From positions 1-64,000 of the forward strand of contig MEPC01000023.1 of NCBI GenBank assembly GCA_001769655.1: a DNA stretch of 64,000 nt. The letters are read 5' to 3'. The translations under genes were made by a program, and so were the position numbers. The notes beneath the pieces are model-generated. The model had not been told where the DNA came from, ran no database searches, and saw only the letters and a list, made by a program, of their open reading frames with translations. Positions 1 to 64,000 of this stretch are shown here, one piece after another. This stretch comes from Bacteroidetes bacterium RIFCSPLOWO2_12_FULL_37_12. GTDB lineage: Bacteria; Bacteroidota; Bacteroidia; 2-12-FULL-37-12. Position 1 is the stretch's first letter, and each line of letters starts with the position of its first letter.

Positions 1-119
1 TTTATTTTTTTCTCAACAAAATTTTGGGTGGGGGTTTTTGCGTACTTTCATAAAAAAAATTGCTCAAAACAATATAAAGCGTTATAGAGAATGCTGTGAC
101 ATAAAAAAATAGACAAACC
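1..119. other. Intergenic leader of first gene
   Basis: This is a short AT-rich stretch before the first gene. A weak -7-like box (tactttca, 43-50) has a TTG about 17 bases upstream at 24-26, which could be a Bacteroidota-type promoter but does not match well. Nothing else is evident. The left boundary is the window edge. Confidence 0.3.
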
Positions 120-851
120 ATGACTCGAATTTTATTTTCAATAATTCTTTTTTTATCTTTTTCCGCATATGGACAGGAATCAACACAAGCAAAATATAAA
201 AGATTTTATTTTGGAATTAAATTTTCACCAGATTATTCTTACCGCACTGTAACCAAAAATGACAATAGTTTATCAGTAGACAAATGGACAAGAATTAAAA
301 CTTATGTGGACTCGATATACAAACCCAAACTTGGTTACACAACTGGAATTAATTTTGATTTTAAAATTAATTCGCGAGTAAGCATTGAGGCAGGTATCCA
401 ATATTCTAATAAAGGATATCAAACAATATCAATACTAACTAGTTCTGTTGAAAACCCTGAAGGCGGATTAGCGAAAAATATTATTAACTATCATTATTTA
501 GATTTTCCTATTGAAGTAGATTATTCATTTCTTAAGAATAAATTTCAACTAATTGTAAGCGTTGGAACAGTTCTAAATCTTTTTCGCAAATTTACTGTAA
601 AGACAATTCCTGAGACGCCAACTGCAACTTTTATGACAAAAACTTTTACTAACAATTACAGCTTTAAAAAATTTAATATTTCACCTACAATAGGTTTTGG
701 CTTTAGATATAAAATAAATTATAGAATGAATATAAAAGTCGAACCTACTTTACGGTATGGGATTCCCAACATTGACAACAAGTCTTTTATGGCGACATAT
801 TTGTGGAATGTTGGATTAAATATTGGTTATTTTGTGGGGCTATGGAAATGA
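120..851 (+). CDS. Outer membrane beta-barrel protein (PorT-like)
   Basis: The protein is 243 aa. It starts with a clear signal peptide (hydrophobic segment about residues 4-15, cleavage near SAYG-Q at 19). The rest alternates hydrophobic and polar residues and is rich in Tyr, Phe and Asn, as expected for transmembrane beta-strands. A segment like GINFDFKINSRVSIEAGIQY and the aromatic C-terminal strand resemble the OMP_b-brl_2/PorT-type barrels common in Bacteroidota. It probably sits in the outer membrane. The ligand or function cannot be told. The gene stands alone, with an attC-like hairpin only 15 bases after its stop codon, so it could be a mobile accessory gene. Confidence 0.75.
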   Translation: MTRILFSIILFLSFSAYGQESTQAKYKRFYFGIKFSPDYSYRTVTKNDNSLSVDKWTRIKTYVDSIYKPKLGYTTGINFDFKINSRVSIEAGIQYSNKGYQTISILTSSVENPEGGLAKNIINYHYLDFPIEVDYSFLKNKFQLIVSVGTVLNLFRKFTVKTIPETPTATFMTKTFTNNYSFKKFNISPTIGFGFRYKINYRMNIKVEPTLRYGIPNIDNKSFMATYLWNVGLNIGYFVGLWK

Positions 852-1330
852 CTGACAAAGCACTGGTGCTAACATATAAGGATTAAACGTTGCATTGCTT
901 TTCGCAAAGGTGCGATTTAATCTTGTGTTGAACTGAAACTTCGTATCTTCGTATTAGTATTGTAGCTGGGGACAAGTGAGCGGCTCTTAACCCACGCCTT
1001 CGCTAACCCCCGACCTGTTAGTCACAACCCACCGCTTTGTGGACAGTGCCGCAAGAATTTGAAACTTCCTGCAACTAAAAAAAAACGGACGACAGGTTCG
1101 CTGTAACTTGACAAGCAATCGAACTTCATTTGCTCAATCCCGACCTTATTTTCTTTAACATCCTCTCCTTATCTTTCCTGACCATTAGCAAACTGACTGG
1201 CAAAGGGGTGAACTTCATGATGTCGTTCACTCCATAATATAATTTCGACCATCAGTGAAAAATTAGCAGACATTACAATTACAACCGGGCAAATATAAAT
1301 TAATGGAAATAAACTGGCGTTACAGAGTTT
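852..1330. other. Gene-poor region with attC-like hairpin
   Basis: No convincing coding sequence lies in these 479 bases. An imperfect hairpin lies at 869-933, described separately. The rest is somewhat richer in GC than its surroundings and shows short CCGC/GCGG segments but no clear gene. Confidence 0.5.
869..933 (+). repeat. Imperfect hairpin, attC-like
   Basis: The arms pair as AACA (871-874) with TGTT (926-929), GATTAAA (881-887) with TTTAATC (916-922), GCA (892-894) with TGC (911-913), and TTGC (895-898) with GCAA (904-907) around a 5-base loop, with unpaired bases between. The right end, GTTGAAC (927-933), fits the integron R' core GTTRRRY; the left end keeps only the AAC. Position just after a stop codon and length of about 65 bases also fit an attC site. 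The identification is tentative because no integrase is visible. Confidence 0.35.
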
Positions 1331-2743
1331 TTACCAATCCCACTCATAACAGCCCGGACTCGGTGGGTTGTTATATATTTTGCAATCATGGTCCTTATCT
1401 ATAAAAGGAAGCAAAAGATCAGTGCCACTGTATTTCACGGCAGACAAACTATCAAGATGGTAATCAAATTGCCTTGGGTTTTTAAATCCAGGATCAATGT
1501 TAACGGTATTTCTGGAAGTATCAATTAATGCAAGCGAACTGGTTTTAAAAACATTATTTAATGTATTCAACACAATGGGACCGCCCGTGGGATGCTGTGC
1601 AATCAGGAACTCATCTTTGCTTGTGTCACTTCTTTCCCCCCAAACAATGCAATTGATTAATTCAACCACAAGCGAATCCATCAGCGTGGGTCCCCCCGGA
1701 GCGCTGTAAACAGTATTCGCAAAAACTAAGGAGGGAGTGTTTCGCTGAAATGTATAATTGTAATTGGCAAAAGTACATTGGTAAAAATAATAGCGTCCTC
1801 CAAAATCACCAGCCACTAAGTAATCGGCACAGTTATCCACTAGCAGGTTGTAACCAATGATTCTTGCGGTATAGCCAACCAGTCCGGCGGTACCCATGTT
1901 TTCAATAATGGTATTTCTTAAAATCAATCCCGGATTATTATTAAGTGGCACTGAATCTACTTCTATTCCTACCCAGGCATTCCGGATGATGGCAAAATTA
2001 ATTTCATTGTTCACTGAGCCCGGTAGAAACCGGAGCCCCGTCCATTGGGAAGGTGAATTTTTATAATAGGATTCTAACCGGTCACCGGTAAATAAAACCG
2101 AATCATCGCAAGTACCGAGCACTTTTAACGTGGCGTTTTTGCCTATGTAAAAAGCGGAATTTTTATGAAAATAAAGCGCGGTACCGGCGGGTATGGTTAG
2201 CGCACCGGAATCAACAAACACATAATTGTAAATGAGATGAACTTTGTCGGCAGACCAGGTAGTATCTGATTTAATAATATCTTTCCGGTGATAATAATTA
2301 TCTCTGCCCCATGCTACTAATTTAATATTCTGAAGATTTTTATTTAATTCAAACCAGATAGAATCCTTAATGATAAAAATACCATCTTGAGGGTTAATGG
2401 TAACCTCCACCATAATATACATACTGTCCTTGGCACGTAATTCTTTATTCAGAACCTGATTGGTTTTGAAACCATCTACCGTAAGATGAAACTGGGAATT
2501 ATTTCCTCCCGCTACTTTGATATTGGAAATGTTTACCGGTTCCGGGTTATCATTATAAACCAGCAAACGCCTTGTTGTACTTCCAATTTTGGTAAATACT
2601 GTGTCAAACAAAACGGTATCGGCAGAGAATGATAATTTAGCATTTGGGCTGGTGGTAGGAATATCCTTCTTACATGCAGAAAAAAACCAGCAAACAATTA
2701 AAAATGCAAAGAAAAAATGATATATGAATTTTTTGATTTTCAT
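1331..2743 (-). CDS. Lipoprotein, predicted beta-helix surface protein
   Basis: The 470-aa product has a lipoprotein signal peptide with a lipobox ending at Cys24 (FFSAC), so it is probably anchored to a membrane, often the surface in Bacteroidota. Residues about 35-145 look like an Ig-like choice-of-anchor domain (FDTVFTKIG, LLVYNDNPEPVNISNIKVAGG). After that come repeated short strands with LFTGDRLESYYKN, WTGLRFLPGS and IIENMGTAGLV, in the manner of a right-handed parallel beta-helix. Its function is unknown. It lies 81 bases downstream of the radical SAM gene, separated by a CCATCTAA repeat, and is probably in the same operon. Confidence 0.7.
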   Translation of the reverse strand: MKIKKFIYHFFFAFLIVCWFFSACKKDIPTTSPNAKLSFSADTVLFDTVFTKIGSTTRRLLVYNDNPEPVNISNIKVAGGNNSQFHLTVDGFKTNQVLNKELRAKDSMYIMVEVTINPQDGIFIIKDSIWFELNKNLQNIKLVAWGRDNYYHRKDIIKSDTTWSADKVHLIYNYVFVDSGALTIPAGTALYFHKNSAFYIGKNATLKVLGTCDDSVLFTGDRLESYYKNSPSQWTGLRFLPGSVNNEINFAIIRNAWVGIEVDSVPLNNNPGLILRNTIIENMGTAGLVGYTARIIGYNLLVDNCADYLVAGDFGGRYYFYQCTFANYNYTFQRNTPSLVFANTVYSAPGGPTLMDSLVVELINCIVWGERSDTSKDEFLIAQHPTGGPIVLNTLNNVFKTSSLALIDTSRNTVNIDPGFKNPRQFDYHLDSLSAVKYSGTDLLLPFIDKDHDCKIYNNPPSPGCYEWDW

Positions 2744-2789
2744 ATTACTTGGTTAAAAAAACGTATAAGTTATATAGTTAAATGGTTAA

Positions 2790-2829
2790 ATTGCCTTCAC
2801 CCAACCATCTAACCATCTAACCATCTAAC
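2790..2829. repeat. CCATCTAA octanucleotide repeat (short)
   Basis: Three to four tandem copies of the octamer CCATCTAA occupy the gap and run into the 3' end of the radical SAM gene. The same unit forms a much longer array at 17136-17239. Confidence 0.7.
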
Positions 2830-3850
2830 CTTTCAACCCCTCCGTACAATTTTCACAAATCTTCATAGCATCACGTCGCACTATCAACTTTTTTCTCAAA
2901 TTAAAATAATGTGTATTATTCCAAACTTCAGGTAACGCTGTTTCGTTCACATGGGCGAGTTGATACTCTGCATTTTTATCAAAACAGCAGGGAACCGCTC
3001 TGCCATCCCAGGTCAAAACCATGGTGTGCCACATTTTCCAGCACCCGGAATCGTTTCGTTTTCTGTTTTTAAGTTCATATCCTCCATTCCCGGTTTGCAA
3101 ATATCGGCTAAATCTCTTGGTTGCGGGTATCAGATTGTTTCCGTTTTTATAATCATAGACCTGAGCGCTTTTTAATTGCAGTGACACTTCACCAGCCCAT
3201 GGTTTTATAAAATCGTTTAATTCGGATACCTCACTTTCATTATGTTTGAAAATAATAAACTGTATGATGAGATAAGGAGTGGGAACATTAAATTTTTTTT
3301 TTGCGAAAATGAGATTATTAATTCCTTCAACCACCTGATTCAGATTCCCGCCTTTTCTGTATTTGAAATAACTTTCCTGCGTAATTCCATCTATGGAAAT
3401 AATCAACCGGTGTAACCCCGAAAGAATAATTTTTTCAGCGTTTTCAGGAGTTAAAAAATGACCATTGGTAGAAACGCATGAATAAATATTTTTTCGTTTT
3501 GCATAGTTAATCATTTCAGATAAAAAAGGGTGAATCATGGGCTCTCCCTGAAAATATAACATAAGATAAAGAAGGTTGTCGGATAAATCATTTATATATT
3601 TTTTAAAATTTTCAACCTCCATGGAACCGGTCTGCCGGGTGAAATTTTTTACCCCTGCCACACATTCAGAGCAACCGAGATTACAAGCTGTTGTTGGCTC
3701 AACCATCAACGTGGCAGGCAAACCGGCGAAAAAATATTTTTTTGTTTTTTGGGAGAAATGGAAACTTAAATAGAGTTTGAGGTAGTTTATTATTTTCTTA
3801 GGGGATAGCGTAACTAAAAAATTTATGAAATCATGGATTTGGTTTTTCAT
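2825..3850 (-). CDS. Radical SAM protein with SPASM domain
   Basis: The 341-aa protein carries the radical SAM iron-sulfur motif CX3CX2C at Cys56, Cys60 and Cys63 (TTACNLGCSEC). Further SAM-barrel features follow, such as YFQGEPMIHP and CVSTNGHFL. The C-terminal third has additional cysteines (GCWKMWHTMV, VPCCFDKN, CENC), as in SPASM domains that hold auxiliary clusters. Proteins of this type modify peptides or act as general oxidoreductases; the substrate cannot be inferred. It sits between a PorP/SprF-like gene (36 bases upstream) and a lipoprotein gene, all on the minus strand, but no small precursor-peptide gene was seen nearby. Confidence 0.85.
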   Translation of the reverse strand: MKNQIHDFINFLVTLSPKKIINYLKLYLSFHFSQKTKKYFFAGLPATLMVEPTTACNLGCSECVAGVKNFTRQTGSMEVENFKKYINDLSDNLLYLMLYFQGEPMIHPFLSEMINYAKRKNIYSCVSTNGHFLTPENAEKIILSGLHRLIISIDGITQESYFKYRKGGNLNQVVEGINNLIFAKKKFNVPTPYLIIQFIIFKHNESEVSELNDFIKPWAGEVSLQLKSAQVYDYKNGNNLIPATKRFSRYLQTGNGGYELKNRKRNDSGCWKMWHTMVLTWDGRAVPCCFDKNAEYQLAHVNETALPEVWNNTHYFNLRKKLIVRRDAMKICENCTEGLKG

Positions 3851-3886
3851 TTTTCCAATATCTAATATCTAATATCCAACATCCCA

Positions 3887-4750
3887 TCAATACTGCGCAT
3901 TCCCATCAATTTCAAACCCCATGGTTTCGCTCTTCGCTAAGGAAGAAGGAAAATTTGTCATTGCTACCGATCCTTTCACGCCCCCGATTCTCATTCCGAC
4001 CGAAAAAACAACTATTTCCCCTGAATTTCCAATACCAAGAAATAATTTATCAGCAAGTTTAGCGTTTAAATTCAGATCCAGAGTGCTTCCATTGGTTGTT
4101 CCCCGTAACAAACAAGAAGGAATCAAACTTAAATTTTCATCTACTTTAAAATCATAAAGGGCATACAGATTATAAAATAACGGTTCATACATCCCGAACC
4201 CTTTTTTAACCCTGAAATCTAAAAATATCTGACTTGCAGATGCTCCCAATATTAATTTTTCTTTGAACATGTAAAGCCCTCCGATGCCAAATTTCATTTT
4301 TGTTTTTAAAATCGAAATACTGTCTTTCACACTAAAGGGGTCGTTGGTGGGTTCATTAACGACAATAGTACTTGTCCAACTCCCACCCAACCGATATGTA
4401 CTGTTAAAAATCGGCTCAAATTTGTAGGCGTAAGATAAATTTCCTACATAAGTGGATGTAGTATCCCTATGGTCGAAGACCAGAAATCCCCCTAATCCAC
4501 CGTGAAAACTTGTTGAAACACCATCCGCAAGAAAGGCGAGACGCACCGGCGCTTTTAGAAAAATATTTTCTCCGGGTCTTTCATAGCGGAACAACAAATC
4601 GCTGTTTTTTTTACCCGAAGAACCGGCAAAAGCAGGATTATAATAAAGGGGATGATGATAATAAAGGGAATAATAAGGATTTACCTGAGAATAGGAGGGA
4701 GGTGCGATAAAATTAATTAAACTAAAGAAGAAAAACGTCCGTAATTTCAT
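3887..4750 (-). CDS. PorP/SprF family T9SS-associated protein
   Basis: The 287-aa protein has a signal peptide (cleavage near PPSYS-Q at 21-22) and the family hallmark near its N-terminus, YYNPAFAGSS (about residues 36-45), followed by beta-barrel strands. PorP/SprF proteins are outer-membrane partners of the type IX secretion system; many copies occur per genome and pair with particular secreted proteins. None of its immediate neighbours is obviously a T9SS cargo. The start at 4750 directly precedes a signal peptide. It is probably the first gene of a three-gene operon with a promoter near 4770-4802. Confidence 0.85.
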   Translation of the reverse strand: MKLRTFFFFSLINFIAPPSYSQVNPYYSLYYHHPLYYNPAFAGSSGKKNSDLLFRYERPGENIFLKAPVRLAFLADGVSTSFHGGLGGFLVFDHRDTTSTYVGNLSYAYKFEPIFNSTYRLGGSWTSTIVVNEPTNDPFSVKDSISILKTKMKFGIGGLYMFKEKLILGASASQIFLDFRVKKGFGMYEPLFYNLYALYDFKVDENLSLIPSCLLRGTTNGSTLDLNLNAKLADKLFLGIGNSGEIVVFSVGMRIGGVKGSVAMTNFPSSLAKSETMGFEIDGNAQY

Positions 4751-4769
4751 AAGATGAAAAAGTATCCCA

Positions 4770-4802
4770 CAAACTTACATTAAAATTTCATAATTTTTGC
4801 AA
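4770..4802 (-). promoter_or_regulatory. Promoter of PorP operon
   Basis: On the minus strand a -7 box TAAGTTTG (4770-4777) has a TTG (4800-4802) about 22 bases upstream, close to the Bacteroidota primary-sigma pattern. A second possible -7 box, TACCTTTG, is at 4828-4835. Confidence 0.5.
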
Positions 4803-4858
4803 AACTGTGTTTGATTCGGATATTTTACAAAGGTATTCAGGTTTTAATAAAAATGAAT

Positions 4859-4930
4859 AACATATAACAAAAAATTATTAATGTCAAAGGGGTTGAACAC
4901 TTAGAAATTATTTATTTCTTGTTTTATGTT
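4859..4930. repeat. Dispersed AT-rich inverted repeat (copy 1)
   Basis: The arms at 4859-4883 and 4906-4930 are imperfect reverse complements of 25 bases with the AACATA...AACAA core. It lies 38 bases 3' of the mdh stop codon. Related elements occur at 11752-11867, 28171-28295 and 44316-44389, also next to minus-strand 3' ends. Confidence 0.55.
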
Positions 4931-4967
4931 TTTTTCTAAAATCTGAGTTGGTTGGTATAACCACCAT

Positions 4968-5900
4968 CTACCCATCCAACCTATCCATCACCCCCATCAC
5001 CTCTTTCACGCTTTCAGCGGATTTCTGAAGGAGAGCCATTTCTGTTTCATTCAGTTTGAGTTCAATAATTTTTTCAATGCCATTTTTACCCAAAACAACC
5101 GGAACCCCTTGATACACATTTTTCAATCCGTATTCTCCTTCCAATAGCACACAAACCGGAAAAACCCTTCTCTGATTTTTAGCGATGGCTTCGACCATTT
5201 GTGCCGCGGCGGAACCGGGTGCATACCAGGCAGAAGTACCCATCAGTTTTACCAACTCCCCACCCCCGACTTTGGTTCTTTCTATAATTGCCTGCAATTT
5301 TTGTAGCTCAATCAATTCAGTAACAGGTATGCCGCTGACCGTAGTGTAACGGGGTAAAGGAACCATAGTATCTCCGTGCCCTCCCATCAACATGGCTTGG
5401 ATATCTTTAGGTGAAATATTTAGCGCTTCTGCCAAAAAAGCCCGGTATCTGGCTGTATCGAGGATTCCTGCCATTCCCATCACCCTGTTTTTTGGAAACC
5501 GGCTGACTTTGTGGGCGCAGTAAGTCATTACATCCAACGGATTTGAGACGATAATTAAAACGCAATCCGGAGAATATTTGATTACATTTTCTGTTACCGT
5601 TTTAACAATCCCTGCGTTCGTATTAATCAGGTCATCACGACTCATACCCGGTTTTCTGGGTAAGCCCGAAGTGATTACAACTATGTCGGAACCGGCAGTT
5701 TTGCTGTAATCATTGGTGAAACCGACAACCTTAGAATCGTAATAATTTATAGGCGCTGACTGCCATAAATCGAGTCCTTTACCTTCAGAAAGACCCTCTT
5801 TAATATCTAAAAGTACTATTTCATGGGCAAAATCCCCACGGGCAATAGTATCTGCGCAAGTGGCTCCGACATTTCCGGAACCGATGATGGTTACCTTCAT
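4968..5900 (-). CDS. mdh: Malate dehydrogenase
   Basis: The 310-aa enzyme interconverts malate and oxaloacetate with NAD in the citric acid cycle. The N-terminal Rossmann motif GSGNVG is at residues 7-12. The substrate loop has Arg82 and Arg88 (LPRKPGMSR); Arg at the first position separates malate from lactate dehydrogenases. The catalytic pair is Asp148 and His175 (GGHGDTMVP), with Arg151 as the third substrate-binding arginine. The length is normal for the LDH-like bacterial MDH group. The gene is probably monocistronic; a -7 box lies at 6043-6050 and a dispersed hairpin follows the stop. Confidence 0.96.
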   Translation of the reverse strand: MKVTIIGSGNVGATCADTIARGDFAHEIVLLDIKEGLSEGKGLDLWQSAPINYYDSKVVGFTNDYSKTAGSDIVVITSGLPRKPGMSRDDLINTNAGIVKTVTENVIKYSPDCVLIIVSNPLDVMTYCAHKVSRFPKNRVMGMAGILDTARYRAFLAEALNISPKDIQAMLMGGHGDTMVPLPRYTTVSGIPVTELIELQKLQAIIERTKVGGGELVKLMGTSAWYAPGSAAAQMVEAIAKNQRRVFPVCVLLEGEYGLKNVYQGVPVVLGKNGIEKIIELKLNETEMALLQKSAESVKEVMGVMDRLDG

Positions 5901-6042
5901 GGATTTGTGTGATTATTTAAGTTAATTAATAACATGGTTTAATGGCTAGATGGTTATAGTTTGTACTTTATTGTTTACTGTTGTAAAAGGGTTAATATTG
6001 TACTGCGATGAAGCATTGAAACAAAGAATTTAACCGACACGG

Positions 6043-6050
6043 CAAAGGTA
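6043..6050 (-). promoter_or_regulatory. -7 box for mdh
   Basis: TACCTTTG on the minus strand fits TAnnTTTG. It would give mdh an untranslated leader of about 135 bases. No good -33 TTG was found, so the call is weak. Confidence 0.35.
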
Positions 6051-6093
6051 AAACATAAAATAATAATTTTTTTATTATATTAATCATATTTTG

Positions 6094-6101
6094 TATTTTT
6101 G
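6094..6101 (+). promoter_or_regulatory. -7 box for SprB-repeat protease
   Basis: TATTTTTG matches TAnnTTTG and lies 57 bases before the ATG of the 1685-aa gene. It is divergent from the mdh -7 box. Confidence 0.45.
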
Positions 6102-6157
6102 CGTGCACTTAAATCTTTATAAGCCCTTTAACACTTTTTAACTATATTAATTTAATC

Positions 6158-9100
6158 ATGAAGAACTTAAAACGTATTACTTCACTTGCTCTCCTATTCT
6201 GTATAATCACACTATTTCACCTTAGCTCAACGGCTCAGGGTCTTAGAAAAATTTGTGGAACTACCGTGGACCCTGAACTGTACAGGCAGGATGCAGAACG
6301 TGCTAAAAATCAGGATAATCCCTTTAATAACCTCCGATCTACCCTAACGCTACCTATCCCCGTTCTTCAAATTCCTGTTAGTATGTTTTTTGTAGGAAAG
6401 AGTGATTCAACAGGTCATAAGGACGTTGAAGATTACTTTAATGTAATGTGTGAAACGAATAAGGAATATAATAAAATGGGGATTAATTTTTATTTACACA
6501 AATTTTCCACATCCAAAAAATTAGCGATTGACTATACATTAAATTATGACTCTCTATACAACGGATTAGCGGGAGGTACGCAATACCAGAGAATCACATC
6601 CTGGGCTTTTTTCAATAATAAACGCTTTAATGAAAATACACTGAATCTATACCGTACCAATGTAATTGATGCAAATGCTCCTGGTGGTATAATTTTAGGT
6701 CGCTCTACTTTTCCGGGTCAGGGATTCTTTGTTCCAGGAATTGGAGAATTTCAGGGAGGTATTGAACTTGCTGACGATGACTATACTACCTGGATTCATG
6801 AAATTGGTCACTTTTTTAATTTATACCATCCTTTTCAGTCATTCCCCGCTGAGAAAGTTTTCCGTTGCAAAAAAGTAGTTAGCATGGAAAAAGTAGTTAT
6901 TAAAAGTTCAGGGGGACCGGTTATTAGTTTTGATATCAAAGATGCTGTATGCACAAACCAGAAAGGAAGTATAACAGTAACTGTTACCGGTGGGAATACG
7001 CCCTATGATTATTCATGGAGTAGTGGAGCAACTACTGCTTCCCTAACTAATTTGAATGGAGGCACCTATTATTTGACAGTCACTGATAATGGCGGGTGCA
7101 TGGCTACCGAAGTTGCAATGGTAAATAATATTACCGGTCCTAGCGTGACTATTACCACCACAGGTACTACTTGTAATTTAAATAATGGTAAAGCAATATC
7201 AACAGTAACTGGAGGTGATGGTAATTATACATACAAATGGAGTGATGGAAGTACCACAGATATGATAACTAATTTACCTCAGGGTATTTACAATTTAACG
7301 GTTACAGACGGTAATCTTTGCAAGACAATTGGAATGGCAAATGTATTGAGTAATATAAACGTGCCCAAAGTTTCAATTTCTCCTAAAGATGCCACTTGCA
7401 ACTTAAATAATGGAATGGCAACTGCCAATGTGAACGGTGGTGCAATCCCATATAAATATAACTGGAGTAATGCAGGCAATGCGGCAGTAAATTCAAATAT
7501 AGGAAAAGGAACTTTTTATCTGACCGTTACTGACGATAAAGGGTGTACTGCTAATGATAGCGTGATTATTAAAAATATTTCTGGTCCTTCTTCACTAACC
7601 TTTTCAGTAACCTCAACCTCTTGCGGTAACCAAAATGGCAGTTTGAATGTTAACGTAACCGGAGGAACATCCCCATACTTATATTCATGGAGTAACAGTG
7701 GTACTACCTCTGCCATTTCCGGTTTAGCCCCGGGAAAGTATAAACTTACTGTAACCGATGCCAATAGCTGTTCAATGAATGATAGTTCAACCATTGATAG
7801 CATTGTACCACCGGTTGTTTCATTAGTTTCAACATCTTCTTCCTGTGGTCAAAACGATGGTTCCAGTACAGCAACGGTAGTTAATGGCACTCAACCGTTT
7901 AGTTTTTCATGGAGCAATGGTGCTACAACTTCTACGGCAAATAATCTTTCTGTTGGAAGCTATATTGTTATGGCAACGGATAGTAATGGATGTACGGACT
8001 CCGATACCACTCTGATTACAAATATTGACGGACCTTCTGTTTCAGTTACTTTCACCTCAGCTACTTGTGACAGTGCAGACGGTACCGCTACTGCCAATGT
8101 AACGGGAGGAACAAGTCCATATTCATATATCTGGAGTGATGGTGACAGTACTTCCGTTGCCGGTGATTTATCTTTAGGCGATTATCAAGTTACAGTTAGT
8201 GACACCAAAGGATGCACTGCTTCCGGAAATGTTACTATTGATAATGCAGGAAGCCCGCAGATTTTACTCTCCAGCACACCTGAAAACTGTGGAAAGAGTG
8301 ATGGGGCATTAAACGTTTTTGTATCCGGTGGTTTAGCACCTTATCGTTATACATGGAATACGGGTGACAGCACCGCAAACGTTTCAAATATAAGTGCAGG
8401 AAATTATTCTATAACTGTATCAGATAGCTTGAATTGCAAAAGAATTGGATCAACTACTGTTTCAAGTTTTGGTAAACCTACACTTACACTAAGTGTTACC
8501 AACGAAACCTGCGGAATGGGCAATGGAACTGTAAGTTCTTCCGTTTCGGGAGGATCTTCACCTTACATTTATTCATGGAGCAATGGTAGTGACACTTCAG
8601 TAGTAATTAATTTAGGATCCGGAATATATACACTATCTGTAACCGACAACAATGGTTGTGTCATTACTGATAGTATTAAGGTAATGAGCGGGAAGGGACC
8701 CTCAATCTCATTTACCACAACTAATGCGGCATGTAACAATAACAAGGGGTCTATCAATGTAACTATAGCAGGTGGCACCAGTCCTTATATATATTCATGG
8801 AGTACGGGAGATTCTACTTCTACATTGGATAGTATTGCCGGTGGATTGTATCATCTGACTGTCACTGATGTAAATAATTGTGTGAGTATGGACAGTGTAA
8901 TGATCAATTCAGACACCATGTCAATTTCATTTGCAGTTACTCATGCAACTTGTTCCAATAACAATGGTAAAATTATTACTACGGTCACAGGTGGCACACC
9001 GGCATATAAATATTCATGGAGTAATGCTAAAGTTACCGGTACAATCACTTCCCTACCTGCCGGGTTGTACAAATTAACAGTGACCGATGACAAAAATTGC

Positions 9101-11215
9101 ACGTTAACTGATAGCGTGATGGTGAATTTTTACTACAAACCCGCTGATTCCACTATCATAGATTCAATTTTTGGTTCAACTTGCGGTAATAGCAATGGAA
9201 GTATCAAGGTTGTCTTTAAAAAGGGGTCATCTCCATTTACCTATTCCTGGAGTAATGGCAGTGTTGATTCTTCACTGATGAATTTAATAGCCGGTAAATA
9301 TACACTTACCATTACCGACAATAATAATTGTACTTTTCAGAAAACATATACTGTGGTAAACCAAAATGGTCCTACCCTTACTTTTACTTCCAACAAGGCA
9401 ACTTGCGGAAACAGCAATGGAAATGCTAAAGGAAATACTAATGGCGGTACAGCACCCTTTAGTTTTCTGTGGAATACAGGCGCAGACACATCCTATGTAG
9501 GTGGTTTAAGTTCCGGTTATTACGTATTGAAAGTAACCGATAAAAACAATTGCGTGGTTTCAGATACTGTTTTTGTTGATATGCTGATGCCTAAAGTTAC
9601 TTTTGTTAAAACAGATGCTACATGTGAAAATAGCAACGGGAGTTCAAAAGCAACCGCTTCTCAGGGTACAACTCCTTATTCTTATCTATGGAATACAGGA
9701 GAAAATACATCGCAGTTATCAAATGTAAAAGATGGAATTTACACAATCACTGTTACAGATAGTAAAGGATGTGTTGTTACGGGGAGTTCAACTATAAATA
9801 CTTTCGGGGTGCCAATGCTTAGAACCTGGAGCAGAGATGCTTCATGTGGCAAATCGGATGGAGCCGCTTTTGTGGCTATATCTGGTGGAAAGATACCATT
9901 CACTTACGCATGGAATAATGGACGAATCAAGGATTCAATAATGAATGTACCTGCCGGTAATTATACCATTAGTGTTACAGACAGCAAGGGTTGTAAAGCC
10001 ACAGGAATTGCTGTAGTTAATAACTTCAACAGTCCTAATGTTTCATTTGTAAGTACCAATGCCCAGTGTGGAAATAATGATGGTTCAGCCACAGCGATTG
10101 TTTCCGGTGGGAACCCTCCTTACTCATATTCATGGAATAACAGTGCTATCACTTCCAGCATCAGTGGTTTATCAGCCGGTTCTTATTATGTAACCGTTAA
10201 AGATAACAACGGTTGTGTAGCTACACAAACCGCAATATATTATAGCTCCTATTCTCCGATAGACAGTATTGCCTGCGATACATTAATGGCTGTTTGTGGT
10301 TCATCTTCTGTTAATATTTACAAAGGAAATTGTGAGACGAATGGTGATTTATTATGTGACACTCCTGCCGATATGGACTTAACCGGATTAGTTGGAAACT
10401 ATCCCGGGTGCCAATATACAGGTTCAGCAGTTGATACAATGTGCTTGGAGTATAAACCGGATGTTCATAACTGGATGGATTACGTTTTTGATGGCTTTGG
10501 TGCTTCTAATTATAAATGTTTAGGACACTTTTCAAAAGGGCAGATAGGCAGAATGTATTCTTCATTGCTGGCACATCCTACAGTTAATATATCAAGAAGT
10601 TATCTTTGGGCAAATAACCCTGTGCCTGAAAAACCGGATACCGTTCTTCCTCCGGTTTTAATTTTCCCAACTGATACTACGTTACTCAATACTTCCGCAC
10701 CCATGACTTTTAAATGGAACGCCAGCAAAAACGGAGAGGGGTATGTCATTAAGATTTTTGAAAATGACGTTGAAAAAGAAAAAAGATTTACATCCGATAC
10801 GGTTATTAAAATTAAGAGGAATTTCTTTAATTCCAGTAAATGGGGTTTTGCTGTAAGACCGGTTCATAGAAATAATTTCTGCAATACAACTTACTCCGAG
10901 AAAAAATACTTCTATATAAAAGAAATCGGTGACGATGTAGATGAAACCATTTTTACTCCTGAGCTAAGTATTTTCCCCAATCCGGTGGAGAAAGGAGAAT
11001 CAATTACCATAAGCTTGTCTATGATAAATTCTCTTAAAACCAACCTGGATGTTTATGATATATGCGGTAAGAAAATTGAAAGTTTAGAAATACCTCAATC
11101 AAACTATAGCTTTAAAGTTTTTGAAATTGATCCTCACCACTTTTCCAGAGGCATCTATATGTTAAAGTTTACCAACGGGAAGAAAGTTATAAACAGTAAA
11201 TTAGTTGTTTACTGA
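6158..11215 (+). CDS. Giant M43-type metalloprotease split by SprB repeats, T9SS-sorted
   Basis: The 1685-aa secreted protein begins with a signal peptide (about residues 1-26). Residues 30-245 form the first part of a pappalysin-like (M43) protease, with the zinc motif HEIGHFFNLYH from His214. Fifteen SprB-like repeats of about 74 aa then run from roughly residue 257 to 1367, each with a Cys near the start, NGG/SWSNG in the middle and LTVTDxxxC near the end. The protease resumes with GDLLCDTPAD and the Met-turn NWMDY near residue 1438. After a further domain, a T9SS type A sorting domain ends the protein (SIFPNPVEKGE, then GIYMLKF). The protein is probably exported across the outer membrane and may be adhesive as well as proteolytic. 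Its stop overlaps the convergent next gene by 7 bases. Confidence 0.88.
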   Translation: MKNLKRITSLALLFCIITLFHLSSTAQGLRKICGTTVDPELYRQDAERAKNQDNPFNNLRSTLTLPIPVLQIPVSMFFVGKSDSTGHKDVEDYFNVMCETNKEYNKMGINFYLHKFSTSKKLAIDYTLNYDSLYNGLAGGTQYQRITSWAFFNNKRFNENTLNLYRTNVIDANAPGGIILGRSTFPGQGFFVPGIGEFQGGIELADDDYTTWIHEIGHFFNLYHPFQSFPAEKVFRCKKVVSMEKVVIKSSGGPVISFDIKDAVCTNQKGSITVTVTGGNTPYDYSWSSGATTASLTNLNGGTYYLTVTDNGGCMATEVAMVNNITGPSVTITTTGTTCNLNNGKAISTVTGGDGNYTYKWSDGSTTDMITNLPQGIYNLTVTDGNLCKTIGMANVLSNINVPKVSISPKDATCNLNNGMATANVNGGAIPYKYNWSNAGNAAVNSNIGKGTFYLTVTDDKGCTANDSVIIKNISGPSSLTFSVTSTSCGNQNGSLNVNVTGGTSPYLYSWSNSGTTSAISGLAPGKYKLTVTDANSCSMNDSSTIDSIVPPVVSLVSTSSSCGQNDGSSTATVVNGTQPFSFSWSNGATTSTANNLSVGSYIVMATDSNGCTDSDTTLITNIDGPSVSVTFTSATCDSADGTATANVTGGTSPYSYIWSDGDSTSVAGDLSLGDYQVTVSDTKGCTASGNVTIDNAGSPQILLSSTPENCGKSDGALNVFVSGGLAPYRYTWNTGDSTANVSNISAGNYSITVSDSLNCKRIGSTTVSSFGKPTLTLSVTNETCGMGNGTVSSSVSGGSSPYIYSWSNGSDTSVVINLGSGIYTLSVTDNNGCVITDSIKVMSGKGPSISFTTTNAACNNNKGSINVTIAGGTSPYIYSWSTGDSTSTLDSIAGGLYHLTVTDVNNCVSMDSVMINSDTMSISFAVTHATCSNNNGKIITTVTGGTPAYKYSWSNAKVTGTITSLPAGLYKLTVTDDKNCTLTDSVMVNFYYKPADSTIIDSIFGSTCGNSNGSIKVVFKKGSSPFTYSWSNGSVDSSLMNLIAGKYTLTITDNNNCTFQKTYTVVNQNGPTLTFTSNKATCGNSNGNAKGNTNGGTAPFSFLWNTGADTSYVGGLSSGYYVLKVTDKNNCVVSDTVFVDMLMPKVTFVKTDATCENSNGSSKATASQGTTPYSYLWNTGENTSQLSNVKDGIYTITVTDSKGCVVTGSSTINTFGVPMLRTWSRDASCGKSDGAAFVAISGGKIPFTYAWNNGRIKDSIMNVPAGNYTISVTDSKGCKATGIAVVNNFNSPNVSFVSTNAQCGNNDGSATAIVSGGNPPYSYSWNNSAITSSISGLSAGSYYVTVKDNNGCVATQTAIYYSSYSPIDSIACDTLMAVCGSSSVNIYKGNCETNGDLLCDTPADMDLTGLVGNYPGCQYTGSAVDTMCLEYKPDVHNWMDYVFDGFGASNYKCLGHFSKGQIGRMYSSLLAHPTVNISRSYLWANNPVPEKPDTVLPPVLIFPTDTTLLNTSAPMTFKWNASKNGEGYVIKIFENDVEKEKRFTSDTVIKIKRNFFNSSKWGFAVRPVHRNNFCNTTYSEKKYFYIKEIGDDVDETIFTPELSIFPNPVEKGESITISLSMINSLKTNLDVYDICGKKIESLEIPQSNYSFKVFEIDPHHFSRGIYMLKFTNGKKVINSKLVVY

Positions 11216-11694
11216 GAAGCGGACAACACTGCCTCCTGCGTTATCCTGGAATAATGCTTTTCGTAATTTTCCAGGATAATTTTTTTTATACGCTCTTTCC
11301 GGAGTAATTTGAAGAGGGATGTTTGTGGCAACGCATATACCAATGTGTTTTCTTTTTTTGAAAGGGTAGTGAATATTCTGATATTATCGTTGTAAATGGT
11401 CTCCGCCCCAACACATTCATTTTCAGAAATCGTTTTAAAATAAATTTTTTTACTGTTTTTTTCTGTAAATAGATCTACGCTACCTTTCTTAATAAAATAA
11501 ATTGCCTGACTCGGGTCACCCATGTAAAAAATAACTTCTTCTTTTTCAAAATTCAAAGGGAAAAGATATGGAATGAACTTTAATAAATCCTGATTTGATA
11601 AATTATAAAATAAAGGAATTCTGGAAAGGAATTTAATAATCAGTAATTCCTCTTTTGAGTAGGAAATTTTGAAAAGGTTACGGAGAGCTGGCAT
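11209..11694 (-). CDS. Cyclic nucleotide-binding domain protein, no HTH
   Basis: The 161-aa protein matches the CNB (cupin-like) fold of the Crp/Fnr family: FYMGDPSQAIYFIKKGSVDLF is the typical hairpin around the phosphate-binding cassette. The protein ends shortly after the domain, so it lacks the DNA-binding helix-turn-helix of full-length Crp regulators (about 200-230 aa). It may act by protein contact or be a shortened regulator. It overlaps the end of the protease gene tail to tail by 7 bases. A hairpin element starts about 58 bases upstream. Confidence 0.7.
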   Translation of the reverse strand: MPALRNLFKISYSKEELLIIKFLSRIPLFYNLSNQDLLKFIPYLFPLNFEKEEVIFYMGDPSQAIYFIKKGSVDLFTEKNSKKIYFKTISENECVGAETIYNDNIRIFTTLSKKENTLVYALPQTSLFKLLRKERIKKIILENYEKHYSRITQEAVLSASQ

Positions 11695-11751
11695 GGGATC
11701 GTGGGTTTAGTTATGGATGTTTTATCAAAACCACTCAGGTTTTAGAAAAAA

Positions 11752-11867
11752 AACATATAACACTAAACAAGAAATGAAAAATGTTTAAGTATGACGCAAT
11801 ACAAAAAACAATAACGATAATTTGAATAGGAACCTACTTAGTCATTTAGTATTAAGTGTTATATGTT
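11752..11867. repeat. Dispersed AT-rich inverted repeat (copy 2)
   Basis: Perfect 13-base arms at 11752-11764 and 11855-11867 bound a 90-base spacer. The left arm continues into ATAACACTAAACAAGAA, a 17-base run also present on the opposite strand at 28261-28295. The right arm covers two bases of the stop codon of the permease gene 11866-13200. Confidence 0.6.
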
Positions 11868-13200
11868 ATTCATTATTTTTTGGAAACCTGTTGATTTTAG
11901 TTATAATCTCATTTTTTAATCTTGGATCCAATGCATCCCGCAAGCCCTCCCCAATAAGATTATAAACGGTTACGGTTATAAAAATAGCTAATCCCGGGAA
12001 TAAAACCAACCACCAGGCATTAAAGTTTTCTCTCCCTGCATTTAACAACGAACCCCAGGTTACCACATCTGCCGGTACTCCAATTCCCAAAAAAGATAAA
12101 CCCGATTCAATCAGAATAGCAGAAGCAATACCAAATGCAATGGTTACGAAAACCGGTGCCAGCGCATTTGGCAAGGCATGGAAAAAAATGATTCTGAAAT
12201 TAGTATAGCCCAACGCTTTTGCCGCAGAAATATAATCAAGGGTTCTGATTCTTAAAAATTCAGCACGTACAAAACGGGCAATGCCTGTCCAGGAAGTAGC
12301 ACCGATTATGAACATAAGAATGAATACGGAAGGTTTTGCAATGGCGGCTACGGAAATAATAAGAATCAGACGCGGCATGGATACCAATATTTCTATTGTT
12401 CGGTTCAGGATGGAATCAACCGGGAAAGATACTTGTTTATTTAAACCAAACCAGGAAGATTTTTCAGATAATTTTCCACCCATATAAAAAATTAAAAGAA
12501 ACAGGAAACATATTAAGAGAGAAAGAAATAATTCCAATGTAAAAAAAGCAAACGATTGTGATAAGCTATCAGCGAGTATAAATTTTCTTTTTAGGAAGCC
12601 ATAAAAAAATCCGGGAATTAAACCGAGGGTTGAAAAAAGGTAAACACTTCTTTTGGAAGTGAAAGAATAATCCCCATAATATCCGGCAATGGCGCCGGAC
12701 ACTATGCCAATAATTGATGCAATTCCCATGGAAATAATTCCTATGCTTAGAGATATATAGGTACCATGAATCAACCCTGATAAAAGGTCTTCACCTCTTT
12801 TCCCGGTTCCTAACCAATGTCTGAATTTAGATCCTGTGGTTGAAATTTCTCCGGATTTTTTTTGAATTTTTTGCTCCGTAAATGGAGATATATATCCGGA
12901 ATTCATCAAATCACTTTTCCCGGGTGAAAAAGTCACCGGTGCCCATAAAATCCAATCTGTTTTTATTTTTTTCCATTCGGCTATGTCAAATTGAATTTTT
13001 TCATTTTTAAATGTCTCAGGGTTATAAAATATTATTGACTTTGAGGGAGTGAAAACCGGAAAAAAATAATTTCCGTTTAGTTTGACCATCAGCGGTTTTT
13101 CATTGGCAAGAAATGGAGCAAAGAGGGCTATACAGCAAAGGAATCCCAATATCCACAAGGAAATATAAGCGGGTTTATGATGTTTGAACTTTTGCCACAT
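11866..13200 (-). CDS. Peptide ABC transporter permease, OppC/DppC type
   Basis: The 444-aa membrane protein is the second permease of a peptide importer. The N-terminal membrane segment (ISLWILGFLCCIALFAPFL) and the C-terminal core with the EAA loop DYISAAKALGY and LIESGLSFLGIGVP are typical of OppC. It is longer than the usual 300 aa: there is a periplasmic stretch of about 90 residues after the first membrane helix, and an additional hydrophobic section around residues 180-240. It follows the OppB gene by 23 bases. The ATPases are not in the window. The last codons touch a dispersed repeat arm. Confidence 0.88.
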   Translation of the reverse strand: MWQKFKHHKPAYISLWILGFLCCIALFAPFLANEKPLMVKLNGNYFFPVFTPSKSIIFYNPETFKNEKIQFDIAEWKKIKTDWILWAPVTFSPGKSDLMNSGYISPFTEQKIQKKSGEISTTGSKFRHWLGTGKRGEDLLSGLIHGTYISLSIGIISMGIASIIGIVSGAIAGYYGDYSFTSKRSVYLFSTLGLIPGFFYGFLKRKFILADSLSQSFAFFTLELFLSLLICFLFLLIFYMGGKLSEKSSWFGLNKQVSFPVDSILNRTIEILVSMPRLILIISVAAIAKPSVFILMFIIGATSWTGIARFVRAEFLRIRTLDYISAAKALGYTNFRIIFFHALPNALAPVFVTIAFGIASAILIESGLSFLGIGVPADVVTWGSLLNAGRENFNAWWLVLFPGLAIFITVTVYNLIGEGLRDALDPRLKNEIITKINRFPKNNE

Positions 13201-13223
13201 GAGGGGAATTTTTTGGTTTGAAA

Positions 13224-14720
13224 TTAGTCATACGAAATCCTTGGATCCACCCACGCATATAAAATATCTGAAATCAAATATCCCACGATGGTTAAAAAAC
13301 CTGTAATGGTAAATATTGCTACTATCATCGGGTAATTTTGATTCTGAACTGCCATAAATGTTTCAAGTCCCATTCCAGGAATTGTAAAAATAAATTCAAG
13401 GATGACTGAGCCACCTATTACTAATGGAAATATAGTCGCAAAAACGGTGATAATTGGTAACAGCGCATTTTTCAATACATGTTTGTTGATTACCTGATTT
13501 TCCTGAAGTCCCTTTGCCCGTGCTGTCCTTACAAAATCCTGTTCAAGCACTTCAAGCATTCCAGTGCGCATGGTTCTCGATAAAAATGCAAAGGAATTAT
13601 AAGAAAAACAAATCATGGGCAAAACCAAATAGGGAAGGGAGATAATTATTTTGGTGAGTATATTAACATTCTCTGGAAAACCTCCTGTTGGCTTAACCCC
13701 TGATGCAGGAAACCAGTTCAATACATCCGGATTAGAAAAGGTCATAAGAAGCAACGTAGCAACCCAGAAGTTAGGAAGTGAATACAAAATAAAAAGTGTC
13801 AACGAAGATGCGCGGTCAAAAGTGGCACCGCGTTTTACTGCCGCTCTGATTCCTATAGGTATGCTGATTAAATAAGCGATGATAGTTGAAAAAAAGGAAA
13901 AAAACAACGACCATATTATTTTTGAAAATATAACTTCTGAAACCGGTTGTTTAGTCATATAAGAAATTCCAAAATCACCGTGAAGAATACCTTTTGAAAA
14001 AACACTTCCTTTTCCGGTTATCCAGTTTCCATCGCCAAAAATCCAGCGATGATATTGGTTATTCGGGTAGAAGAAGAGTGAAGGAATCCATGTTTTCCAG
14101 GGAGTGGCATTCTTTACTATGTCTGAAAAGGCATTACGCGTCTTTATCAATTCATTTTCAAAAACGGAAAGTGTTTTATGATTCTTAAGTAGGAATTCAA
14201 TTTTATTGAGATACAGGAGAATTAACTTATTGTCGTACAACGTCTTCAACGAAAAAACTTCAAAACGTAAATCAGATAATGCTGAGTTTAGCTGATTCCG
14301 GTATTTAATGGTTGCCGATGAATCAATCACCAATCTTGTATTAAATACAAGATGATTCAATCGTGTGAGCGATATATGATAATCAGAAATTTCACTCCAG
14401 TTACCGTACTCATTCAACAGACGATCCATAGCATTTTTTTCCGTTTTATCAGAGACCTTGTAAAGTGTGTCACCACCTGCGATTGTCCCCACAGAAAAAT
14501 AAAAAACAGGTAAATCCAATCCAAGTTTTTCTCTCCAGAATTTTTTTTGATTTTCAAGGTTGTTGTTTTCAGAAGAAATGTCACCGGAATTTTGTGCCAC
14601 ACTTATCATTCTTTCCACGGGGTCTCCGGGAGCATTAACACTGATAATAAATGCAATGAGAGAAATAGCAACAAGTGTGGGAATGAAATACAGAATCCGG
14701 CGGATGAGATAGCGGGTCAT
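13224..14720 (-). CDS. Peptide ABC transporter permease, OppB/DppB type
   Basis: The 498-aa protein has the OppB signature start (IRRILYFIPTLVAISLIAF, then NAPGDPVERM) and the EAA loop DFVRTARAKGL near the C-terminus. Usual OppB proteins are about 310-340 aa. Here an extra region of roughly 160 residues (about 80-240), predicted periplasmic, sits between the first and second membrane helices. The OppB-like paralogue at 43191-44249 lacks most of it. It should pair with the OppC and the binding protein encoded on either side to import peptides. Confidence 0.88.
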   Translation of the reverse strand: MTRYLIRRILYFIPTLVAISLIAFIISVNAPGDPVERMISVAQNSGDISSENNNLENQKKFWREKLGLDLPVFYFSVGTIAGGDTLYKVSDKTEKNAMDRLLNEYGNWSEISDYHISLTRLNHLVFNTRLVIDSSATIKYRNQLNSALSDLRFEVFSLKTLYDNKLILLYLNKIEFLLKNHKTLSVFENELIKTRNAFSDIVKNATPWKTWIPSLFFYPNNQYHRWIFGDGNWITGKGSVFSKGILHGDFGISYMTKQPVSEVIFSKIIWSLFFSFFSTIIAYLISIPIGIRAAVKRGATFDRASSLTLFILYSLPNFWVATLLLMTFSNPDVLNWFPASGVKPTGGFPENVNILTKIIISLPYLVLPMICFSYNSFAFLSRTMRTGMLEVLEQDFVRTARAKGLQENQVINKHVLKNALLPIITVFATIFPLVIGGSVILEFIFTIPGMGLETFMAVQNQNYPMIVAIFTITGFLTIVGYLISDILYAWVDPRISYD

Positions 14721-14721
14721 T

Positions 14722-14775
14722 GGGTATTAGTCATTTGTCATTGGTCATTGTTAATTTGACATTGTTAATTGTCAG
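14722..14775. repeat. Low-complexity GTCATTT/GTCATTG repeat
   Basis: Short imperfect repeats of (T)GTCATT(T/G) fill the gap between the binding-protein gene and the OppB start codon. No promoter or terminator was recognised here. Confidence 0.4.
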
Positions 14776-14836
14776 AGGTCCTCTCTGGTTTAAGTCTGTA
14801 GCCAGGTAAGTGTGGTTGCGACTTAAACCTTCCCTT

Positions 14837-16729
14837 TCACATTTCCCCCGAAGGTTTTAAACTTGCGCCGGAATTATATAATAATTTCAGGTTATTCAGC
14901 ATCACCCCGGGTCTTTCAAAATACAAATTGGCATTTCCAAATCGTTTATGAATGGCATTACAACGGATACCGCTCCATAGAAAAATATAGGGTTGCTCAT
15001 CGTATATGATTTTCTGAAGTCGTTTAATCATGTTAAATCTTATACTTTCATCCATGGTGAAGCGGATGGAATCAATGAGCATGTCTGATGCTTCATTTCC
15101 AAATCCGCAATAATTGGAGCCCTTGGAAGTCCAGGATGATGTGTGCCACAACTGTGTGAAGTCCTCCGGTTGAGAGGATGCCGCCCAAGCACCCAACATC
15201 ATGTCGAAATTATGGTTCTTGTTATTTTCTATATGCACTGCAAAATCGTTAGCGCGCAATTCCGCTTTTACTCCTGCTTTATAAAAGGATTCAGCGAGCA
15301 TCATCGCCAGATCTTTCCATTCTACCTGAGTAGTGGCAAACCCGAGGTCAAAAATAAAGGGCGTTTTTACTCCATCAATTATTTTATCTCTGATATTATC
15401 GCCATCCGTGTCTTTCCATCCGGCTGAGTCCAGTAAATTTTTTGCTTTTTCAAGATCAAAAGCGATGAGTGGCAAGTCATGATTATATTCTGTTTTCAAT
15501 GGTGACACGGGTCCAATCATGCGGGTACCTTTCCCTTCTCTGAGAACATTGATTAAATCATTTACAGGTACTAAATGAGCGATGGCACGGCGTACATTCT
15601 TCTCCGTAAAAAATTTTTTTCTGGTAATTCCATCCGGTTTTGTATTAAGCCCGATATAGGTATAATTGTATGTATCGGTAAATCCTGAATGATAATTATG
15701 GATAAATAATTCATTGTGTTGCAACGTGCTCAACGTTTTTACGGATAGAAATGTAGTGACATCCATGGCTTGTGATTTTAATTCAAGCATCTGGGAATTC
15801 ATATCCTGGTTTATTTTAAAAATAATTTTCCCGGGATAAGCGGCATCATACGAATCGGTGCTACCGGATGTCCAGTGAGTTGCTTTTTTTACAAGTAAAA
15901 TATACTGACCGGCTTCCCATTGAGCAATCCGGTAGGGTCCCAAGCCCTGAATAAATTCAGGAGAACGCGAATACTTCGGGGAATTGAATTCATTAGCCCA
16001 TTGCGTTAAACGGTTTTCTTTTTCTGCATGAAAGGCAGTATCATCAAACTGAGAATAAGAAAAAGATGAAAGAATATTTTCAGGGTCATAAAATTTCCGT
16101 TGAAGAATAAATAAATCGGTTAGAAAAGCAAGATTCTGTATGTAAGTTTTTTTCATCAGGAGGGTAAATTTCAATGGATCAGCAGGATCAGGAATAATAT
16201 TTTTCAGATTATCAAGATAGGGCTTTTGATGGGGGTTGTTTACGAGCGGACATTTGACTGCCTTGATGGTAAAAAGGATATCCTCATAAGATAAGGGAGT
16301 GCCATCGTCCCATTTAATACCTTCTTTTAATTCATACATAAATTGTAAATTATCTGCTGAAATCTGTGGCATTTTTTTTACGAGAGCGGGCTTAAGTGTA
16401 AGATGTTCGAGATCGTTGGTGAGAATGGTGCGGTGTGTATATTGAAAAATAAACGGTTTAAGGACTGAATTATCGTTACAGGGATGTAGTCCATTTGGTT
16501 CAGTAGTAACGTGATTGACAACAGTATTTTCTTTTGACCAGGAAGAATCAAAAGTGGTTGCATCTTCAATTTTTAAATAATTGCTTTGATGGGAAATAGT
16601 AGCAATTTGTGTTTGAGAATCAGATAGTGATGTTTTATCGTTTTTCTTCGTGCAGGAGGTAAATAAAAAAAAGAGGATTGAAAAATAAACAAACGTATAT
16701 ATAAAACGGAAATCATTAAGGGTTGTCAT
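14837..16729 (-). CDS. Peptide ABC transporter substrate-binding lipoprotein
   Basis: The 630-aa protein is a family 5 extracellular solute-binding protein (DppA/OppA type). A lipobox near residue 26 (FLFTSC) anchors it. The SBP_bac_5 core is visible as the early LKEGIKWDDGTPLSYEDILFT and later RRAIAHLVPVNDLI and FDMMLGAWAASSQPEDF. It should bind peptides for the two permeases encoded downstream (OppB then OppC). It is the first gene of that operon and starts about 25 bases from the 3' end of tRNA-Ser. Confidence 0.92.
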   Translation of the reverse strand: MTTLNDFRFIYTFVYFSILFFLFTSCTKKNDKTSLSDSQTQIATISHQSNYLKIEDATTFDSSWSKENTVVNHVTTEPNGLHPCNDNSVLKPFIFQYTHRTILTNDLEHLTLKPALVKKMPQISADNLQFMYELKEGIKWDDGTPLSYEDILFTIKAVKCPLVNNPHQKPYLDNLKNIIPDPADPLKFTLLMKKTYIQNLAFLTDLFILQRKFYDPENILSSFSYSQFDDTAFHAEKENRLTQWANEFNSPKYSRSPEFIQGLGPYRIAQWEAGQYILLVKKATHWTSGSTDSYDAAYPGKIIFKINQDMNSQMLELKSQAMDVTTFLSVKTLSTLQHNELFIHNYHSGFTDTYNYTYIGLNTKPDGITRKKFFTEKNVRRAIAHLVPVNDLINVLREGKGTRMIGPVSPLKTEYNHDLPLIAFDLEKAKNLLDSAGWKDTDGDNIRDKIIDGVKTPFIFDLGFATTQVEWKDLAMMLAESFYKAGVKAELRANDFAVHIENNKNHNFDMMLGAWAASSQPEDFTQLWHTSSWTSKGSNYCGFGNEASDMLIDSIRFTMDESIRFNMIKRLQKIIYDEQPYIFLWSGIRCNAIHKRFGNANLYFERPGVMLNNLKLLYNSGASLKPSGEM

Positions 16730-16753
16730 GTAAAAAAGAATGAGAAAATTCTG

Positions 16754-16844
16754 CGGAGAGAGGGGGATTCGAACCCCCGGTAGCGCTTTAAGGCACTACG
16801 ACGGTTTAGCAAACCGCTCCTTTCGGCCACTCAGGCACCTCTCC
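16754..16844 (-). tRNA. tRNA-Ser(GCT)
   Basis: A 91-base class II tRNA with a long variable arm. The acceptor stem pairs GGAGAGG with TCTCTCC, discriminator G. The anticodon loop TTTGCTAAA places GCT at 34-36, reading AGC/AGU. CCA is not encoded. A minus-strand -7 box (TACCTTTG) lies at 16863-16870. Confidence 0.96.
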
Positions 16845-16862
16845 GGAAGGAGTTATCAGATA

Positions 16863-16870
16863 CAAAGGTA
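16863..16870 (-). promoter_or_regulatory. -7 box for tRNA-Ser
   Basis: TACCTTTG on the minus strand lies 19 bases before the mature 5' end of tRNA-Ser. It is divergent from the tRNA-Pro promoter. Confidence 0.5.
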
Positions 16871-16892
16871 AGATAATTTTGATAAGATTTCG

Positions 16893-16900
16893 TATCTTTG
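16893..16900 (+). promoter_or_regulatory. -7 box for tRNA-Pro
   Basis: TATCTTTG lies 16 bases before the mature 5' end of tRNA-Pro. It probably drives both tRNA-Pro and tRNA-Arg. Confidence 0.55.
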
Positions 16901-16916
16901 CCCTCTTTTTTACATT

Positions 16917-16991
16917 CGGGGCGTAGCGAAGCCCGGTTATCGCGCCTGCTTTGGGAGCAGGAGATCGCAGGTTCGAATCCCGCCGCCCCGA
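16917..16991 (+). tRNA. tRNA-Pro(TGG)
   Basis: A 75-base tRNA with acceptor CGGGGCG/CGCCCCG, discriminator A, and anticodon stem CCTGC/GCAGG around loop TTTGGGA, giving anticodon TGG. The T-stem is GCAGG against CCCGC, which leaves an A-C mismatch in its middle pair. Otherwise it is canonical. CCA is not encoded. Confidence 0.93.
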
Positions 16992-16999
16992 CATGTTCC

Positions 17000-17056
17000 G
17001 TTATCGTGTCCCGATTGAAATTGGGGAGATCGCAGATTCGAATTTCACCTCCCCGA
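17000..17056 (+). pseudogene. Degenerate tRNA-Pro 3' remnant
   Basis: From GTTATCG to CCTCCCCGA this stretch mirrors the D-loop-to-3'-end part of the tRNA-Pro just upstream, keeping GGAGATCGCAG, TTCGAAT and CCCCGA with several substitutions and one insertion. The 5' acceptor strand and D-arm start are absent, so it cannot fold as a tRNA. It looks like a decayed tandem partial duplication. Confidence 0.6.
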
Positions 17057-17060
17057 CTAC

Positions 17061-17133
17061 GGCCATGTAGCTCAACGGATAGAGCATCAGCCTTCTAAGC
17101 TGGGGGTTGCAGGTTCGATTCCTGCCATGGTCA
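17061..17133 (+). tRNA. tRNA-Arg(TCT)
   Basis: A 73-base tRNA with acceptor GGCCATG/CATGGTC (one G-T pair), discriminator A, and anticodon loop CTTCTAA giving TCT, which reads AGA/AGG. The next bases are CCA (17134-17136), so the 3' end may be encoded. An octanucleotide repeat follows at once. Confidence 0.96.
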
Positions 17134-17135
17134 CC

Positions 17136-17239
17136 AACCCATCTAACCATCTAACCATCTAACCACCTAACCATCTAACCATCTAACCACTTAACCATCT
17201 AACCACCTAACCATCTAACCATCTAACCACCCAACCCAT
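17136..17239. repeat. CCATCTAA octanucleotide satellite
   Basis: About 13 tandem copies of CCATCTAA, with CCACCTAA and CCACTTAA variants, fill the space between tRNA-Arg and the 3' end of the S9 peptidase gene. The unit recurs at 2790-2829. Confidence 0.9.
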
Positions 17240-17243
17240 CTCT

Positions 17244-19163
17244 TTACAACGTTTCTTTAAGCCACTTATAAAATTCAGAATGCCAGATAATGGCGTTTTG
17301 AGGTTTTAGCACCCAGTGATTTTCTTCCGGAAAATAAATAAACCTGCTTTTAATTCCACGAAGCTGTGCCGCCTGAAATGCTTCCATACTTTGCCCCTCT
17401 GGCGTTCTGAAATCCTTCCCGCCTTGAAAAATTAATATGGGCGTATTCCATTGTGACACAAGATTGCTCGGGTCATAGTGCTGGTACGTTTTCATAGCGG
17501 CAGGATTATTTATATCCCAATAAGCACCGCCAAAATCCCAGTTGGGAAACCATAACTCTTCGGTAGTGCCATACATGCTTTTGTTATTGAATATTCCATC
17601 ATGAGCGATAAAGGATTTAAAACGATTCTGATGAATGCCGGCAAGGTAATATACAGAAAACCCTCCGTAGCTTGCTCCCACACAACCAATCCGGTTTTTA
17701 TCTATAAATTTTTCTTTTGAAATTTCATCTACGGCAGTTAAATAATCCTGCATGTTTTGCCCGCCATAATCCTTGCTTATTTGCTCATTCCAGGCGACTC
17801 CAAAACCAGGCAGTCCTCTTCTGTTTGGTGCCACAACAATGTAACCATTTGCCGCCATTAATTGAAAATTCCAACGAAAAGAATAAAACTGTGTAAGGGG
17901 TGATTGAGGTCCGCCCTGACAATATAATAAAGCAGGATATTTTTTCGCAGGGTCAAAATCAGGAGGATAAATTACCCAAACGAGCATCTTCTTTCCGTCT
18001 GTGGTAGTCATATATCTTTTTTCGGTTTTGCTTATACCAATGGTCTTGTAAATACTGTCATTAACATGAGTAAGCTGTGTCATTTTACCCGATAGTAAAT
18101 CCACCGAATAAAGTTCAGCGGCATGATTCATATCCGTTCGGGAAACAATCATTGAAGAATTAATCTGAGCAATAATTTCAGAAACATCAAAATCACCTGT
18201 GGTTAATTGTTTGATTAATCCCGTTTTTTTTGTGTCACCGGAATAGGATGCTTCAAATAATTGTTCAGTGCCATCTATGGCGGCTAAAAAGAATATTTTT
18301 TTACCATCTTTACTCCAGATAAAACTATTGACAGTTCCATCCCATTTTTCTGTAAGGTTAATTTTTGTAATCCCATCGCTGACGATAATATCATTTTTAT
18401 CGGACTCATATCCATCTCTTTTCATGCTGAGCCAGGCAAGTGTACCGGAAGATGAAAAGGAAGGATGAATATCATACCCTGACATGCCTTCCGAAATATT
18501 GGTTGTCTTGCCTGTTGTAATATCGTAGGAAAATAAATCCGTATTGGTGCTTAAGGTATATTCTGTTCCGGCTTTCTTTTTAGTGACATAAATTATTTTC
18601 CGGCTATCAGGACTCCAGATATAATCTTCCATATCGCCGAATGGTTTTTGCGGACAATGATAAGGTTCACCTTCCATTATATCTTTTCCACCCTCTTCTT
18701 TTCCGTCTGTAATTTTATGAAGAAAGAGATGATTAAATTTTCCATCTTCCCATTGGTCCCAATGCCTGTAGGTTAACGAGTTGTATATGCGAACATCGGA
18801 TAAACTCATTTCCGGATAAAAGTCATTTCCAGAAATCTTTGTTATTTTTATTTCTTTTACAAGGATGATGTATTTCCCATCGGGGGAAATTCTTTTTTCG
18901 AAATTCGTAATTCCATCTGAGGTTGCCATTTCTTTCACAGCGCCACCGGAAACAGGGAGTATGTATTTCTTTTTGGTAAATGTATTACCGGCTATATCAG
19001 GAGTAGAAACCGTAAATATAATATTTTTATTATCCACGGTTATTCCGTTTGCTTTCACACGTCCTAATTTAAGCAACAGCTCAGGAGTTAAAGTAGTTTG
19101 AGCGTTTGAGAATGATGAATAAATAAGAATAATCAGAGGAAGAATAAAGCGGAGCGTGTGCAT
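17244..19163 (-). CDS. S9 family prolyl oligopeptidase-like peptidase
   Basis: The 639-aa secreted peptidase starts at 19163, where a signal peptide (MHTLRFILPLIILIYSSFSN-AQ) begins. A longer in-frame extension to 19271 is rejected because it would precede the -7-like box TATCTTCG at 19216-19223 and runs across a decayed repeat. An N-terminal propeller (about residues 30-380, with WSPDSRKIIYVT and WSKDGKKIFFLA) precedes the alpha/beta-hydrolase. The catalytic triad is visible: Ser in GASYGG, Asp in FQGGKDFRTP and His in PEENHW. This domain order and the HxGP-like YCQGGPQSP suggest a DPP5/acylaminoacyl-peptidase-like enzyme that takes peptides in the periplasm. Confidence 0.92.
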   Translation of the reverse strand: MHTLRFILPLIILIYSSFSNAQTTLTPELLLKLGRVKANGITVDNKNIIFTVSTPDIAGNTFTKKKYILPVSGGAVKEMATSDGITNFEKRISPDGKYIILVKEIKITKISGNDFYPEMSLSDVRIYNSLTYRHWDQWEDGKFNHLFLHKITDGKEEGGKDIMEGEPYHCPQKPFGDMEDYIWSPDSRKIIYVTKKKAGTEYTLSTNTDLFSYDITTGKTTNISEGMSGYDIHPSFSSSGTLAWLSMKRDGYESDKNDIIVSDGITKINLTEKWDGTVNSFIWSKDGKKIFFLAAIDGTEQLFEASYSGDTKKTGLIKQLTTGDFDVSEIIAQINSSMIVSRTDMNHAAELYSVDLLSGKMTQLTHVNDSIYKTIGISKTEKRYMTTTDGKKMLVWVIYPPDFDPAKKYPALLYCQGGPQSPLTQFYSFRWNFQLMAANGYIVVAPNRRGLPGFGVAWNEQISKDYGGQNMQDYLTAVDEISKEKFIDKNRIGCVGASYGGFSVYYLAGIHQNRFKSFIAHDGIFNNKSMYGTTEELWFPNWDFGGAYWDINNPAAMKTYQHYDPSNLVSQWNTPILIFQGGKDFRTPEGQSMEAFQAAQLRGIKSRFIYFPEENHWVLKPQNAIIWHSEFYKWLKETL

Positions 19164-19232
19164 GATTTTTTGAGGGTTGGTGGTGGGAAATAAACTATTG
19201 ATAATGATTAATTTGCGAAGATAGGAAGAAAT

Positions 19233-19368
19233 CTGAAAATCATTGTAAGTAAATAAGACACTTTCATTCATACCCTGAATATTTCGTTTTTTACCTCAGA
19301 GTATTTATTTATACAGGGTTACAAATAAAGCGGGGAATTCGTGGTTTAGGAAGATGGTGAAGATGTGA
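19233..19368 (+). pseudogene. Decayed T9SS-cargo tails; left copy of direct repeat
   Basis: Bases 19233-19347 match 22998-23111 at roughly 90% by eye. The first part reads LKIIVSK-stop, like the end of the gene at 21501-23021 (KIMVSK-stop). After one extra T, the next part reads in frame as PQSIYLYRV...KMVKM-stop (stop at 19366-19368), like the end of the 594-aa gene (PQGIYFYRV...KIVKM). It is therefore non-functional leftover sequence of two cargo genes. Confidence 0.75.
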
Positions 19369-19729
19369 GGAACCCCTCTAAATCCTCAATAGAAATACCA
19401 ATAAATTGACTTATATAAGTTTTTTATTTTCCCCACCAAATTTTTTTTTATTATGAAGATCTTGTTTTTTAATAATTTTTGTTGTTAATTCGCTTTTCTG
19501 TTTGTTTTATTGACAGAACTTGATGCCTTAATATAAAAAATTTTCATTTTGACTTAATCCCTATAATCATGAAAACCCAAACTTTTTGCCCGCCATTACA
19601 TAACAAAACAATACATTGCGAGAAGTTCTACCTTAAAAATTTTATTCTGTTAAATTTATTTTCACTTTATAAGTATAATAATTAGTATGTTGGTTTAATT
19701 TATCAGACACAATTACTTATTCGATAAAT
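19369..19729. other. AT-rich intergenic region
   Basis: No gene was recognised in these 361 bases. The sequence is very AT-rich, without a good TTG/TAnnTTTG pair. It should contain the promoter of the 594-aa cargo gene, but I could not place it. Confidence 0.4.
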
Positions 19730-21514
19730 ATGAAAACTAAAACTTATTTTTTTCTCTTCTTAATTTCTGAAAGTATTAATTCACTCTTAGCGCAAACTCC
19801 AAAATGGGAAAAATTTTATGGTGGGACAGGTGCTGAAAGCGCTAAGTATGTAATTCAAACTCAAGATCATCAGGGCTACGTTGCAGGTGGAGGTCCTAGA
19901 ATTGGTAATACTTCTAACAATCATATTTTCCTTTTTAAAGTAGATTTTAACGGTGATACATTGTGGACGAATTATGTTGGAGAATCAAGTAGTTCACATG
20001 ATTTTATTGAAAAAATTATTGAAATTCAGGATGGAAATCTTGTAATGTGTGGATCAAGTCAGGATTCTCTGCAAATTATCTCTCTAAAAAGAAATGGTAA
20101 TCCATCTTTATTCAAAACAGATTATGCCGGAACTATTTTATGGGTAAAACATTATGGATATAATTTTGGTGGCTATTTTTTGGATATGATAGAAACACCA
20201 GATACCGGTTATATTATGGTTGGCTTTGTTAATACATTCCCTGATACAATGTCTAATGATGATATGTATATTGTGAAGACAAGTTCTGAAGGTGATACTC
20301 TTTGGACTAAGAAATGGGGCGGTCCATTTCGAGATTTTATTAGCGGAATATCGCCAACCTTTGATGGAGGTTATCTTCTCTTGGGTGGAATTTCGGACAC
20401 TATTTGGTGGACAGCATTGGATTTGTCGCTTACAAAAATTAGCCCTAATGGAATAATTGAATGGACAAAATCTTTTGATTTTGGTTCATTAGCAGATTTT
20501 GGTAGCAATATTATTCAAACTCCTGATTCAGGTTTTGTAATTTGTGGACAAAGGAACAATGAATTGACTATTGGAAATGCTTTTTTATTAAAAATAAATT
20601 CCCTTGGAGATACTTTATTTTCAAAAACAATAGGTCCCACTTCTAATTATTCTTCATCAAATTCCATTTCTCCTACTAATGATAAGGGATTTATTATAAC
20701 TGGAAATTATGATCCTAAAATTACTTTTGAAAACGATGTAAATATATTTCTTTTCAAAACAGATTCTTTATTGCAAGAACAATGGATAAGAGTTTTTGGA
20801 GTTGCCCGTTACGATGGTTCTTTTGATGAAGTTAGTCATTGTGTAAGGGAAACTTTTGATGGAGGGTATATTGTTTCTGGATTTGCTGAAAATAATCTAA
20901 TAAATTCTGATGATGCTTATCTCATCAAAACCAACTGCGCCGGATTCGCCGGTCCTCCTCTTGCAAAATTCAATATATCTCCCAACGAAATGAAAGTTAA
21001 ATTTGAAAACAAAAGTGACAGCGCCGTAAATTTCAAATGTTATTTCGGTGATGGAGATTCATTGGTTTATGATTGGGATAAATCCTGGCTCTGGATACGC
21101 AAGTCGCCACCGGATACGTTTACGCATGTTTATGCAGATACGGGAACATATACTATCACGCTCTTAGCGGGCGCTTGCGGGGAGTGGGATACGCTTAGGC
21201 AAACGATAAATATTTTTCGTACTGCCATAGCGAAAAATGAAATGGAAAATTCATCCTCTCTTATTAAGATTACGCCTAATCCCATGTATGATGTAATTCA
21301 GGTTGAATCAAATGCCAATGAACCCATTCGTTTGAATATGTATGATGTAACCGGGAAAAAATTATACGAGTTTGAGTTTGGGAAAAGTGTCACTCAGAAT
21401 AAAAATACATTTGTTCATAAAATTAATATTTCGTTTTTACCGCAGGGTATTTATTTTTACAGGGTTATTGACAAAGCGGGGAATTTGGGTTTTGGAAAAA
21501 TTGTTAAGATGTAA
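19730..21514 (+). CDS. T9SS-sorted secreted protein, propeller plus PKD
   Basis: The 594-aa protein has a signal peptide (cleavage near LLAQ, about 22). Residues 25-410 repeat a motif of the form DGGYLLLGG / DSGFVICGQ / DKGFIITGN / DGGYIVSGF at about 50-70-aa spacing, with DTLWTK between, which looks like a beta-propeller. A PKD-like domain follows (FTHVYADTGTYTITL). The last 80 residues are a T9SS type A sorting domain (ITPNPMYDVIQVES to GIYFYRV). Its role on the cell surface or outside the cell is unknown. The sequence coding its last 30 residues exists in two decayed copies nearby. Confidence 0.82.
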   Translation: MKTKTYFFLFLISESINSLLAQTPKWEKFYGGTGAESAKYVIQTQDHQGYVAGGGPRIGNTSNNHIFLFKVDFNGDTLWTNYVGESSSSHDFIEKIIEIQDGNLVMCGSSQDSLQIISLKRNGNPSLFKTDYAGTILWVKHYGYNFGGYFLDMIETPDTGYIMVGFVNTFPDTMSNDDMYIVKTSSEGDTLWTKKWGGPFRDFISGISPTFDGGYLLLGGISDTIWWTALDLSLTKISPNGIIEWTKSFDFGSLADFGSNIIQTPDSGFVICGQRNNELTIGNAFLLKINSLGDTLFSKTIGPTSNYSSSNSISPTNDKGFIITGNYDPKITFENDVNIFLFKTDSLLQEQWIRVFGVARYDGSFDEVSHCVRETFDGGYIVSGFAENNLINSDDAYLIKTNCAGFAGPPLAKFNISPNEMKVKFENKSDSAVNFKCYFGDGDSLVYDWDKSWLWIRKSPPDTFTHVYADTGTYTITLLAGACGEWDTLRQTINIFRTAIAKNEMENSSSLIKITPNPMYDVIQVESNANEPIRLNMYDVTGKKLYEFEFGKSVTQNKNTFVHKINISFLPQGIYFYRVIDKAGNLGFGKIVKM

Positions 21515-23021
21515 AAAAAAAGTAATCATAAAAAAAACAATTTTCTTATTAGCAGCTGCATTATCAATCAATGCTTTTGCACAAGATAGCCAACCCTTAA
21601 CTGATAGGCAATATCAAATATATAATGTGGACAATCAGCCACCGTTCGGCTTGGCGTTTATACCGAAACTAAACAAGTTTCACTCGGAGAACGCGGAGGT
21701 TGCAGAGAATATAAAAGTTGAATATCTTTCCTCTAAAATGAGCAAAACCAAATCATTAATTCCTATCTTGGATAGTGTATATCGTTGGCAATGGGATACC
21801 CTTACCAGTACATGGGGTATGAAAAAATATTGGAGACATATAAATATAAGTTACGATGCCAAAAATAATATGACAAGTTACATATTTCAATATTGGAATG
21901 ATACCGTATGGAAAAACTGCTGGCAATACACTTATACCTACGATGCCAATAATAATCAGACCAGTGAATTATTTCAAACTTGGGAGGACAGTGTTTGGGT
22001 GAACTCAGATCAAGCCACTTTTACTTTCGATGTAGATAATAATCAGACAAGTGAATTATATCAATTTTGGAAAAACAGTATTTGGGTGAACTCAGGTCAA
22101 TCCGCTTATACCTATGATACCAAAAATAATCAGACAAGTTATTTTCATTTGGTATGGAACGATAGTGTTTGGGTGAACTCAGGTCAATCAGTTTATACAT
22201 ACGATGCCAATAATAATCAGACAAGTTCATTAATTTTAACATGGAAAGATAGCGCATGGGTGAACTCAAGTCAAAACACTTATACCTACGATAGCAATAA
22301 TAATAGAACAAGCATAATAATTCAAAATTGGAACGACAGCGCATGGGTGAACTCAAGTCAAAACACTTATACCTACGATGGAAATAATAATCTAACAAGT
22401 TCATTAAGTATTGCATGGAACGGTGGTGAATGGGTGAATTCCCGTCAAACCACTTATACTTACGATTTCAATAATAATAAAACAAGTTATGTAGTTCTAT
22501 ATTGGATGGACAGCATCTGGGTGAATGACCAACAAATAATTTATACTTATGATTCTAATAATAATAGGACAAGTATATTAATGCAAAATTGGAACAGTAT
22601 CTACTGGGTGAATTCCAACCAATACAATTATTCTTTTGATGCCAATAATTTTAAAAAAAGTGCCACCTATAAGAGTTGGTTTGGTTCTGACATAATTTTT
22701 GGTGATAGCACTTACTATTATTTTCATACCGAAATTGTTGACGTAAAAGAATCAAGTCCATTTATCCATCAGAAAGAATTTACAATCTATCCTAACCCGT
22801 CAAATAATGGAAAACTTACACTATTTATCAATACTCAGATATCAATACAAAAAACTAAAATTAATATTTATAATGTACTCGGTGAAAATGTTTATAGTTC
22901 AATTGTTCACTCTTTCAATAATATAGACATTGATTTATCAAACCAGCCCTCAGGTATTTATTTTATAAAATTTCAAACCGAAAACAATGTTGTGGTACAG
23001 AAAATTATGGTAAGTAAATAA
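21501..23021 (+). CDS. T9SS-sorted protein with ten 29-aa repeats
   Basis: The protein has a signal peptide (KKTIFLLAAALSINAFA-Q), ten near-identical 29-aa repeats (consensus YTYDxNNNQTS...W.DSxWVNSxQ; an 87-base unit at 21846-22690) and a T9SS sorting domain (FTIYPNPSNNGKLTLF to GIYFIKF). The start is uncertain. The signal peptide would naturally begin at 21528, but that codon is ATA. The nearest legal in-frame starts are TTG at 21501 or 21492, overlapping the preceding gene by 14-23 bases; I chose 21501. An ATG at 21372 would add a non-secretory leader. The gene is probably translated with the one before it. The repeat resembles YD/RHS-type strands. Confidence 0.75.
   Translation: MLRCKKKVIIKKTIFLLAAALSINAFAQDSQPLTDRQYQIYNVDNQPPFGLAFIPKLNKFHSENAEVAENIKVEYLSSKMSKTKSLIPILDSVYRWQWDTLTSTWGMKKYWRHINISYDAKNNMTSYIFQYWNDTVWKNCWQYTYTYDANNNQTSELFQTWEDSVWVNSDQATFTFDVDNNQTSELYQFWKNSIWVNSGQSAYTYDTKNNQTSYFHLVWNDSVWVNSGQSVYTYDANNNQTSSLILTWKDSAWVNSSQNTYTYDSNNNRTSIIIQNWNDSAWVNSSQNTYTYDGNNNLTSSLSIAWNGGEWVNSRQTTYTYDFNNNKTSYVVLYWMDSIWVNDQQIIYTYDSNNNRTSILMQNWNSIYWVNSNQYNYSFDANNFKKSATYKSWFGSDIIFGDSTYYYFHTEIVDVKESSPFIHQKEFTIYPNPSNNGKLTLFINTQISIQKTKINIYNVLGENVYSSIVHSFNNIDIDLSNQPSGIYFIKFQTENNVVVQKIMVSK
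21846..22690 (+). repeat. 87-bp coding minisatellite, ten copies
   Basis: Repeat starts fall exactly every 87 bases (21846, 21933, 22020 ... 22629). Each unit encodes a YxYDxNNNxTS block, and the last copy is diverged. An antisense open frame at 22021-22416 is a by-product of this periodicity. Confidence 0.9.
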
Positions 23022-23115
23022 AACACTTTCATTCAAACCCTGAATTTTTCGTTTTTTACCTCAGGGTATTTATTTATTCAGGGTTAAGACAAAACGGGGA
23101 ATTCGGGGTTTCTAA
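22998..23115 (+). repeat. Right copy of 115-bp direct repeat
   Basis: Bases 22998-23111 correspond to 19233-19347. The first part is the live end of the preceding gene (KIMVSK-stop). The rest is a decayed cargo tail readable as PQGIYLFRV before an in-frame stop at 23113-23115. Confidence 0.8.
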
Positions 23116-23174
23116 GATCTTTTCCTGCAAAATAAAAGAATCTACATAGAGCATTTAGCAATAAATAGCTCACC

Positions 23175-25979
23175 CTATTCAACCTTCACCAAATTCCTCC
23201 AAGCCAAAACCTCGTTTCCACGGTTAAACTGGCAATAGTAAATCCCCGGCTTAAGCGCAGTAGCGTCCACAGTTAATTTATGCTTTCCATTGAAATTTTT
23301 TCCCTTGTAAATAGTTTGTACGAACATTCCGGTTTCATTCATTAATTTAATTTCAATATCACTTACCCCATTAAAATCGGTCTCAATAATAAATTTTGTA
23401 GTAAATGGGTTCGGATAACAATTAATACTGAAACGATTGTCTTTTTTGAAATGGGGAATATTTACCGTAAAAAGAGAATCCGTAATTACCGTTGAATAAA
23501 CTCCATTGCCATGAGTGGCGGCAAGCACTACCCCGTCCGATTCCCGGAATTCAAGCATATCCGTCACCACTTTTCCTATGGTAGTTGTTCCCTGCTGAAT
23601 CCATGAGGTTGAAGTGCCCATCAACGTATCCGTTGCATAAACACCTACGCTCGTTGCTACAAAATAAAGTGTACGGTTTCCTACATGCATGATGGAAGCC
23701 CAACGGCAGGAGGGACCGTTACCGGTGCCATCAGCTTTAAATTCCAGATTACCTGCACATTTTGAAAAAGTAGTGCCACCATCAGCCGAGTAAAACAAAC
23801 TGTAAACATTATAATTTGAAAAAACAACCATTAGGTTATCTGCATTTTTTCTATCCACCGCAATACAACTGACATAGCCATTCTCAGGAAAAGCTGTACT
23901 TGAAATATTAATTGGATTAAATGCGCCGGTATCTGCATTATCCATCCGGAAAATTCTTCCTTCTTCAGTGCCATAATAAAGGCGATGTGCGGGTTCCCAT
24001 GAAACGGTAATAGCAGAAATTTTTTCTTCAGTGCCATAACCCACAGAATCGGTAATCTGAGACCAATTAGTGGCAATACTATCCCATTCGTTGGTCAATT
24101 GAATTTGTGATAGGTCATTGTTCCTCCACAGAATTTTTCCACCGGTGAGATACATGATGTTCTGATTATTGGGGTCTAAAATAAAGGGAGCAATAAACTG
24201 ATAATTGGAGCCACCCACCGGATCAATTCTCCGGAATGATTGTGGCACTCCATTGGAGTCGAGTTTAACTTTACCGATTTTACCTTCCTGCCTCGACAAA
24301 TAATAATATTCACTGCCGGCTGTAATGGCACAATAAGAACCATCGCCTTTTGAAGAAAAGTACCAGGGAATTGAAAAATCATCATTGTTAGTAAACCAGG
24401 AACCATTGTCCTGCAAGCCGCCAACAATTATGTTACTTCCTGGCGTAAAATAATCGAGAGTAATGGTATAAAATTGTGTGCTGATGTATCCCGTATTTAA
24501 AGAAGTCCAGGAAACTTCCGGCGCCATATTATCGTTGGTGAGTGCCACTCCTCCGTCTGTATGAGAAATCATTTTAGTTGGATTTGAAGGATAAAAAACA
24601 ACCCCATGCTGGTCGGGATGTTGATTGGGATACACATCGTATTCTGGAAGTATAGAACCGGGTTTATATCCGCCAATCCATGTGGTATTATTGGAAGTTG
24701 AAAAAGCATCTGTTGAACGGTATAAATTTGTTCCTCCCACAAATACTACATTTTGGTTATCTGGTTTTACCTTTACACAAAAATCGTAAGCGCCCTGTGC
24801 ATTAAAATTTCCAAATTGACTTCCGTCGTTAGGAAGATTCTGAGAACGCTCTTCCCAGATTCCCCCGGTGCCACTACCATCACCGGACAAATAAGTATAT
24901 TTCCAGAAACTATTGTATTCAATATCTCCTTTGTAATTTTTAGTGGCAATACCCGCTGAATCCGTATGATGAACCAGAAAATAAACAATGTTCTGGTTGG
25001 AAGGAGCAATTCCTATAACAATTCTTTCGTATTTAGCAGGAAAATTGGGAGGTAAAATGGATTTCCAGGAAGTGCCACTGGTGGAACGCGAAATTCCTTT
25101 ATAAGGACCTTCGCTACTTAATGCCGCATAAACAACCCCTGATTGAGTTACAGCCACATCGGTATAATAAGAAAATGTATTGGCTGTCTCGGAACCTCTT
25201 ACAACAGCCCAGGCACCACTACCTCCGTTCGTACTTCTATAAATAACACCATAAGTTGCCACATATACTTCATCGGAAGTGGCTGATGGATCGAGTGCCA
25301 CGTTCCAGATTATGTCCCAGTATAAATCAAACATGGGATTTGTAGTGGAAGTATTTGATACCGATGACCAGGTGACACCGCCATTTGTTGATTTGAATAA
25401 ACCATTTCCGGAGTGAAATGAACCTCCGCCGCTTGCGGAAGTACCTGTACCTTCGCCGGTTCCGGCATACCAGATATTCGTTTTGCCGACTCTTTTATCC
25501 TGCACCAGACAGGTTATTCCATGATATTGAACTGGGCTGGTAACTTTTGTCCATGACAAACCTCCATTAGTGGATCTCCACATTCCACCGGAAACGGAAC
25601 CGGCAAGAATGATATTTTCGTCAGTGACATCTATTGCCACTGCTCTTGTTCTTCCCCCGACATTTATGGGTCCTCGTTGTTTCCAATTAAAAACAGGTAG
25701 CGTTGAAAATGTTCTTGCATTGTCAGAAGAAGGAAGGGTGGCGCTGAATGTAATTTCCTTTGCGCGTATTTGTGATGGAATTTTCCCTGATTTGGGGTCA
25801 CAGGTGCGTTTGAATTCCCAACGGATGCGTTTGGAAGCGTTTTCTAAGCCATCTGAGGAAGAGTAGGTGTTATTTTTTGCATTTCCGGATTTAGATTTTT
25901 CTAAAGAAAAAAAATAGAAAAGGCAAATGGATGTCAGTAAAAAAGCAACTGAAATAAATAAGAGTTTGAGGGGTTTCAT
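23175..25979 (-). CDS. T9SS-sorted BNR/sortilin-like propeller protein
   Basis: The 934-aa protein has an N-terminal hydrophobic export signal (about residues 5-26). Several Asp-box/BNR motifs are visible (RSTNGGLSWTKV, KSTNGGVTWSSV, RSTNGGSGAWAVV), as in sialidase- or VPS10-type beta-propellers, spread over residues 100-820. A T9SS type A sorting domain closes it (INCYPNPFTTKFIIET, LKPGIYYCQF). No sialidase catalytic arginine triad could be assigned, so an enzymatic role is not claimed. It is a predicted secreted or surface protein. A -7 box (TACTTTTG) lies at 26028-26035. Confidence 0.82.
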   Translation of the reverse strand: MKPLKLLFISVAFLLTSICLFYFFSLEKSKSGNAKNNTYSSSDGLENASKRIRWEFKRTCDPKSGKIPSQIRAKEITFSATLPSSDNARTFSTLPVFNWKQRGPINVGGRTRAVAIDVTDENIILAGSVSGGMWRSTNGGLSWTKVTSPVQYHGITCLVQDKRVGKTNIWYAGTGEGTGTSASGGGSFHSGNGLFKSTNGGVTWSSVSNTSTTNPMFDLYWDIIWNVALDPSATSDEVYVATYGVIYRSTNGGSGAWAVVRGSETANTFSYYTDVAVTQSGVVYAALSSEGPYKGISRSTSGTSWKSILPPNFPAKYERIVIGIAPSNQNIVYFLVHHTDSAGIATKNYKGDIEYNSFWKYTYLSGDGSGTGGIWEERSQNLPNDGSQFGNFNAQGAYDFCVKVKPDNQNVVFVGGTNLYRSTDAFSTSNNTTWIGGYKPGSILPEYDVYPNQHPDQHGVVFYPSNPTKMISHTDGGVALTNDNMAPEVSWTSLNTGYISTQFYTITLDYFTPGSNIIVGGLQDNGSWFTNNDDFSIPWYFSSKGDGSYCAITAGSEYYYLSRQEGKIGKVKLDSNGVPQSFRRIDPVGGSNYQFIAPFILDPNNQNIMYLTGGKILWRNNDLSQIQLTNEWDSIATNWSQITDSVGYGTEEKISAITVSWEPAHRLYYGTEEGRIFRMDNADTGAFNPINISSTAFPENGYVSCIAVDRKNADNLMVVFSNYNVYSLFYSADGGTTFSKCAGNLEFKADGTGNGPSCRWASIMHVGNRTLYFVATSVGVYATDTLMGTSTSWIQQGTTTIGKVVTDMLEFRESDGVVLAATHGNGVYSTVITDSLFTVNIPHFKKDNRFSINCYPNPFTTKFIIETDFNGVSDIEIKLMNETGMFVQTIYKGKNFNGKHKLTVDATALKPGIYYCQFNRGNEVLAWRNLVKVE

Positions 25980-26027
25980 TGTGCTGTCAAAAGTTCTACA
26001 TCCTAAGCTAATCCAACCATATCAATA

Positions 26028-26035
26028 CAAAAGTA
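26028..26035 (-). promoter_or_regulatory. -7 box for 934-aa propeller gene
   Basis: TACTTTTG on the minus strand fits TAnnTTTG and lies about 49 bases before the ATG. The -33 element is unclear. Confidence 0.4.
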
Positions 26036-26131
26036 CAAAAAATAATTTTCATGTTAATTAATGTAGTTTATCATACAACGGACTATAAGTATAGTTTAAC
26101 GATTAGTGTAGGGTAGATAGATTTAGCTCTT

Positions 26132-27067
26132 TTACCTTTTTTTTACCGGTTTCAAAATCAAATACACCCCAAGAATTATCAGCACAAATCCACCAATACC
26201 CATCCACCCGATCGTTTCTCCATCAGCAATACCCCATCCTAGTGCCACTACCGGCATTAAATACGTGCAACTTTGAGCAAAAACGGCATCGGATATTTTC
26301 AATAAACGGTAGAAAAAAATATTTACTAATGAAGTATTCACCAGCGCAAGTAGTATGATAAAAACAAACGAGTAGGTTGCATCTGGATTCGTCATAAATG
26401 TTTCGGTAGGAAAATTAAGTATAAGGTAAATACCTGCGGGAAACATTAAAAAGGAAAAAGTGCATGCAGTAATGTAAAGAGGTTTGATGCTTTGTAAATA
26501 TCTTTTAACCAGATGACTGCTGATAGCATACAAAATAGTGGCAAGTATGATTAAAAGACCGTAATAGTTAAGGGTAAGAGTGCCACTTGTTCTAAAAATA
26601 ATAAGTAATAATGCGCCACCTAATCCTATCAAAACCCCTAAGGTTTTAAAAATTGTATTCTTATAATTAAAAAAAAGAACTCCCAATAAAAGACCCCACA
26701 AAGGAGTTAGTGTATTTAATATTCCGGCAGTGGCACTGTTGATTACAGTTTGTGCATAAGTAAAGAGAAAGGGAGGAATCCCGGTGCCACAAACTGCGGC
26801 AAGCAATAGAATAAGTAGTGTTTTGTTATCTAATTGTTTAAAAATCCTGTAGGAAAATGGAACAAAAACCAACCCGGCAATCAATAACCTCATCGAAGCA
26901 ACGTGTTCAGGTGAAAAAGCAATCAGCCCTTTTTTCATCAGCATAAATGAACTCCCCCAAACGATTGATGTAAATATCAGAAGAATCCATGCCTCTGTTC
27001 TTTGGTAGAATTTATTGTTGAGTAATAAATTTTGTATTTTTTTCAATGAATATTCATTATTCAACAA
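26132..27067 (-). CDS. EamA/DMT family permease
   Basis: The 311-aa membrane protein shows ten hydrophobic segments in two similar halves. The first EamA motif is WILLIFTSIVWGSSFMLMK, and LTPLWGLLLGVLFF is the fourth-helix type segment typical of drug/metabolite transporters. The substrate cannot be inferred; amino acids or small metabolites are usual. It is the last gene of the minus-strand run that begins with deoC, but a 113-base satellite separates it from the gene before, so co-transcription is uncertain. Confidence 0.88.
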   Translation of the reverse strand: MLNNEYSLKKIQNLLLNNKFYQRTEAWILLIFTSIVWGSSFMLMKKGLIAFSPEHVASMRLLIAGLVFVPFSYRIFKQLDNKTLLILLLAAVCGTGIPPFLFTYAQTVINSATAGILNTLTPLWGLLLGVLFFNYKNTIFKTLGVLIGLGGALLLIIFRTSGTLTLNYYGLLIILATILYAISSHLVKRYLQSIKPLYITACTFSFLMFPAGIYLILNFPTETFMTNPDATYSFVFIILLALVNTSLVNIFFYRLLKISDAVFAQSCTYLMPVVALGWGIADGETIGWMGIGGFVLIILGVYLILKPVKKR

Positions 27068-27077
27068 TTAACAATTA

Positions 27078-27190
27078 ACACTAAACACTAAACACTAAAC
27101 ACTAAACACTAAACACTAAACACTAAACACTAAACACTAAACACTAAACACTAAACAACAAACACTAAACACTAAACAACAAACAATTAT
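27078..27190. repeat. CACTAAA heptanucleotide satellite
   Basis: About 14-15 tandem copies of CACTAAA, with two AACAACAAA interruptions, start two bases 3' of the truncated aldehyde dehydrogenase stop codon. The motif AACACTAAAC also occurs in the dispersed inverted repeats at 11752 and 28261. Confidence 0.92.
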
Positions 27191-27191
27191 T

Positions 27192-28115
27192 TCAAACCCC
27201 CATCGGATGCCAGGTAGTTTTGATTTCCTGAAAATCTTGAATATGATAGGGACTTTGTGCGGCTTCTGCAAACCAATCGTCATGAGAAGAAAGAACCACC
27301 CGTTTAACATTCAGGGTTGCATTTTTCTGAACGGATAATTTTTCCTGTTCATCGTTTCCACAATATAAAATACCATTTACGTCCATGTGCGTGCTGAAAT
27401 GTTCTAATAACTCGGAACGGAAACCGGTTAATATGTTTATCACACCGCCCGGCAGGTCTGAATCATTGAGAACTTCAGCAAGCGTAATTGCCGGAAGTGG
27501 TTTTGATTGCGAGGCAAGTGTCACACAACAGTTTGCGCCGCTGATGACGGGAGCCATGGTTGAAATCAACCCGAGCAATCCATATTCCTCCGGAGCAATG
27601 ACAGAAACTACTCCTGTTGGTTCGGGTACAGAAAAGTTAAAATGGGAAGACGCAACAGGATTCACCGAAGAAAAAATCTGCTGATATTTATCACACCAGC
27701 CCGCATAATAAACCAAGCGGTCAATGGATTTTTCCGTTTCCGCAAGGGCTTTTTTTTCAGTGGAACCGCAGTGAACCAATTCTTCCACAAACTGAGCTTT
27801 TCTGCCCTCCATGATTTCAGCCATGCGATATACTATCTGACTCCGGTTAAATGCAGTCATTTTATTCCAAACCGAAAATGCATTTCTTGCAGACACCACT
27901 GCTTCCCGGAAATCCTTTTTGGAAGCGCGGCAAATATTTACCTTTAGATGGTTGGATGGAGAGTTCCATTCGTAATATCTGCCTGATTCTGTGCGGGGAA
28001 ATTGTCCTCCGATATAGAGCTTGTAGGTTTTTGCAACCGAAAGCCGGTTTGAAAGAATATCCTCTGAAATGACACCAGAGGATTTTCCGTTATTTTTTTT
28101 GGATAGGGGTTTCAT
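27192..28115 (-). CDS. Non-catalytic truncated aldehyde dehydrogenase (ALDH16-like second domain)
   Basis: The 307-aa protein aligns with the N-terminal, cofactor-binding half of aldehyde dehydrogenases (KLYIGGQFPRTESGRYYEWNSP, then AFSVWNKMTAFNRSQIVYRMAE, PTGVVSVIAPEE, PGGVINILTGFRSEL). The active-site blocks are missing: no ELGGK glutamate motif and no GQxC cysteine motif. Normal enzymes have about 480-500 aa. It follows a full ALDH gene (194-base gap with a repeat) and deoC. The pair of a complete ALDH and a 300-aa dead ALDH is the domain plan of ALDH16, here encoded by two genes. It probably has a structural or regulatory role. Confidence 0.75.
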   Translation of the reverse strand: MKPLSKKNNGKSSGVISEDILSNRLSVAKTYKLYIGGQFPRTESGRYYEWNSPSNHLKVNICRASKKDFREAVVSARNAFSVWNKMTAFNRSQIVYRMAEIMEGRKAQFVEELVHCGSTEKKALAETEKSIDRLVYYAGWCDKYQQIFSSVNPVASSHFNFSVPEPTGVVSVIAPEEYGLLGLISTMAPVISGANCCVTLASQSKPLPAITLAEVLNDSDLPGGVINILTGFRSELLEHFSTHMDVNGILYCGNDEQEKLSVQKNATLNVKRVVLSSHDDWFAEAAQSPYHIQDFQEIKTTWHPMGV

Positions 28116-28170
28116 TTTATTATAATTAAGTTCTTTGTCAATTCATAAATATTTTTTCTCTTTAAAAAAT

Positions 28171-28295
28171 AATACTAAACATAAAACACAAAATAAAAAA
28201 TGTCTAGGTGGTTATCCTCGATCTATTTATGTGATAGTTTACGGATTTGCAATTTACTTAAACATTATTCACTTCTTGTTTAGTGTTATGTGTTT
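28171..28295. repeat. Dispersed AT-rich inverted repeat (copy 3)
   Basis: An imperfect left arm (about 28171-28202) faces a right arm at 28261-28295. On the minus strand the right arm contains ATAACACTAAACAAGAA, identical to the copy at 11752. It ends 14 bases 3' of the ALDH stop codon. Confidence 0.55.
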
Positions 28296-28309
28296 CTTCC
28301 TTGTTTAAA

Positions 28310-29779
28310 TTAAAACTTCAAATACGCCGCCAGCCCATGCACTCCTCCCTCTCTTCCCATTCCACTTTCCTTATACCCGCCAAAAGGGGAAGATGGGTCA
28401 AATTTATTGTATGTATTTGCCCAAATTACACCCGCCCTCATCTGCCGTGTCACTTTGAAAATCTTGGAACCCTTATCCGTCCAAACTCCACCCGATAAAC
28501 CATAAGGCGTATTATTTGCTTTTTCAATTACTTCTTCCACAGTACGGAATGTCTGAATCGCTAAAACGGGTCCGAAAATTTCTTCCTGTACTATTCGATG
28601 CGATTGTGACACATTCGTGAAAAGAGTCGGTTTGAACCAATACCCTTTTTGTGGCACTGAACAGGATGATTGATAACATTCGCCTCCTTCTTTCACCCCC
28701 CATTCCACCAATTCTTTTATTTTTTCTAATTGCATTTTTGAATTAATAGCGCCAATGTCTGTATTTTTATCTAAAGGGTCTCCAATAATTAATGTTTCCA
28801 TTCTGTCTTTTAATTTGCGAATCACTTCGGAGGCAATTCCTTCCTGTACAAACAAACGTGAACCCGCACAGCATACATGTCCCTGATTGAAAAAGATGGC
28901 ATTTATAATTCCTTCTACTGCCTGGTCAATTGGGGCATCTTCAAAAATAATATTAGCCGCTTTACCACCAAGTTCAAGTGTTATTTTTTTCTTCGTACCT
29001 GCAATTGCTTTCTGAATAATCTTTCCCACTTCAGTAGAACCGGTGAAAGCTATTTTGTTAATGTCCAGATGATTAACGATTTCAACTCCCGTGGCACCGG
29101 CGCCTGTAATAATATTGACGACTCCGGGAGGTAAATCAGCATCCTGAATTAATTCCGCAAGTTTCAATGCAGTGAGTGGAGTGGTTTCTGCCGGTTTTAG
29201 CACAACCGTATTTCCGCAAGCAATGGCAGGAGCAATTTTCCATGCCGCCATCAATAAAGGAAAATTCCATGGAATTATTTGCCCTGCAACTCCCAATGAC
29301 TGTGGTTTTCTATTCGGAAAAGCATACTCCAGTTTGTCAGCCCAACCGGCATAGTAAAAGAAGTGAGCCGCAGAAAGTGGCACATCCACATCTCTGGATT
29401 CGCGAATCGGTTTGCCTCCATCCATGGATTCTATGACAGCGAACTCTCTGGCACGTTCCTGTAAAAGGCGGGCAATCCGATAAACATATTTTCCCCGTTC
29501 TTTTGCCGGAATTTTTGACCAATGTTTTTCGTATGCATTCCTGGCGGCTTTAACTGCCTTGTTTACATCTTCTTTAGACGCTGTTGCTATTTCAGCAATT
29601 TTTTCTTCGGTTGCAGGATTTATAGTGTCAAAGTAATTTCCTTTTGAGGGTTTTACAAACTTTCCATCTATGAAAAGGTCGTATTGTTTTTTTAACCGGA
29701 TATGGCTGGCACTCTCCGGCGCCGGTGCATATTTCCAATCGGTTTCAAAATTAAGGGCGAGAGTTTCTGTGGTTTTCAT
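28310..29779 (-). CDS. Aldehyde dehydrogenase, catalytic
   Basis: The 489-aa NAD(P)-dependent enzyme oxidises an aldehyde to a carboxylate. The catalytic set is complete: Asn182 in PWNFP, Lys195 in LKPAE, Glu269 in LELGGK and Cys303 in GHVCCAGSR. The family GQ before the Cys is GH here. It starts 3 bases after the deoC stop, so translation is probably coupled. The likely substrate is the acetaldehyde released by DeoC (inference from context). A truncated, catalytically dead ALDH follows, which together resembles a split ALDH16. Confidence 0.93.
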
Positions 29780-29782
29780 GTT

Positions 29783-30730
29783 TTAATCATTTGAAAAATA
29801 ATCAATGGACTGATATACTCCGGTTTTTTCTTTTATAAGTTGCATAAGAACATCATTGGCGAGAGCGCTTGCACCAAAACGGAACCAATCGGGGGAGAGC
29901 CATTCCTGACCCAATGTTTCGCGTAAAATTACAAGATATTGAAGGGCTGTTTTTGCATTTCTAATTCCACCGGCTGGTTTCATGCCTATCATTTTTCCGG
30001 TTTTATAATAAAAATCACGTATTGCCTCGAGCATCACGAGTGTCACGGGTTGCGTAGCGGCAGGATTTACTTTTCCGGTGGAAGTTTTAATAAAATCGGC
30101 ACCGGCATGCATGGCTAAATCACTTGCTCTTCTTACATTGTCAAGTGTAACAAGTTCAGCCGTTTCAAGAATCACTTTCAAATGAGCAGGACCGCAGGCG
30201 CTTTTCACTTCTGCTATTTCATCAAAAACGAAATTATAATCACCTTCTAAAAACTTTCCTCGTGAAATGACCATATCCACTTCATGAGCGCCATCTCCTA
30301 CCACCCGGCGGGTTTCTTCCAACTTTGACTCGAGGGTACCCATTCCGCTGGGAAAAGCCGTTGCTACTGCGGCTATTTTCACATTGGAGCCATCAAGTGC
30401 TTTCCGTGCTGTCTTAACCATATTAGGATACACACAAACTGCCGCCACAGAGGGAATCTCCTTATCTTCATAAGGATGTACTGCTTTCTGACATAATTGA
30501 ATAACTTTTCCTGAAGTATCTTTGCCCTCAAGAGTGGTCAGGTCAATCATGCTTAATATCAGCTTTAATCCGGTAACTTTTGATGATTTTTTAATGCTTC
30601 GTTTATTTAAGCGTGAAACCCGTTCTTCTATTCCAACCTGGTCTATGGTTGGAGAAAGACGGAAATCAGGTATCTGAAACCCGTTATTTTTCACTTTTGT
30701 TGTTGTGGGTGATGATTCGGTTGCTTTCAT
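29783..30730 (-). CDS. deoC: Deoxyribose-phosphate aldolase
   Basis: The enzyme cleaves 2-deoxyribose 5-phosphate to acetaldehyde and glyceraldehyde 3-phosphate. The Schiff-base lysine lies in DFIKTSTG. Other family blocks are PSVAAVCVYPNMV, GAHEVDMVISRG and MKPAGGIRN. I place the start at 30730 (315 aa), because a -7 box lies at 30754-30761, inside the longer in-frame extension to 30805. The protein has an N-terminal extension compared with the 259-aa E. coli enzyme. It is the first gene of the deoC-ALDH-ALDH run, a nucleoside catabolism unit. Confidence 0.93.
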   Translation of the reverse strand: MKATESSPTTTKVKNNGFQIPDFRLSPTIDQVGIEERVSRLNKRSIKKSSKVTGLKLILSMIDLTTLEGKDTSGKVIQLCQKAVHPYEDKEIPSVAAVCVYPNMVKTARKALDGSNVKIAAVATAFPSGMGTLESKLEETRRVVGDGAHEVDMVISRGKFLEGDYNFVFDEIAEVKSACGPAHLKVILETAELVTLDNVRRASDLAMHAGADFIKTSTGKVNPAATQPVTLVMLEAIRDFYYKTGKMIGMKPAGGIRNAKTALQYLVILRETLGQEWLSPDWFRFGASALANDVLMQLIKEKTGVYQSIDYFSND

Positions 30731-30753
30731 TTTCGCAGAATTCTTTAAATTTA

Positions 30754-30761
30754 CAAAGTTA
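30754..30761 (-). promoter_or_regulatory. -7 box for deoC operon
   Basis: TAACTTTG on the minus strand is a perfect TAnnTTTG 23 bases before the ATG at 30730. It decides against the longer start. Confidence 0.6.
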
Positions 30762-30784
30762 TTTTTATATCCAATTAATAATCT

Positions 30785-30792
30785 TAGTTTTG
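30785..30792 (+). promoter_or_regulatory. -7 box for DUF885 gene
   Basis: TAGTTTTG fits TAnnTTTG, 25 bases before the ATG of the DUF885 gene, back to back with the deoC -7 box. Confidence 0.5.
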
Positions 30793-30817
30793 CCAGGGGT
30801 TTCAAACCCTAAGAGAA

Positions 30818-32665
30818 ATGCACATTCCAATTAAGACCTCAAATATAGTTTTTTTCCTGATTATTTTTCTGATTTGGGTAGGATGCACTGATTCCGGAAC
30901 TAAAAATAAGACGGAAACAAATAGTATTAAAACCGAAACGGAACGTTTTCAGGAGTGGATGAAATTAAAGTTTGAACGGGAATTGACAAATGATCCTGAA
31001 CTTCAATCACGTATCGGGCGCAAGGATTTACAAAGTCAATTAACCGACATCACCGAAAAGGCAGAAACAGAAAGGTTTTCTCGAAAATTATATGACCTGA
31101 AGGAGCTTGAACAATTTGATACGGTTTCATTTGATGCTCAAACCTCTTTTTCTTTCACTTTGTACCGCTACTGGTTAAAGAAAGAAATTGAAAATGAGCA
31201 TTTCAGGTATTTTTCATATCCTGTCAATCAAATTCATGGAATTCAAAATGAACTACCTGCTTTTTTATTGAATTTTCACAGCATTGCAAACGAAGAAGAT
31301 GCAAGCGCTTATATCCAGCGGTTAAAGGGGTTTGAAACAAAAATTAACCAGTTGGTTGATATATTAAATTTACGTGCTGAAAAAGGAATCTTACTTCCGA
31401 AATCTATTTTTCATTATTTATATAACGATTGTGAAAATCTGATAGGAGATAAAAAATCGCTTGATGAAAGCATTTTTGTATTGGATTTTATTTCGAAACT
31501 CAAAAACCTGAAAATTGATTATCTTAAAAAAATTTCGCTGACACTTTCTCTGAAAGAAACCATCCGGTTATTTGTAATCCCATCCTACCGGCATTTATTA
31601 ACGCATTTGAAAGAACTTGAGAAAAAAGCGCCCTCTGAACCAGGCGTCTGGCAATATGATGAGGGGAAAGAATACTATGCATTTACGGTTAAATATTATA
31701 CAGGCACAAATCTTACACCGGAGCAAATTTATCAGATTGGAATTCATCAGGTTGAAAAATTGCAGGAAGAATTGCAGGAACTTAAAAACAAAACGGGCTT
31801 TAAGGGAACCATGAATGATTTTTTCCATTTTATCAGAACCGATGAACAATTTTTTTTCACTGAAAATGAAGAAGGTAAAAAAGAAATAGTGTCACGCTTC
31901 CGGAATATTCTCGATTCGATGAGTTATCAGATTACAAACCTGGTTCCGGACGCGCCTCATTCAGATATTTTAGTTAAACCGGTGGAATCGTTTAGGGAAA
32001 GTTCTGCTGTGAAAGTGTTTTATGAGCCCGGAAATGAAGTGGGTCCCAAACCCGGAATTTTTTATATTAATCTTTCCCTGTTGCAGGATATTCCGGTTTA
32101 TGAAATGGAAGCACTGGCTTATCATGAAGGAGTTCCAGGACATCATTTGCAGGAAAGTTACAAACGCGAATTAAAAGAGTTGCCGGAATTTCGAAGGTAT
32201 TTACTCGATATCCCCTCTTATTCCGAAGGGTGGGCGCTTTATGCAGAGCAATTAGCAAAAGAATTAGGATTTTATAAAGACCCTTATTCCGATGTGGGGC
32301 GTTTATTGATGGAATTATGGAGAGCATGCCGGTTAGTGGTTGACTCCGGAATTCATTATTTTAAATGGCCAAGAGAAAAAGCCATTCAATATTTAAAAGA
32401 CAATACGTGCTATACGGACGCCGCCTGCGCAAGAGCCATTGACAGGTATTCAGTCATGCCCGGACAAGCGGTAGCTTATACCATTGGGTATCTTAAAATA
32501 AAAGAACTCCGTGAAAAAGCACAAAAGGAATTAGGCGATAAATTTGAAATCCGTCACTTTCACGATTTGATTTTAAAAGAAGGACCCATCCCTCTTTATA
32601 TGCTGGAAGAAAAAGTGAATCGTTGGATAATTGAGATGCGGAGGAAGGGGAGGGCTGGGAATTAG
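30818..32665 (+). CDS. DUF885 family metallopeptidase-like lipoprotein
   Basis: The 615-aa protein has a lipobox ending at Cys23 (IWVGC). The C-terminal half shows the DUF885 zinc-type signature HEGVPGHHLQ (residues 436-445), followed by SEGWALYAEQLAKELG and MPGQAVAYTIGYLKI, all strong family marks. These proteins are thought to be carboxypeptidase-like metalloenzymes; the substrate is not known. The gene is divergent from deoC and is followed by a GC-rich hairpin at 32702-32724. Length and architecture are normal. Confidence 0.88.
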   Translation: MHIPIKTSNIVFFLIIFLIWVGCTDSGTKNKTETNSIKTETERFQEWMKLKFERELTNDPELQSRIGRKDLQSQLTDITEKAETERFSRKLYDLKELEQFDTVSFDAQTSFSFTLYRYWLKKEIENEHFRYFSYPVNQIHGIQNELPAFLLNFHSIANEEDASAYIQRLKGFETKINQLVDILNLRAEKGILLPKSIFHYLYNDCENLIGDKKSLDESIFVLDFISKLKNLKIDYLKKISLTLSLKETIRLFVIPSYRHLLTHLKELEKKAPSEPGVWQYDEGKEYYAFTVKYYTGTNLTPEQIYQIGIHQVEKLQEELQELKNKTGFKGTMNDFFHFIRTDEQFFFTENEEGKKEIVSRFRNILDSMSYQITNLVPDAPHSDILVKPVESFRESSAVKVFYEPGNEVGPKPGIFYINLSLLQDIPVYEMEALAYHEGVPGHHLQESYKRELKELPEFRRYLLDIPSYSEGWALYAEQLAKELGFYKDPYSDVGRLLMELWRACRLVVDSGIHYFKWPREKAIQYLKDNTCYTDAACARAIDRYSVMPGQAVAYTIGYLKIKELREKAQKELGDKFEIRHFHDLILKEGPIPLYMLEEKVNRWIIEMRRKGRAGN

Positions 32666-32701
32666 TCATTGGTAATTAGAAAAATTATAACCACACTCTC
32701 A

Positions 32702-32724
32702 CCCCTCTCCATTTTGGAGAGGGG
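32702..32724. terminator. GC-rich hairpin after DUF885 gene
   Basis: A perfect 10-base stem (CCCCTCTCCA / TGGAGAGGGG) with a TTT loop lies 36 bases after the stop. There is no immediate T-run; TCTTTTT follows about 12 bases later. The sequence type is a common dispersed bacterial repeat, so a terminator role is a guess. Confidence 0.45.
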
Positions 32725-32789
32725 CTGGGGTGAGGTCTTTTTGATTTGTAATTATAAATTGCTTTTTCAAAAAATTTGAAAACAACCGT

Positions 32790-34085
32790 ATGAACAAATA
32801 CATATATATTATACTAACATTTTCCATTAGTGTCATTTTTCTGTCGCCTGTTTATTCCCAACTGGTCACATATCCCGTACGGCGTTGTGGCACTCAGGAA
32901 TTATTGAGAAAAAAATTCCAGCACGACTCTGCTTTTTTGAAAAAATGGGAATCTCAGCAATATGCTCTCAAAGAGTATATCACTGGAAATCGTTTGGCAA
33001 TGGATGACACTACAGTTTATTCTATTCCCGTTGTTGTTCATATTATTCATAATAACTTCATTGGAGATGTAAGTGATTCAGCCGTATATTCTCAGATGGA
33101 AATATTAAATAATGATTACCGAAAGAATCCTGGAACAATGGGTTTTAATAACAATCCTGTGGGCGCTGACACTAAAATTGTTTTCTGTCTTGCGCAAAAA
33201 GATCCCAATGGAAATGTCACAACAGGAATTATAAGAATTCAGGATACAACAGCATCATTCAACAATGATTTTGATTCAGAAATATATCTGAAAAAATTAA
33301 GCTATTGGGATTCAAAAAAATATATGAATGTCTGGGTATGCAATTTAGGGAGCGGATTACTTGGTTTCGGCACTTTTCCCGGTGGTGATCCGAAAACAGA
33401 TGGGATTGTTATAAATTATAAAGCGTTTGGCGCCTATAAAAATACTTTTTCCCCTTATAATTATGGAAGGACTACCACTCATGAGGTTGGACATTACCTG
33501 AATTTATTTCATCCCTGGGGCGATAATGCCGGTGACTGCAGTGACGATGACGGCATCAGTGACACACCACTTTGCAGTGGAGAGTTTACAGCCGATAAGG
33601 ATTCCAACTGTAAAGCTCCAATACAATGCGGAGTCAAAAGGCAGGTTGAGAATTATATGGATTACTCTGATGATTATTGCATGAAGATGTTTTCAAAGGG
33701 GCAGGCAACGGTAATGAGATCTGCCATTTCAAATTTCCGCCCGCAACTTGTTTCCTCTTCCAATCTGACTGCGACAGGCATTGAATCCGGATGCGGATTT
33801 ATATTAGATGTCCCAGAATTTTTTTCTGTAGTAAACCGGAAAAGGTTTTCAGTTTATCCGAATCCTTCCACCGGGGAATTTATTCTATCAAAAGTAAACG
33901 GACAACCGTTTCAAAGAATCACATTAAAAATTTATAATTATCTGGGACAGCTTACTAATATGTTTTTCTATGAAAAATTATCAGAAATGAATATTAAATT
34001 TGAAGTAGAGGGACAATCGGGAATATATTTTATTAACGTTTTGGATGGGAATGAGAATTATTTTATTCCGGTAGTTAAGTATTAA
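32790..34085 (+). CDS. M43 (pappalysin-like) metalloprotease, T9SS-sorted
   Basis: The 431-aa secreted protease has a signal peptide (cleavage near VYSQ, about 24). The zinc motif HEVGHYLNLFH starts at His231 and the Met-turn NYMDY lies at residues 288-292, in the usual close spacing. Calcium/disulfide-type segments lie between (GDCSDDDGISDTPLC). Residues 345-431 are a T9SS type A sorting domain (FSVYPNPSTGEFILSK to GIYFINV). It is the compact counterpart of the 1685-aa protease in this window. Confidence 0.92.
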   Translation: MNKYIYIILTFSISVIFLSPVYSQLVTYPVRRCGTQELLRKKFQHDSAFLKKWESQQYALKEYITGNRLAMDDTTVYSIPVVVHIIHNNFIGDVSDSAVYSQMEILNNDYRKNPGTMGFNNNPVGADTKIVFCLAQKDPNGNVTTGIIRIQDTTASFNNDFDSEIYLKKLSYWDSKKYMNVWVCNLGSGLLGFGTFPGGDPKTDGIVINYKAFGAYKNTFSPYNYGRTTTHEVGHYLNLFHPWGDNAGDCSDDDGISDTPLCSGEFTADKDSNCKAPIQCGVKRQVENYMDYSDDYCMKMFSKGQATVMRSAISNFRPQLVSSSNLTATGIESGCGFILDVPEFFSVVNRKRFSVYPNPSTGEFILSKVNGQPFQRITLKIYNYLGQLTNMFFYEKLSEMNIKFEVEGQSGIYFINVLDGNENYFIPVVKY

Positions 34086-34092
34086 TAAGGTT

Positions 34093-34158
34093 AAAGGATA
34101 AAGGTTAAAGATTAAAGATTAAAGATTAATAAATGCCTTCCTTTTAACTTTATCCTTT
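34093..34158. terminator. Bidirectional terminator-like inverted repeat
   Basis: Arms at 34093-34110 and 34141-34158 are near-perfect reverse complements (AAAGGATAAAG core) lying between two convergent genes. The left side also has a short GATTAAA tandem repeat. It could stop transcription from both sides. Confidence 0.45.
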
Positions 34159-34163
34159 TCTCT

Positions 34164-34940
34164 TTATCCTTTATCCTTAAAATCAACTATACTCCCCGTC
34201 AATCTTTCATATAATAGCCTCACCCGTGGCTCCGTTTTCAATAATTTCAAATGTTGCTTTATTATTTTACTATCACCTCGTTTAGCGGGACCTGTTTGTG
34301 CCTTTTCAGGACCCACCCGTAATGCTTTTTGAAATGTTTCCATTATCAGTGGATGCAACAACTTAAAATTTAATTTATTGTTTTTAAGAATCTTTTCTGC
34401 AATGCTTAACAAATGGTTCGTAAAATTAGAAGCAAATACTGCGGATAAATGAATCCATGCTCTTTTCTGAGAATTAACAACTGTACCACTTGCTCCGATG
34501 CTTTTGGATAATGCTTTTAATTTTTTTAAAAGCTCACGGTTTTTTGATTCTAACAATACAGGAACGTTTGAGAAATCTACCGGAATATTTTTAGTAAATG
34601 TCTGGAGAGGGTAAAAAACTCCGCAAGGATTTGGAATTTCAGAAAAAACATCTAAAGACATTGAACCGGATGTATGAACCAATGCAACTTTCTTACTTAT
34701 GAATTCCCGCGATACTATTTTCTCTACCTCGCGATCAGTGACGCAGATAAAAATGATTTCACTGGTAGGATTTAATTCACTTATTTTTCTTACGGGACAA
34801 CACCGCTTAATTTTTTTGCAAAACCTAACTGCATGTTGATAATTTTTGCTATATACAGAAAGAACGGAATGACCTGTCTTTTGAAATGCCAGCGCTAAAT
34901 GGGTGGCTACATTGCCAGAGCCGATAAAAGAGATTTTCAT
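34164..34940 (-). CDS. Rossmann-fold DUF2520 protein
   Basis: The 258-aa protein starts with an NAD(P)-type GSGNVA loop (residues 7-12: KISFIGSGNVATHLALAF) and contains LVHTSGSMSLDVF and GVFYPLQTFTKN, which are typical of the F420/NADP oxidoreductase-like plus DUF2520 family. The C-terminal half is helical (NFTNHLLSIAEKIL). It is probably a dehydrogenase of unknown substrate. Upstream lies a MITE-like palindrome rather than a recognisable promoter. Confidence 0.85.
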   Translation of the reverse strand: MKISFIGSGNVATHLALAFQKTGHSVLSVYSKNYQHAVRFCKKIKRCCPVRKISELNPTSEIIFICVTDREVEKIVSREFISKKVALVHTSGSMSLDVFSEIPNPCGVFYPLQTFTKNIPVDFSNVPVLLESKNRELLKKLKALSKSIGASGTVVNSQKRAWIHLSAVFASNFTNHLLSIAEKILKNNKLNFKLLHPLIMETFQKALRVGPEKAQTGPAKRGDSKIIKQHLKLLKTEPRVRLLYERLTGSIVDFKDKG

Positions 34941-34951
34941 TTTTTTCTATA

Positions 34952-35114
34952 AGGGCTTGTAAAGAAATAAAGTTTACAGAATTGACGCCGTTATTTTGTC
35001 ATTTTTCAAGGCGCAAATTGTAGCTAATAGTAAGTAACTATAAGCAAAATTTGCAACAACGAAAAATGGCAAAAGAACAAGTCAAAATGTAAAGGTTATT
35101 TCTTTACAAGCCCT
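34952..35114. mobile_element. 163-bp MITE-like palindrome
   Basis: Perfect 19-base terminal inverted repeats (34952-34970 and 35096-35114, beginning AGGGCTTGTAAAG) bound an element that is an imperfect palindrome for nearly its whole length. Inner paired segments include CATTTTTC/GAAAAATG and GCAAATT/AATTTGC. There is no coding capacity. The right arm supplies the last five codons and stop of the membrane protein gene 35096-35599. A TA lies at each edge but the target duplication is unclear. Confidence 0.6.
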
Positions 35115-35599
35115 AAATACACCATCGAAATAACAAAAACGCCCAGCGTCAAAACAATAGCAATCAAAACAAAAATATTCAGTAACCTATTCAGTTTTCC
35201 TATTTTATTTTCAAGTTCATCCCCTGTGATAGTTCGCTTGCTTTCTTTTAATTCATCCACTCTTTTAACAATTCCTACATCAATCCCCCATGCGTTTAAT
35301 CCTGCCAGTAAAATAATAAAAGCACCGGTGAATTTCCAGATAAAAACAGCGGGCAACAAGTTTTTTCCAGTGACACTTCCTGCATACCCACCCGTGATAA
35401 TCAATGCCATTCCGGTAGCGAAAATGAGGATAAAACCGAATATAGCAAAGCCGGTAAATCTCCGGCGGAAAAAGATACGATACCCTTCGGTAAGAAAATC
35501 TTTTTTACGGTAACGCAAAATCAGATATGCAGTAAGACCGGTAAGCCACAACCAGATTCCCAGATGATGAAGGAGGGTTAAGAGTTGAGAGAGGGTCAT
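35096..35599 (-). CDS. Four-helix membrane protein, function unknown
   Basis: The 167-aa protein has four hydrophobic segments: about residues 8-27, 48-70 (GFAIFGFILIFATGMALII), 83-102 and 140-163. An Arg/Lys-rich stretch (RYRKKDF, YRIFFRRRF) follows the first helix. I do not recognise the family. It starts 13 bases after the NSS transporter gene and is probably co-transcribed with it. Its final residues GLVKK and the stop codon are encoded by the terminal repeat of a MITE-like element, so the natural C-terminus may have been replaced. Confidence 0.6.
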   Translation of the reverse strand: MTLSQLLTLLHHLGIWLWLTGLTAYLILRYRKKDFLTEGYRIFFRRRFTGFAIFGFILIFATGMALIITGGYAGSVTGKNLLPAVFIWKFTGAFIILLAGLNAWGIDVGIVKRVDELKESKRTITGDELENKIGKLNRLLNIFVLIAIVLTLGVFVISMVYLGLVKK

Positions 35600-35612
35600 G
35601 GAAATGGGCTAT

Positions 35613-37205
35613 TTATCCGTAAATAAGCAGAATAATAGCGGCACCGGGAACAAAATATTTTATAAGTACATTCCAGATATTATAATATTTTGAAAAATAA
35701 CTATCCCCTTTGGCAAACTCAGGGCGCTTTACACTTTCTGGTAAAATCCATCCTGTAAATATGGAAACAAGTAAAACTAAAACCGGAATAAAATATCTTT
35801 TTAACATAAAAAATGAGAAGTTATTTAAACCGGTACAGTCAGATGGTTTTTTGATGACCACAGAAATTGTCTGGGTTTCTTTGTTCCCTTTGAATGAATA
35901 AAATATCCTCTCCGCTTCCGGAACCTGTTCATTTGTGAAATATTTTTCCGGGAAATAAGTTCCGGAGACAGCAAATTTTATCTGTTCCCAATCTTTTAAG
36001 TCATAGTTTTCGGCTAATGATGCAAGAGAAATGTATTTGTAGGTGGTCTCTGTATAAGATGGAATGGTAAATGAGTGGTCGTGAAAATAGTGAGATATCA
36101 TAAAAACTGAAAAAAAGATTATTCCTGCTATCTTTAAGGATAAACTTCGTGAAGTTTGTAAAATTAATGATATTGAACTCCCGACAATTTCCATCCAGCC
36201 GGATAACGTAACTGTAAAAATCACAAAAAGTACAGCAAAGAAAAGAAACAACACTAACTTTCCGGCTGATAATCTCAGGAGAGTAACGGGAATTTTTTCG
36301 AATAATAAAGCAGGGGAAAGAATAATTTCTTTTCCTTCTTCTTCGTTGATAAAGATAATCCCAATCAATAAAAAAGAAAAAAGAAAAGCAATAAAAATTC
36401 CTATGGAAATCAAACGGATGGAAAAAGTAGTGACACCGGTTTCTTTTTGGAAGTATCCGGAAAAAGCGAATAAGACCCCTCTGCCGGCAAGGAAAATAAA
36501 AAAAGAATCAGCTAATACCTCCAACAAAATGCCTTCTTTGTTTGCACGGCTACCCATTGAAAAAAAGAGTTCAACTATCCTTGAAAAAGAAACTGGGTTT
36601 GCCCATAAATAAACAAGGAGGGTTAAAATAAATATTAGTGTAAATATTAAAAACAGATTTGAAAAAGTTTTTAGTTTTAATGGAATACCTAATCGGGAGG
36701 GGGGGATGTCAGAATTTTCATTCCGGTATATTTTCAGCGATAAAAGAGCAAAAGAAACAGAGATGGCAATCAATAAGTTCACATATTTCAAATAACTTGG
36801 TTCTGTGTCTGACCAGTTGGGATTATCAGAAAATGAAAAATAAATTGATTTTTCAAGAGAAGTAGTAGCATAAACACTATATTCTGAAAAAAATGCGGCA
36901 AAAAGAATTAACGCCAGAATCATACTATATCCCAGAAAGGTCCATTTAGGTCTTCTCAATGCAGAAAAAGAATCCAGCAAGGTCGTCTGTGATGCTCTAC
37001 CGGCAAGCATTTCTGCGCCAAGAGCGGGAACGGTAAAAAATGCCAATGATATAAAAAGCAAAAAAAAGTAAGTCAGCCCTCCGTATTGGTAAAATTTAAA
37101 CGGGATGAGCCACAAAGCGCCGCTTCCAAGAAAAAAAGCGGAAGAAAAAACGAACAACGCCGTTTTTTCTGTAAGTGGAAAAAATTTCTTAAGCAGGTTT
37201 TTCAT
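35613..37205 (-). CDS. NSS-family sodium-dependent transporter
   Basis: The 530-aa protein has about 12 hydrophobic segments. The opening GSGALWLIPFKFYQYGGLTYF matches the conserved TM1 region of neurotransmitter:sodium symporters (the family pattern is GxGNxWRFPYxxxxxGGG), and PALGAEMLAGR resembles the LE.xLG motif. The sequence is divergent from the family, with a predicted external stretch (about residues 400-460). The substrate may be an amino acid. The gene is divergent from the helicase gene. Confidence 0.7.
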   Translation of the reverse strand: MKNLLKKFFPLTEKTALFVFSSAFFLGSGALWLIPFKFYQYGGLTYFFLLFISLAFFTVPALGAEMLAGRASQTTLLDSFSALRRPKWTFLGYSMILALILFAAFFSEYSVYATTSLEKSIYFSFSDNPNWSDTEPSYLKYVNLLIAISVSFALLSLKIYRNENSDIPPSRLGIPLKLKTFSNLFLIFTLIFILTLLVYLWANPVSFSRIVELFFSMGSRANKEGILLEVLADSFFIFLAGRGVLFAFSGYFQKETGVTTFSIRLISIGIFIAFLFSFLLIGIIFINEEEGKEIILSPALLFEKIPVTLLRLSAGKLVLFLFFAVLFVIFTVTLSGWMEIVGSSISLILQTSRSLSLKIAGIIFFSVFMISHYFHDHSFTIPSYTETTYKYISLASLAENYDLKDWEQIKFAVSGTYFPEKYFTNEQVPEAERIFYSFKGNKETQTISVVIKKPSDCTGLNNFSFFMLKRYFIPVLVLLVSIFTGWILPESVKRPEFAKGDSYFSKYYNIWNVLIKYFVPGAAIILLIYG

Positions 37206-37235
37206 AGAAATTCACTGCAATATTAATAATTTATG

Positions 37236-37265
37236 TTGAAAATAAGAATTTAATTATTACTTTTG
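37236..37265 (+). promoter_or_regulatory. Promoter of helicase gene
   Basis: TTG at 37236-37238 and TACTTTTG at 37258-37265, with 19 bases between, is the best match in the window to the Bacteroidota -33/-7 promoter. It gives a leader of about 38 bases. Confidence 0.65.
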
Positions 37266-37310
37266 CAACCGTTTCTATATTAATCTAACCTATAACACTA
37301 TCTTTTCAAC

Positions 37311-39905
37311 ATGGAAATTAAACATACAGGTCCTTTTGACCTTGCCTACCGGTTTGTAACCGAAACCAACTTGAATATTTTTCTGACCGGTAAAGCCGGA
37401 ACCGGAAAAACCACTTTTCTGAAATACCTTCGCCAACATTCACATAAACGTATGGTGGTTGCCGCTCCCACAGGCGTTGCCGCTATCAATGCCGGTGGAG
37501 TAACTCTTCATTCCTTGTTTCAATTGCCGTTGGCTCCATTTATTCCCGTTAACCAACAAAAACAAGGTAATTCTTTAAATGGAAATGGCAAAGAATCTAT
37601 TGGTAATTGGAATCCGGTTTCAACTCAACATAGTTTCAATGCTCAAAACAGGCAAACTAATGAAGGAGAAACCATTAATGCCCATTCCCTTTTAGCACGA
37701 ATTCATTACAAGAGGGAAAAACTTATTCTTCTCCGGAATATTGAGTTGCTGGTGATTGATGAAGTGAGTATGCTCGCGGGTCATACCCTCGATGCCATTG
37801 ATACTATTCTGAAAAGTATAAGAAGAAATTACCATCAACCTTTTGGGGGTACTCAGGTTCTTTTTATCGGCGACCTGCACCAACTCCCTCCCGTGGTGAA
37901 AACGCAGGAATGGGATTTGTTAAAAACGTATTACCCTTCCATTTTCTTTTTCGACAGTGTGGTATTAAGGAAACATGTACCGGTAATGATTGAATTGACA
38001 GAAATATTCCGTCAACAGGATAATACATTTATTGAAATCCTAAATGGTATCCGGAATAATAATCTAACCATGGAAAATTTTAATTTATTGAACTCCCGAT
38101 TAAAGCACGCTTTTATTCCCGATGAAAAAGAAGGATATATAACATTGACAACCCATAATCAGCAAGCGTTAGAGATAAACAAACAGCAACTTTCCAGGTT
38201 ATCTTCAAAGCCACGCACTTACCGTGCAGAAGTCGAAGGGGAGTTTCCTGAATACCTCTTTCCGGCTGAAATGGAATTGGAATTGAAAAAAGGAGCACAG
38301 GTGATGTTTCTCAGGAATGACACGGAACGGAAAAGATTCTTTAACGGAAAAATCGGCATTGTTACGGAACTGGGAGATGATTTTATTAAAGTGCAATGCA
38401 AGAATGAAGAAAATGAACTATTTGTCTCATCTTTTGAATGGAAAAATATGAAATACTCTGTGCAGAAAGATACCCGCGAAATTAGCGAGGATGAAGTGGG
38501 AACTTTCCGTCAATTTCCATTACGACTTGCCTGGGCAATAACTATTCATAAAAGTCAGGGACTTACGTTTGAGAAATTAGTCGTAAATGCAGAAAATGCA
38601 TTTGCCAACGGACAGGTGTACGTGGCACTCAGCCGTTGTACTTCCCTTAACGGATTAGTGCTTACTTCAAAAGTCAATCAGCATTTTTTAGGGGCACATC
38701 AAAATCTTAAAAACTGGGAAGAAAAAAACACTACCGGAAGAAACCTGGAATCAGAATTTCAGTTATCACGTCAATCATACACTTATCAGGAATTACAAAG
38801 CATTTTTAAATGGATAAACTGGTTAAATGAACTTTTTGGTTTAAAGGAGATGCTTGTAGAAAACAAAGAAGAGTTGCCAACGGGCTGTTTTAGCTGGTTA
38901 GAAGAATTAATAAAAAAAGCAGAAGTAATTCAGAACACAGCCGATAAATTTATTGACCTGATTACAGTTCAGGCAAAACAAAATCCCAATATGGAGGAAA
39001 ATCAATTCCTGCAACAGCGAATTAGCGATGCGGCAAACTATTTTTCCAATGAACTTACACATTGGAAGCAAACTATTTTGAAGCACCCTGTCACAACCGA
39101 TAAACGAAAGGTTGCGAGAGAGTTGGACCCATTATTAGAAGAAATTTTACAAATAACGAACGAGATGTTGTATAAGATAAATTTCTGCAAAAACGGTTTC
39201 ACACTGAATGATTATTTGAAAAACGGGAAAAATCCTTTATCCTCTGCCGAAAAAATTCAGAGTTCATATAGCATGAACCAGGAATATAGTAGCCCTGTAG
39301 AAAACTCAGAAAATCCCATTTTGTATAAAAAGATTTCTGAAATGCGTAAACGGGTTGCTTGGAAAACGGATTCCTCACTCACTAACATCTTTCCGAATAA
39401 AGTAATCAAGAATATATGCAGTTATCTCCCATCCGACAAGTCATCATTATACATGGTAAAAGGCATCGGTAAAGTGACTGCGCAAAAATACGGGGATGAT
39501 CTGATCCGTCTGGTGAGTGAATATTGCGAGGAATATAAAATAACCCCGCAAAAATTCCGCAAAGAGAAAAGCTCAAGAGAAACCCAATCGTCCACGTTGG
39601 AAGAAACATTGAAATATTTTAAAGAAGGAAAAAAAACGCAGGAAATTGCTCAGATAAGAAATCTTACCATAGGCACCATTGAAGGGCATTTTGCACAAAT
39701 GATTAAATTGGAACTAGTACAAATTGAAGAATTAATACCCATGGAAGAAGTGCTAAAAATCGCGGAGTTGTTTCCAAAAAAAGTTCAACATTATCATCTG
39801 TCGGAAATAAAAGCAAAAATACCTGTTACGGAAGATGTTTCTTATGGAAAACTTAAAATGGTTTTTGAATGGATGCAACGGGACCAAATGGTGGAAAAAA
39901 TGTAA
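37311..39905 (+). CDS. PIF1/RecD-like helicase with HRDC and HTH domains
   Basis: The 864-aa protein begins with a PIF1-type helicase: Walker A GKAGTGKT at residues 27-34, AAPTGVAAINAGG and Walker B LLVIDEVSML (Asp150-Glu151). The second RecA-like domain carries WAITIHKSQGLTFEKLVV and VYVALSRCTSL. A spacer of about 130 residues follows; then come an HRDC-like region (about 665-745) and a C-terminal HTH_40-type winged helix (EETLKYFKEGKKTQEIAQ). It should unwind DNA 5' to 3' in replication or repair (family knowledge). Its stop codon abuts the stop of the convergent CBS gene with no gap. Confidence 0.92.
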   Translation: MEIKHTGPFDLAYRFVTETNLNIFLTGKAGTGKTTFLKYLRQHSHKRMVVAAPTGVAAINAGGVTLHSLFQLPLAPFIPVNQQKQGNSLNGNGKESIGNWNPVSTQHSFNAQNRQTNEGETINAHSLLARIHYKREKLILLRNIELLVIDEVSMLAGHTLDAIDTILKSIRRNYHQPFGGTQVLFIGDLHQLPPVVKTQEWDLLKTYYPSIFFFDSVVLRKHVPVMIELTEIFRQQDNTFIEILNGIRNNNLTMENFNLLNSRLKHAFIPDEKEGYITLTTHNQQALEINKQQLSRLSSKPRTYRAEVEGEFPEYLFPAEMELELKKGAQVMFLRNDTERKRFFNGKIGIVTELGDDFIKVQCKNEENELFVSSFEWKNMKYSVQKDTREISEDEVGTFRQFPLRLAWAITIHKSQGLTFEKLVVNAENAFANGQVYVALSRCTSLNGLVLTSKVNQHFLGAHQNLKNWEEKNTTGRNLESEFQLSRQSYTYQELQSIFKWINWLNELFGLKEMLVENKEELPTGCFSWLEELIKKAEVIQNTADKFIDLITVQAKQNPNMEENQFLQQRISDAANYFSNELTHWKQTILKHPVTTDKRKVARELDPLLEEILQITNEMLYKINFCKNGFTLNDYLKNGKNPLSSAEKIQSSYSMNQEYSSPVENSENPILYKKISEMRKRVAWKTDSSLTNIFPNKVIKNICSYLPSDKSSLYMVKGIGKVTAQKYGDDLIRLVSEYCEEYKITPQKFRKEKSSRETQSSTLEETLKYFKEGKKTQEIAQIRNLTIGTIEGHFAQMIKLELVQIEELIPMEEVLKIAELFPKKVQHYHLSEIKAKIPVTEDVSYGKLKMVFEWMQRDQMVEKM

Positions 39906-40571
39906 TCACATTTCCAGATATTTCATCAATGCCTCGTAACGCTGACGTTGATTTTCGGTGTTCAATGTTTCAGTAAAGGTGATATATACTAAATAGCGGT
40001 ACCTTTCAAAGGAAGAAACTATGCTGGTAAGTTCGTTGGTGCTGATTTTAAGTGTTATAAAAATCTGCTGAGGTTGATTGGGAACCGGGCTTACAAAAAC
40101 ACTCAGGATTTTGGAGCCATTCTCTTCTACAATGCGCGCTATCTCGGTCAAAGAATAATTATTTGCCGCGGCTTGTAATACCATCACCGCGCCGTTTTCA
40201 TTGGAATTGGTAATAGTTGCAAATGCTTTTAGCAATTCTTCACGGGTGATAAGACCTGAAAAAAGATTCTGTTCATCTAATACGGCTATTAATTTTAGTT
40301 TATTAAGATTCATCAAACGAATGGCTTCAAAAATATGCCTGTTTTCCGCAATGAAAATTTCCTTGAACGAAAGTTTAAAATCAGAAATTCTGGAACGGGT
40401 ACGATTTTTATCAAGAAGTTCTTCTTCGGAGATAATGCCCTCGTAAATTCTTTTATCTACAATAGCGAGTTGGTCCGTATGTAATTCGGACATCCATTCC
40501 AATGCCATTTTTACGGTGTCATCGGTTTTTAAAACCGGCATCATGGGGTCAAGATAATCGCTGACGAACAT
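39906..40571 (-). CDS. CBS domain-pair protein
   Basis: The 221-aa soluble protein holds two CBS motifs (residues about 5-55 and 75-120: VDKRIYEGIISEEELL, VLDEQNLFSGLITREELLK). The C-terminal 90 residues resemble an ACT/MgtE-like regulatory fold (ISVFVSPVPNQPQQIFITLKI). CBS pairs sense adenine nucleotides. It lies 127 bases after the hydrolase gene on the same strand, separated by low-complexity repeats. Its stop sits directly against the helicase stop. Confidence 0.85.
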   Translation of the reverse strand: MFVSDYLDPMMPVLKTDDTVKMALEWMSELHTDQLAIVDKRIYEGIISEEELLDKNRTRSRISDFKLSFKEIFIAENRHIFEAIRLMNLNKLKLIAVLDEQNLFSGLITREELLKAFATITNSNENGAVMVLQAAANNYSLTEIARIVEENGSKILSVFVSPVPNQPQQIFITLKISTNELTSIVSSFERYRYLVYITFTETLNTENQRQRYEALMKYLEM

Positions 40572-40577
40572 AGAGGG

Positions 40578-40615
40578 TTTTTTATTTACGATTTATGATT
40601 TACAATTTACGATTT
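40578..40615. repeat. ATTTACGATTTA-type low-complexity repeat
   Basis: Four imperfect copies of GATTTA(C/T) lie just upstream of the CBS gene and downstream of the hydrolase gene. Confidence 0.5.
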
Positions 40616-40662
40616 AATGTGCAAATTCTTTGTTTTGTCTGACAATTTCGTGAGCGTCATGT

Positions 40663-40678
40663 CCCCCGCTGGCGGGGG
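40663..40678. terminator. GC hairpin 3' of hydrolase gene
   Basis: A perfect stem CCCCCGC/GCGGGGG with a 2-base loop lies 20 bases after the stop of the hydrolase gene on the minus strand. There is no T-run after it. It may be a terminator or a dispersed GC-rich repeat. Confidence 0.4.
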
Positions 40679-40697
40679 TAGGGGGTGGAATTTTGAT

Positions 40698-41456
40698 TTA
40701 AGAATCACCATCCAAATATTTTCCAAGTATCCTGTTAAATTCTTCCGGTTGCTCCATCATAGGAGCATGACCGCAATTATCTATAAAAGTAAGTTTACTG
40801 TTTTTTATCAAACGGTTAAAATCATGTGCCACTTCCGGGGGAGTGATTACATCGTTTAAGCCCCAGATAAGCAAGGTTTGGTTTTGAATCGTTTTGAGTT
40901 CTTCTGTGAGATTATGCCTGCAAGCCGCCTTTGCCATTGAAATAATTCTCAGTGCTTTTGAATTATCATTCACAATGGAATATACTTCGTCCACTAATTC
41001 TTTGGAAGCAGTGGTAGGTGAAAAAAAAGTGAATTCCACTTTCTTCTTTATATACTGATAATCATTTCTTCTCGGCATGGTGCCACCCATGCCCGATTCA
41101 AACAAACCCGAACTACCGGTCAATACAAGATGGCTCACATTTTCTCTATGATCCAGAAGATAAACTAAAGCAACATGTCCCCCCAGAGAGTTTCCCAACA
41201 GTATGATATTATGTAATTCCAATGTTTGTACAAATCCTGTGATGTATTCCGCTAATCCATCCACGGTGGCTTTATTCCGGGGCATGACGTAAATAGGCAT
41301 GATGGGAATTAATACCCGATAACTCAATGAAAAATGCTCAATCACTGTTGACCAATTGCTCAATGCGCCAAATAATCCGTGAAGTAACAGCATGACCGGT
41401 CCCTTTCCTTCGTCTATATAGCTAAATTCTTTGTATGTTTGGATTTTGTAGTTCAT
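40698..41456 (-). CDS. Alpha/beta hydrolase
   Basis: The hydrolase (252 aa from 41456) shows the oxyanion HG motif (LLHGLFGALSNW), the nucleophile elbow GNSLGG with the catalytic Ser, the Asp region LLIWGLNDVITPP and the His in DNCGHAPMMEQP. An in-frame extension to 41513 is not preferred because a minus-strand -7 box lies at 41518-41525. The substrate is unknown. It is divergent from the glycosyltransferase gene. Confidence 0.9.
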   Translation of the reverse strand: MNYKIQTYKEFSYIDEGKGPVMLLLHGLFGALSNWSTVIEHFSLSYRVLIPIMPIYVMPRNKATVDGLAEYITGFVQTLELHNIILLGNSLGGHVALVYLLDHRENVSHLVLTGSSGLFESGMGGTMPRRNDYQYIKKKVEFTFFSPTTASKELVDEVYSIVNDNSKALRIISMAKAACRHNLTEELKTIQNQTLLIWGLNDVITPPEVAHDFNRLIKNSKLTFIDNCGHAPMMEQPEEFNRILGKYLDGDS

Positions 41457-41517
41457 GTAAGGAATGTTTATTTTAGAAGTGTCCTTAAAAGCACCTTTTA
41501 AAATCGTGACCAAATTA

Positions 41518-41525
41518 CAAAAATA
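41518..41525 (-). promoter_or_regulatory. -7 box for hydrolase gene
   Basis: TATTTTTG on the minus strand fits TAnnTTTG, 61 bases before the chosen start at 41456. It is too close to allow the longer start at 41513 a usual leader. Confidence 0.45.
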
Positions 41526-41537
41526 TTAATTAATACC

Positions 41538-42671
41538 ATGTTTTCAGCATTTATAACTACTTTTTTCGTTCTTTATTTTTTGATTCAGCTATTCCTTATA
41601 TTTTTTATTCTAAAGCCGGAAAAACCTTCACCAACGATTAAAAAAGAAAAAGTACCTTTTGTAAGTATATTGGTAGCCGCGAGGAATGAAGAGAAAAATA
41701 TTTTAAATTGTCTCAAAAGTTTATCCAATCAGGATTGTCCATCCGACAGGTTTGAGATTTTAATTGGGAGCGACAGGTCAACGGATAAAACGCTGGAAAT
41801 ATTGAAATCATATTCTAAGCCGTCTATAACTGTTAGAATATTTGATATTACTACCGATTTAGGAAGGGCGAAGGGAAAAAGCAATGTGCTTGCCCAGTTG
41901 TGTCACCATGCAAAAGGGGAAATTTTGCTTTTTACCGATGCTGATATAACGGTGCCTCCGACTTGGGTAAGCGGCATGTTGGATTCATTTTTAGAAAATG
42001 ACAAAGTGGTTATGAATTCAGCCCCTACCTATATAAAAGGAGTTGGTTTTATGCAAAAGATGCAAGGGCTTGAATGGATTTTTTCTTTGGGAATATTTAA
42101 AGCATCTGCCATAGCAGGCATTCCCATTTCTTCGGTGGGAAATAATATGGGTTTGCGAAAAGAAAATTATTTCAAAACAGGAGGGTATGAAAATTTTAAT
42201 TTTAACATAGTGGAAGATTATCAATTGTTCAACGAAGTGATGAAGCAGGGTGGAAAATTTCAAATGTTGTTCAATAAAAAAACCCTGAATATTTCAGCTC
42301 CTATTCTCAGTGTAAAAGAGTTACTAAACCAGAGAAACAGATGGATGCAGGGAGCACTCGGTTGCCCATGGTATCATAAAATAATAATGGGATTGCCTTT
42401 CTTATTCCCTTATTTTGCAATGGTTATGGCTTTCATAAATATCAAAACCGCACTTTATTGTTTTTTAATAAAAGTAATACTTGAATGGAGTTATCTTACA
42501 TTACTAATTAAAAAGTTGGAAATCAAACCAGGATTTTTACCACTGATTATTTATCCATTTTACTATTTAATCATGTTGCAGCTAATGGTTGTAAGTAGTT
42601 TTTTGAACGGGGGCGTGGTTTGGAAAGACCGGGTTTATCGTGGTATAATCTTCGGATCACGTAAGCAATGA
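41538..42671 (+). CDS. Membrane glycosyltransferase family 2
   Basis: The 377-aa protein has an N-terminal membrane helix, then a GT-A domain: VSILVAARNEEKNILNCLKSL, DRSTDKT, the DxD-like metal motif FTDADI, the acceptor-site ED (NIVEDYQLF) and QRNRWMQG, the Q/RXXRW motif of processive enzymes. Two to three helices close the protein. It is probably an inner-membrane polysaccharide or glycolipid synthase. The last 101 bases overlap the end of the convergent aroK gene. Confidence 0.9.
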   Translation: MFSAFITTFFVLYFLIQLFLIFFILKPEKPSPTIKKEKVPFVSILVAARNEEKNILNCLKSLSNQDCPSDRFEILIGSDRSTDKTLEILKSYSKPSITVRIFDITTDLGRAKGKSNVLAQLCHHAKGEILLFTDADITVPPTWVSGMLDSFLENDKVVMNSAPTYIKGVGFMQKMQGLEWIFSLGIFKASAIAGIPISSVGNNMGLRKENYFKTGGYENFNFNIVEDYQLFNEVMKQGGKFQMLFNKKTLNISAPILSVKELLNQRNRWMQGALGCPWYHKIIMGLPFLFPYFAMVMAFINIKTALYCFLIKVILEWSYLTLLIKKLEIKPGFLPLIIYPFYYLIMLQLMVVSSFLNGGVVWKDRVYRGIIFGSRKQ

Positions 42672-43149
42672 AATGCTCGTTATTAGCTTCCTTGCCGTTA
42701 ACCATGATTTTGGCGGCTCCATAGGATTCAGCTCTGAAAGTAAGCAGGCGGTGCAAGGTAGGTTGTAATTCAACGGTAGGTATTTTCTTCAACAAAGGTC
42801 TCGAGTCCTTCAATAATTTCCAGCGGTTAAAAATTATTTCTTCTCCGGGATTCATAAAAACCGTAATCCCTTTTTTATTCATCAAATCAATATTGTCAAA
42901 ATAACAGGGAGTGCCACCGCCGGTAGATACCACCGTATTTTTCTTTTTAAAAGTTTCTTTTAGTTTTCTGCGTTCAATCTTACGAAAAAAATCGTCTCCT
43001 TTTTTTTCAATGATTTCACCGATAGATTTTCCTTGCTCCTTTTCAATGTTCTCGTCTATGTCAAAAAATGAATAGTTTAACTCACGGGCTAATTTTCGAC
43101 CGGTAGTAGTTTTTCCGGAACACATGATGCCGAGGAGAAAGATAAGCAT
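42571..43149 (-). CDS. aroK: Shikimate kinase
   Basis: The enzyme (192 aa from 43149) phosphorylates shikimate in aromatic amino-acid synthesis. The P-loop is GIMCSGKTTTGRKLA, with DIDENIEKEQGKSI and the substrate motif STGGG(TPCYF) plus Arg in DSRPLL. The start at 43149 places the P-loop as usual; 43173 would add eight residues. Family enzymes are about 170 aa. Here the last 30 or so residues (YHDKPGLSKPRPRS...) lie antisense to the glycosyltransferase gene, suggesting read-through past a lost stop. Confidence 0.9.
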   Translation of the reverse strand: MLIFLLGIMCSGKTTTGRKLARELNYSFFDIDENIEKEQGKSIGEIIEKKGDDFFRKIERRKLKETFKKKNTVVSTGGGTPCYFDNIDLMNKKGITVFMNPGEEIIFNRWKLLKDSRPLLKKIPTVELQPTLHRLLTFRAESYGAAKIMVNGKEANNEHFIAYVIRRLYHDKPGLSKPRPRSKNYLQPLAAT

Positions 43150-43151
43150 GA

Positions 43152-43190
43152 ATTTTAATTTGCTAATTTCCAATTTCTAATTTCATATTT
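43152..43190. repeat. AATTTC(T)AA low-complexity repeat
   Basis: Imperfect repeats of AATTT/CTAATTTC occupy the gap between the OppB-like gene and aroK, next to the 3' end of the OppB-like gene. Confidence 0.4.
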
Positions 43191-44249
43191 CTACTCCAAC
43201 CGCACTCTCGGATCCAAAGCGGCATAAAGCATGTCAACCAGCACGTTGCTTATCACAAATATGGTTGCCACAAAAATGGTACTTCCCATAACCACCGGGA
43301 AATCGAGTTTGCTAACCGATTCAATGGTTATTTTACCGAGTCCTTTCCATGAAAAAATATATTCCACAAAAAAAGAACCTGTAATCAAACTGGCGAGCCA
43401 TCCGGAAATAGCGGTAATTACCGGGTTAAGTGCATTTTTTAAGGCATGTCTGTAAATGACAATTCTGTTTTGCAACCCTTTGGCGTGAGCAGTGCGAATG
43501 TAATCCTGGCTTAAAACATCGAGCATGGAACTTCGCGTAAGTTGTACGATGATTGACAGAGGGCGAATACCCAGCGTGAAAGCGGGAAGAATTAAATTCT
43601 TCAATACCAATTTTTGCCCGAAAATAGGATCAGTGACCCATAGAGTGCCTGTGAGATTCAATCCGGTATAATCAGCCAGTTTATAACCGAATAACCAGGA
43701 GATGAGAATAGCCGCAAAAAAACTCGGCAAGGAGAAACCAAAAATAGAAGTTACTATCATGGAATGGTCCCAGATACTGTTTTGGGTAAGAGAGGCAACC
43801 ACTCCAAATGTAATTCCCACAATAGTGGCAAAAAGCATGGCGCTCACTGCAAGCCAGAATGAACCAGGCACATGTTCCATAATAATTTCACTGACCTTTT
43901 TGCCGGTAGTAAATGAACGTCTTAAATAGGGGGTTTTTACAACAAAAACCGTTTTCTGACTGAATTCATAAACAGGAGTGTATTCATATTTGTTTTTATT
44001 TTCTTCGGTATTTTCATGAAATGAAATAGGTGAAATGTCGTTCAGATATATAAAAAACTGAAGGTAAAGCGGTTTATCCAAACCAAGGTCTTTCATAATG
44101 GCTTCCCGGGTTGAAACATCCGTTCTTTGTCCAACCATAAGTGAAACCGGGTCGCCCGGCAGTGCATTGAATAAAAGAAAAACCACAATCACTACTCCGA
44201 AAAGCACTAATATACCCTGGCCGGTGCGTTTGAAAAGGAAATTGATCAT
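43191..44249 (-). CDS. Second OppB/DppB-type permease
   Basis: The 352-aa permease begins with the OppB signature (RTGQGILVLFGVVIVVFLLF, NALPGDPVSLMVGQ) and contains the EAA loop DYIRTAHAKGL and WKGLGKITIES near the end. It is close to normal length, with only a moderate periplasmic insert (about residues 70-115). No OppC, binding protein or ATPase is next to it, so its partners must be elsewhere. It may be co-transcribed with aroK downstream (41-base gap). Confidence 0.88.
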   Translation of the reverse strand: MINFLFKRTGQGILVLFGVVIVVFLLFNALPGDPVSLMVGQRTDVSTREAIMKDLGLDKPLYLQFFIYLNDISPISFHENTEENKNKYEYTPVYEFSQKTVFVVKTPYLRRSFTTGKKVSEIIMEHVPGSFWLAVSAMLFATIVGITFGVVASLTQNSIWDHSMIVTSIFGFSLPSFFAAILISWLFGYKLADYTGLNLTGTLWVTDPIFGQKLVLKNLILPAFTLGIRPLSIIVQLTRSSMLDVLSQDYIRTAHAKGLQNRIVIYRHALKNALNPVITAISGWLASLITGSFFVEYIFSWKGLGKITIESVSKLDFPVVMGSTIFVATIFVISNVLVDMLYAALDPRVRLE

Positions 44250-44315
44250 ATTAAAAATATTTCAACCTATTGTGGATAAGCCATAATTAAACAGGAAAAA
44301 AAAACAAATAACACA

Positions 44316-44389
44316 AAACACATAACAAAAAATGAAAAACAACAAACGAGAGAGAAACTTAAACATTATTCATTTTTTGTTATGTGTTT
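44316..44389. repeat. Dispersed AT-rich inverted repeat (copy 4)
   Basis: Perfect 21-base arms at 44316-44336 and 44369-44389 with a 32-base loop. It lies 28 bases 3' of the BT_3928-like gene stop. The right arm shares AAACACATAAC and TGAATAATGTT with the copy at 28261-28295. Confidence 0.8.
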
Positions 44390-44416
44390 AATGTTTTTTA
44401 TTTTATGCTTTACCCA

Positions 44417-45514
44417 TCACCTGCACAATTCCTTAATCTCGCCCTCATCCGGAAGCCGGTTGTTATGCCATTTTTTAATCACTTTCCCGTTTTTCAATAA
44501 CATAAGTCCGGGATTTGAACGAACGATTGATTTCAACAAGGTGGCATCTCCTGAAAAAAGCGGCATGGCTAATTGAAACTCATGCCGGAATACCTCTGAT
44601 TCCTCATTTGAACTCCCTGAGACCAGCCAGGTTTCACCTATTTTATGGGCTGAAATAAACTTTGCCAAGTTAGCAATTATTTTTGTATTTCTCAAACTTG
44701 CCTTTTTAAGGTCAGCTATTATTACAAGTAACTTGATACCCGTCAAACTTGCATCGGTAGAGTCATCACCCTCAGGGGTAGTTATCCTATAGTCAGTTAT
44801 TTTAGGACCTGCTTCCGGATTTAGCACATAAGTGGTATCAAATTTATAAGTGGAATCGGAGTAAGGTGCATCTTTAATGTTTTTATAGCGATACTGCTTA
44901 CCGTCCTTAGAGTAAACATATTCAAATTGAAAAGGCGCTGAACTTTTCATAGAAGAAGGAATATCAATTCCGGTTTTGTAAGGAAGAAAGTCAATGACAG
45001 GTAAAAAATTATAACAATAAAGCGCAAAACCGCTTACTATTAACAGGGAAAACAAAACAAGAAAATTTTCTGTTTTTCGGGAAACAACCGGATTAAGTGT
45101 TTTATTTTTTATGAAAATAATTAATATAAAAAATAAAAGTACAAGATCCTTAATAAATGACTGCAGTGGAGTAAGTTTTATGGCATCGCCGAAACAACCG
45201 CAATCAGTAACCTTATAGGTTATGGCGGAATATCCGGTAAGGGCTGTGAAAAAAAGAATAAGAAGTAATAAAAGCCAGGAGGTAAGACGGATTCGTGCAT
45301 TTAAAATCAGTGCGACCGCAAGTACAATTTCCAACACGCAAATTAAAATAGCAATGCTTACTGACCAGGAAATAAAATAATGCAAGCCGAATAGTTCGAA
45401 ATATTCATTTAACTTGATGCTGAAACCTGTCGGGTCGTTGGCTTTGATAAAACCGGAAAATATGAAAAGTAACCCCACAAACCAGCGGCTGAAATTGAGT
45501 AATGGCTTAACCAT
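44417..45514 (-). CDS. BT_3928-type DoxX/MauE membrane protein
   Basis: The start at 45514 gives 365 aa, with the first membrane helix right after the N-terminus (MVKPLLNFSRWFVGLLFIFSGFIKANDP). Four helices form a DoxX/MauE-like unit, and the pair CGCFG (TDCGCFGDAIKL) is a likely redox motif. The C-terminal 180 residues resemble a periplasmic thioredoxin-like domain without a clear CxxC. The family is conserved in Bacteroidota (known as BT_3928) with unknown function. It is divergent from the thioredoxin-fold gene, so the two may work together in redox chemistry. Confidence 0.85.
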   Translation of the reverse strand: MVKPLLNFSRWFVGLLFIFSGFIKANDPTGFSIKLNEYFELFGLHYFISWSVSIAILICVLEIVLAVALILNARIRLTSWLLLLLILFFTALTGYSAITYKVTDCGCFGDAIKLTPLQSFIKDLVLLFFILIIFIKNKTLNPVVSRKTENFLVLFSLLIVSGFALYCYNFLPVIDFLPYKTGIDIPSSMKSSAPFQFEYVYSKDGKQYRYKNIKDAPYSDSTYKFDTTYVLNPEAGPKITDYRITTPEGDDSTDASLTGIKLLVIIADLKKASLRNTKIIANLAKFISAHKIGETWLVSGSSNEESEVFRHEFQLAMPLFSGDATLLKSIVRSNPGLMLLKNGKVIKKWHNNRLPDEGEIKELCR

Positions 45515-45571
45515 AGAAATGCAAATATAAAGGAAGTTTTTTAAATAACTAAAGGGATTAAAAAAAAATAT

Positions 45572-45579
45572 TAACTTTG
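45572..45579 (+). promoter_or_regulatory. -7 box for thioredoxin-fold gene
   Basis: TAACTTTG is a perfect TAnnTTTG 41 bases before the ATG at 45620. No clear -33 TTG was found. Confidence 0.5.
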
Positions 45580-45619
45580 TAGTTAATACTTCGTTCAAAT
45601 TATTTTTTATTTAGAAACC

Positions 45620-46804
45620 ATGATAATACTCATTAAAGTACTGACCTTTTTGTTTTGTTTTATTTCCTTTCCCTTAAAATCCAATGCACAGACGCTTTTT
45701 TTTAAAGAGGGGAACATAGGTGAAGCCATGTTCGCCGCCAAATCAGCCGGAAAACCAATCTGTTTTATGGGATATGCCAACTGGTGCGGGCATTGTCATA
45801 CCATGAAAGAAACCGTTTTACTTGATTCCAGCGTAAATAGTTTTTTTTCCGAAAATTTTGTTTGTTACATGCAGGATATGGAGCAAGGGGATGGTATTGA
45901 GTTCCGTAGGAAATACAGAATCCGTTCATATCCCGCCTTTGTATTTATGGACCAGGATGGGAAATTACAATATATGGTAATTGGGGAGTTCAAAGCCCCT
46001 GAATTTATTGCGGAGGGAAAAAATGCACTGAACCCGGAAAAACAACTGCCTACTCTGAAACAGAAATTTGATATGGATGTGAGCAATGCTGAAAATTATA
46101 CAAACTTTTTAACAGCCCTTCGAAAGGCAAAATTGGACTACGATGAAATAACTAAGAAATACTTTAAAACGCAGAGTGATTCTCAGTTAATTTCGGAAGC
46201 AAACTGGAAATTGATTTCGCAAGGGGTGAGGGATTACGATTCCCGGGAAATACAATTTGTTATGAAACACCGGAAAGAGTTTGATTCTATTGCTACGCCT
46301 GAAAAAGTAAACCGGAAGTTAGTTTCTACGGTTTGGGAATCCCTCAATCCATTGGTAGAAAGAGGAGATACCCTTAATTATTTCAGGAAAAGAAAGACCG
46401 GAGCCGCCATGGGATTACCAAAATCCGACTCATTGATATTTTCATTTGATATGCGAATCGCAGAAAAAACTAAAAATTGGAATGCATATAAAAAAGTGAC
46501 ACTAGCCAGTACCGATAAATATTATGGTAAAAGCCAGTTCATGTTGAAAAATATTGCTACCGCGTATTTGAATAATATTTCCGATAAAACAGCGTTGAAA
46601 CAAGCGGCAGAGTGGGCTAAAAAAGCAACCGCGCTTCGTGAGGATTACACCTGTTACTTAACGGCGGCAAAACTTTTTAAACGCGTCAATGATACTAACT
46701 CGGCTTTACAAATGGCACAGGCAGGAAAGGATTTTGCGGGAAAGTTCAAATGGGATACAACCGAGGCGGATAATCTGATAAAGGAATTGACAGGGAAGGA
46801 ATAA
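45620..46804 (+). CDS. Periplasmic thioredoxin-fold protein
   Basis: The 394-aa protein has a signal peptide (cleavage near SNAQ, about 25). Residues 30-140 form a thioredoxin-like domain with the active site YANWCGHCHTMKE (CGHC) and the cis-proline region SYPAFVF. The remaining 250 residues are helical and TPR-like (TALKQAAEWAKKATALR, NDTNSALQMAQAGKDF). It could reduce or oxidise disulfides in the periplasm. Alternatively it may be a chaperone-like thioredoxin_7 protein. Promoter as noted at 45572. Confidence 0.85.
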   Translation: MIILIKVLTFLFCFISFPLKSNAQTLFFKEGNIGEAMFAAKSAGKPICFMGYANWCGHCHTMKETVLLDSSVNSFFSENFVCYMQDMEQGDGIEFRRKYRIRSYPAFVFMDQDGKLQYMVIGEFKAPEFIAEGKNALNPEKQLPTLKQKFDMDVSNAENYTNFLTALRKAKLDYDEITKKYFKTQSDSQLISEANWKLISQGVRDYDSREIQFVMKHRKEFDSIATPEKVNRKLVSTVWESLNPLVERGDTLNYFRKRKTGAAMGLPKSDSLIFSFDMRIAEKTKNWNAYKKVTLASTDKYYGKSQFMLKNIATAYLNNISDKTALKQAAEWAKKATALREDYTCYLTAAKLFKRVNDTNSALQMAQAGKDFAGKFKWDTTEADNLIKELTGKE

Positions 46805-46840
46805 AGGGTATAGGGAGAAGAATAGTTCCGAAAATCTATC

Positions 46841-48043
46841 TCAATCCACCACCACCTGCCCTCTCAGCAAATCTTCCAAGGTCTCTCTCCTTCTTATCAA
46901 ATCAAATTTTCCGTTGTTAACAAAAACTTCCGCAGGTCTGGGTCGGGAATTGTAATTGGATGCCATCATGTATCCATACGCTCCTGCATTTAAAATCGCC
47001 AGAACATCACCCTCATGCACTTCATTTAATTTTCTGTCCCAGCCAAACGTGTCGGTCTCGCAAATATTTCCAACTACGGTATAAATTCTCATCTTACCGT
47101 TTGGATTGGAAATATTTTTAATCTGATGATATGAATTATAAAACATAGGTCTGATTAAATGATTAAAACCGGAATCCACACCTGCAAAGACAGTAGAAGT
47201 AGTTTGTTTCACTACATTACACCGGACTAATAAATATCCGGCTTCAGAAACCAAAAATTTCCCAGGTTCAAAAAAATATTGCAACTCCTTTCCACAGGTC
47301 TGATTAAATTCATTAAAACGCTGACACAATTTTTTTCCAAGGTCATCCACATCCGTTGTGTTATCGTTGGGTTTATATGCCACTTTAAATCCGCTACCGA
47401 AGTCAATAAATTCCAGTTCTTTAAAATCTTTCGCAAGATCAAACAATATATCAGCGCCTCGCAGAAAAACATCTGCATCCAGAATATCCGAGCCCGTATG
47501 CATGTGTAAACCCGATACTTTTATTTGTTCACTCTGAATAACACGATGAACATGCCTGAGTTGGTATATGGAAATCCCAAATTTAGAATCAATATGACCG
47601 GTGGAAATGTGGTAATTTCCTCCGGCAAGTATATGCGGATTTATTCTGATGCAAACGGGATAGGTGTTTCCATATTCATGTCCGAAGTGTTCCAATACAG
47701 AGATATTATCAATATTGATTTTTACCTTAAAAGAAACGGCTGTCTGAATTTCTTTGAAAGAAACACAATTCGGTGTAAACATAATTTCATCCGGTACAAA
47801 ACCGGCTTGGAGCGCTAACTGCACCTCTTCAATGGAAACCGCATCAATGCCGGCGCCTAACGATTTAAAATGCCGGAGTATGTTTATATTGGTCAGCGCT
47901 TTGCAGGCATAGAGAAAATTAACTTTGGCTCCGGAGAAAGCATTTGAAAGCCGGTTGAAATTTTCTTTCATTTTTTCCCCATCATAAACATAGATGGGGG
48001 TGCCGTATTGCTGGGCGATTTCTAAAAGGGGTAAATTCTGCAT
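46841..48043 (-). CDS. lysA: Diaminopimelate decarboxylase
   Basis: The PLP enzyme (400 aa from 48043) makes lysine from meso-diaminopimelate. The PLP lysine is Lys48 in FLYACKAL. Other marks are GLHMHTGSDI (the His-Ile-Gly type strand), EPGKFLV and the CETDTFGW motif that places the second active-site Cys. The chosen start is 48043, since a -7 box TATATTTG lies at 48062-48069; an extension to 48064 is unlikely. The C-terminus reaches YNSRPRPAEVFV as in the family. Confidence 0.94.
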   Translation of the reverse strand: MQNLPLLEIAQQYGTPIYVYDGEKMKENFNRLSNAFSGAKVNFLYACKALTNINILRHFKSLGAGIDAVSIEEVQLALQAGFVPDEIMFTPNCVSFKEIQTAVSFKVKINIDNISVLEHFGHEYGNTYPVCIRINPHILAGGNYHISTGHIDSKFGISIYQLRHVHRVIQSEQIKVSGLHMHTGSDILDADVFLRGADILFDLAKDFKELEFIDFGSGFKVAYKPNDNTTDVDDLGKKLCQRFNEFNQTCGKELQYFFEPGKFLVSEAGYLLVRCNVVKQTTSTVFAGVDSGFNHLIRPMFYNSYHQIKNISNPNGKMRIYTVVGNICETDTFGWDRKLNEVHEGDVLAILNAGAYGYMMASNYNSRPRPAEVFVNNGKFDLIRRRETLEDLLRGQVVVD

Positions 48044-48061
48044 AAAATTAGAAAAAGAACG

Positions 48062-48069
48062 CAAATATA
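48062..48069 (-). promoter_or_regulatory. -7 box for lysA
   Basis: TATATTTG on the minus strand matches TAnnTTTG 19 bases before the ATG at 48043. Confidence 0.5.
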
Positions 48070-48173
48070 TCCCGAATTTTTAAATTTAATTTATTTGCAC
48101 TTCGGAAGATGGTTTTTCTTCTTCCTCTTAGTCACCGAAACCTGTGTCTGATAAGTAACATTTTTTCATTCAC

Positions 48174-48204
48174 TTGTTCTTTACATATTATTTATTTAAC
48201 TTTG
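48174..48204 (+). promoter_or_regulatory. Orphan promoter
   Basis: TTG (48174-48176) and TAACTTTG (48197-48204) with a 20-base gap make a well-formed promoter. Downstream is only a 30-codon frame at 48241-48333 (MKQTIFLEINAILVAHISQ...), possibly the decayed start of a lost gene. Confidence 0.5.
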
Positions 48205-48500
48205 GGACAGAACAGTAAAAAATTTTCTAAATTACTATTGATGAAACAAACAATTTTTCTTGAAATAAACGCTATATTAGTTGCGCATATATCCCAAATT
48301 TGGACGGCTTTACGCAATAGGTTTCGTAGATAAAATTGTTGGCGGTCAGCATTTTTTCTGCCGGACATATTCCAACGTTCGGACCTTTTTAGAGAAGTCT
48401 TTTCGTTTTGCCACGGGTGACATGCGACCCGCAGCCAAGACAAAAAGTTTTCAAAATTTTTCTGCACGCATTTTTTTTAAATAATTTTTATGCAGCCCAA

Positions 48501-48561
48501 GCAGGCACATTTGCAATTTCCGCTTTTCTTCCCTCATATCAAAAATTGCAAAAGAGCCTGC
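48501..48561. repeat. TTGCAATTT-core inverted repeat
   Basis: Arms 48501-48519 and 48543-48561 pair over 19 bases with two mismatches (GCAGGC..TTTGCAATTT). The same TTGCAATTT core recurs in the palindrome at 58268-58391. Confidence 0.65.
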
Positions 48562-48756
48562 GCAAACGCAACCACTCACAAGCCAGCAAATAAAATATTC
48601 GGGTCATTAAAAAAATAATTTACTTTTGATTGCTTCATAGTTATTTTTTCAAAAGTATGAACCACAAAAAGTTTAACATTAATCTACACACCTTATTTTG
48701 TCCGCTTCAATTGCATTTTGGTCGCAATCGTGTTTAATTTAAGTAAATTTGTTACG

Positions 48757-49812
48757 ATGATTTATCCATATAAAAAATTAATTAGGACTGGTTTTGTTGC
48801 GGTTCCGTTGTTGGCAATCTCTGCCTTACTGCCGGTTTTTTTTCAACCCAACCCCTCTATTGGTAGTATGTTCAAAGGTTTATTGGTTGCTACGATAATA
48901 ATATTTTTATTATGGGTAATGAACGTATTGCTTGTAAAAGCATTTGAAAAAAGTAAAAGGCAGCTATTAAGGTATATCACAAGTGTATTATTGACGTTTT
49001 TAATCCCTTTTATTGTATTTTCTTTTTTCAGTCCTACTGATATGGCTGGAAGGCTCCCTTCTCGTGCAATACATGGCTCACCTCCTTTTGAAGGGCATTC
49101 AAGACCTCCTTTTGCATTAAATTCAAGACCAATTATTCCATTATTCATAGTCCAGATGAATAATGCCCTCATTTTATTTATAATCGCCCTCATTATTCTG
49201 CGCGAAAATGAAAGAAAAATAGTCAATGAAAATGCCCAACTTAAATTGATGAATCTTGAAGCGCAACAGCAACAATTAAAACAACAGATTCATCCTCACT
49301 TTTTATTTAATTCATTGAACACTCTTAAATCACTTATAAAAAATCACCCTGAAGAAGCCGAAGAATATTTGGTAAAACTATCTTCGTTTTTACGGTTTAA
49401 TATTAATTCTAATAATCAGAACCTTATTGCCTTGGAGGACGAAATGCGTATCTGCTCTGATTATTTATCCATTCAAAAAGTTCGATTCAAAAATTCCTTA
49501 CAATACACCATTGAATTACCTAAAGAACTTTACACCAGTTGTAAAGTTCCTGTGTTTGCTATCCAATGTCTTGTTGAAAATGCGATTAAACACAACGCAC
49601 TTACAGACAGTGAACCATTAAAAATTGAGATAGGCTATCTTTCCGACAATAAAATTTCTGTTGTAAATAATATTCAGGATAAGCATGTTAATGATACTTC
49701 AACCGGAATGGGATTAAAAAACCTGACGGAAAGATATAAGCCAATGACTGATAAAATCATTGAAATAAAACGAACTGATAATCGTTTTGAAGTCATACTT
49801 CCATTGCTATGA
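48757..49812 (+). CDS. LytS-type sensor histidine kinase
   Basis: The 351-aa inner-membrane kinase has four N-terminal membrane helices (about residues 8-130) and a coiled linker (NENAQLKLMNLEAQQQQLKQQ). Then comes the phosphoacceptor box QIHPHFLFNSLN (first His) and the N-box CLVENAIKHN with GMGLKNLTERY. This is the His_kinase/HATPase pair of the LytS/YehU family. A TTG start at 48718 would precede the -7 box TAAATTTG at 48744-48751, so ATG 48757 is preferred, which leaves almost no leader. The stop overlaps the regulator start by 4 bases. Confidence 0.9.
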   Translation: MIYPYKKLIRTGFVAVPLLAISALLPVFFQPNPSIGSMFKGLLVATIIIFLLWVMNVLLVKAFEKSKRQLLRYITSVLLTFLIPFIVFSFFSPTDMAGRLPSRAIHGSPPFEGHSRPPFALNSRPIIPLFIVQMNNALILFIIALIILRENERKIVNENAQLKLMNLEAQQQQLKQQIHPHFLFNSLNTLKSLIKNHPEEAEEYLVKLSSFLRFNINSNNQNLIALEDEMRICSDYLSIQKVRFKNSLQYTIELPKELYTSCKVPVFAIQCLVENAIKHNALTDSEPLKIEIGYLSDNKISVVNNIQDKHVNDTSTGMGLKNLTERYKPMTDKIIEIKRTDNRFEVILPLL

Positions 49813-50567
49813 ACATTATAATAATTGAAGACGAAGAAAATAATGCTGAAGATTTAAGGCAGAATATTTTAAAGCATAATCCAAGTGCTAACATTATTGC
49901 ATTGCTTAAATCTGTAAAAGAATCCATTGAATATTTAAAAAAACATGAGCAACCCGATTTGTTTATTTCAGATATTGAACTTGGAGATGGATTAAGTTTT
50001 GAAATTTTTGAAGCAACAAAAACTACTGCACCCGTTATTTTCGTTACGGCTTACAATGAATATGCTTTAGAGGCTTTTAAAGCAAACGGCATTGATTATA
50101 TATTGAAACCATTTAATCACAAAACGGTTTCAATGGCTTTAGATAAATATTTAACACTTACAGGTGCAAAAGTAAAATCTCCTGATATTGATAAACTTTT
50201 GCAATGGATAGGGAATACTCCAAAAGAAAACAAATCCTCCATTTTGGTTTATCTAAAAGACAAAATCATTCCTGTAAAATTAAATGAGATAGCTTTATTC
50301 TACGTTGATAATGAACTTGTAAAAGTTCACTGTATTAATGGTAAACAATACACTACTAATCAAACGTTGGATGAATTGGAAAAAATTAGTGGTAATGCTT
50401 TTATTCGCGCCAATAGGCAATACATTTTAAATAGAGCAACCGTAAAGGATGCTTCCCAATACTTTAACCGGAAATTATTAGTTAATCTTACCATTGATTT
50501 TAAAGATCAGATTTTAATCAGTAAAGAAAAGTCAACAACTTTTTTAGAATGGTTAGCTTCCAATTAG
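49809..50567 (+). CDS. LytTR response regulator
   Basis: The 252-aa regulator has a receiver domain (acidic pocket Glu7-Asp8, phosphoacceptor Asp55 in LFISDIELGDG, the Thr in FVTAY and the Lys in LKPF). A C-terminal LytTR DNA-binding domain follows (about 145-250: LNEIALFYVDNELVKV, SGNAFIRANRQYILN). It should be phosphorylated by the kinase encoded just upstream (ATGA overlap). It may regulate the receptor/lipoprotein genes that follow, but no LytTR direct-repeat site was identified in the 91-base gap. Confidence 0.94.
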   Translation: MNIIIIEDEENNAEDLRQNILKHNPSANIIALLKSVKESIEYLKKHEQPDLFISDIELGDGLSFEIFEATKTTAPVIFVTAYNEYALEAFKANGIDYILKPFNHKTVSMALDKYLTLTGAKVKSPDIDKLLQWIGNTPKENKSSILVYLKDKIIPVKLNEIALFYVDNELVKVHCINGKQYTTNQTLDELEKISGNAFIRANRQYILNRATVKDASQYFNRKLLVNLTIDFKDQILISKEKSTTFLEWLASN

Positions 50568-50658
50568 ATTCACCCTCCTTTTTGTCCGTTTCACGTCATT
50601 TATAGCTAAAAAGCCCCTTTTAAAACTTCATTTTTACCCTTATAATCCCAACAGGTAA

Positions 50659-52971
50659 ATGAGGTATTTAAAACATTTATTTATTTTTTCACTTAATATA
50701 TCTTCTCTTTTTGCCCAAACAGAGAAATTCACAATTAGTGGAACTGTAAAGGATAAAAAATCTGGTGAAACAGTTATTGGCGCGACTGTTAGAGTAATTG
50801 AATTAAAAAATGTCGGGGCTTCCACTAATGAATATGGATTTTATTCCATCACTATTCCACAAGGAAATTATACACTTGAAATCTCTTATTTAGGGTTTAA
50901 GAAAATAAGCACAGCTGTAACCGTTGATAAAAATGCAAGTTTGAATTTCTCACTGGAAGATAACGCTTCAGAGCTGAACGAAGTAGTAATTACAACTGAA
51001 AAAAAAGATGCTAATCTAACTAATGCACAAGTTGGAGTAGAAAAATTAGATGTAAAAGAAATTTCTAAAATACCTGTTTTTGCAGGAGAGAAAGATATTA
51101 TAAAAACACTACAATTAACTCCTGGGATAAAATCAGGGGGCGATGGCAATGCTGGATTTTATGTTCGTGGCGGAGGTGCTGACCAAAATCTGATACTGCT
51201 AGATGAAGCCCCGGTTTATAATGCTTCCCATCTTTTTGGATTCTTCTCAACCTTTAACAGTGATGCAATAAAAGATCTAACTGTTTATAAGGGAGGAATG
51301 CCTTCTCAGTATGGTGGTCGTTTATCTTCTGTATTAGATATAAAAATGAACGATGGAAACGATCAAAAATATCACGTTGGCGGGGGTATCGGAATAATCT
51401 CCTCAAAATTAAATATAGAAGGCCCGATTGTAAAAGACCGAGGATCATTTTTAATTGCCGCAAGAAGAACGTATGCAGATATGTTTCTAAAGCTGTCAAA
51501 CAACTTTAAAGACACCAAATTGTATTTCTATGATTTGAATTTAAAAGCAAATTATCGCATTAACGATAAAAACAGAATTTTCCTTTCGGGATATTTCGGT
51601 CAAGATCAAATCGGATTAAGTTCTTTCGGAATAAATTGGGGAAATGCCACTGCCACGTTACGCTGGAACTCTATTATTTCTCCTAAGTTTTTTTCAAATA
51701 CATCACTGATATACAGTAATTACAATTACAAAATAGCCCTTTCTTCAAGCACCTCAGACATTGATATAAAATCCAAAATCAGGGACTTTAATTTAAAACA
51801 AGATTTCACATTTTTAGCCAATCCAAAAAATAAAATCCGATTTGGTTTTAACAGCATTCATCATACAGTTACTCCCGGACAAATATCTTCTTCTGATGCA
51901 TCGTTAAATTTTGCACAACTTCAAGAACGGTATGCTTTGGAGAATGCCTTGTATGTTTCCCACGAATGGAATGCAACAGAGAAGCTAAACATAATTTATG
52001 GTTTAAGAGCTACATCATTTAGCTTATTGGGAGATGGTAATTTCTATTCATACAATAGTAGTGGGGACGTTATTGATACCACTCATTACAATGCAAATCA
52101 AATCGTAAAAACCTATTTCAATTTAGAACCTCGCTTTTCTGCCTCTTATGTATTAGGAAAAACTAACTCGATTAAAGCAGTATATGCAAGAAACGTACAG
52201 TACCTTCACTTGTTAAGCAATTCCACAACATCGAACCCCACTGATTTGTGGATCACAAGCAGTCAAAATGTAAAACCGGAAATAGCCGACCAGGTTTCGC
52301 TCGGCTATTTCCAAAACTTCAAAGACAACTTGTTTGAATTTAGCACTGAAATTTATTACAAGGGGATGCAAAATCAGATTGATTATAAAAATGGTGCAAG
52401 TACTCAGGCAAATGATAAAGTAGAAGGAGAATTGCTTTTTGGTAAGGGCAGAGCCTATGGTATTGAGTTTTTTCTAAAAAAGAAATATGGCAGGTTTAAC
52501 GGATGGGTAGGTTACACGCTTTCAAGAACTGAACGACACATTGACGGAATAAATAACGGTAATTGGTATGCAGCAAAGCAAGATAGAACCCATGATATAT
52601 CTGTTGTAGGTATTTACGATTTGAATAAAAAGTGGGCACTGTCAGCAAGCTGGGTATTCAGTACGGGCAATGCTGTTACATTCCCAAGTGGAAAATATAC
52701 AGTGGATGGCAAGGTTCAATACTTATATACAGAACGGAATGGTTATCGAATGCCTAACTATCACAGGTTAGACATTGGAGTAACGTGGTATAAAAGAAAG
52801 ACCGAAAAATTTGAGAGTAACTGGAACTTTAGTATTTATAATGCATACGGAAGAGAGAATGCCTATACAATAACCTTCCGGCAAAGTGAAAGTGATCCCC
52901 AAAAAACAGAAATTGTTAAGACTTCCTTGTTCAGATGGGTTCCTTCAATTACTTACAACTTTAAATTTTAA
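50659..52971 (+). CDS. TonB-dependent receptor with carboxypeptidase-like domain
   Basis: The 770-aa outer-membrane receptor has a signal peptide (SLFAQ, about 20) and a CarboxypepD_reg-like domain (about 24-105: FTISGTVKDKKSGETVIGATV, YLGFKKIS). The plug follows (GIKSGGDGNAGFYVRGGGADQN, LLDEAPVYNASHLFGFFSTFN), and the barrel ends in a terminal Phe (TYNFKF). It imports an unknown compound using TonB energy. It is followed 3 bases later by a DUF4249 lipoprotein gene. The architecture is SusC-like but there is no SusD partner. Confidence 0.93.
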   Translation: MRYLKHLFIFSLNISSLFAQTEKFTISGTVKDKKSGETVIGATVRVIELKNVGASTNEYGFYSITIPQGNYTLEISYLGFKKISTAVTVDKNASLNFSLEDNASELNEVVITTEKKDANLTNAQVGVEKLDVKEISKIPVFAGEKDIIKTLQLTPGIKSGGDGNAGFYVRGGGADQNLILLDEAPVYNASHLFGFFSTFNSDAIKDLTVYKGGMPSQYGGRLSSVLDIKMNDGNDQKYHVGGGIGIISSKLNIEGPIVKDRGSFLIAARRTYADMFLKLSNNFKDTKLYFYDLNLKANYRINDKNRIFLSGYFGQDQIGLSSFGINWGNATATLRWNSIISPKFFSNTSLIYSNYNYKIALSSSTSDIDIKSKIRDFNLKQDFTFLANPKNKIRFGFNSIHHTVTPGQISSSDASLNFAQLQERYALENALYVSHEWNATEKLNIIYGLRATSFSLLGDGNFYSYNSSGDVIDTTHYNANQIVKTYFNLEPRFSASYVLGKTNSIKAVYARNVQYLHLLSNSTTSNPTDLWITSSQNVKPEIADQVSLGYFQNFKDNLFEFSTEIYYKGMQNQIDYKNGASTQANDKVEGELLFGKGRAYGIEFFLKKKYGRFNGWVGYTLSRTERHIDGINNGNWYAAKQDRTHDISVVGIYDLNKKWALSASWVFSTGNAVTFPSGKYTVDGKVQYLYTERNGYRMPNYHRLDIGVTWYKRKTEKFESNWNFSIYNAYGRENAYTITFRQSESDPQKTEIVKTSLFRWVPSITYNFKF

Positions 52972-52974
52972 TAC

Positions 52975-53817
52975 ATGACCAAAAAGAGCATAAGAAAAAC
53001 ATTTCGTTTTTTGGTGATGATAGCACTTTTTGCCTCATGTGAAAAGGTTATTCAAGTGGACTTAAATTCAAAAGATCCACAAATTGTAATTGAAGCTGAG
53101 GTAACAGATGATATTTCCACACCACAAACAGTAAAAATCACTAAATCGGTTAATATAAGTGACGGTGAAACATTCTCAATTGTTAACGGTGCATCTGTTA
53201 TCCTCAACGACAATTTTGGAAATAACGTTACTCTGACAGAAACAAGTCCGGGTATTTATCAAAACTCCGGTTTACAGGGTGTTCCGGGTAGAATCTATTA
53301 TTTAACAATAAACGTTGCCGGAATAACATATACTTCCGTTTGTGAAATGCCCCAAAGTGTACAATTAGATACAATAATAGTTAATCATAGTTCGGGTGGC
53401 GGCCCAGGTGGAGGTGGTCCAAGTGGACCCGGCAATGGTAATTCAAATAGAGCTGAATCTCTTACCCCGGTGTTTCAAGATCCCATAGGGAGAGGCAATT
53501 ATTACAAATTCAAATTTCAAAAAGATAATGAAACATCTACTTCACTATTTCTTTTTAGTGATGAGGTTGTGGATGGAGGTGTGAATAATCGCTCACTAAG
53601 GGCTGGAAATATTAGTTTAAACAAGGAGGATACGATAAGGGTGATAATGATGTGTATTGATAAAGCGGTATACAAATATTTCTATGGCATAAGTGCGAAT
53701 GGAAATGGCCCAAATGCCAGTGCAACACCCGCAAACCCTGTTTCTAATATAACCGGTGGTGCGCTTGGTTATTTCAGTGCATATTCAGCTAGAACTAAAA
53801 GTATAAAAATAGAATAA
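52975..53817 (+). CDS. DUF4249 lipoprotein with Gly-Pro-rich loop
   Basis: The 280-aa lipoprotein (lipobox Cys22, FASC) begins like DUF4249 proteins (EKVIQVDLNSKDPQIVIEAEV) and contains TVKITKSVNISDGETF and GIYQNSGLQGVPG. A Gly/Pro-rich loop (GGGPGGGGPSGPGNGN, about residues 141-156) interrupts it. DUF4249 proteins are usually encoded next to TonB receptors and are probably surface lipoproteins that help capture substrate (inference). It sits between two receptor genes. Confidence 0.88.
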   Translation: MTKKSIRKTFRFLVMIALFASCEKVIQVDLNSKDPQIVIEAEVTDDISTPQTVKITKSVNISDGETFSIVNGASVILNDNFGNNVTLTETSPGIYQNSGLQGVPGRIYYLTINVAGITYTSVCEMPQSVQLDTIIVNHSSGGGPGGGGPSGPGNGNSNRAESLTPVFQDPIGRGNYYKFKFQKDNETSTSLFLFSDEVVDGGVNNRSLRAGNISLNKEDTIRVIMMCIDKAVYKYFYGISANGNGPNASATPANPVSNITGGALGYFSAYSARTKSIKIE

Positions 53818-53827
53818 AGGATATAAA

Positions 53828-56800
53828 ATGAAACAAATATTAAAAAACACAATTATCCTATTTCTTCTTTTTACGTCTAAAATATCATTTGCTCAACGCA
53901 ACTATGAGTTTAACAGAGAAGGCAATCCTTGCTATTTAAAATATATCCGCTATGCTCCCAATGATAACTATCAGGATTATAAACGCCCTTATCTGATGCT
54001 CCTTGGTAAACCAGGACAAGATGCTCAATCTGCTTTTGACCAGGACTCACTAAAAAATCTCCCGCAATTTTATAATTATCTTTTTGTGTATGTCCCTAAC
54101 AGAGGTAACACTGCCGGAGAAAAACTCCAGTGTTTTGGTGCTTTATCAAGCCTGTTGACTTTTGGTTACACCTACGGAAATAAAAATTTATTCCTTCAGA
54201 TAAATGATCCAACAATTACTTCCTCTGAAGTAAATACCACCGACCTAACTCGTTTCAATTGCATTCGGTTAAGTAATAAAAAAATGGGCGCTGCTGATAG
54301 TATCATCGCTAACAATAACATTACCTCTGATTTTAAAGAGGATGTTTCAGCTAATGATAAAACTGATGACAGTGACGATGATGAGAGTGCCGGTGGTACA
54401 TTTTATTACGAAGAAGACAAGGATAATAACACCGCTGAAATAGCAGAAGTCAAATCACAGAAAATTTATTTTGGCCCTCCGCAAACATTTAACTATACTC
54501 TTTCCGGTTTAATAAAGGACAAAGCAACCGGAGAGGCTTTACCCGGTGCTACAATTCAGATAAAAGGTACGACCATTGGGGCAGCAACCAATATGGATGG
54601 GTATTTCACTTTACCAAAGGTTCCAACAGATACAAGCACTTTACAGGTTCAATACATAGGGTACAATAAAATATTTGTTTATTTAACTCCACACAGCCCT
54701 AAAAAAAATTTTCTAATCGAGCTTTCTCCATCTTCTCAGAATTTAAAAACCGTAACTATAACCGGATATAGGGAAGACGTTGTTCTTGTTAATAAAACGG
54801 ATGTAAGCACCATCAAAATGACACCCAAAAAATTGGAGCAGTTACCGAATGTCGGGGAAAGAGATATCATGCGGTCTTTTCAGCTAATACCCGGTGTAAG
54901 TGCTTCCAATGAATCCTCATCAGGTTTATACGTTCGTGGTGGAACACCGGATCAGAACCTGGTTCTTTACGATGGTTTTACTGTATATCAGGTTGACCAT
55001 TTATACGGTTTTTTCAGTGCATTTAATTCAAATGCTATTAAGGATGTTCAGCTTTATAAAGGGGGTTTTGAATCACGCTTTGGTGGTCGGCTTTCGAGCG
55101 TTACCGAAATAACCGGCAAGGACGGCAACCAGAAAAAATTCAATATGGGCGCTGATTTAAGCTTGTTAAGCATGAACGCTTACGTGGAGATACCTGTCGG
55201 GTCAAAATTTTCTTCTGTTATTACGTTCCGCAGATCATATAAAGGGCCTATTTACAATAAGATATTTGAGAAATTTAATAAAAGCAGCAGCACTACATCC
55301 GTTACACCGCAGGGAGGGGGTGGTCCCGGAGGAGGACGGTTTTCTCAGGAAACCGAAGCCACATCTTTTTTCTATGACCTGAACGGGAAATTTACCTATC
55401 GTCCAAATGACAAGGATATTGTATCATTAAGCATATTTAACGGCACAGATAAATTGGATAATAGTTCTTCTTCTTCGCTTCCTTCCTTCGGAAGTGCATC
55501 TTCTTCAAATTTCAGTATGAGTTCAGCAGACTTAACCAAATATGGAAATATTGGAAGCAGTTTAAAGTGGTCAAGAAAATGGCATCCGAAATTATATGGC
55601 AATACTATTTTAAGTTATTCAAATTATTATAGCGACAGAGATCGTTCACAAGAGAGATCATTAACTAACTCCAGCCGAGAAACCACAACAAGAAAAAATG
55701 GGATTTTTGAAAACAACGATCTCAAAGATTTCAGCCAGAAGTCCGATTACCAATGGGATATTTTTAATTTCTCCCAATTACAGTTTGGTGGTTTCGGAAC
55801 ATATTATGACATCAAATATACATACGCTCAAAATGATACAGCAACAATACTGGATCGTCACAATAAGGCTTTATTGGCTGGTGGTTATGTTCAAAGCAAA
55901 ACCAAATTCTTTAAAGATAAAGTACAGTTTTTACCAGGAATCCGAGCAAGCTATTTTGAAACCACAGGGAAGATGTATTATGAACCCCGTGCATCTTTGT
56001 CTGTAAATATTACAAATAGATTGACCTTAAAAGGGGCCACGGGCAAATATTATCAATTTGCTAATCGTGTTACCCGTGAAGATATTTTATCAGGAAGCAA
56101 AGATTTTTGGTTACTATCTGATGGCAATAAAGTTCCCATAAGTTCGTCCATTCATTACATAGCTGGATTATCTTATGAAACAAACAACTACTTGTTTAGT
56201 GCAGAAGGATATTATAAAAAGATAGATAATTTAACAGAGTATTCTCTTCGTATTAATGCAAGTCCATTTAAAGTAGATTATAACGAGAATTTTTTTAGCG
56301 GATATGGATATTCAAAAGGGATAGAATTTTTAGCGCAGAAAAAATCAGGCAACTTTAATGGATGGGTAAGTTATACTTTGGGTGAAGCACGCAATCATTT
56401 CGATGTATATTCTGATACTTATTATCCCGCCAACCAGGATGTAACACACGAATTTAAAATAGTAGCGCTTTATAAATGGAAGCGCTGGGATTTTTCGGCA
56501 ACTTGGATTTATGCAACAGGAAGGCCATATACAGCACCTTCCGGAGCGTATAGTGTAACGCTTCTCGATGGTTCGTCTTCGGATTATTTCACTGTTACCT
56601 CGAAAAATGGTTTACGCCTGCCGGAATATCATAGGGCTGATATTTCTGCAAACTATAAATTACTACGAGGAGATAAAGGAGATAAAAAAAGGAGAGAGAT
56701 CGGGTATATTGGCTTTTCAATATTTAACCTATACGATAGAAAAAATGTTTGGTACAAGCAAAATACAATTGAAAGCGGATCCATTATAGAAACGAATGTT

Positions 56801-56851
56801 AATTATCTCGGAATGACACCTAATGTAACATTATCACTAAAGCTTAGATAG
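53828..56851 (+). CDS. Large TonB-dependent receptor with unusual N-terminal domain
   Basis: The 1007-aa receptor has a signal peptide (ISFAQ, about 23). Residues 25-220 are an extra domain, rich in Tyr and ending with an acidic stretch (DDSDDDESAGG); I do not recognise its family. A CarboxypepD_reg-like domain follows (225-310), then the plug (GVSASNESSSGLYVRGG, YDGFTVYQVDHLYGFF) and the barrel. A GGGGPGGGRF loop sits near residue 500, similar to the loop in the DUF4249 protein encoded before it. The receptor is 10 bases from that gene and 1 base before the next DUF4249-type gene. Confidence 0.92.
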   Translation: MKQILKNTIILFLLFTSKISFAQRNYEFNREGNPCYLKYIRYAPNDNYQDYKRPYLMLLGKPGQDAQSAFDQDSLKNLPQFYNYLFVYVPNRGNTAGEKLQCFGALSSLLTFGYTYGNKNLFLQINDPTITSSEVNTTDLTRFNCIRLSNKKMGAADSIIANNNITSDFKEDVSANDKTDDSDDDESAGGTFYYEEDKDNNTAEIAEVKSQKIYFGPPQTFNYTLSGLIKDKATGEALPGATIQIKGTTIGAATNMDGYFTLPKVPTDTSTLQVQYIGYNKIFVYLTPHSPKKNFLIELSPSSQNLKTVTITGYREDVVLVNKTDVSTIKMTPKKLEQLPNVGERDIMRSFQLIPGVSASNESSSGLYVRGGTPDQNLVLYDGFTVYQVDHLYGFFSAFNSNAIKDVQLYKGGFESRFGGRLSSVTEITGKDGNQKKFNMGADLSLLSMNAYVEIPVGSKFSSVITFRRSYKGPIYNKIFEKFNKSSSTTSVTPQGGGGPGGGRFSQETEATSFFYDLNGKFTYRPNDKDIVSLSIFNGTDKLDNSSSSSLPSFGSASSSNFSMSSADLTKYGNIGSSLKWSRKWHPKLYGNTILSYSNYYSDRDRSQERSLTNSSRETTTRKNGIFENNDLKDFSQKSDYQWDIFNFSQLQFGGFGTYYDIKYTYAQNDTATILDRHNKALLAGGYVQSKTKFFKDKVQFLPGIRASYFETTGKMYYEPRASLSVNITNRLTLKGATGKYYQFANRVTREDILSGSKDFWLLSDGNKVPISSSIHYIAGLSYETNNYLFSAEGYYKKIDNLTEYSLRINASPFKVDYNENFFSGYGYSKGIEFLAQKKSGNFNGWVSYTLGEARNHFDVYSDTYYPANQDVTHEFKIVALYKWKRWDFSATWIYATGRPYTAPSGAYSVTLLDGSSSDYFTVTSKNGLRLPEYHRADISANYKLLRGDKGDKKRREIGYIGFSIFNLYDRKNVWYKQNTIESGSIIETNVNYLGMTPNVTLSLKLR

Positions 56852-56852
56852 C

Positions 56853-57656
56853 ATGAGAAACAAGATAATTATTTCATTCTTAATCCTTTCAATAGCAGGA
56901 TGTAAAAAAGAAGAAAATAAAGAGTTTACAGATTCGCCAATTATTGAATCATACCTTTCACCGGGCGATTATCTGAATATAAAGGTGACCAGGCAAATAC
57001 CATTTTCCTCTGACGTTTCTTATTCCTCTGATGACATAAACCATCTTACAATAAATGTTACTCGTAACAACGTGAATTATACATTACAAGCTTTAGGAGA
57101 CGGAAAATACGTTGATGGCTCATTGATTGTTGCCGAAAATGATTTATATGATCTTTCATTTAGTTTTAATTCTAAGAATGTTTCTGCATATACTAAAGTT
57201 CCTGCCAAGCCACAAAATTTTACAGAATCAGTTACAGAAATAGAACTTGAAAAAATTGATACGGCATCAGGCCCTCCGAATTTTGGCTCGCAACTCGATC
57301 CCGTAAATCTCACATGGGACAATACAGACGGATCTTATTATCTCGTTCTTATTGAAAACATAGAAACTACTTTAGAGCCAATACGTGATTTCGGAGGAAA
57401 TGCACCTCCCGGAAACAGATTTAGAAAATCACCTACAAATGCTTCTTCCACCGAAATAAGATCAATGGAATTTCAATACTTCGGATCGCATCGAATAGTT
57501 TTATATCATGTATTGCCTGATTACGCATCCTTATATGATGATAATAGCACCAGCTCGCAAAATTTAACAAATCCATCTACAAGTATTGTCAATGGATATG
57601 GAATTTTTACGGGGTTAAATTCGGATACATTGTATCTGGAAGTCAAAAAGAAATAA
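56853..57656 (+). CDS. Second DUF4249-like lipoprotein
   Basis: The 267-aa lipoprotein has Cys17 in a lipobox (SIAGC). It shares the general DUF4249 layout: an early PIIESYLSPGDYLNIKVTRQIPF strand segment, GDGKYVDGSLIVAEND and SAYTKVPAKPQNF. It is less similar to the family than the first one. It is positioned 1 base after the large receptor stop, so translation is probably coupled, and it presumably partners this receptor. Confidence 0.78.
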   Translation: MRNKIIISFLILSIAGCKKEENKEFTDSPIIESYLSPGDYLNIKVTRQIPFSSDVSYSSDDINHLTINVTRNNVNYTLQALGDGKYVDGSLIVAENDLYDLSFSFNSKNVSAYTKVPAKPQNFTESVTEIELEKIDTASGPPNFGSQLDPVNLTWDNTDGSYYLVLIENIETTLEPIRDFGGNAPPGNRFRKSPTNASSTEIRSMEFQYFGSHRIVLYHVLPDYASLYDDNSTSSQNLTNPSTSIVNGYGIFTGLNSDTLYLEVKKK

Positions 57657-57683
57657 ACCTGTGGAGGAGATTCTTTTCCATAT

Positions 57684-57953
57684 ATGAAAACAACGATTAC
57701 AAGTATTTTGTTTGCAATTATATCAGGCATTTCATTCAGCCAAAACATCGCTGATGGTAAAGCAAATGAATGGCAGGTTCCTTTAAGGTATTATGATTCC
57801 AAAGCACACTTGCAATACAACATTACAAACAACGATAGTATGGTATTTATTTGTGTGCGTATTCCTGAAGAACAATTTCAAATGAAAGTAGCTCATGCGG
57901 GAATGACTGTGTACATAGATACCACTGGGTGGAGAATATTATTTTCAAATTAA
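57684..57953 (+). pseudogene. Truncated secreted protein, N-terminal remnant
   Basis: The 89-aa frame has a signal peptide (SGISFSQ, about 20) and then IADGKANEWQVPLRYYDSK, SMVFICVRIPEEQFQMK and MTVYIDTTG. From memory this resembles the N-terminal third of a roughly 250-aa Bacteroidota exported protein family often encoded next to DUF4249 genes. After DTTG the frame runs into unrelated AT-rich sequence and stops. The break point coincides with the start of the accessory island at about 57935. Confidence 0.6.
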
Positions 57954-58045
57954 AAAATGATTTATCTGAAAATAAGATTTTACATATCTCTACTTTTCAT
58001 AGCAAACTGACAATAAAAGATAAAAAATGCTCTTCACAAAGCAAA

Positions 58046-58098
58046 AGCATTGCAAGTCCCACAAATCAGCCCACAATCAAAACTTGCAATGCACTTGC
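58046..58098. repeat. GCATTGCAAGT inverted repeat
   Basis: GCATTGCAAGT (about 58048-58058) faces ACTTGCAATGC (about 58080-58090), 11 bases with a loop of about 20. It is followed by T-rich sequence. Confidence 0.5.
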
Positions 58099-58267
58099 TT
58101 TTTTCCTATGCAAAGTAAAAATTATTTTTAAAAAATCTTCCCTTCAAAAATTTTTAAAATCAACCCACAGCCAATGACATCATTTCGGTTGGACAAGTTC
58201 TTACCATCACAAACCAACTGCATTTGGACAATGTAACGGCAGACAGTATGCCGAACCGCCAACAACA

Positions 58268-58391
58268 GGCTTTTGCAATTTATTTTTTGCGGGTGGGGAC
58301 AGGTTTTCAATCGGTTGTACTTTTTAATTACTTTCGTGCTTGCTGACAGTGACGAATTTTTAAAACCCGCAAAAAATAAATTGCAAAAGCC
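58268..58391. repeat. 27-bp perfect inverted repeat
   Basis: Perfect 27-base arms at 58268-58294 and 58365-58391 (core TTTTGCAATTTATTTTTTGC) enclose 70 bases. The right arm is followed by CGTATACGTTACAC. It resembles the 48501-48561 element. Confidence 0.85.
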
Positions 58392-58623
58392 CGTATACGT
58401 TACACGGTGAGCAACCAAAATACAACCACAGGTTGATTCCAAATTTTTAATTTTTTTTGTTCAGGTATATTTTTTTCCCCTTCCTTATTTCGCTTCTATT
58501 GCATCCGGTTTTTGTGTATTTTTGCTTGTGTAACGTAGTTTTTAGACGGCCGGCCTTTAGCGGTCATGCTTAGACGACTGTGATAATTTGAAACTTCTGG
58601 GCAAATATTTGACAATTATTTTG

Positions 58624-58631
58624 TAACTTTG
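58624..58631 (+). promoter_or_regulatory. -7 box for overlapping gene pair
   Basis: TAACTTTG ends 4 bases before the GTG start, with TTGACA about 10 bases upstream. Transcription would begin close to the start codon, so the message may be leaderless. Confidence 0.45.
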
Positions 58632-58635
58632 CTAA

Positions 58636-59175
58636 GTGAAAAAAAATAGACAAATAGGACTTGATTTTGAGATTGACCAACTGACAAATTCAATTGTGAA
58701 TGTGGTTTCTGGCGACAGTTTCCCGACTGACATCACGATTGTAACCGTTGAAGATTTGAAATCAGTGACGAAGAAGAACGGCTGGCAGTTTCTTTGGAAA
58801 ACCGAATTCAAATATCCCGAAAGGGATGTTTATAAACTGACAATTGTAAACAATCCGACAGTCATTCAAGGACTGCTCAGTTTGGAAATTAAAGCCGACC
58901 ATGTTTACATGCACTTAGTTGAAAGTGCGCCATTCAACATCGGTAAAAACAAAATCTATGCGGGTGTTCCTGGAAATCTTGTGGCATTTGCTTGCAAACT
59001 TTCCTTTCAGCGTGGACACGAAGGAAATCTTTCATTCCTTTCTAAATCACAACTCGTTCAACATTACATTGACTCGCTGGGTGCATTTCATTTCGGTGGA
59101 CGAGTAATGATTATTGAAACAAACGCTGCGTTAAAACTTATCAATAAATATTTTCCATTATGCAAACTAAACTAA
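58636..59175 (+). CDS. Unknown protein of overlapping two-gene unit
   Basis: The 179-aa protein starts with GTG. It is soluble, without signal or membrane segment. The middle (LSLEIKADHVYMHLVESAPFN, KIYAGVPGNLVAFACKLSFQRG and GHEGNLSFLSK, with HFGGRVMIIE near the end) looks like the strand-helix pattern of GNAT acetyltransferases, including the RxxG-like QRGHEG acetyl-CoA loop. I do not recognise a named family. The next small gene overlaps its end by 16 bases, which recalls toxin-antitoxin pairs. It lies in a repeat-rich accessory island. Confidence 0.6.
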   Translation: MKKNRQIGLDFEIDQLTNSIVNVVSGDSFPTDITIVTVEDLKSVTKKNGWQFLWKTEFKYPERDVYKLTIVNNPTVIQGLLSLEIKADHVYMHLVESAPFNIGKNKIYAGVPGNLVAFACKLSFQRGHEGNLSFLSKSQLVQHYIDSLGAFHFGGRVMIIETNAALKLINKYFPLCKLN

Positions 59176-59309
59176 AAGAATTGGATGTTGACTTTATTGG
59201 TGGACAAGGTCCGTTGACGAATGAAGAAGAAAAAGCAATCAGTGAATTTCTAAAATCTCGGAAAGTTGAGAGAATGAAAAAGCATCTTCGTTTTACGAGA
59301 ACCAATAGC
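59160..59309 (+). CDS. Small 49-aa partner protein
   Basis: This short gene encodes MQTKLKELDVDFIGGQGP..., then a charged helix (EEEKAISEFLKSRKVERMKK) to the stop at 59309. The ATG lies 16 bases inside the end of the previous gene in another frame, so translation is probably coupled. Its size, charge and position suit an antitoxin or chaperone for the 179-aa protein, but this is an inference only. Confidence 0.5.
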
Positions 59310-59719
59310 CGAAAAAAAGTCACTGCTTGATAACGGTAAACAGTTGAACAGCCGAAATCAGCACGAACGCATAACAGCAAGTTTGTTCAAGCTAGGGTGA
59401 ATGAGACCGCTGTGCTAAGTAGCGAAAATTTAGGATTAATGAATTGTATAGTTTAATTTACATCTTTTTCTCACATAGTTTGCAATTTAATTTTACACCT
59501 TAGATTTGGACTTGAGCATTTTACCGAAAGGTTTTTATACGTTCAGGATTATTCACAATGGGAGTGTGTATAATAAGAAACTCATTTTACAGTAAGGATA
59601 CCAAAACTACCTAAATATTTCGGCTAATTCTTATTTTCATGTGATGGATAGCATTTATCCTTGCTTTTTTATTTTATCAGGATTAAAAATTTGCTACGTC
59701 CTCTTATTGTATAAAAACA

Positions 59720-59806
59720 GTTCCATAGGAACGGTTCATATTTTAACAACGGACTTCAGTCCGTTGTTGTAACGCCTGACTTCAGACCCTTGAGTTCCGT
59801 AGGAAC
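59720..59806. repeat. REP-like palindrome cluster
   Basis: Two GTTCCnnnGGAAC palindromes (59720-59732 and 59794-59806) flank a perfect palindrome AACAACGGACT-TC-AGTCCGTTGTT at 59745-59768. Confidence 0.7.
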
Positions 59807-59908
59807 GAAACATAAGAAAAAAAACTTTCAGGGAAGAGTTTATGGAGTTATTGAAAAAGTTTGAAGTATCGCATGATTAAAGATACATTTTGAGGATCTG
59901 ATATGAAT

Positions 59909-60044
59909 CGTGCCGGAGTTTACCCTGACGGAGGAAGGGGCACTTTTAACCATAGAACGTACAGATTTGGAGTACGGACTAAATCCATCCCTGTAAAATA
60001 GAGGCGTGCCGGAGTTTACCCTGACGGAGGAAGTGGCACTTTTA
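59909..60044. repeat. 40-bp direct repeat pair
   Basis: Copies at 59909-59948 and 60005-60044 differ at one base. Each starts CGTGCCGGAG and ends GGCACTTTTA, so GTGCC/GGCAC can also pair within each copy. The start-to-start distance is 96 bases. Confidence 0.8.
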
Positions 60045-60164
60045 CACATCATGCATGTTTTTCTGCTGACGTTCTGTACTTTAAAATCGGTTTGTGGCAA
60101 TTTCTCCAGCACATAAAAAATAAGAATTACCGTAACTGTTCGGTCCAAGATGAAAAAATGCAAT

Positions 60165-60238
60165 TTAGCCACTGATTACACAGATTAATGTTATAAAAAA
60201 TCTTAAAAATATTTTTAATCCGTGTAATCAGTGGCTAA
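60165..60238. repeat. 24-bp inverted repeat
   Basis: Arms at 60165-60188 and 60215-60238 (TTAGCCACTGATTACAC...) differ at one base and enclose a 26-base AT loop. Confidence 0.8.
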
Positions 60239-60341
60239 GTTTTTTTTTTCTTATTCAATAAGTGGTTCAATCAAATGGATACTGAACAGTAACGAATTAG
60301 CTAATATTTCCCGGACCTTTTAAGGGTATTTGTAAATTCAA

Positions 60342-60349
60342 TATATTTG
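60342..60349 (+). promoter_or_regulatory. -7 box for E1 gene
   Basis: TATATTTG fits TAnnTTTG and gives a leader of about 40 bases to the TTG start at 60397. Confidence 0.4.
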
Positions 60350-60396
60350 CACCTCTCAGTAAGGATTCAACCCCCTTTACTTAACCCCGGACTCCT

Positions 60397-62385
60397 TTGA
60401 TTACTCCCATAAAATACGACCGGAAAGATTTTTCCGATGAACTGCTGATGAAAATCTATGAAGAACTGATCATTCCCAGATTGATAGAGGGAAAATTCCT
60501 ACGCCTTTTGCGTATGGGAAAAGTCAGTAAATGGTTTTCGGGAATTGGTCAGGAAGCCATTTCTGTGGGCTCCACCTTAGCCCTTTCAGAAGATGAATAT
60601 ATTTTACCGCTTCATCGCAATCTGGGTGTTTTTTCCTGCAGGAAAGTTCCTTTAAACAGATTATTTTCTCAGTTTCAGGGTAAAATGAATGGTTTCACGA
60701 AAGGCAGAGACCGTTCCTTTCATTTTGGAACGAAGGAACATCATATCGTGGGTATGATTTCGCATTTAGGTCCGCAATTAACCGTAGCATGCGGGATTGG
60801 ACTGGCTGAAAAAATTTCTCAGCGTAAAAAATTATCCTTAGTTTATACAGGGGATGGCGGCGCCAGTGAAGGTGACTTTCATGAGGCATTGAATGTGGCA
60901 GCGGTGTGGGACCTTCCTGTAATTTTTATGGTGGAAAACAACGGGTATGCTTTGTCCACTCCTTCTGCCATTCAAAACCGGATTAAGTCATTTACAGATA
61001 AAGGACCGGCGTATGGAATGGATGCCATTCAGATTGACGGAAATAACGTATTAGAAGTTTACGCTACCGTTAAAAAATTTGCAGAACAAATCCGCGAAAA
61101 TCCAAAACCGGTTTTAATAGATGCATTGACATTCCGGATGAAAGGGCATGAGGAAGCATCGGGAACCAAATATGTGCCACAGGAACTTTTTGCTCAATGG
61201 GCACAAAAAGACCCGGTGGTGAACTATGAGGAGTTTTTAATTCAGGAAAACGTGTTGAAAAAAGAAATGGCAGATGACATCCGGTCAAAAATCAATGCTC
61301 AGATTGATTCAGCATGGAATTTATCAGAGGCAGAACCCATTCGTGATTCCAGTCAGGAATTAGAATTGAAGGATGTTTATTTTCCTTTTATACAGGAAGA
61401 AAAACCACCCATCTCAGGAAAAAAGGAAAATTTACGGTTTGTGGATGCTATCCGTGAAGGATTATGGCAATGTATGGAAAAGCATGAAAATTTAATTTTG
61501 ATGGGTCAGGATATTGCTGAGTACGGAGGAGTATTTAAAGTGACTGAAGGTTTTCTGAAACAATTTGGAAAGGAAAGGGTGCGAAACACTCCGCTATGTG
61601 AGTCAGCAATTTTAGGGACTGCGCTCGGGTTGTCTGTGAGTGGTTTTAAGTCGATGGTTGAAATGCAGTTTGCTGATTTTGTTTCGTGTGGATTAAATCA
61701 GATTGTAAACAATCTGGCAAAAGTTCATTATCGCTGGGGTCAGAACGCGGATGTAGTGATCAGAATGCCAACCGGTGCTGGAACTGGAGCCGGTCCTTTT
61801 CATTCTCAATCTAACGAAGCATGGTTTTTTCACACTCCGGGATTAAAAATTGTTTATCCAAGTAATCCGGTTGATGCCAAAGGGTTATTGATTTCAGCAA
61901 TTGAAGATCCCAATCCGGTAATGTATTTTGAGCATAAACTATTATACCGTTCCATTTCTGAGGAAGTTCCTGAAGATTATTACACCATTCCCATCGGCAA
62001 GGCATCTCTTGCCATGGAAGGAGATGAGCTTTCTATAATTACGTATGGATATGGGGTTGTGTGGGCAAAAAAAATTATTGCTGAAAAAAATATTTCAGCC
62101 GACATTCTTGATTTGCGTAGTTTATTGCCATGGGATAAATCAGCAGTCAGTGCCACTGTTAAAAAAACAGGGAAAGTATTGATTCTGCACGAAGATTGTG
62201 TCACCGGTGGCATTGGCGCAGAAATTTCTGCCTGGATTACAGAGCATTGTTTTACGTTTCTCGATGCGCCTGTAATGAGAGTTGGCTCATTGGATACGCC
62301 GGTTCCTTTTGCCTCGGCGCTTGAAGAGGACTTTCTACCGGAAAAGAGATTGAGGGATGCGGTGGAGGAGTTGCGGGGGTATTAA
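60397..62385 (+). CDS. Fused alpha/beta 2-oxoacid dehydrogenase E1
   Basis: The 662-aa enzyme joins both E1 subunits. Residues 1-330 are E1-alpha, with the thiamine diphosphate motif GDGGASEGDFHEALN(VAAVWDLPVIFMVENN). Residues 350-662 are E1-beta (MGQDIAEYGGVFKVTEGF, PLCESAILGTALGL, RMPTGAG, and VLILHEDCVTGG). It decarboxylates a 2-oxoacid (branched-chain acid or pyruvate) and transfers the acyl group to a lipoyl E2. The start is TTG at 60397; the next ATG would cut the first helix (DELLMKIYEEL). No E2 or E3 gene is adjacent. Confidence 0.92.
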   Translation: MITPIKYDRKDFSDELLMKIYEELIIPRLIEGKFLRLLRMGKVSKWFSGIGQEAISVGSTLALSEDEYILPLHRNLGVFSCRKVPLNRLFSQFQGKMNGFTKGRDRSFHFGTKEHHIVGMISHLGPQLTVACGIGLAEKISQRKKLSLVYTGDGGASEGDFHEALNVAAVWDLPVIFMVENNGYALSTPSAIQNRIKSFTDKGPAYGMDAIQIDGNNVLEVYATVKKFAEQIRENPKPVLIDALTFRMKGHEEASGTKYVPQELFAQWAQKDPVVNYEEFLIQENVLKKEMADDIRSKINAQIDSAWNLSEAEPIRDSSQELELKDVYFPFIQEEKPPISGKKENLRFVDAIREGLWQCMEKHENLILMGQDIAEYGGVFKVTEGFLKQFGKERVRNTPLCESAILGTALGLSVSGFKSMVEMQFADFVSCGLNQIVNNLAKVHYRWGQNADVVIRMPTGAGTGAGPFHSQSNEAWFFHTPGLKIVYPSNPVDAKGLLISAIEDPNPVMYFEHKLLYRSISEEVPEDYYTIPIGKASLAMEGDELSIITYGYGVVWAKKIIAEKNISADILDLRSLLPWDKSAVSATVKKTGKVLILHEDCVTGGIGAEISAWITEHCFTFLDAPVMRVGSLDTPVPFASALEEDFLPEKRLRDAVEELRGY

Positions 62386-62469
62386 TTTTTAAAAAACATA
62401 AATATTTCCGGTAAGATATCTTTTCATGCTGGTACTTTTTTGCACACTATTACAAAAAAGTCACGACTA

Positions 62470-62489
62470 TTTTGCAGTTGACTGCAAAA
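62470..62489. terminator. Terminator-like palindrome between convergent genes
   Basis: A perfect 9-base stem TTTTGCAGT/ACTGCAAAA with a TG loop lies between the E1 and the ATPase genes. A and T runs on both sides suit a bidirectional terminator. Confidence 0.45.
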
Positions 62490-62512
62490 AAGACGGGCGT
62501 TAAACTTCTCCT

Positions 62513-63661
62513 CTATTCAATATATATTTGACCGCTCCACAATTTTTGCAGAAATTCCATCCAAGGCATAATAATAATATTTCCAACCTTTCGGGTATTT
62601 GGGTCAAGTGAAACGATAATGGCTTGCTTTACATTATATTCTTCCAAAAACGCCTTCATTCCTTTCATATCGTCTTGATCTACGTGGCGAGTGCTTTTGA
62701 CTTCTACAGCTACGTTATGATCGCCGAGAATAAAATCTACTTCTAATTGGGAGGCGGTCCGCCAGTAAAAGATATCATAAAAAAACCCCGAATACTTGCT
62801 GTGTGCAGACAATTCCTGAAAAATAAATTGTTCGAATGCCTTTCCGAAGACCTCACTTGGAAAAAGAATTTTTCTACGATTAAGCAACGTGTTGATAATA
62901 CATAAATCATAGAAATAAAATTTAGGTGACTGGATTACTCTTCGTTTCGGTTTCTTTTGAAAAGAAGGTATAAATTTACCTATTAAAGTGTCTGTTAATA
63001 TTTGAAAATACTCTTTGACTGTATAGAGAGATGCACCACAATCACGGGCAATATTGGTAAAATTCACTATTTCACCACTACTAAATGCGGCAGAGGTAAG
63101 AAAACCATTAAAAGCATGAAGGTTTCTGGAAATTGCTTCCTGTGACACTTCTTCTTTCAGATAATCACCAATATATGCACGATGCAGTGGTATTGGGTTT
63201 GAACTTAAATAATGCTTTGGTAGAAGACCATGTTCAAGCGCTCTCAGTAAATCAAAATCAGGGATTTCAGGAAAAACTAAAGGAAATAACTCGTAGCGAA
63301 TTGCTCGCCCGCCCAATAAATTTGCAGCATTTCGTTTTAATTTTCTTGCGCTGGAACCACATAAAATGAATGGAATATTATGATTGACTATTAACCATTG
63401 CACCTCATCCAACAAAATAGGAATTTTTTGTACTTCGTCTATAATTACTGGGAATTTATTTTCTTGAAGATTTAGTACTTCTTCCCTGAAAACAGATGGA
63501 TTGGCTAATAATCTTTGATATTCACCCGAAAGCAAGAGATCATATCGTGCAGATAAAGCAAATAATGACTTCAGTAATGTGCTCTTACCCGTTTGTCTGG
63601 GTCCCCAAAAAAAAGCGGTCTCTTGCTCCAATCCGGAAAAGGAAAATACACGTTTGAACAT
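62513..63661 (-). CDS. DUF4143-type AAA ATPase
   Basis: The 382-aa protein has a Walker A GPRQTGKST (residues 20-28), Walker B FPVIIDEVQKIP and a sensor-type ILCGSSARKLKR. The C-terminal half has the DUF4143 nuclease-like fold (FEQFIFQELSAHS, YWRTASQLEVDFIL, VAVEVKSTRHV; the E-x-K nuclease-like motif is present). Its cellular role is unknown; relatives are common in accessory regions. Promoter -7 box TAAATTTG at 63678-63685. Confidence 0.88.
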   Translation of the reverse strand: MFKRVFSFSGLEQETAFFWGPRQTGKSTLLKSLFALSARYDLLLSGEYQRLLANPSVFREEVLNLQENKFPVIIDEVQKIPILLDEVQWLIVNHNIPFILCGSSARKLKRNAANLLGGRAIRYELFPLVFPEIPDFDLLRALEHGLLPKHYLSSNPIPLHRAYIGDYLKEEVSQEAISRNLHAFNGFLTSAAFSSGEIVNFTNIARDCGASLYTVKEYFQILTDTLIGKFIPSFQKKPKRRVIQSPKFYFYDLCIINTLLNRRKILFPSEVFGKAFEQFIFQELSAHSKYSGFFYDIFYWRTASQLEVDFILGDHNVAVEVKSTRHVDQDDMKGMKAFLEEYNVKQAIIVSLDPNTRKVGNIIIMPWMEFLQKLWSGQIYIE

Positions 63662-63677
63662 AATTATTAATTGATGA

Positions 63678-63685
63678 CAAATTTA
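63678..63685 (-). promoter_or_regulatory. -7 box for DUF4143 gene
   Basis: TAAATTTG on the minus strand matches TAnnTTTG, 17 bases before the ATG. Confidence 0.4.
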
Positions 63686-63799
63686 AGTAAAATTTTAAAA
63701 TATCATGTAATTTTAAAAAAATGTTTATGAAAAATGGGTGCATCTTAAACGAGACACGGAGCACCTTGTCTCTACATATTCCCCATTTGAGAAATTCCC

Positions 63800-64000
63800 C
63801 TAAGCATCAACCCTCAGCCCATCATACCCCAATCGAACAAACTCCGGCAACTCTTTTTCCACTTCTTCATGCAAGCCCAACTGGTGGCTGATGTGTGTAA
63901 GATAGGCACGTTCCGGCTTTAAAATTTTTAAAACTTCCACAGCTTCCTCCAGGGTGTAATGAGAGATGTGTTTTTCTTTTCTTAACGCATTCAACACGAT
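63800..64000 (-). CDS. MBL-fold hydrolase, C-terminal part (cut by window edge)
   Basis: Only the last 67 residues are present. NALRKEKHISHYTLEEAVEVL, RAYLTHISHQLGLHEEV and the closing YDGLRVDA match the C-terminus of PhnP-like metallo-beta-lactamase-fold hydrolases. The histidine in THISH is the last metal ligand. The gene continues beyond base 64000; an apparent GTG start at 63997 is only an internal valine. Confidence 0.8.
   Translation of the reverse strand: MVLNALRKEKHISHYTLEEAVEVLKILKPERAYLTHISHQLGLHEEVEKELPEFVRLGYDGLRVDA

Follow-up and report, generated by a model that had tools for sequence, protein, structure and literature searches.

A T9SS cargo gene pair bracketed by chimaeric tail scars: probable remodelling of a tandem cargo array by duplication, deletion and recombination

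We analysed a window of 64,000 nt (contig MEPC01000023.1, positions 1-64,000) from a genome of 3.94 Mb in 43 contigs. Two neighbouring genes for predicted T9SS cargo are enclosed in this window by two direct repeats, and in each repeat the end of one type of cargo gene is joined to the frameshifted tail of the other. The best explanation for the locus as a whole, and in our judgement a probable one, is that duplication, deletion and recombination reshaped an array of T9SS cargo genes arranged in tandem. Judging from the sequence, duplication and loss at this locus are well supported, and beyond them we infer an active swapping mechanism.

Layout of the locus

The features of the locus are listed here by their positions in the window.

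19233 to 19368, + strand: left scar A, ~22 nt of a gene-2-like end, then a frameshifted gene-1-like tail of ~35 codons to TGA
19461 to 19512, + strand: relic of a promoter region, resembling that of the large cargo gene at the head of the paralogous operon on contig C24
19569 to 19685, + strand: possible relic of the start and signal peptide of that large C24 cargo, MKTQTFCPPLHNKTIH...* (tentative)
19730 to 21514, + strand: gene 1, 594 aa, with a putative signal peptide, a propeller body of the SBBP-like type (19730-20914), and PKD and T9SS type-A sorting domains
20915 to 21514, + strand: PKD and sorting-tail module of gene 1, 199 codons, ~90-91% nucleotide identity to the C24 paralogue; its end is the live copy C
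21501 to 23021, + strand: gene 2, a protein of 87-bp (29-aa) repeats with a T9SS type-A sorting domain
23000 to 23111, + strand: right scar B, in which a frameshifted remnant of a gene 1 tail adjoins the end of gene 2
23035 to 23111, + strand: RNA hairpin of 32 pairs within B (-30.7 kcal/mol), flanked by convergent genes

The left neighbour of the locus is a gene for a Dpp5-like peptidase (dpp5) on the opposite strand and the right neighbour is a convergent gene for a 934-aa T9SS cargo. Both genes of the pair are predicted T9SS type-A cargo, with sorting domains that score above the curated cut-offs: for TIGR04183 we obtained 33.8 bits for gene 1 and 44.8 bits for gene 2 (cut-off 23), and for PF18962 38.2 and 51.8, respectively (cut-off 27). 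By eye the N termini of both genes resemble signal peptides, the ancestral ATG of gene 2 being lost. On contig C24 the gene 2 homologue begins with ATG AAA AAA; the equivalent codon here is ATA (21528-21530), and the frame of gene 2 starts with a TTG at 21501, inside the tail of gene 1. Either this TTG within the upstream tail serves as the start or the start has been lost, and gene 2 may depend on translational coupling or be in decay. The stretch of ~215 nt which lies between the two genes on C24 is missing at this locus. The 87-bp tandem repeats are confined to gene 2. In a comparison with solved structures there was no match for gene 1 and one weak match for gene 2 (4r8o, E=0.002).

Several other features of the window were recorded. 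Three tRNAs are located at 16753-17136 with dpp5 between them and the gene pair, and we found no link between this tRNA island and the pair. An 8-bp tandem repeat (CATCTAAC) occupies 17132-17244 directly 3' of a tRNA-Arg gene, and a 7-bp tandem repeat (CACTAAA) separates two genes at 27065-27190. At 27192-28115 there is a 307-aa aldehyde-dehydrogenase-like frame adjoining a full-length one of 489 aa (28310-29779); by eye the shorter frame is possibly a truncated duplicate. A dispersed repeat of ~0.4-0.5 kb at 59622-60132 shows 74-84% identity to sites on contigs C9, C4, C24 and C37. The segment 11715-11905 is 84% identical to a site on contig C19, and inverted-repeat partners of 11748-11881 occur at 28164-28298.

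Composition and history of the direct repeats

An earlier note on this DNA had described 19233-19347 and 22998-23111 as repeats of about 90% identity that enclose the two genes, and had proposed that they be aligned pairwise with a third, live copy of the tail at 21420-21514. The pairwise alignment of A (19235-19347) and B (23000-23111) gave ~89% identity with a single 1-nt gap, and in a search of the whole genome with A the match to B had an E value of 2.5e-36. The live tail C of gene 1 was recovered by the same search (21414-21492, 83%, E=3e-15), and its longer alignment covers about 21400-21512. With E up to 0.001, A matched A, B and C only, and the sole further match in the genome was the tail of one paralogue. 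A genome-wide dispersed repeat is ruled out for A by these three matches and the one paralogue tail.

The composition of the repeats was found as the note had stated it, a gene-2-like end followed by a decayed gene 1 tail, with refined extents. The first ~22 nt of scar A, as far as ~19256, are the end of a gene resembling gene 2; here CTGAAAATCATTGTAAGTAAATAA encodes LKIIVSK*, and the equivalent gene 2 end in B reads QKIMVSK*. The end of gene 2 itself matched A with 90% over 52 nt (E=5e-14). In both scars the gene 2 end is joined to the gene 1 tail with no spacer. Both also contain an extra T (a run of 6 T, where C and the paralogue have 5), so that the remnant of the gene 1 tail is out of frame in A as well as in B. 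The two scars differ in extent: A retains the gene-1-type tail through the stop TGA (19366-19368), ~35 codons, whereas B ends earlier and is cut after GGGGTTT (23111).

In A and B alike, the stop of gene 2 is joined to the interior of a gene 1 tail. This points to an illegitimate deletion joint rather than to a homologous crossover from tail to tail. As the joint and the frameshift are the same in both scars, the junction formed and decayed once and was doubled afterwards. The suggestion that a tandem duplication was followed by loss is thus borne out by the one joint and one frameshift in A and B, and by a second pair in the same order on contig C24.

We propose the following history. In an array that repeats gene 1 and gene 2 as a unit, DNA would have been deleted at a microhomology resembling AATAA, so that the stop of a gene 2 came to abut the interior of the sorting tail in the gene 1 that follows. 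The resulting junction J would then have acquired the frameshift. In the second step, to which the common joint and frameshift attest, J was doubled when the complete unit, from the promoter through the cargo genes to J, was duplicated in tandem. In the third step nearly all of the left unit would have been deleted, with J remaining as scar A beside dpp5 and the surviving gene pair between A and B, and the tail remnant of B has probably been retained as a 3' hairpin (terminator) of gene 2. This history is read from one genome and the comparison genomes were no closer than the same class: a DNA search across 99 genomes of the class returned short weak matches only, a GTDB scan with the PKD and tail module found no relative, and the relatives found by a GTDB scan with dpp5 had at most 65% identity.

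The same order of A, genes and B would formally be obtained if a circle carrying the pair had integrated through one crossover at J (a Campbell-type event), which leaves direct repeats at both ends. However, none of the adjacent reading frames is an integrase, transposase or plasmid gene and the same pair is present as a chromosomal paralogue on C24, and we consider such an entry very improbable.

The second gene pair and the mosaic structure of gene 1

On contig C24 the second pair, gene 1' and gene 2', lies downstream of a gene for a 1456-aa cargo. The bodies of gene 1 and gene 1' share 17-37% of their amino acids in 30-codon windows (~25% overall). For the last 199 codons we observed an abrupt rise to ~92% amino acid and 90-91% nucleotide identity, and in gene 1 the switch coincides with IKTNCAG (ATCAAAACCAACTGCGCCGG), the final blade motif of the propeller. 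The dS between gene 1 and gene 1' was 0.38 in the PKD and tail module compared to 1.85 (saturated) in the body. Between gene 2 and gene 2' we obtained 0.18 for the signal peptide, 0.25 for the tail and 1.07 for the body, the last value possibly being inflated by the register of the repeats. Eight other propellers of the genome were closer to the body of gene 1 than the body of gene 1' was, and the bodies as sisters were rejected with AU p=0.0205, a moderate p obtained with long body branches.

The best reading of these data is that gene 1 is a chimaera which carries a C24-like PKD and sorting-tail module on a propeller body from another branch of the family; that either the body or the tail was exchanged in gene 1 is well supported. 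Near-identical 3' ends on distant cargo bodies, as well as gene remnants beside cargo genes (here scars A and B), are the features by which tail recombination of the hagA-kgp type is recognised. The earlier note had read the repeats as pointing to tandem duplication with subsequent deletion or recombination between sorting-domain tails. An exchange of bodies on shared tails is supported by the mosaic gene 1 and, more widely, by the tail-only identity and the low dS of the tails in other paralogues. A homologous crossover between tails does not fit the junction in A and B, which has the form of an illegitimate deletion joint.

A single segmental duplication with its left end inside gene 1 could have put an old 3' part, the tail with gene 2, behind another propeller gene, with no continuing recombination of tails. 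The similar dS of the gene 1 module, the gene 2 signal peptide and the gene 2 tail (0.18-0.38) would fit one such event, but the far more diverged gene 2 body would not, and other paralogues show the same effect in their tails. In addition, the segment 19461-19512 upstream of gene 1 matched the promoter region of the 1456-aa cargo gene on C24 with 80% over 54 nt (E=2e-6), which indicates that the left end was duplicated as well. We regard a single duplication as a rather unlikely account that deserves to be kept in view. The promoter match and a frame at 19569-19685 with a weak similarity to the start of the large C24 cargo (tblastx E=1.7e-4) suggest that the locus once had a three-cargo layout like that of C24, the part that concerns 19569-19685 being weak.

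Possible tail exchange elsewhere

The genome contains at least 150 type-A tails. We fetched ~107 cargo regions and compared 146 tails, few of which share DNA similarity pairwise. On contig C20 an intact solo tail (C20:37206-37439, in frame within a 109-aa frame; L119 7066-7354) lies directly upstream of a gene for a 1466-aa cargo, and it is 89.6% identical over 289 bp to that cargo's own tail. A third cargo near the 1466-aa gene has the same tail. We read C20 as a second tail-body-tail layout. A further tail fragment of 86 nt was seen at L119 90-174.

For three whole-gene paralogue pairs the tail was the 85-codon window with the lowest silent divergence. None of the earlier windows was as low as the tail (0/25, 0/149 and 0/68; Fisher p=0.0036, 2.6e-5 and 1.2e-4), though the pairs had been picked partly by tail similarity, which biases them towards low tail divergence. 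In two other paralogue families of the genome the tail was no less diverged than the body. A similar picture was obtained for G021, a genome from another family of the same class: one tandem cluster of T9SS cargo genes (L299) has similarity in the tails only (best p=6e-6), with tail DNA 71-85% identical and very different bodies, whereas in another family of G021 the tails are more diverged than the bodies. As far as these comparisons go, tail homogenisation is recurrent and not universal. Since other paralogues of the genome show a similar homogenisation, the results suggest that ectopic recombination has recurred at sorting-tail DNA in this genome.

The likeness of the tails might also be attributed to purifying selection on sorting domains, with no recombination at all. 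A sorting domain is an obligate secretion signal, and dN is low in the shared gene 1 module (0.046, dN/dS ~0.12). Selection of this kind does not explain why silent sites in the tails are less diverged too, why the change in gene 1 is abrupt and falls at one codon, why the bodies of gene 1 and gene 1' are not sisters, or why most of the ~146 tails have no mutual DNA similarity. On the silent sites, conservation by selection alone was largely ruled out, and we hold the explanation as a whole to be highly doubtful. Recombination of tails remains the reading that we prefer.

Scar B as an RNA hairpin

On the + strand the fold of B (-30.7 kcal/mol) was better than those of 200 out of 200 shuffled sequences, with z about -6 (-6.5 and -6.2). 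The opposite strand folds much more weakly because the stem uses G-U pairs. B is among ~10 3' flanks of cargo genes in this genome with z < -5. On the structure of B, which was derived from B itself and on which these counts rest, B forms 32 of 32 pairs, A forms 28 and each coding tail forms 22. For scar A the fold is at the level expected by chance (z about -0.5). The description of the repeats as decayed tails therefore needs a qualification: the frameshifted remnants in A and B agree with it, but a strong and strand-specific hairpin in B is not mere decay.

A stable hairpin after the stop codon, as seen in B behind gene 2, is one mark of an intrinsic terminator. A G+C-rich stem with a direct run of U, the other mark, was not seen: the hairpin is followed by UUU and then CUAAGAUCUUUU only, with no long U run, and a simple terminator scan did not list it. 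As B lies directly behind the stop of gene 2 and before a convergent gene, a role as terminator or as stabiliser of the 3' end is plausible. The hairpin could have been built by selection for pairing or by a template-switch mutation within a quasi-palindrome.

One could take A and B for copies of a selected RNA element, a terminator hairpin kept beside cargo operons, with an origin from tails that is incidental. The fold of B, far better than chance, and the gain of pairing once the element was no longer coding would both be expected of such an element. A, however, folds at chance level and holds a gene 2 end and a whole gene 1 tail up to the stop, and the genome has no other copy. We think this unlikely, and continue to read A and B as doubled scars of cargo tails.

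Relation to known systems and implications

In P. gingivalis the neighbouring T9SS cargo genes hagA and kgp have virtually identical 3' ends including the CTD, the loss of kgp has been attributed to homologous recombination, and in strain HG66 the intergenic space is riddled with remnants of hagA and kgp (PMC9328147). The present locus shares with that system the near-identical 3' ends of cargo genes, the loss of genes and the gene remnants. Unlike in hagA-kgp, the joint here is illegitimate and the scar became a hairpin; the hagA-kgp change was observed by comparing live variants whose genomes are closed, whereas the present case is reconstructed from one genome. The KLIKK proteases of Tannerella forsythia belong to different protease families, are encoded in two clusters and have nearly identical CTDs, according to the part of the report used here (PMC4404884). 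As in our case, differing cargo bodies are found on nearly identical C-terminal domains, with proteases as bodies there and a propeller and repeat proteins here. That part of the report describes no scars or direct repeats, and recombination was not its question (PMC4404884). The gingipain and adhesin proteins of P. gingivalis, which are modular surface proteins of the T9SS, owe their diversity to rearranged domains and to the exchange of alleles (PMC5266723). Modular T9SS proteins are remodelled by exchange in both cases, but there the exchange concerns mainly adhesin modules and occurs between strains, while here it concerns sorting-tail modules common to the paralogues of one genome.

The present case belongs to the same kind as hagA-kgp and KLIKK, and to the open-access literature it adds two things: a doubled chimaeric scar that brackets genes, and the apparent reuse of that scar as a hairpin. 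The earlier note had seen in the locus a way to swap or amplify cargo genes, which we likewise infer from the history of this one genome. We also put forward, as a tentative generalisation that we hold with less than even confidence, that environmental Bacteroidota with large T9SS repertoires have a standing recombination platform: tails would be homogenised across the genome, bodies would be swapped where body and tail meet, solo tails and scars flanking genes would act as future crossover sites, and leftover tails would be recycled as 3' RNA hairpins.

Genomes like this one encode at least 150 T9SS cargos, and how so many bodies gain one export tag is an unsettled question. The datable scar, the mosaic gene and the drop of dS in the tails of several paralogue pairs make tail-mediated exchange directly testable. 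If it is true that B terminates transcripts, a dead export tag would have been reused as a regulatory RNA element.
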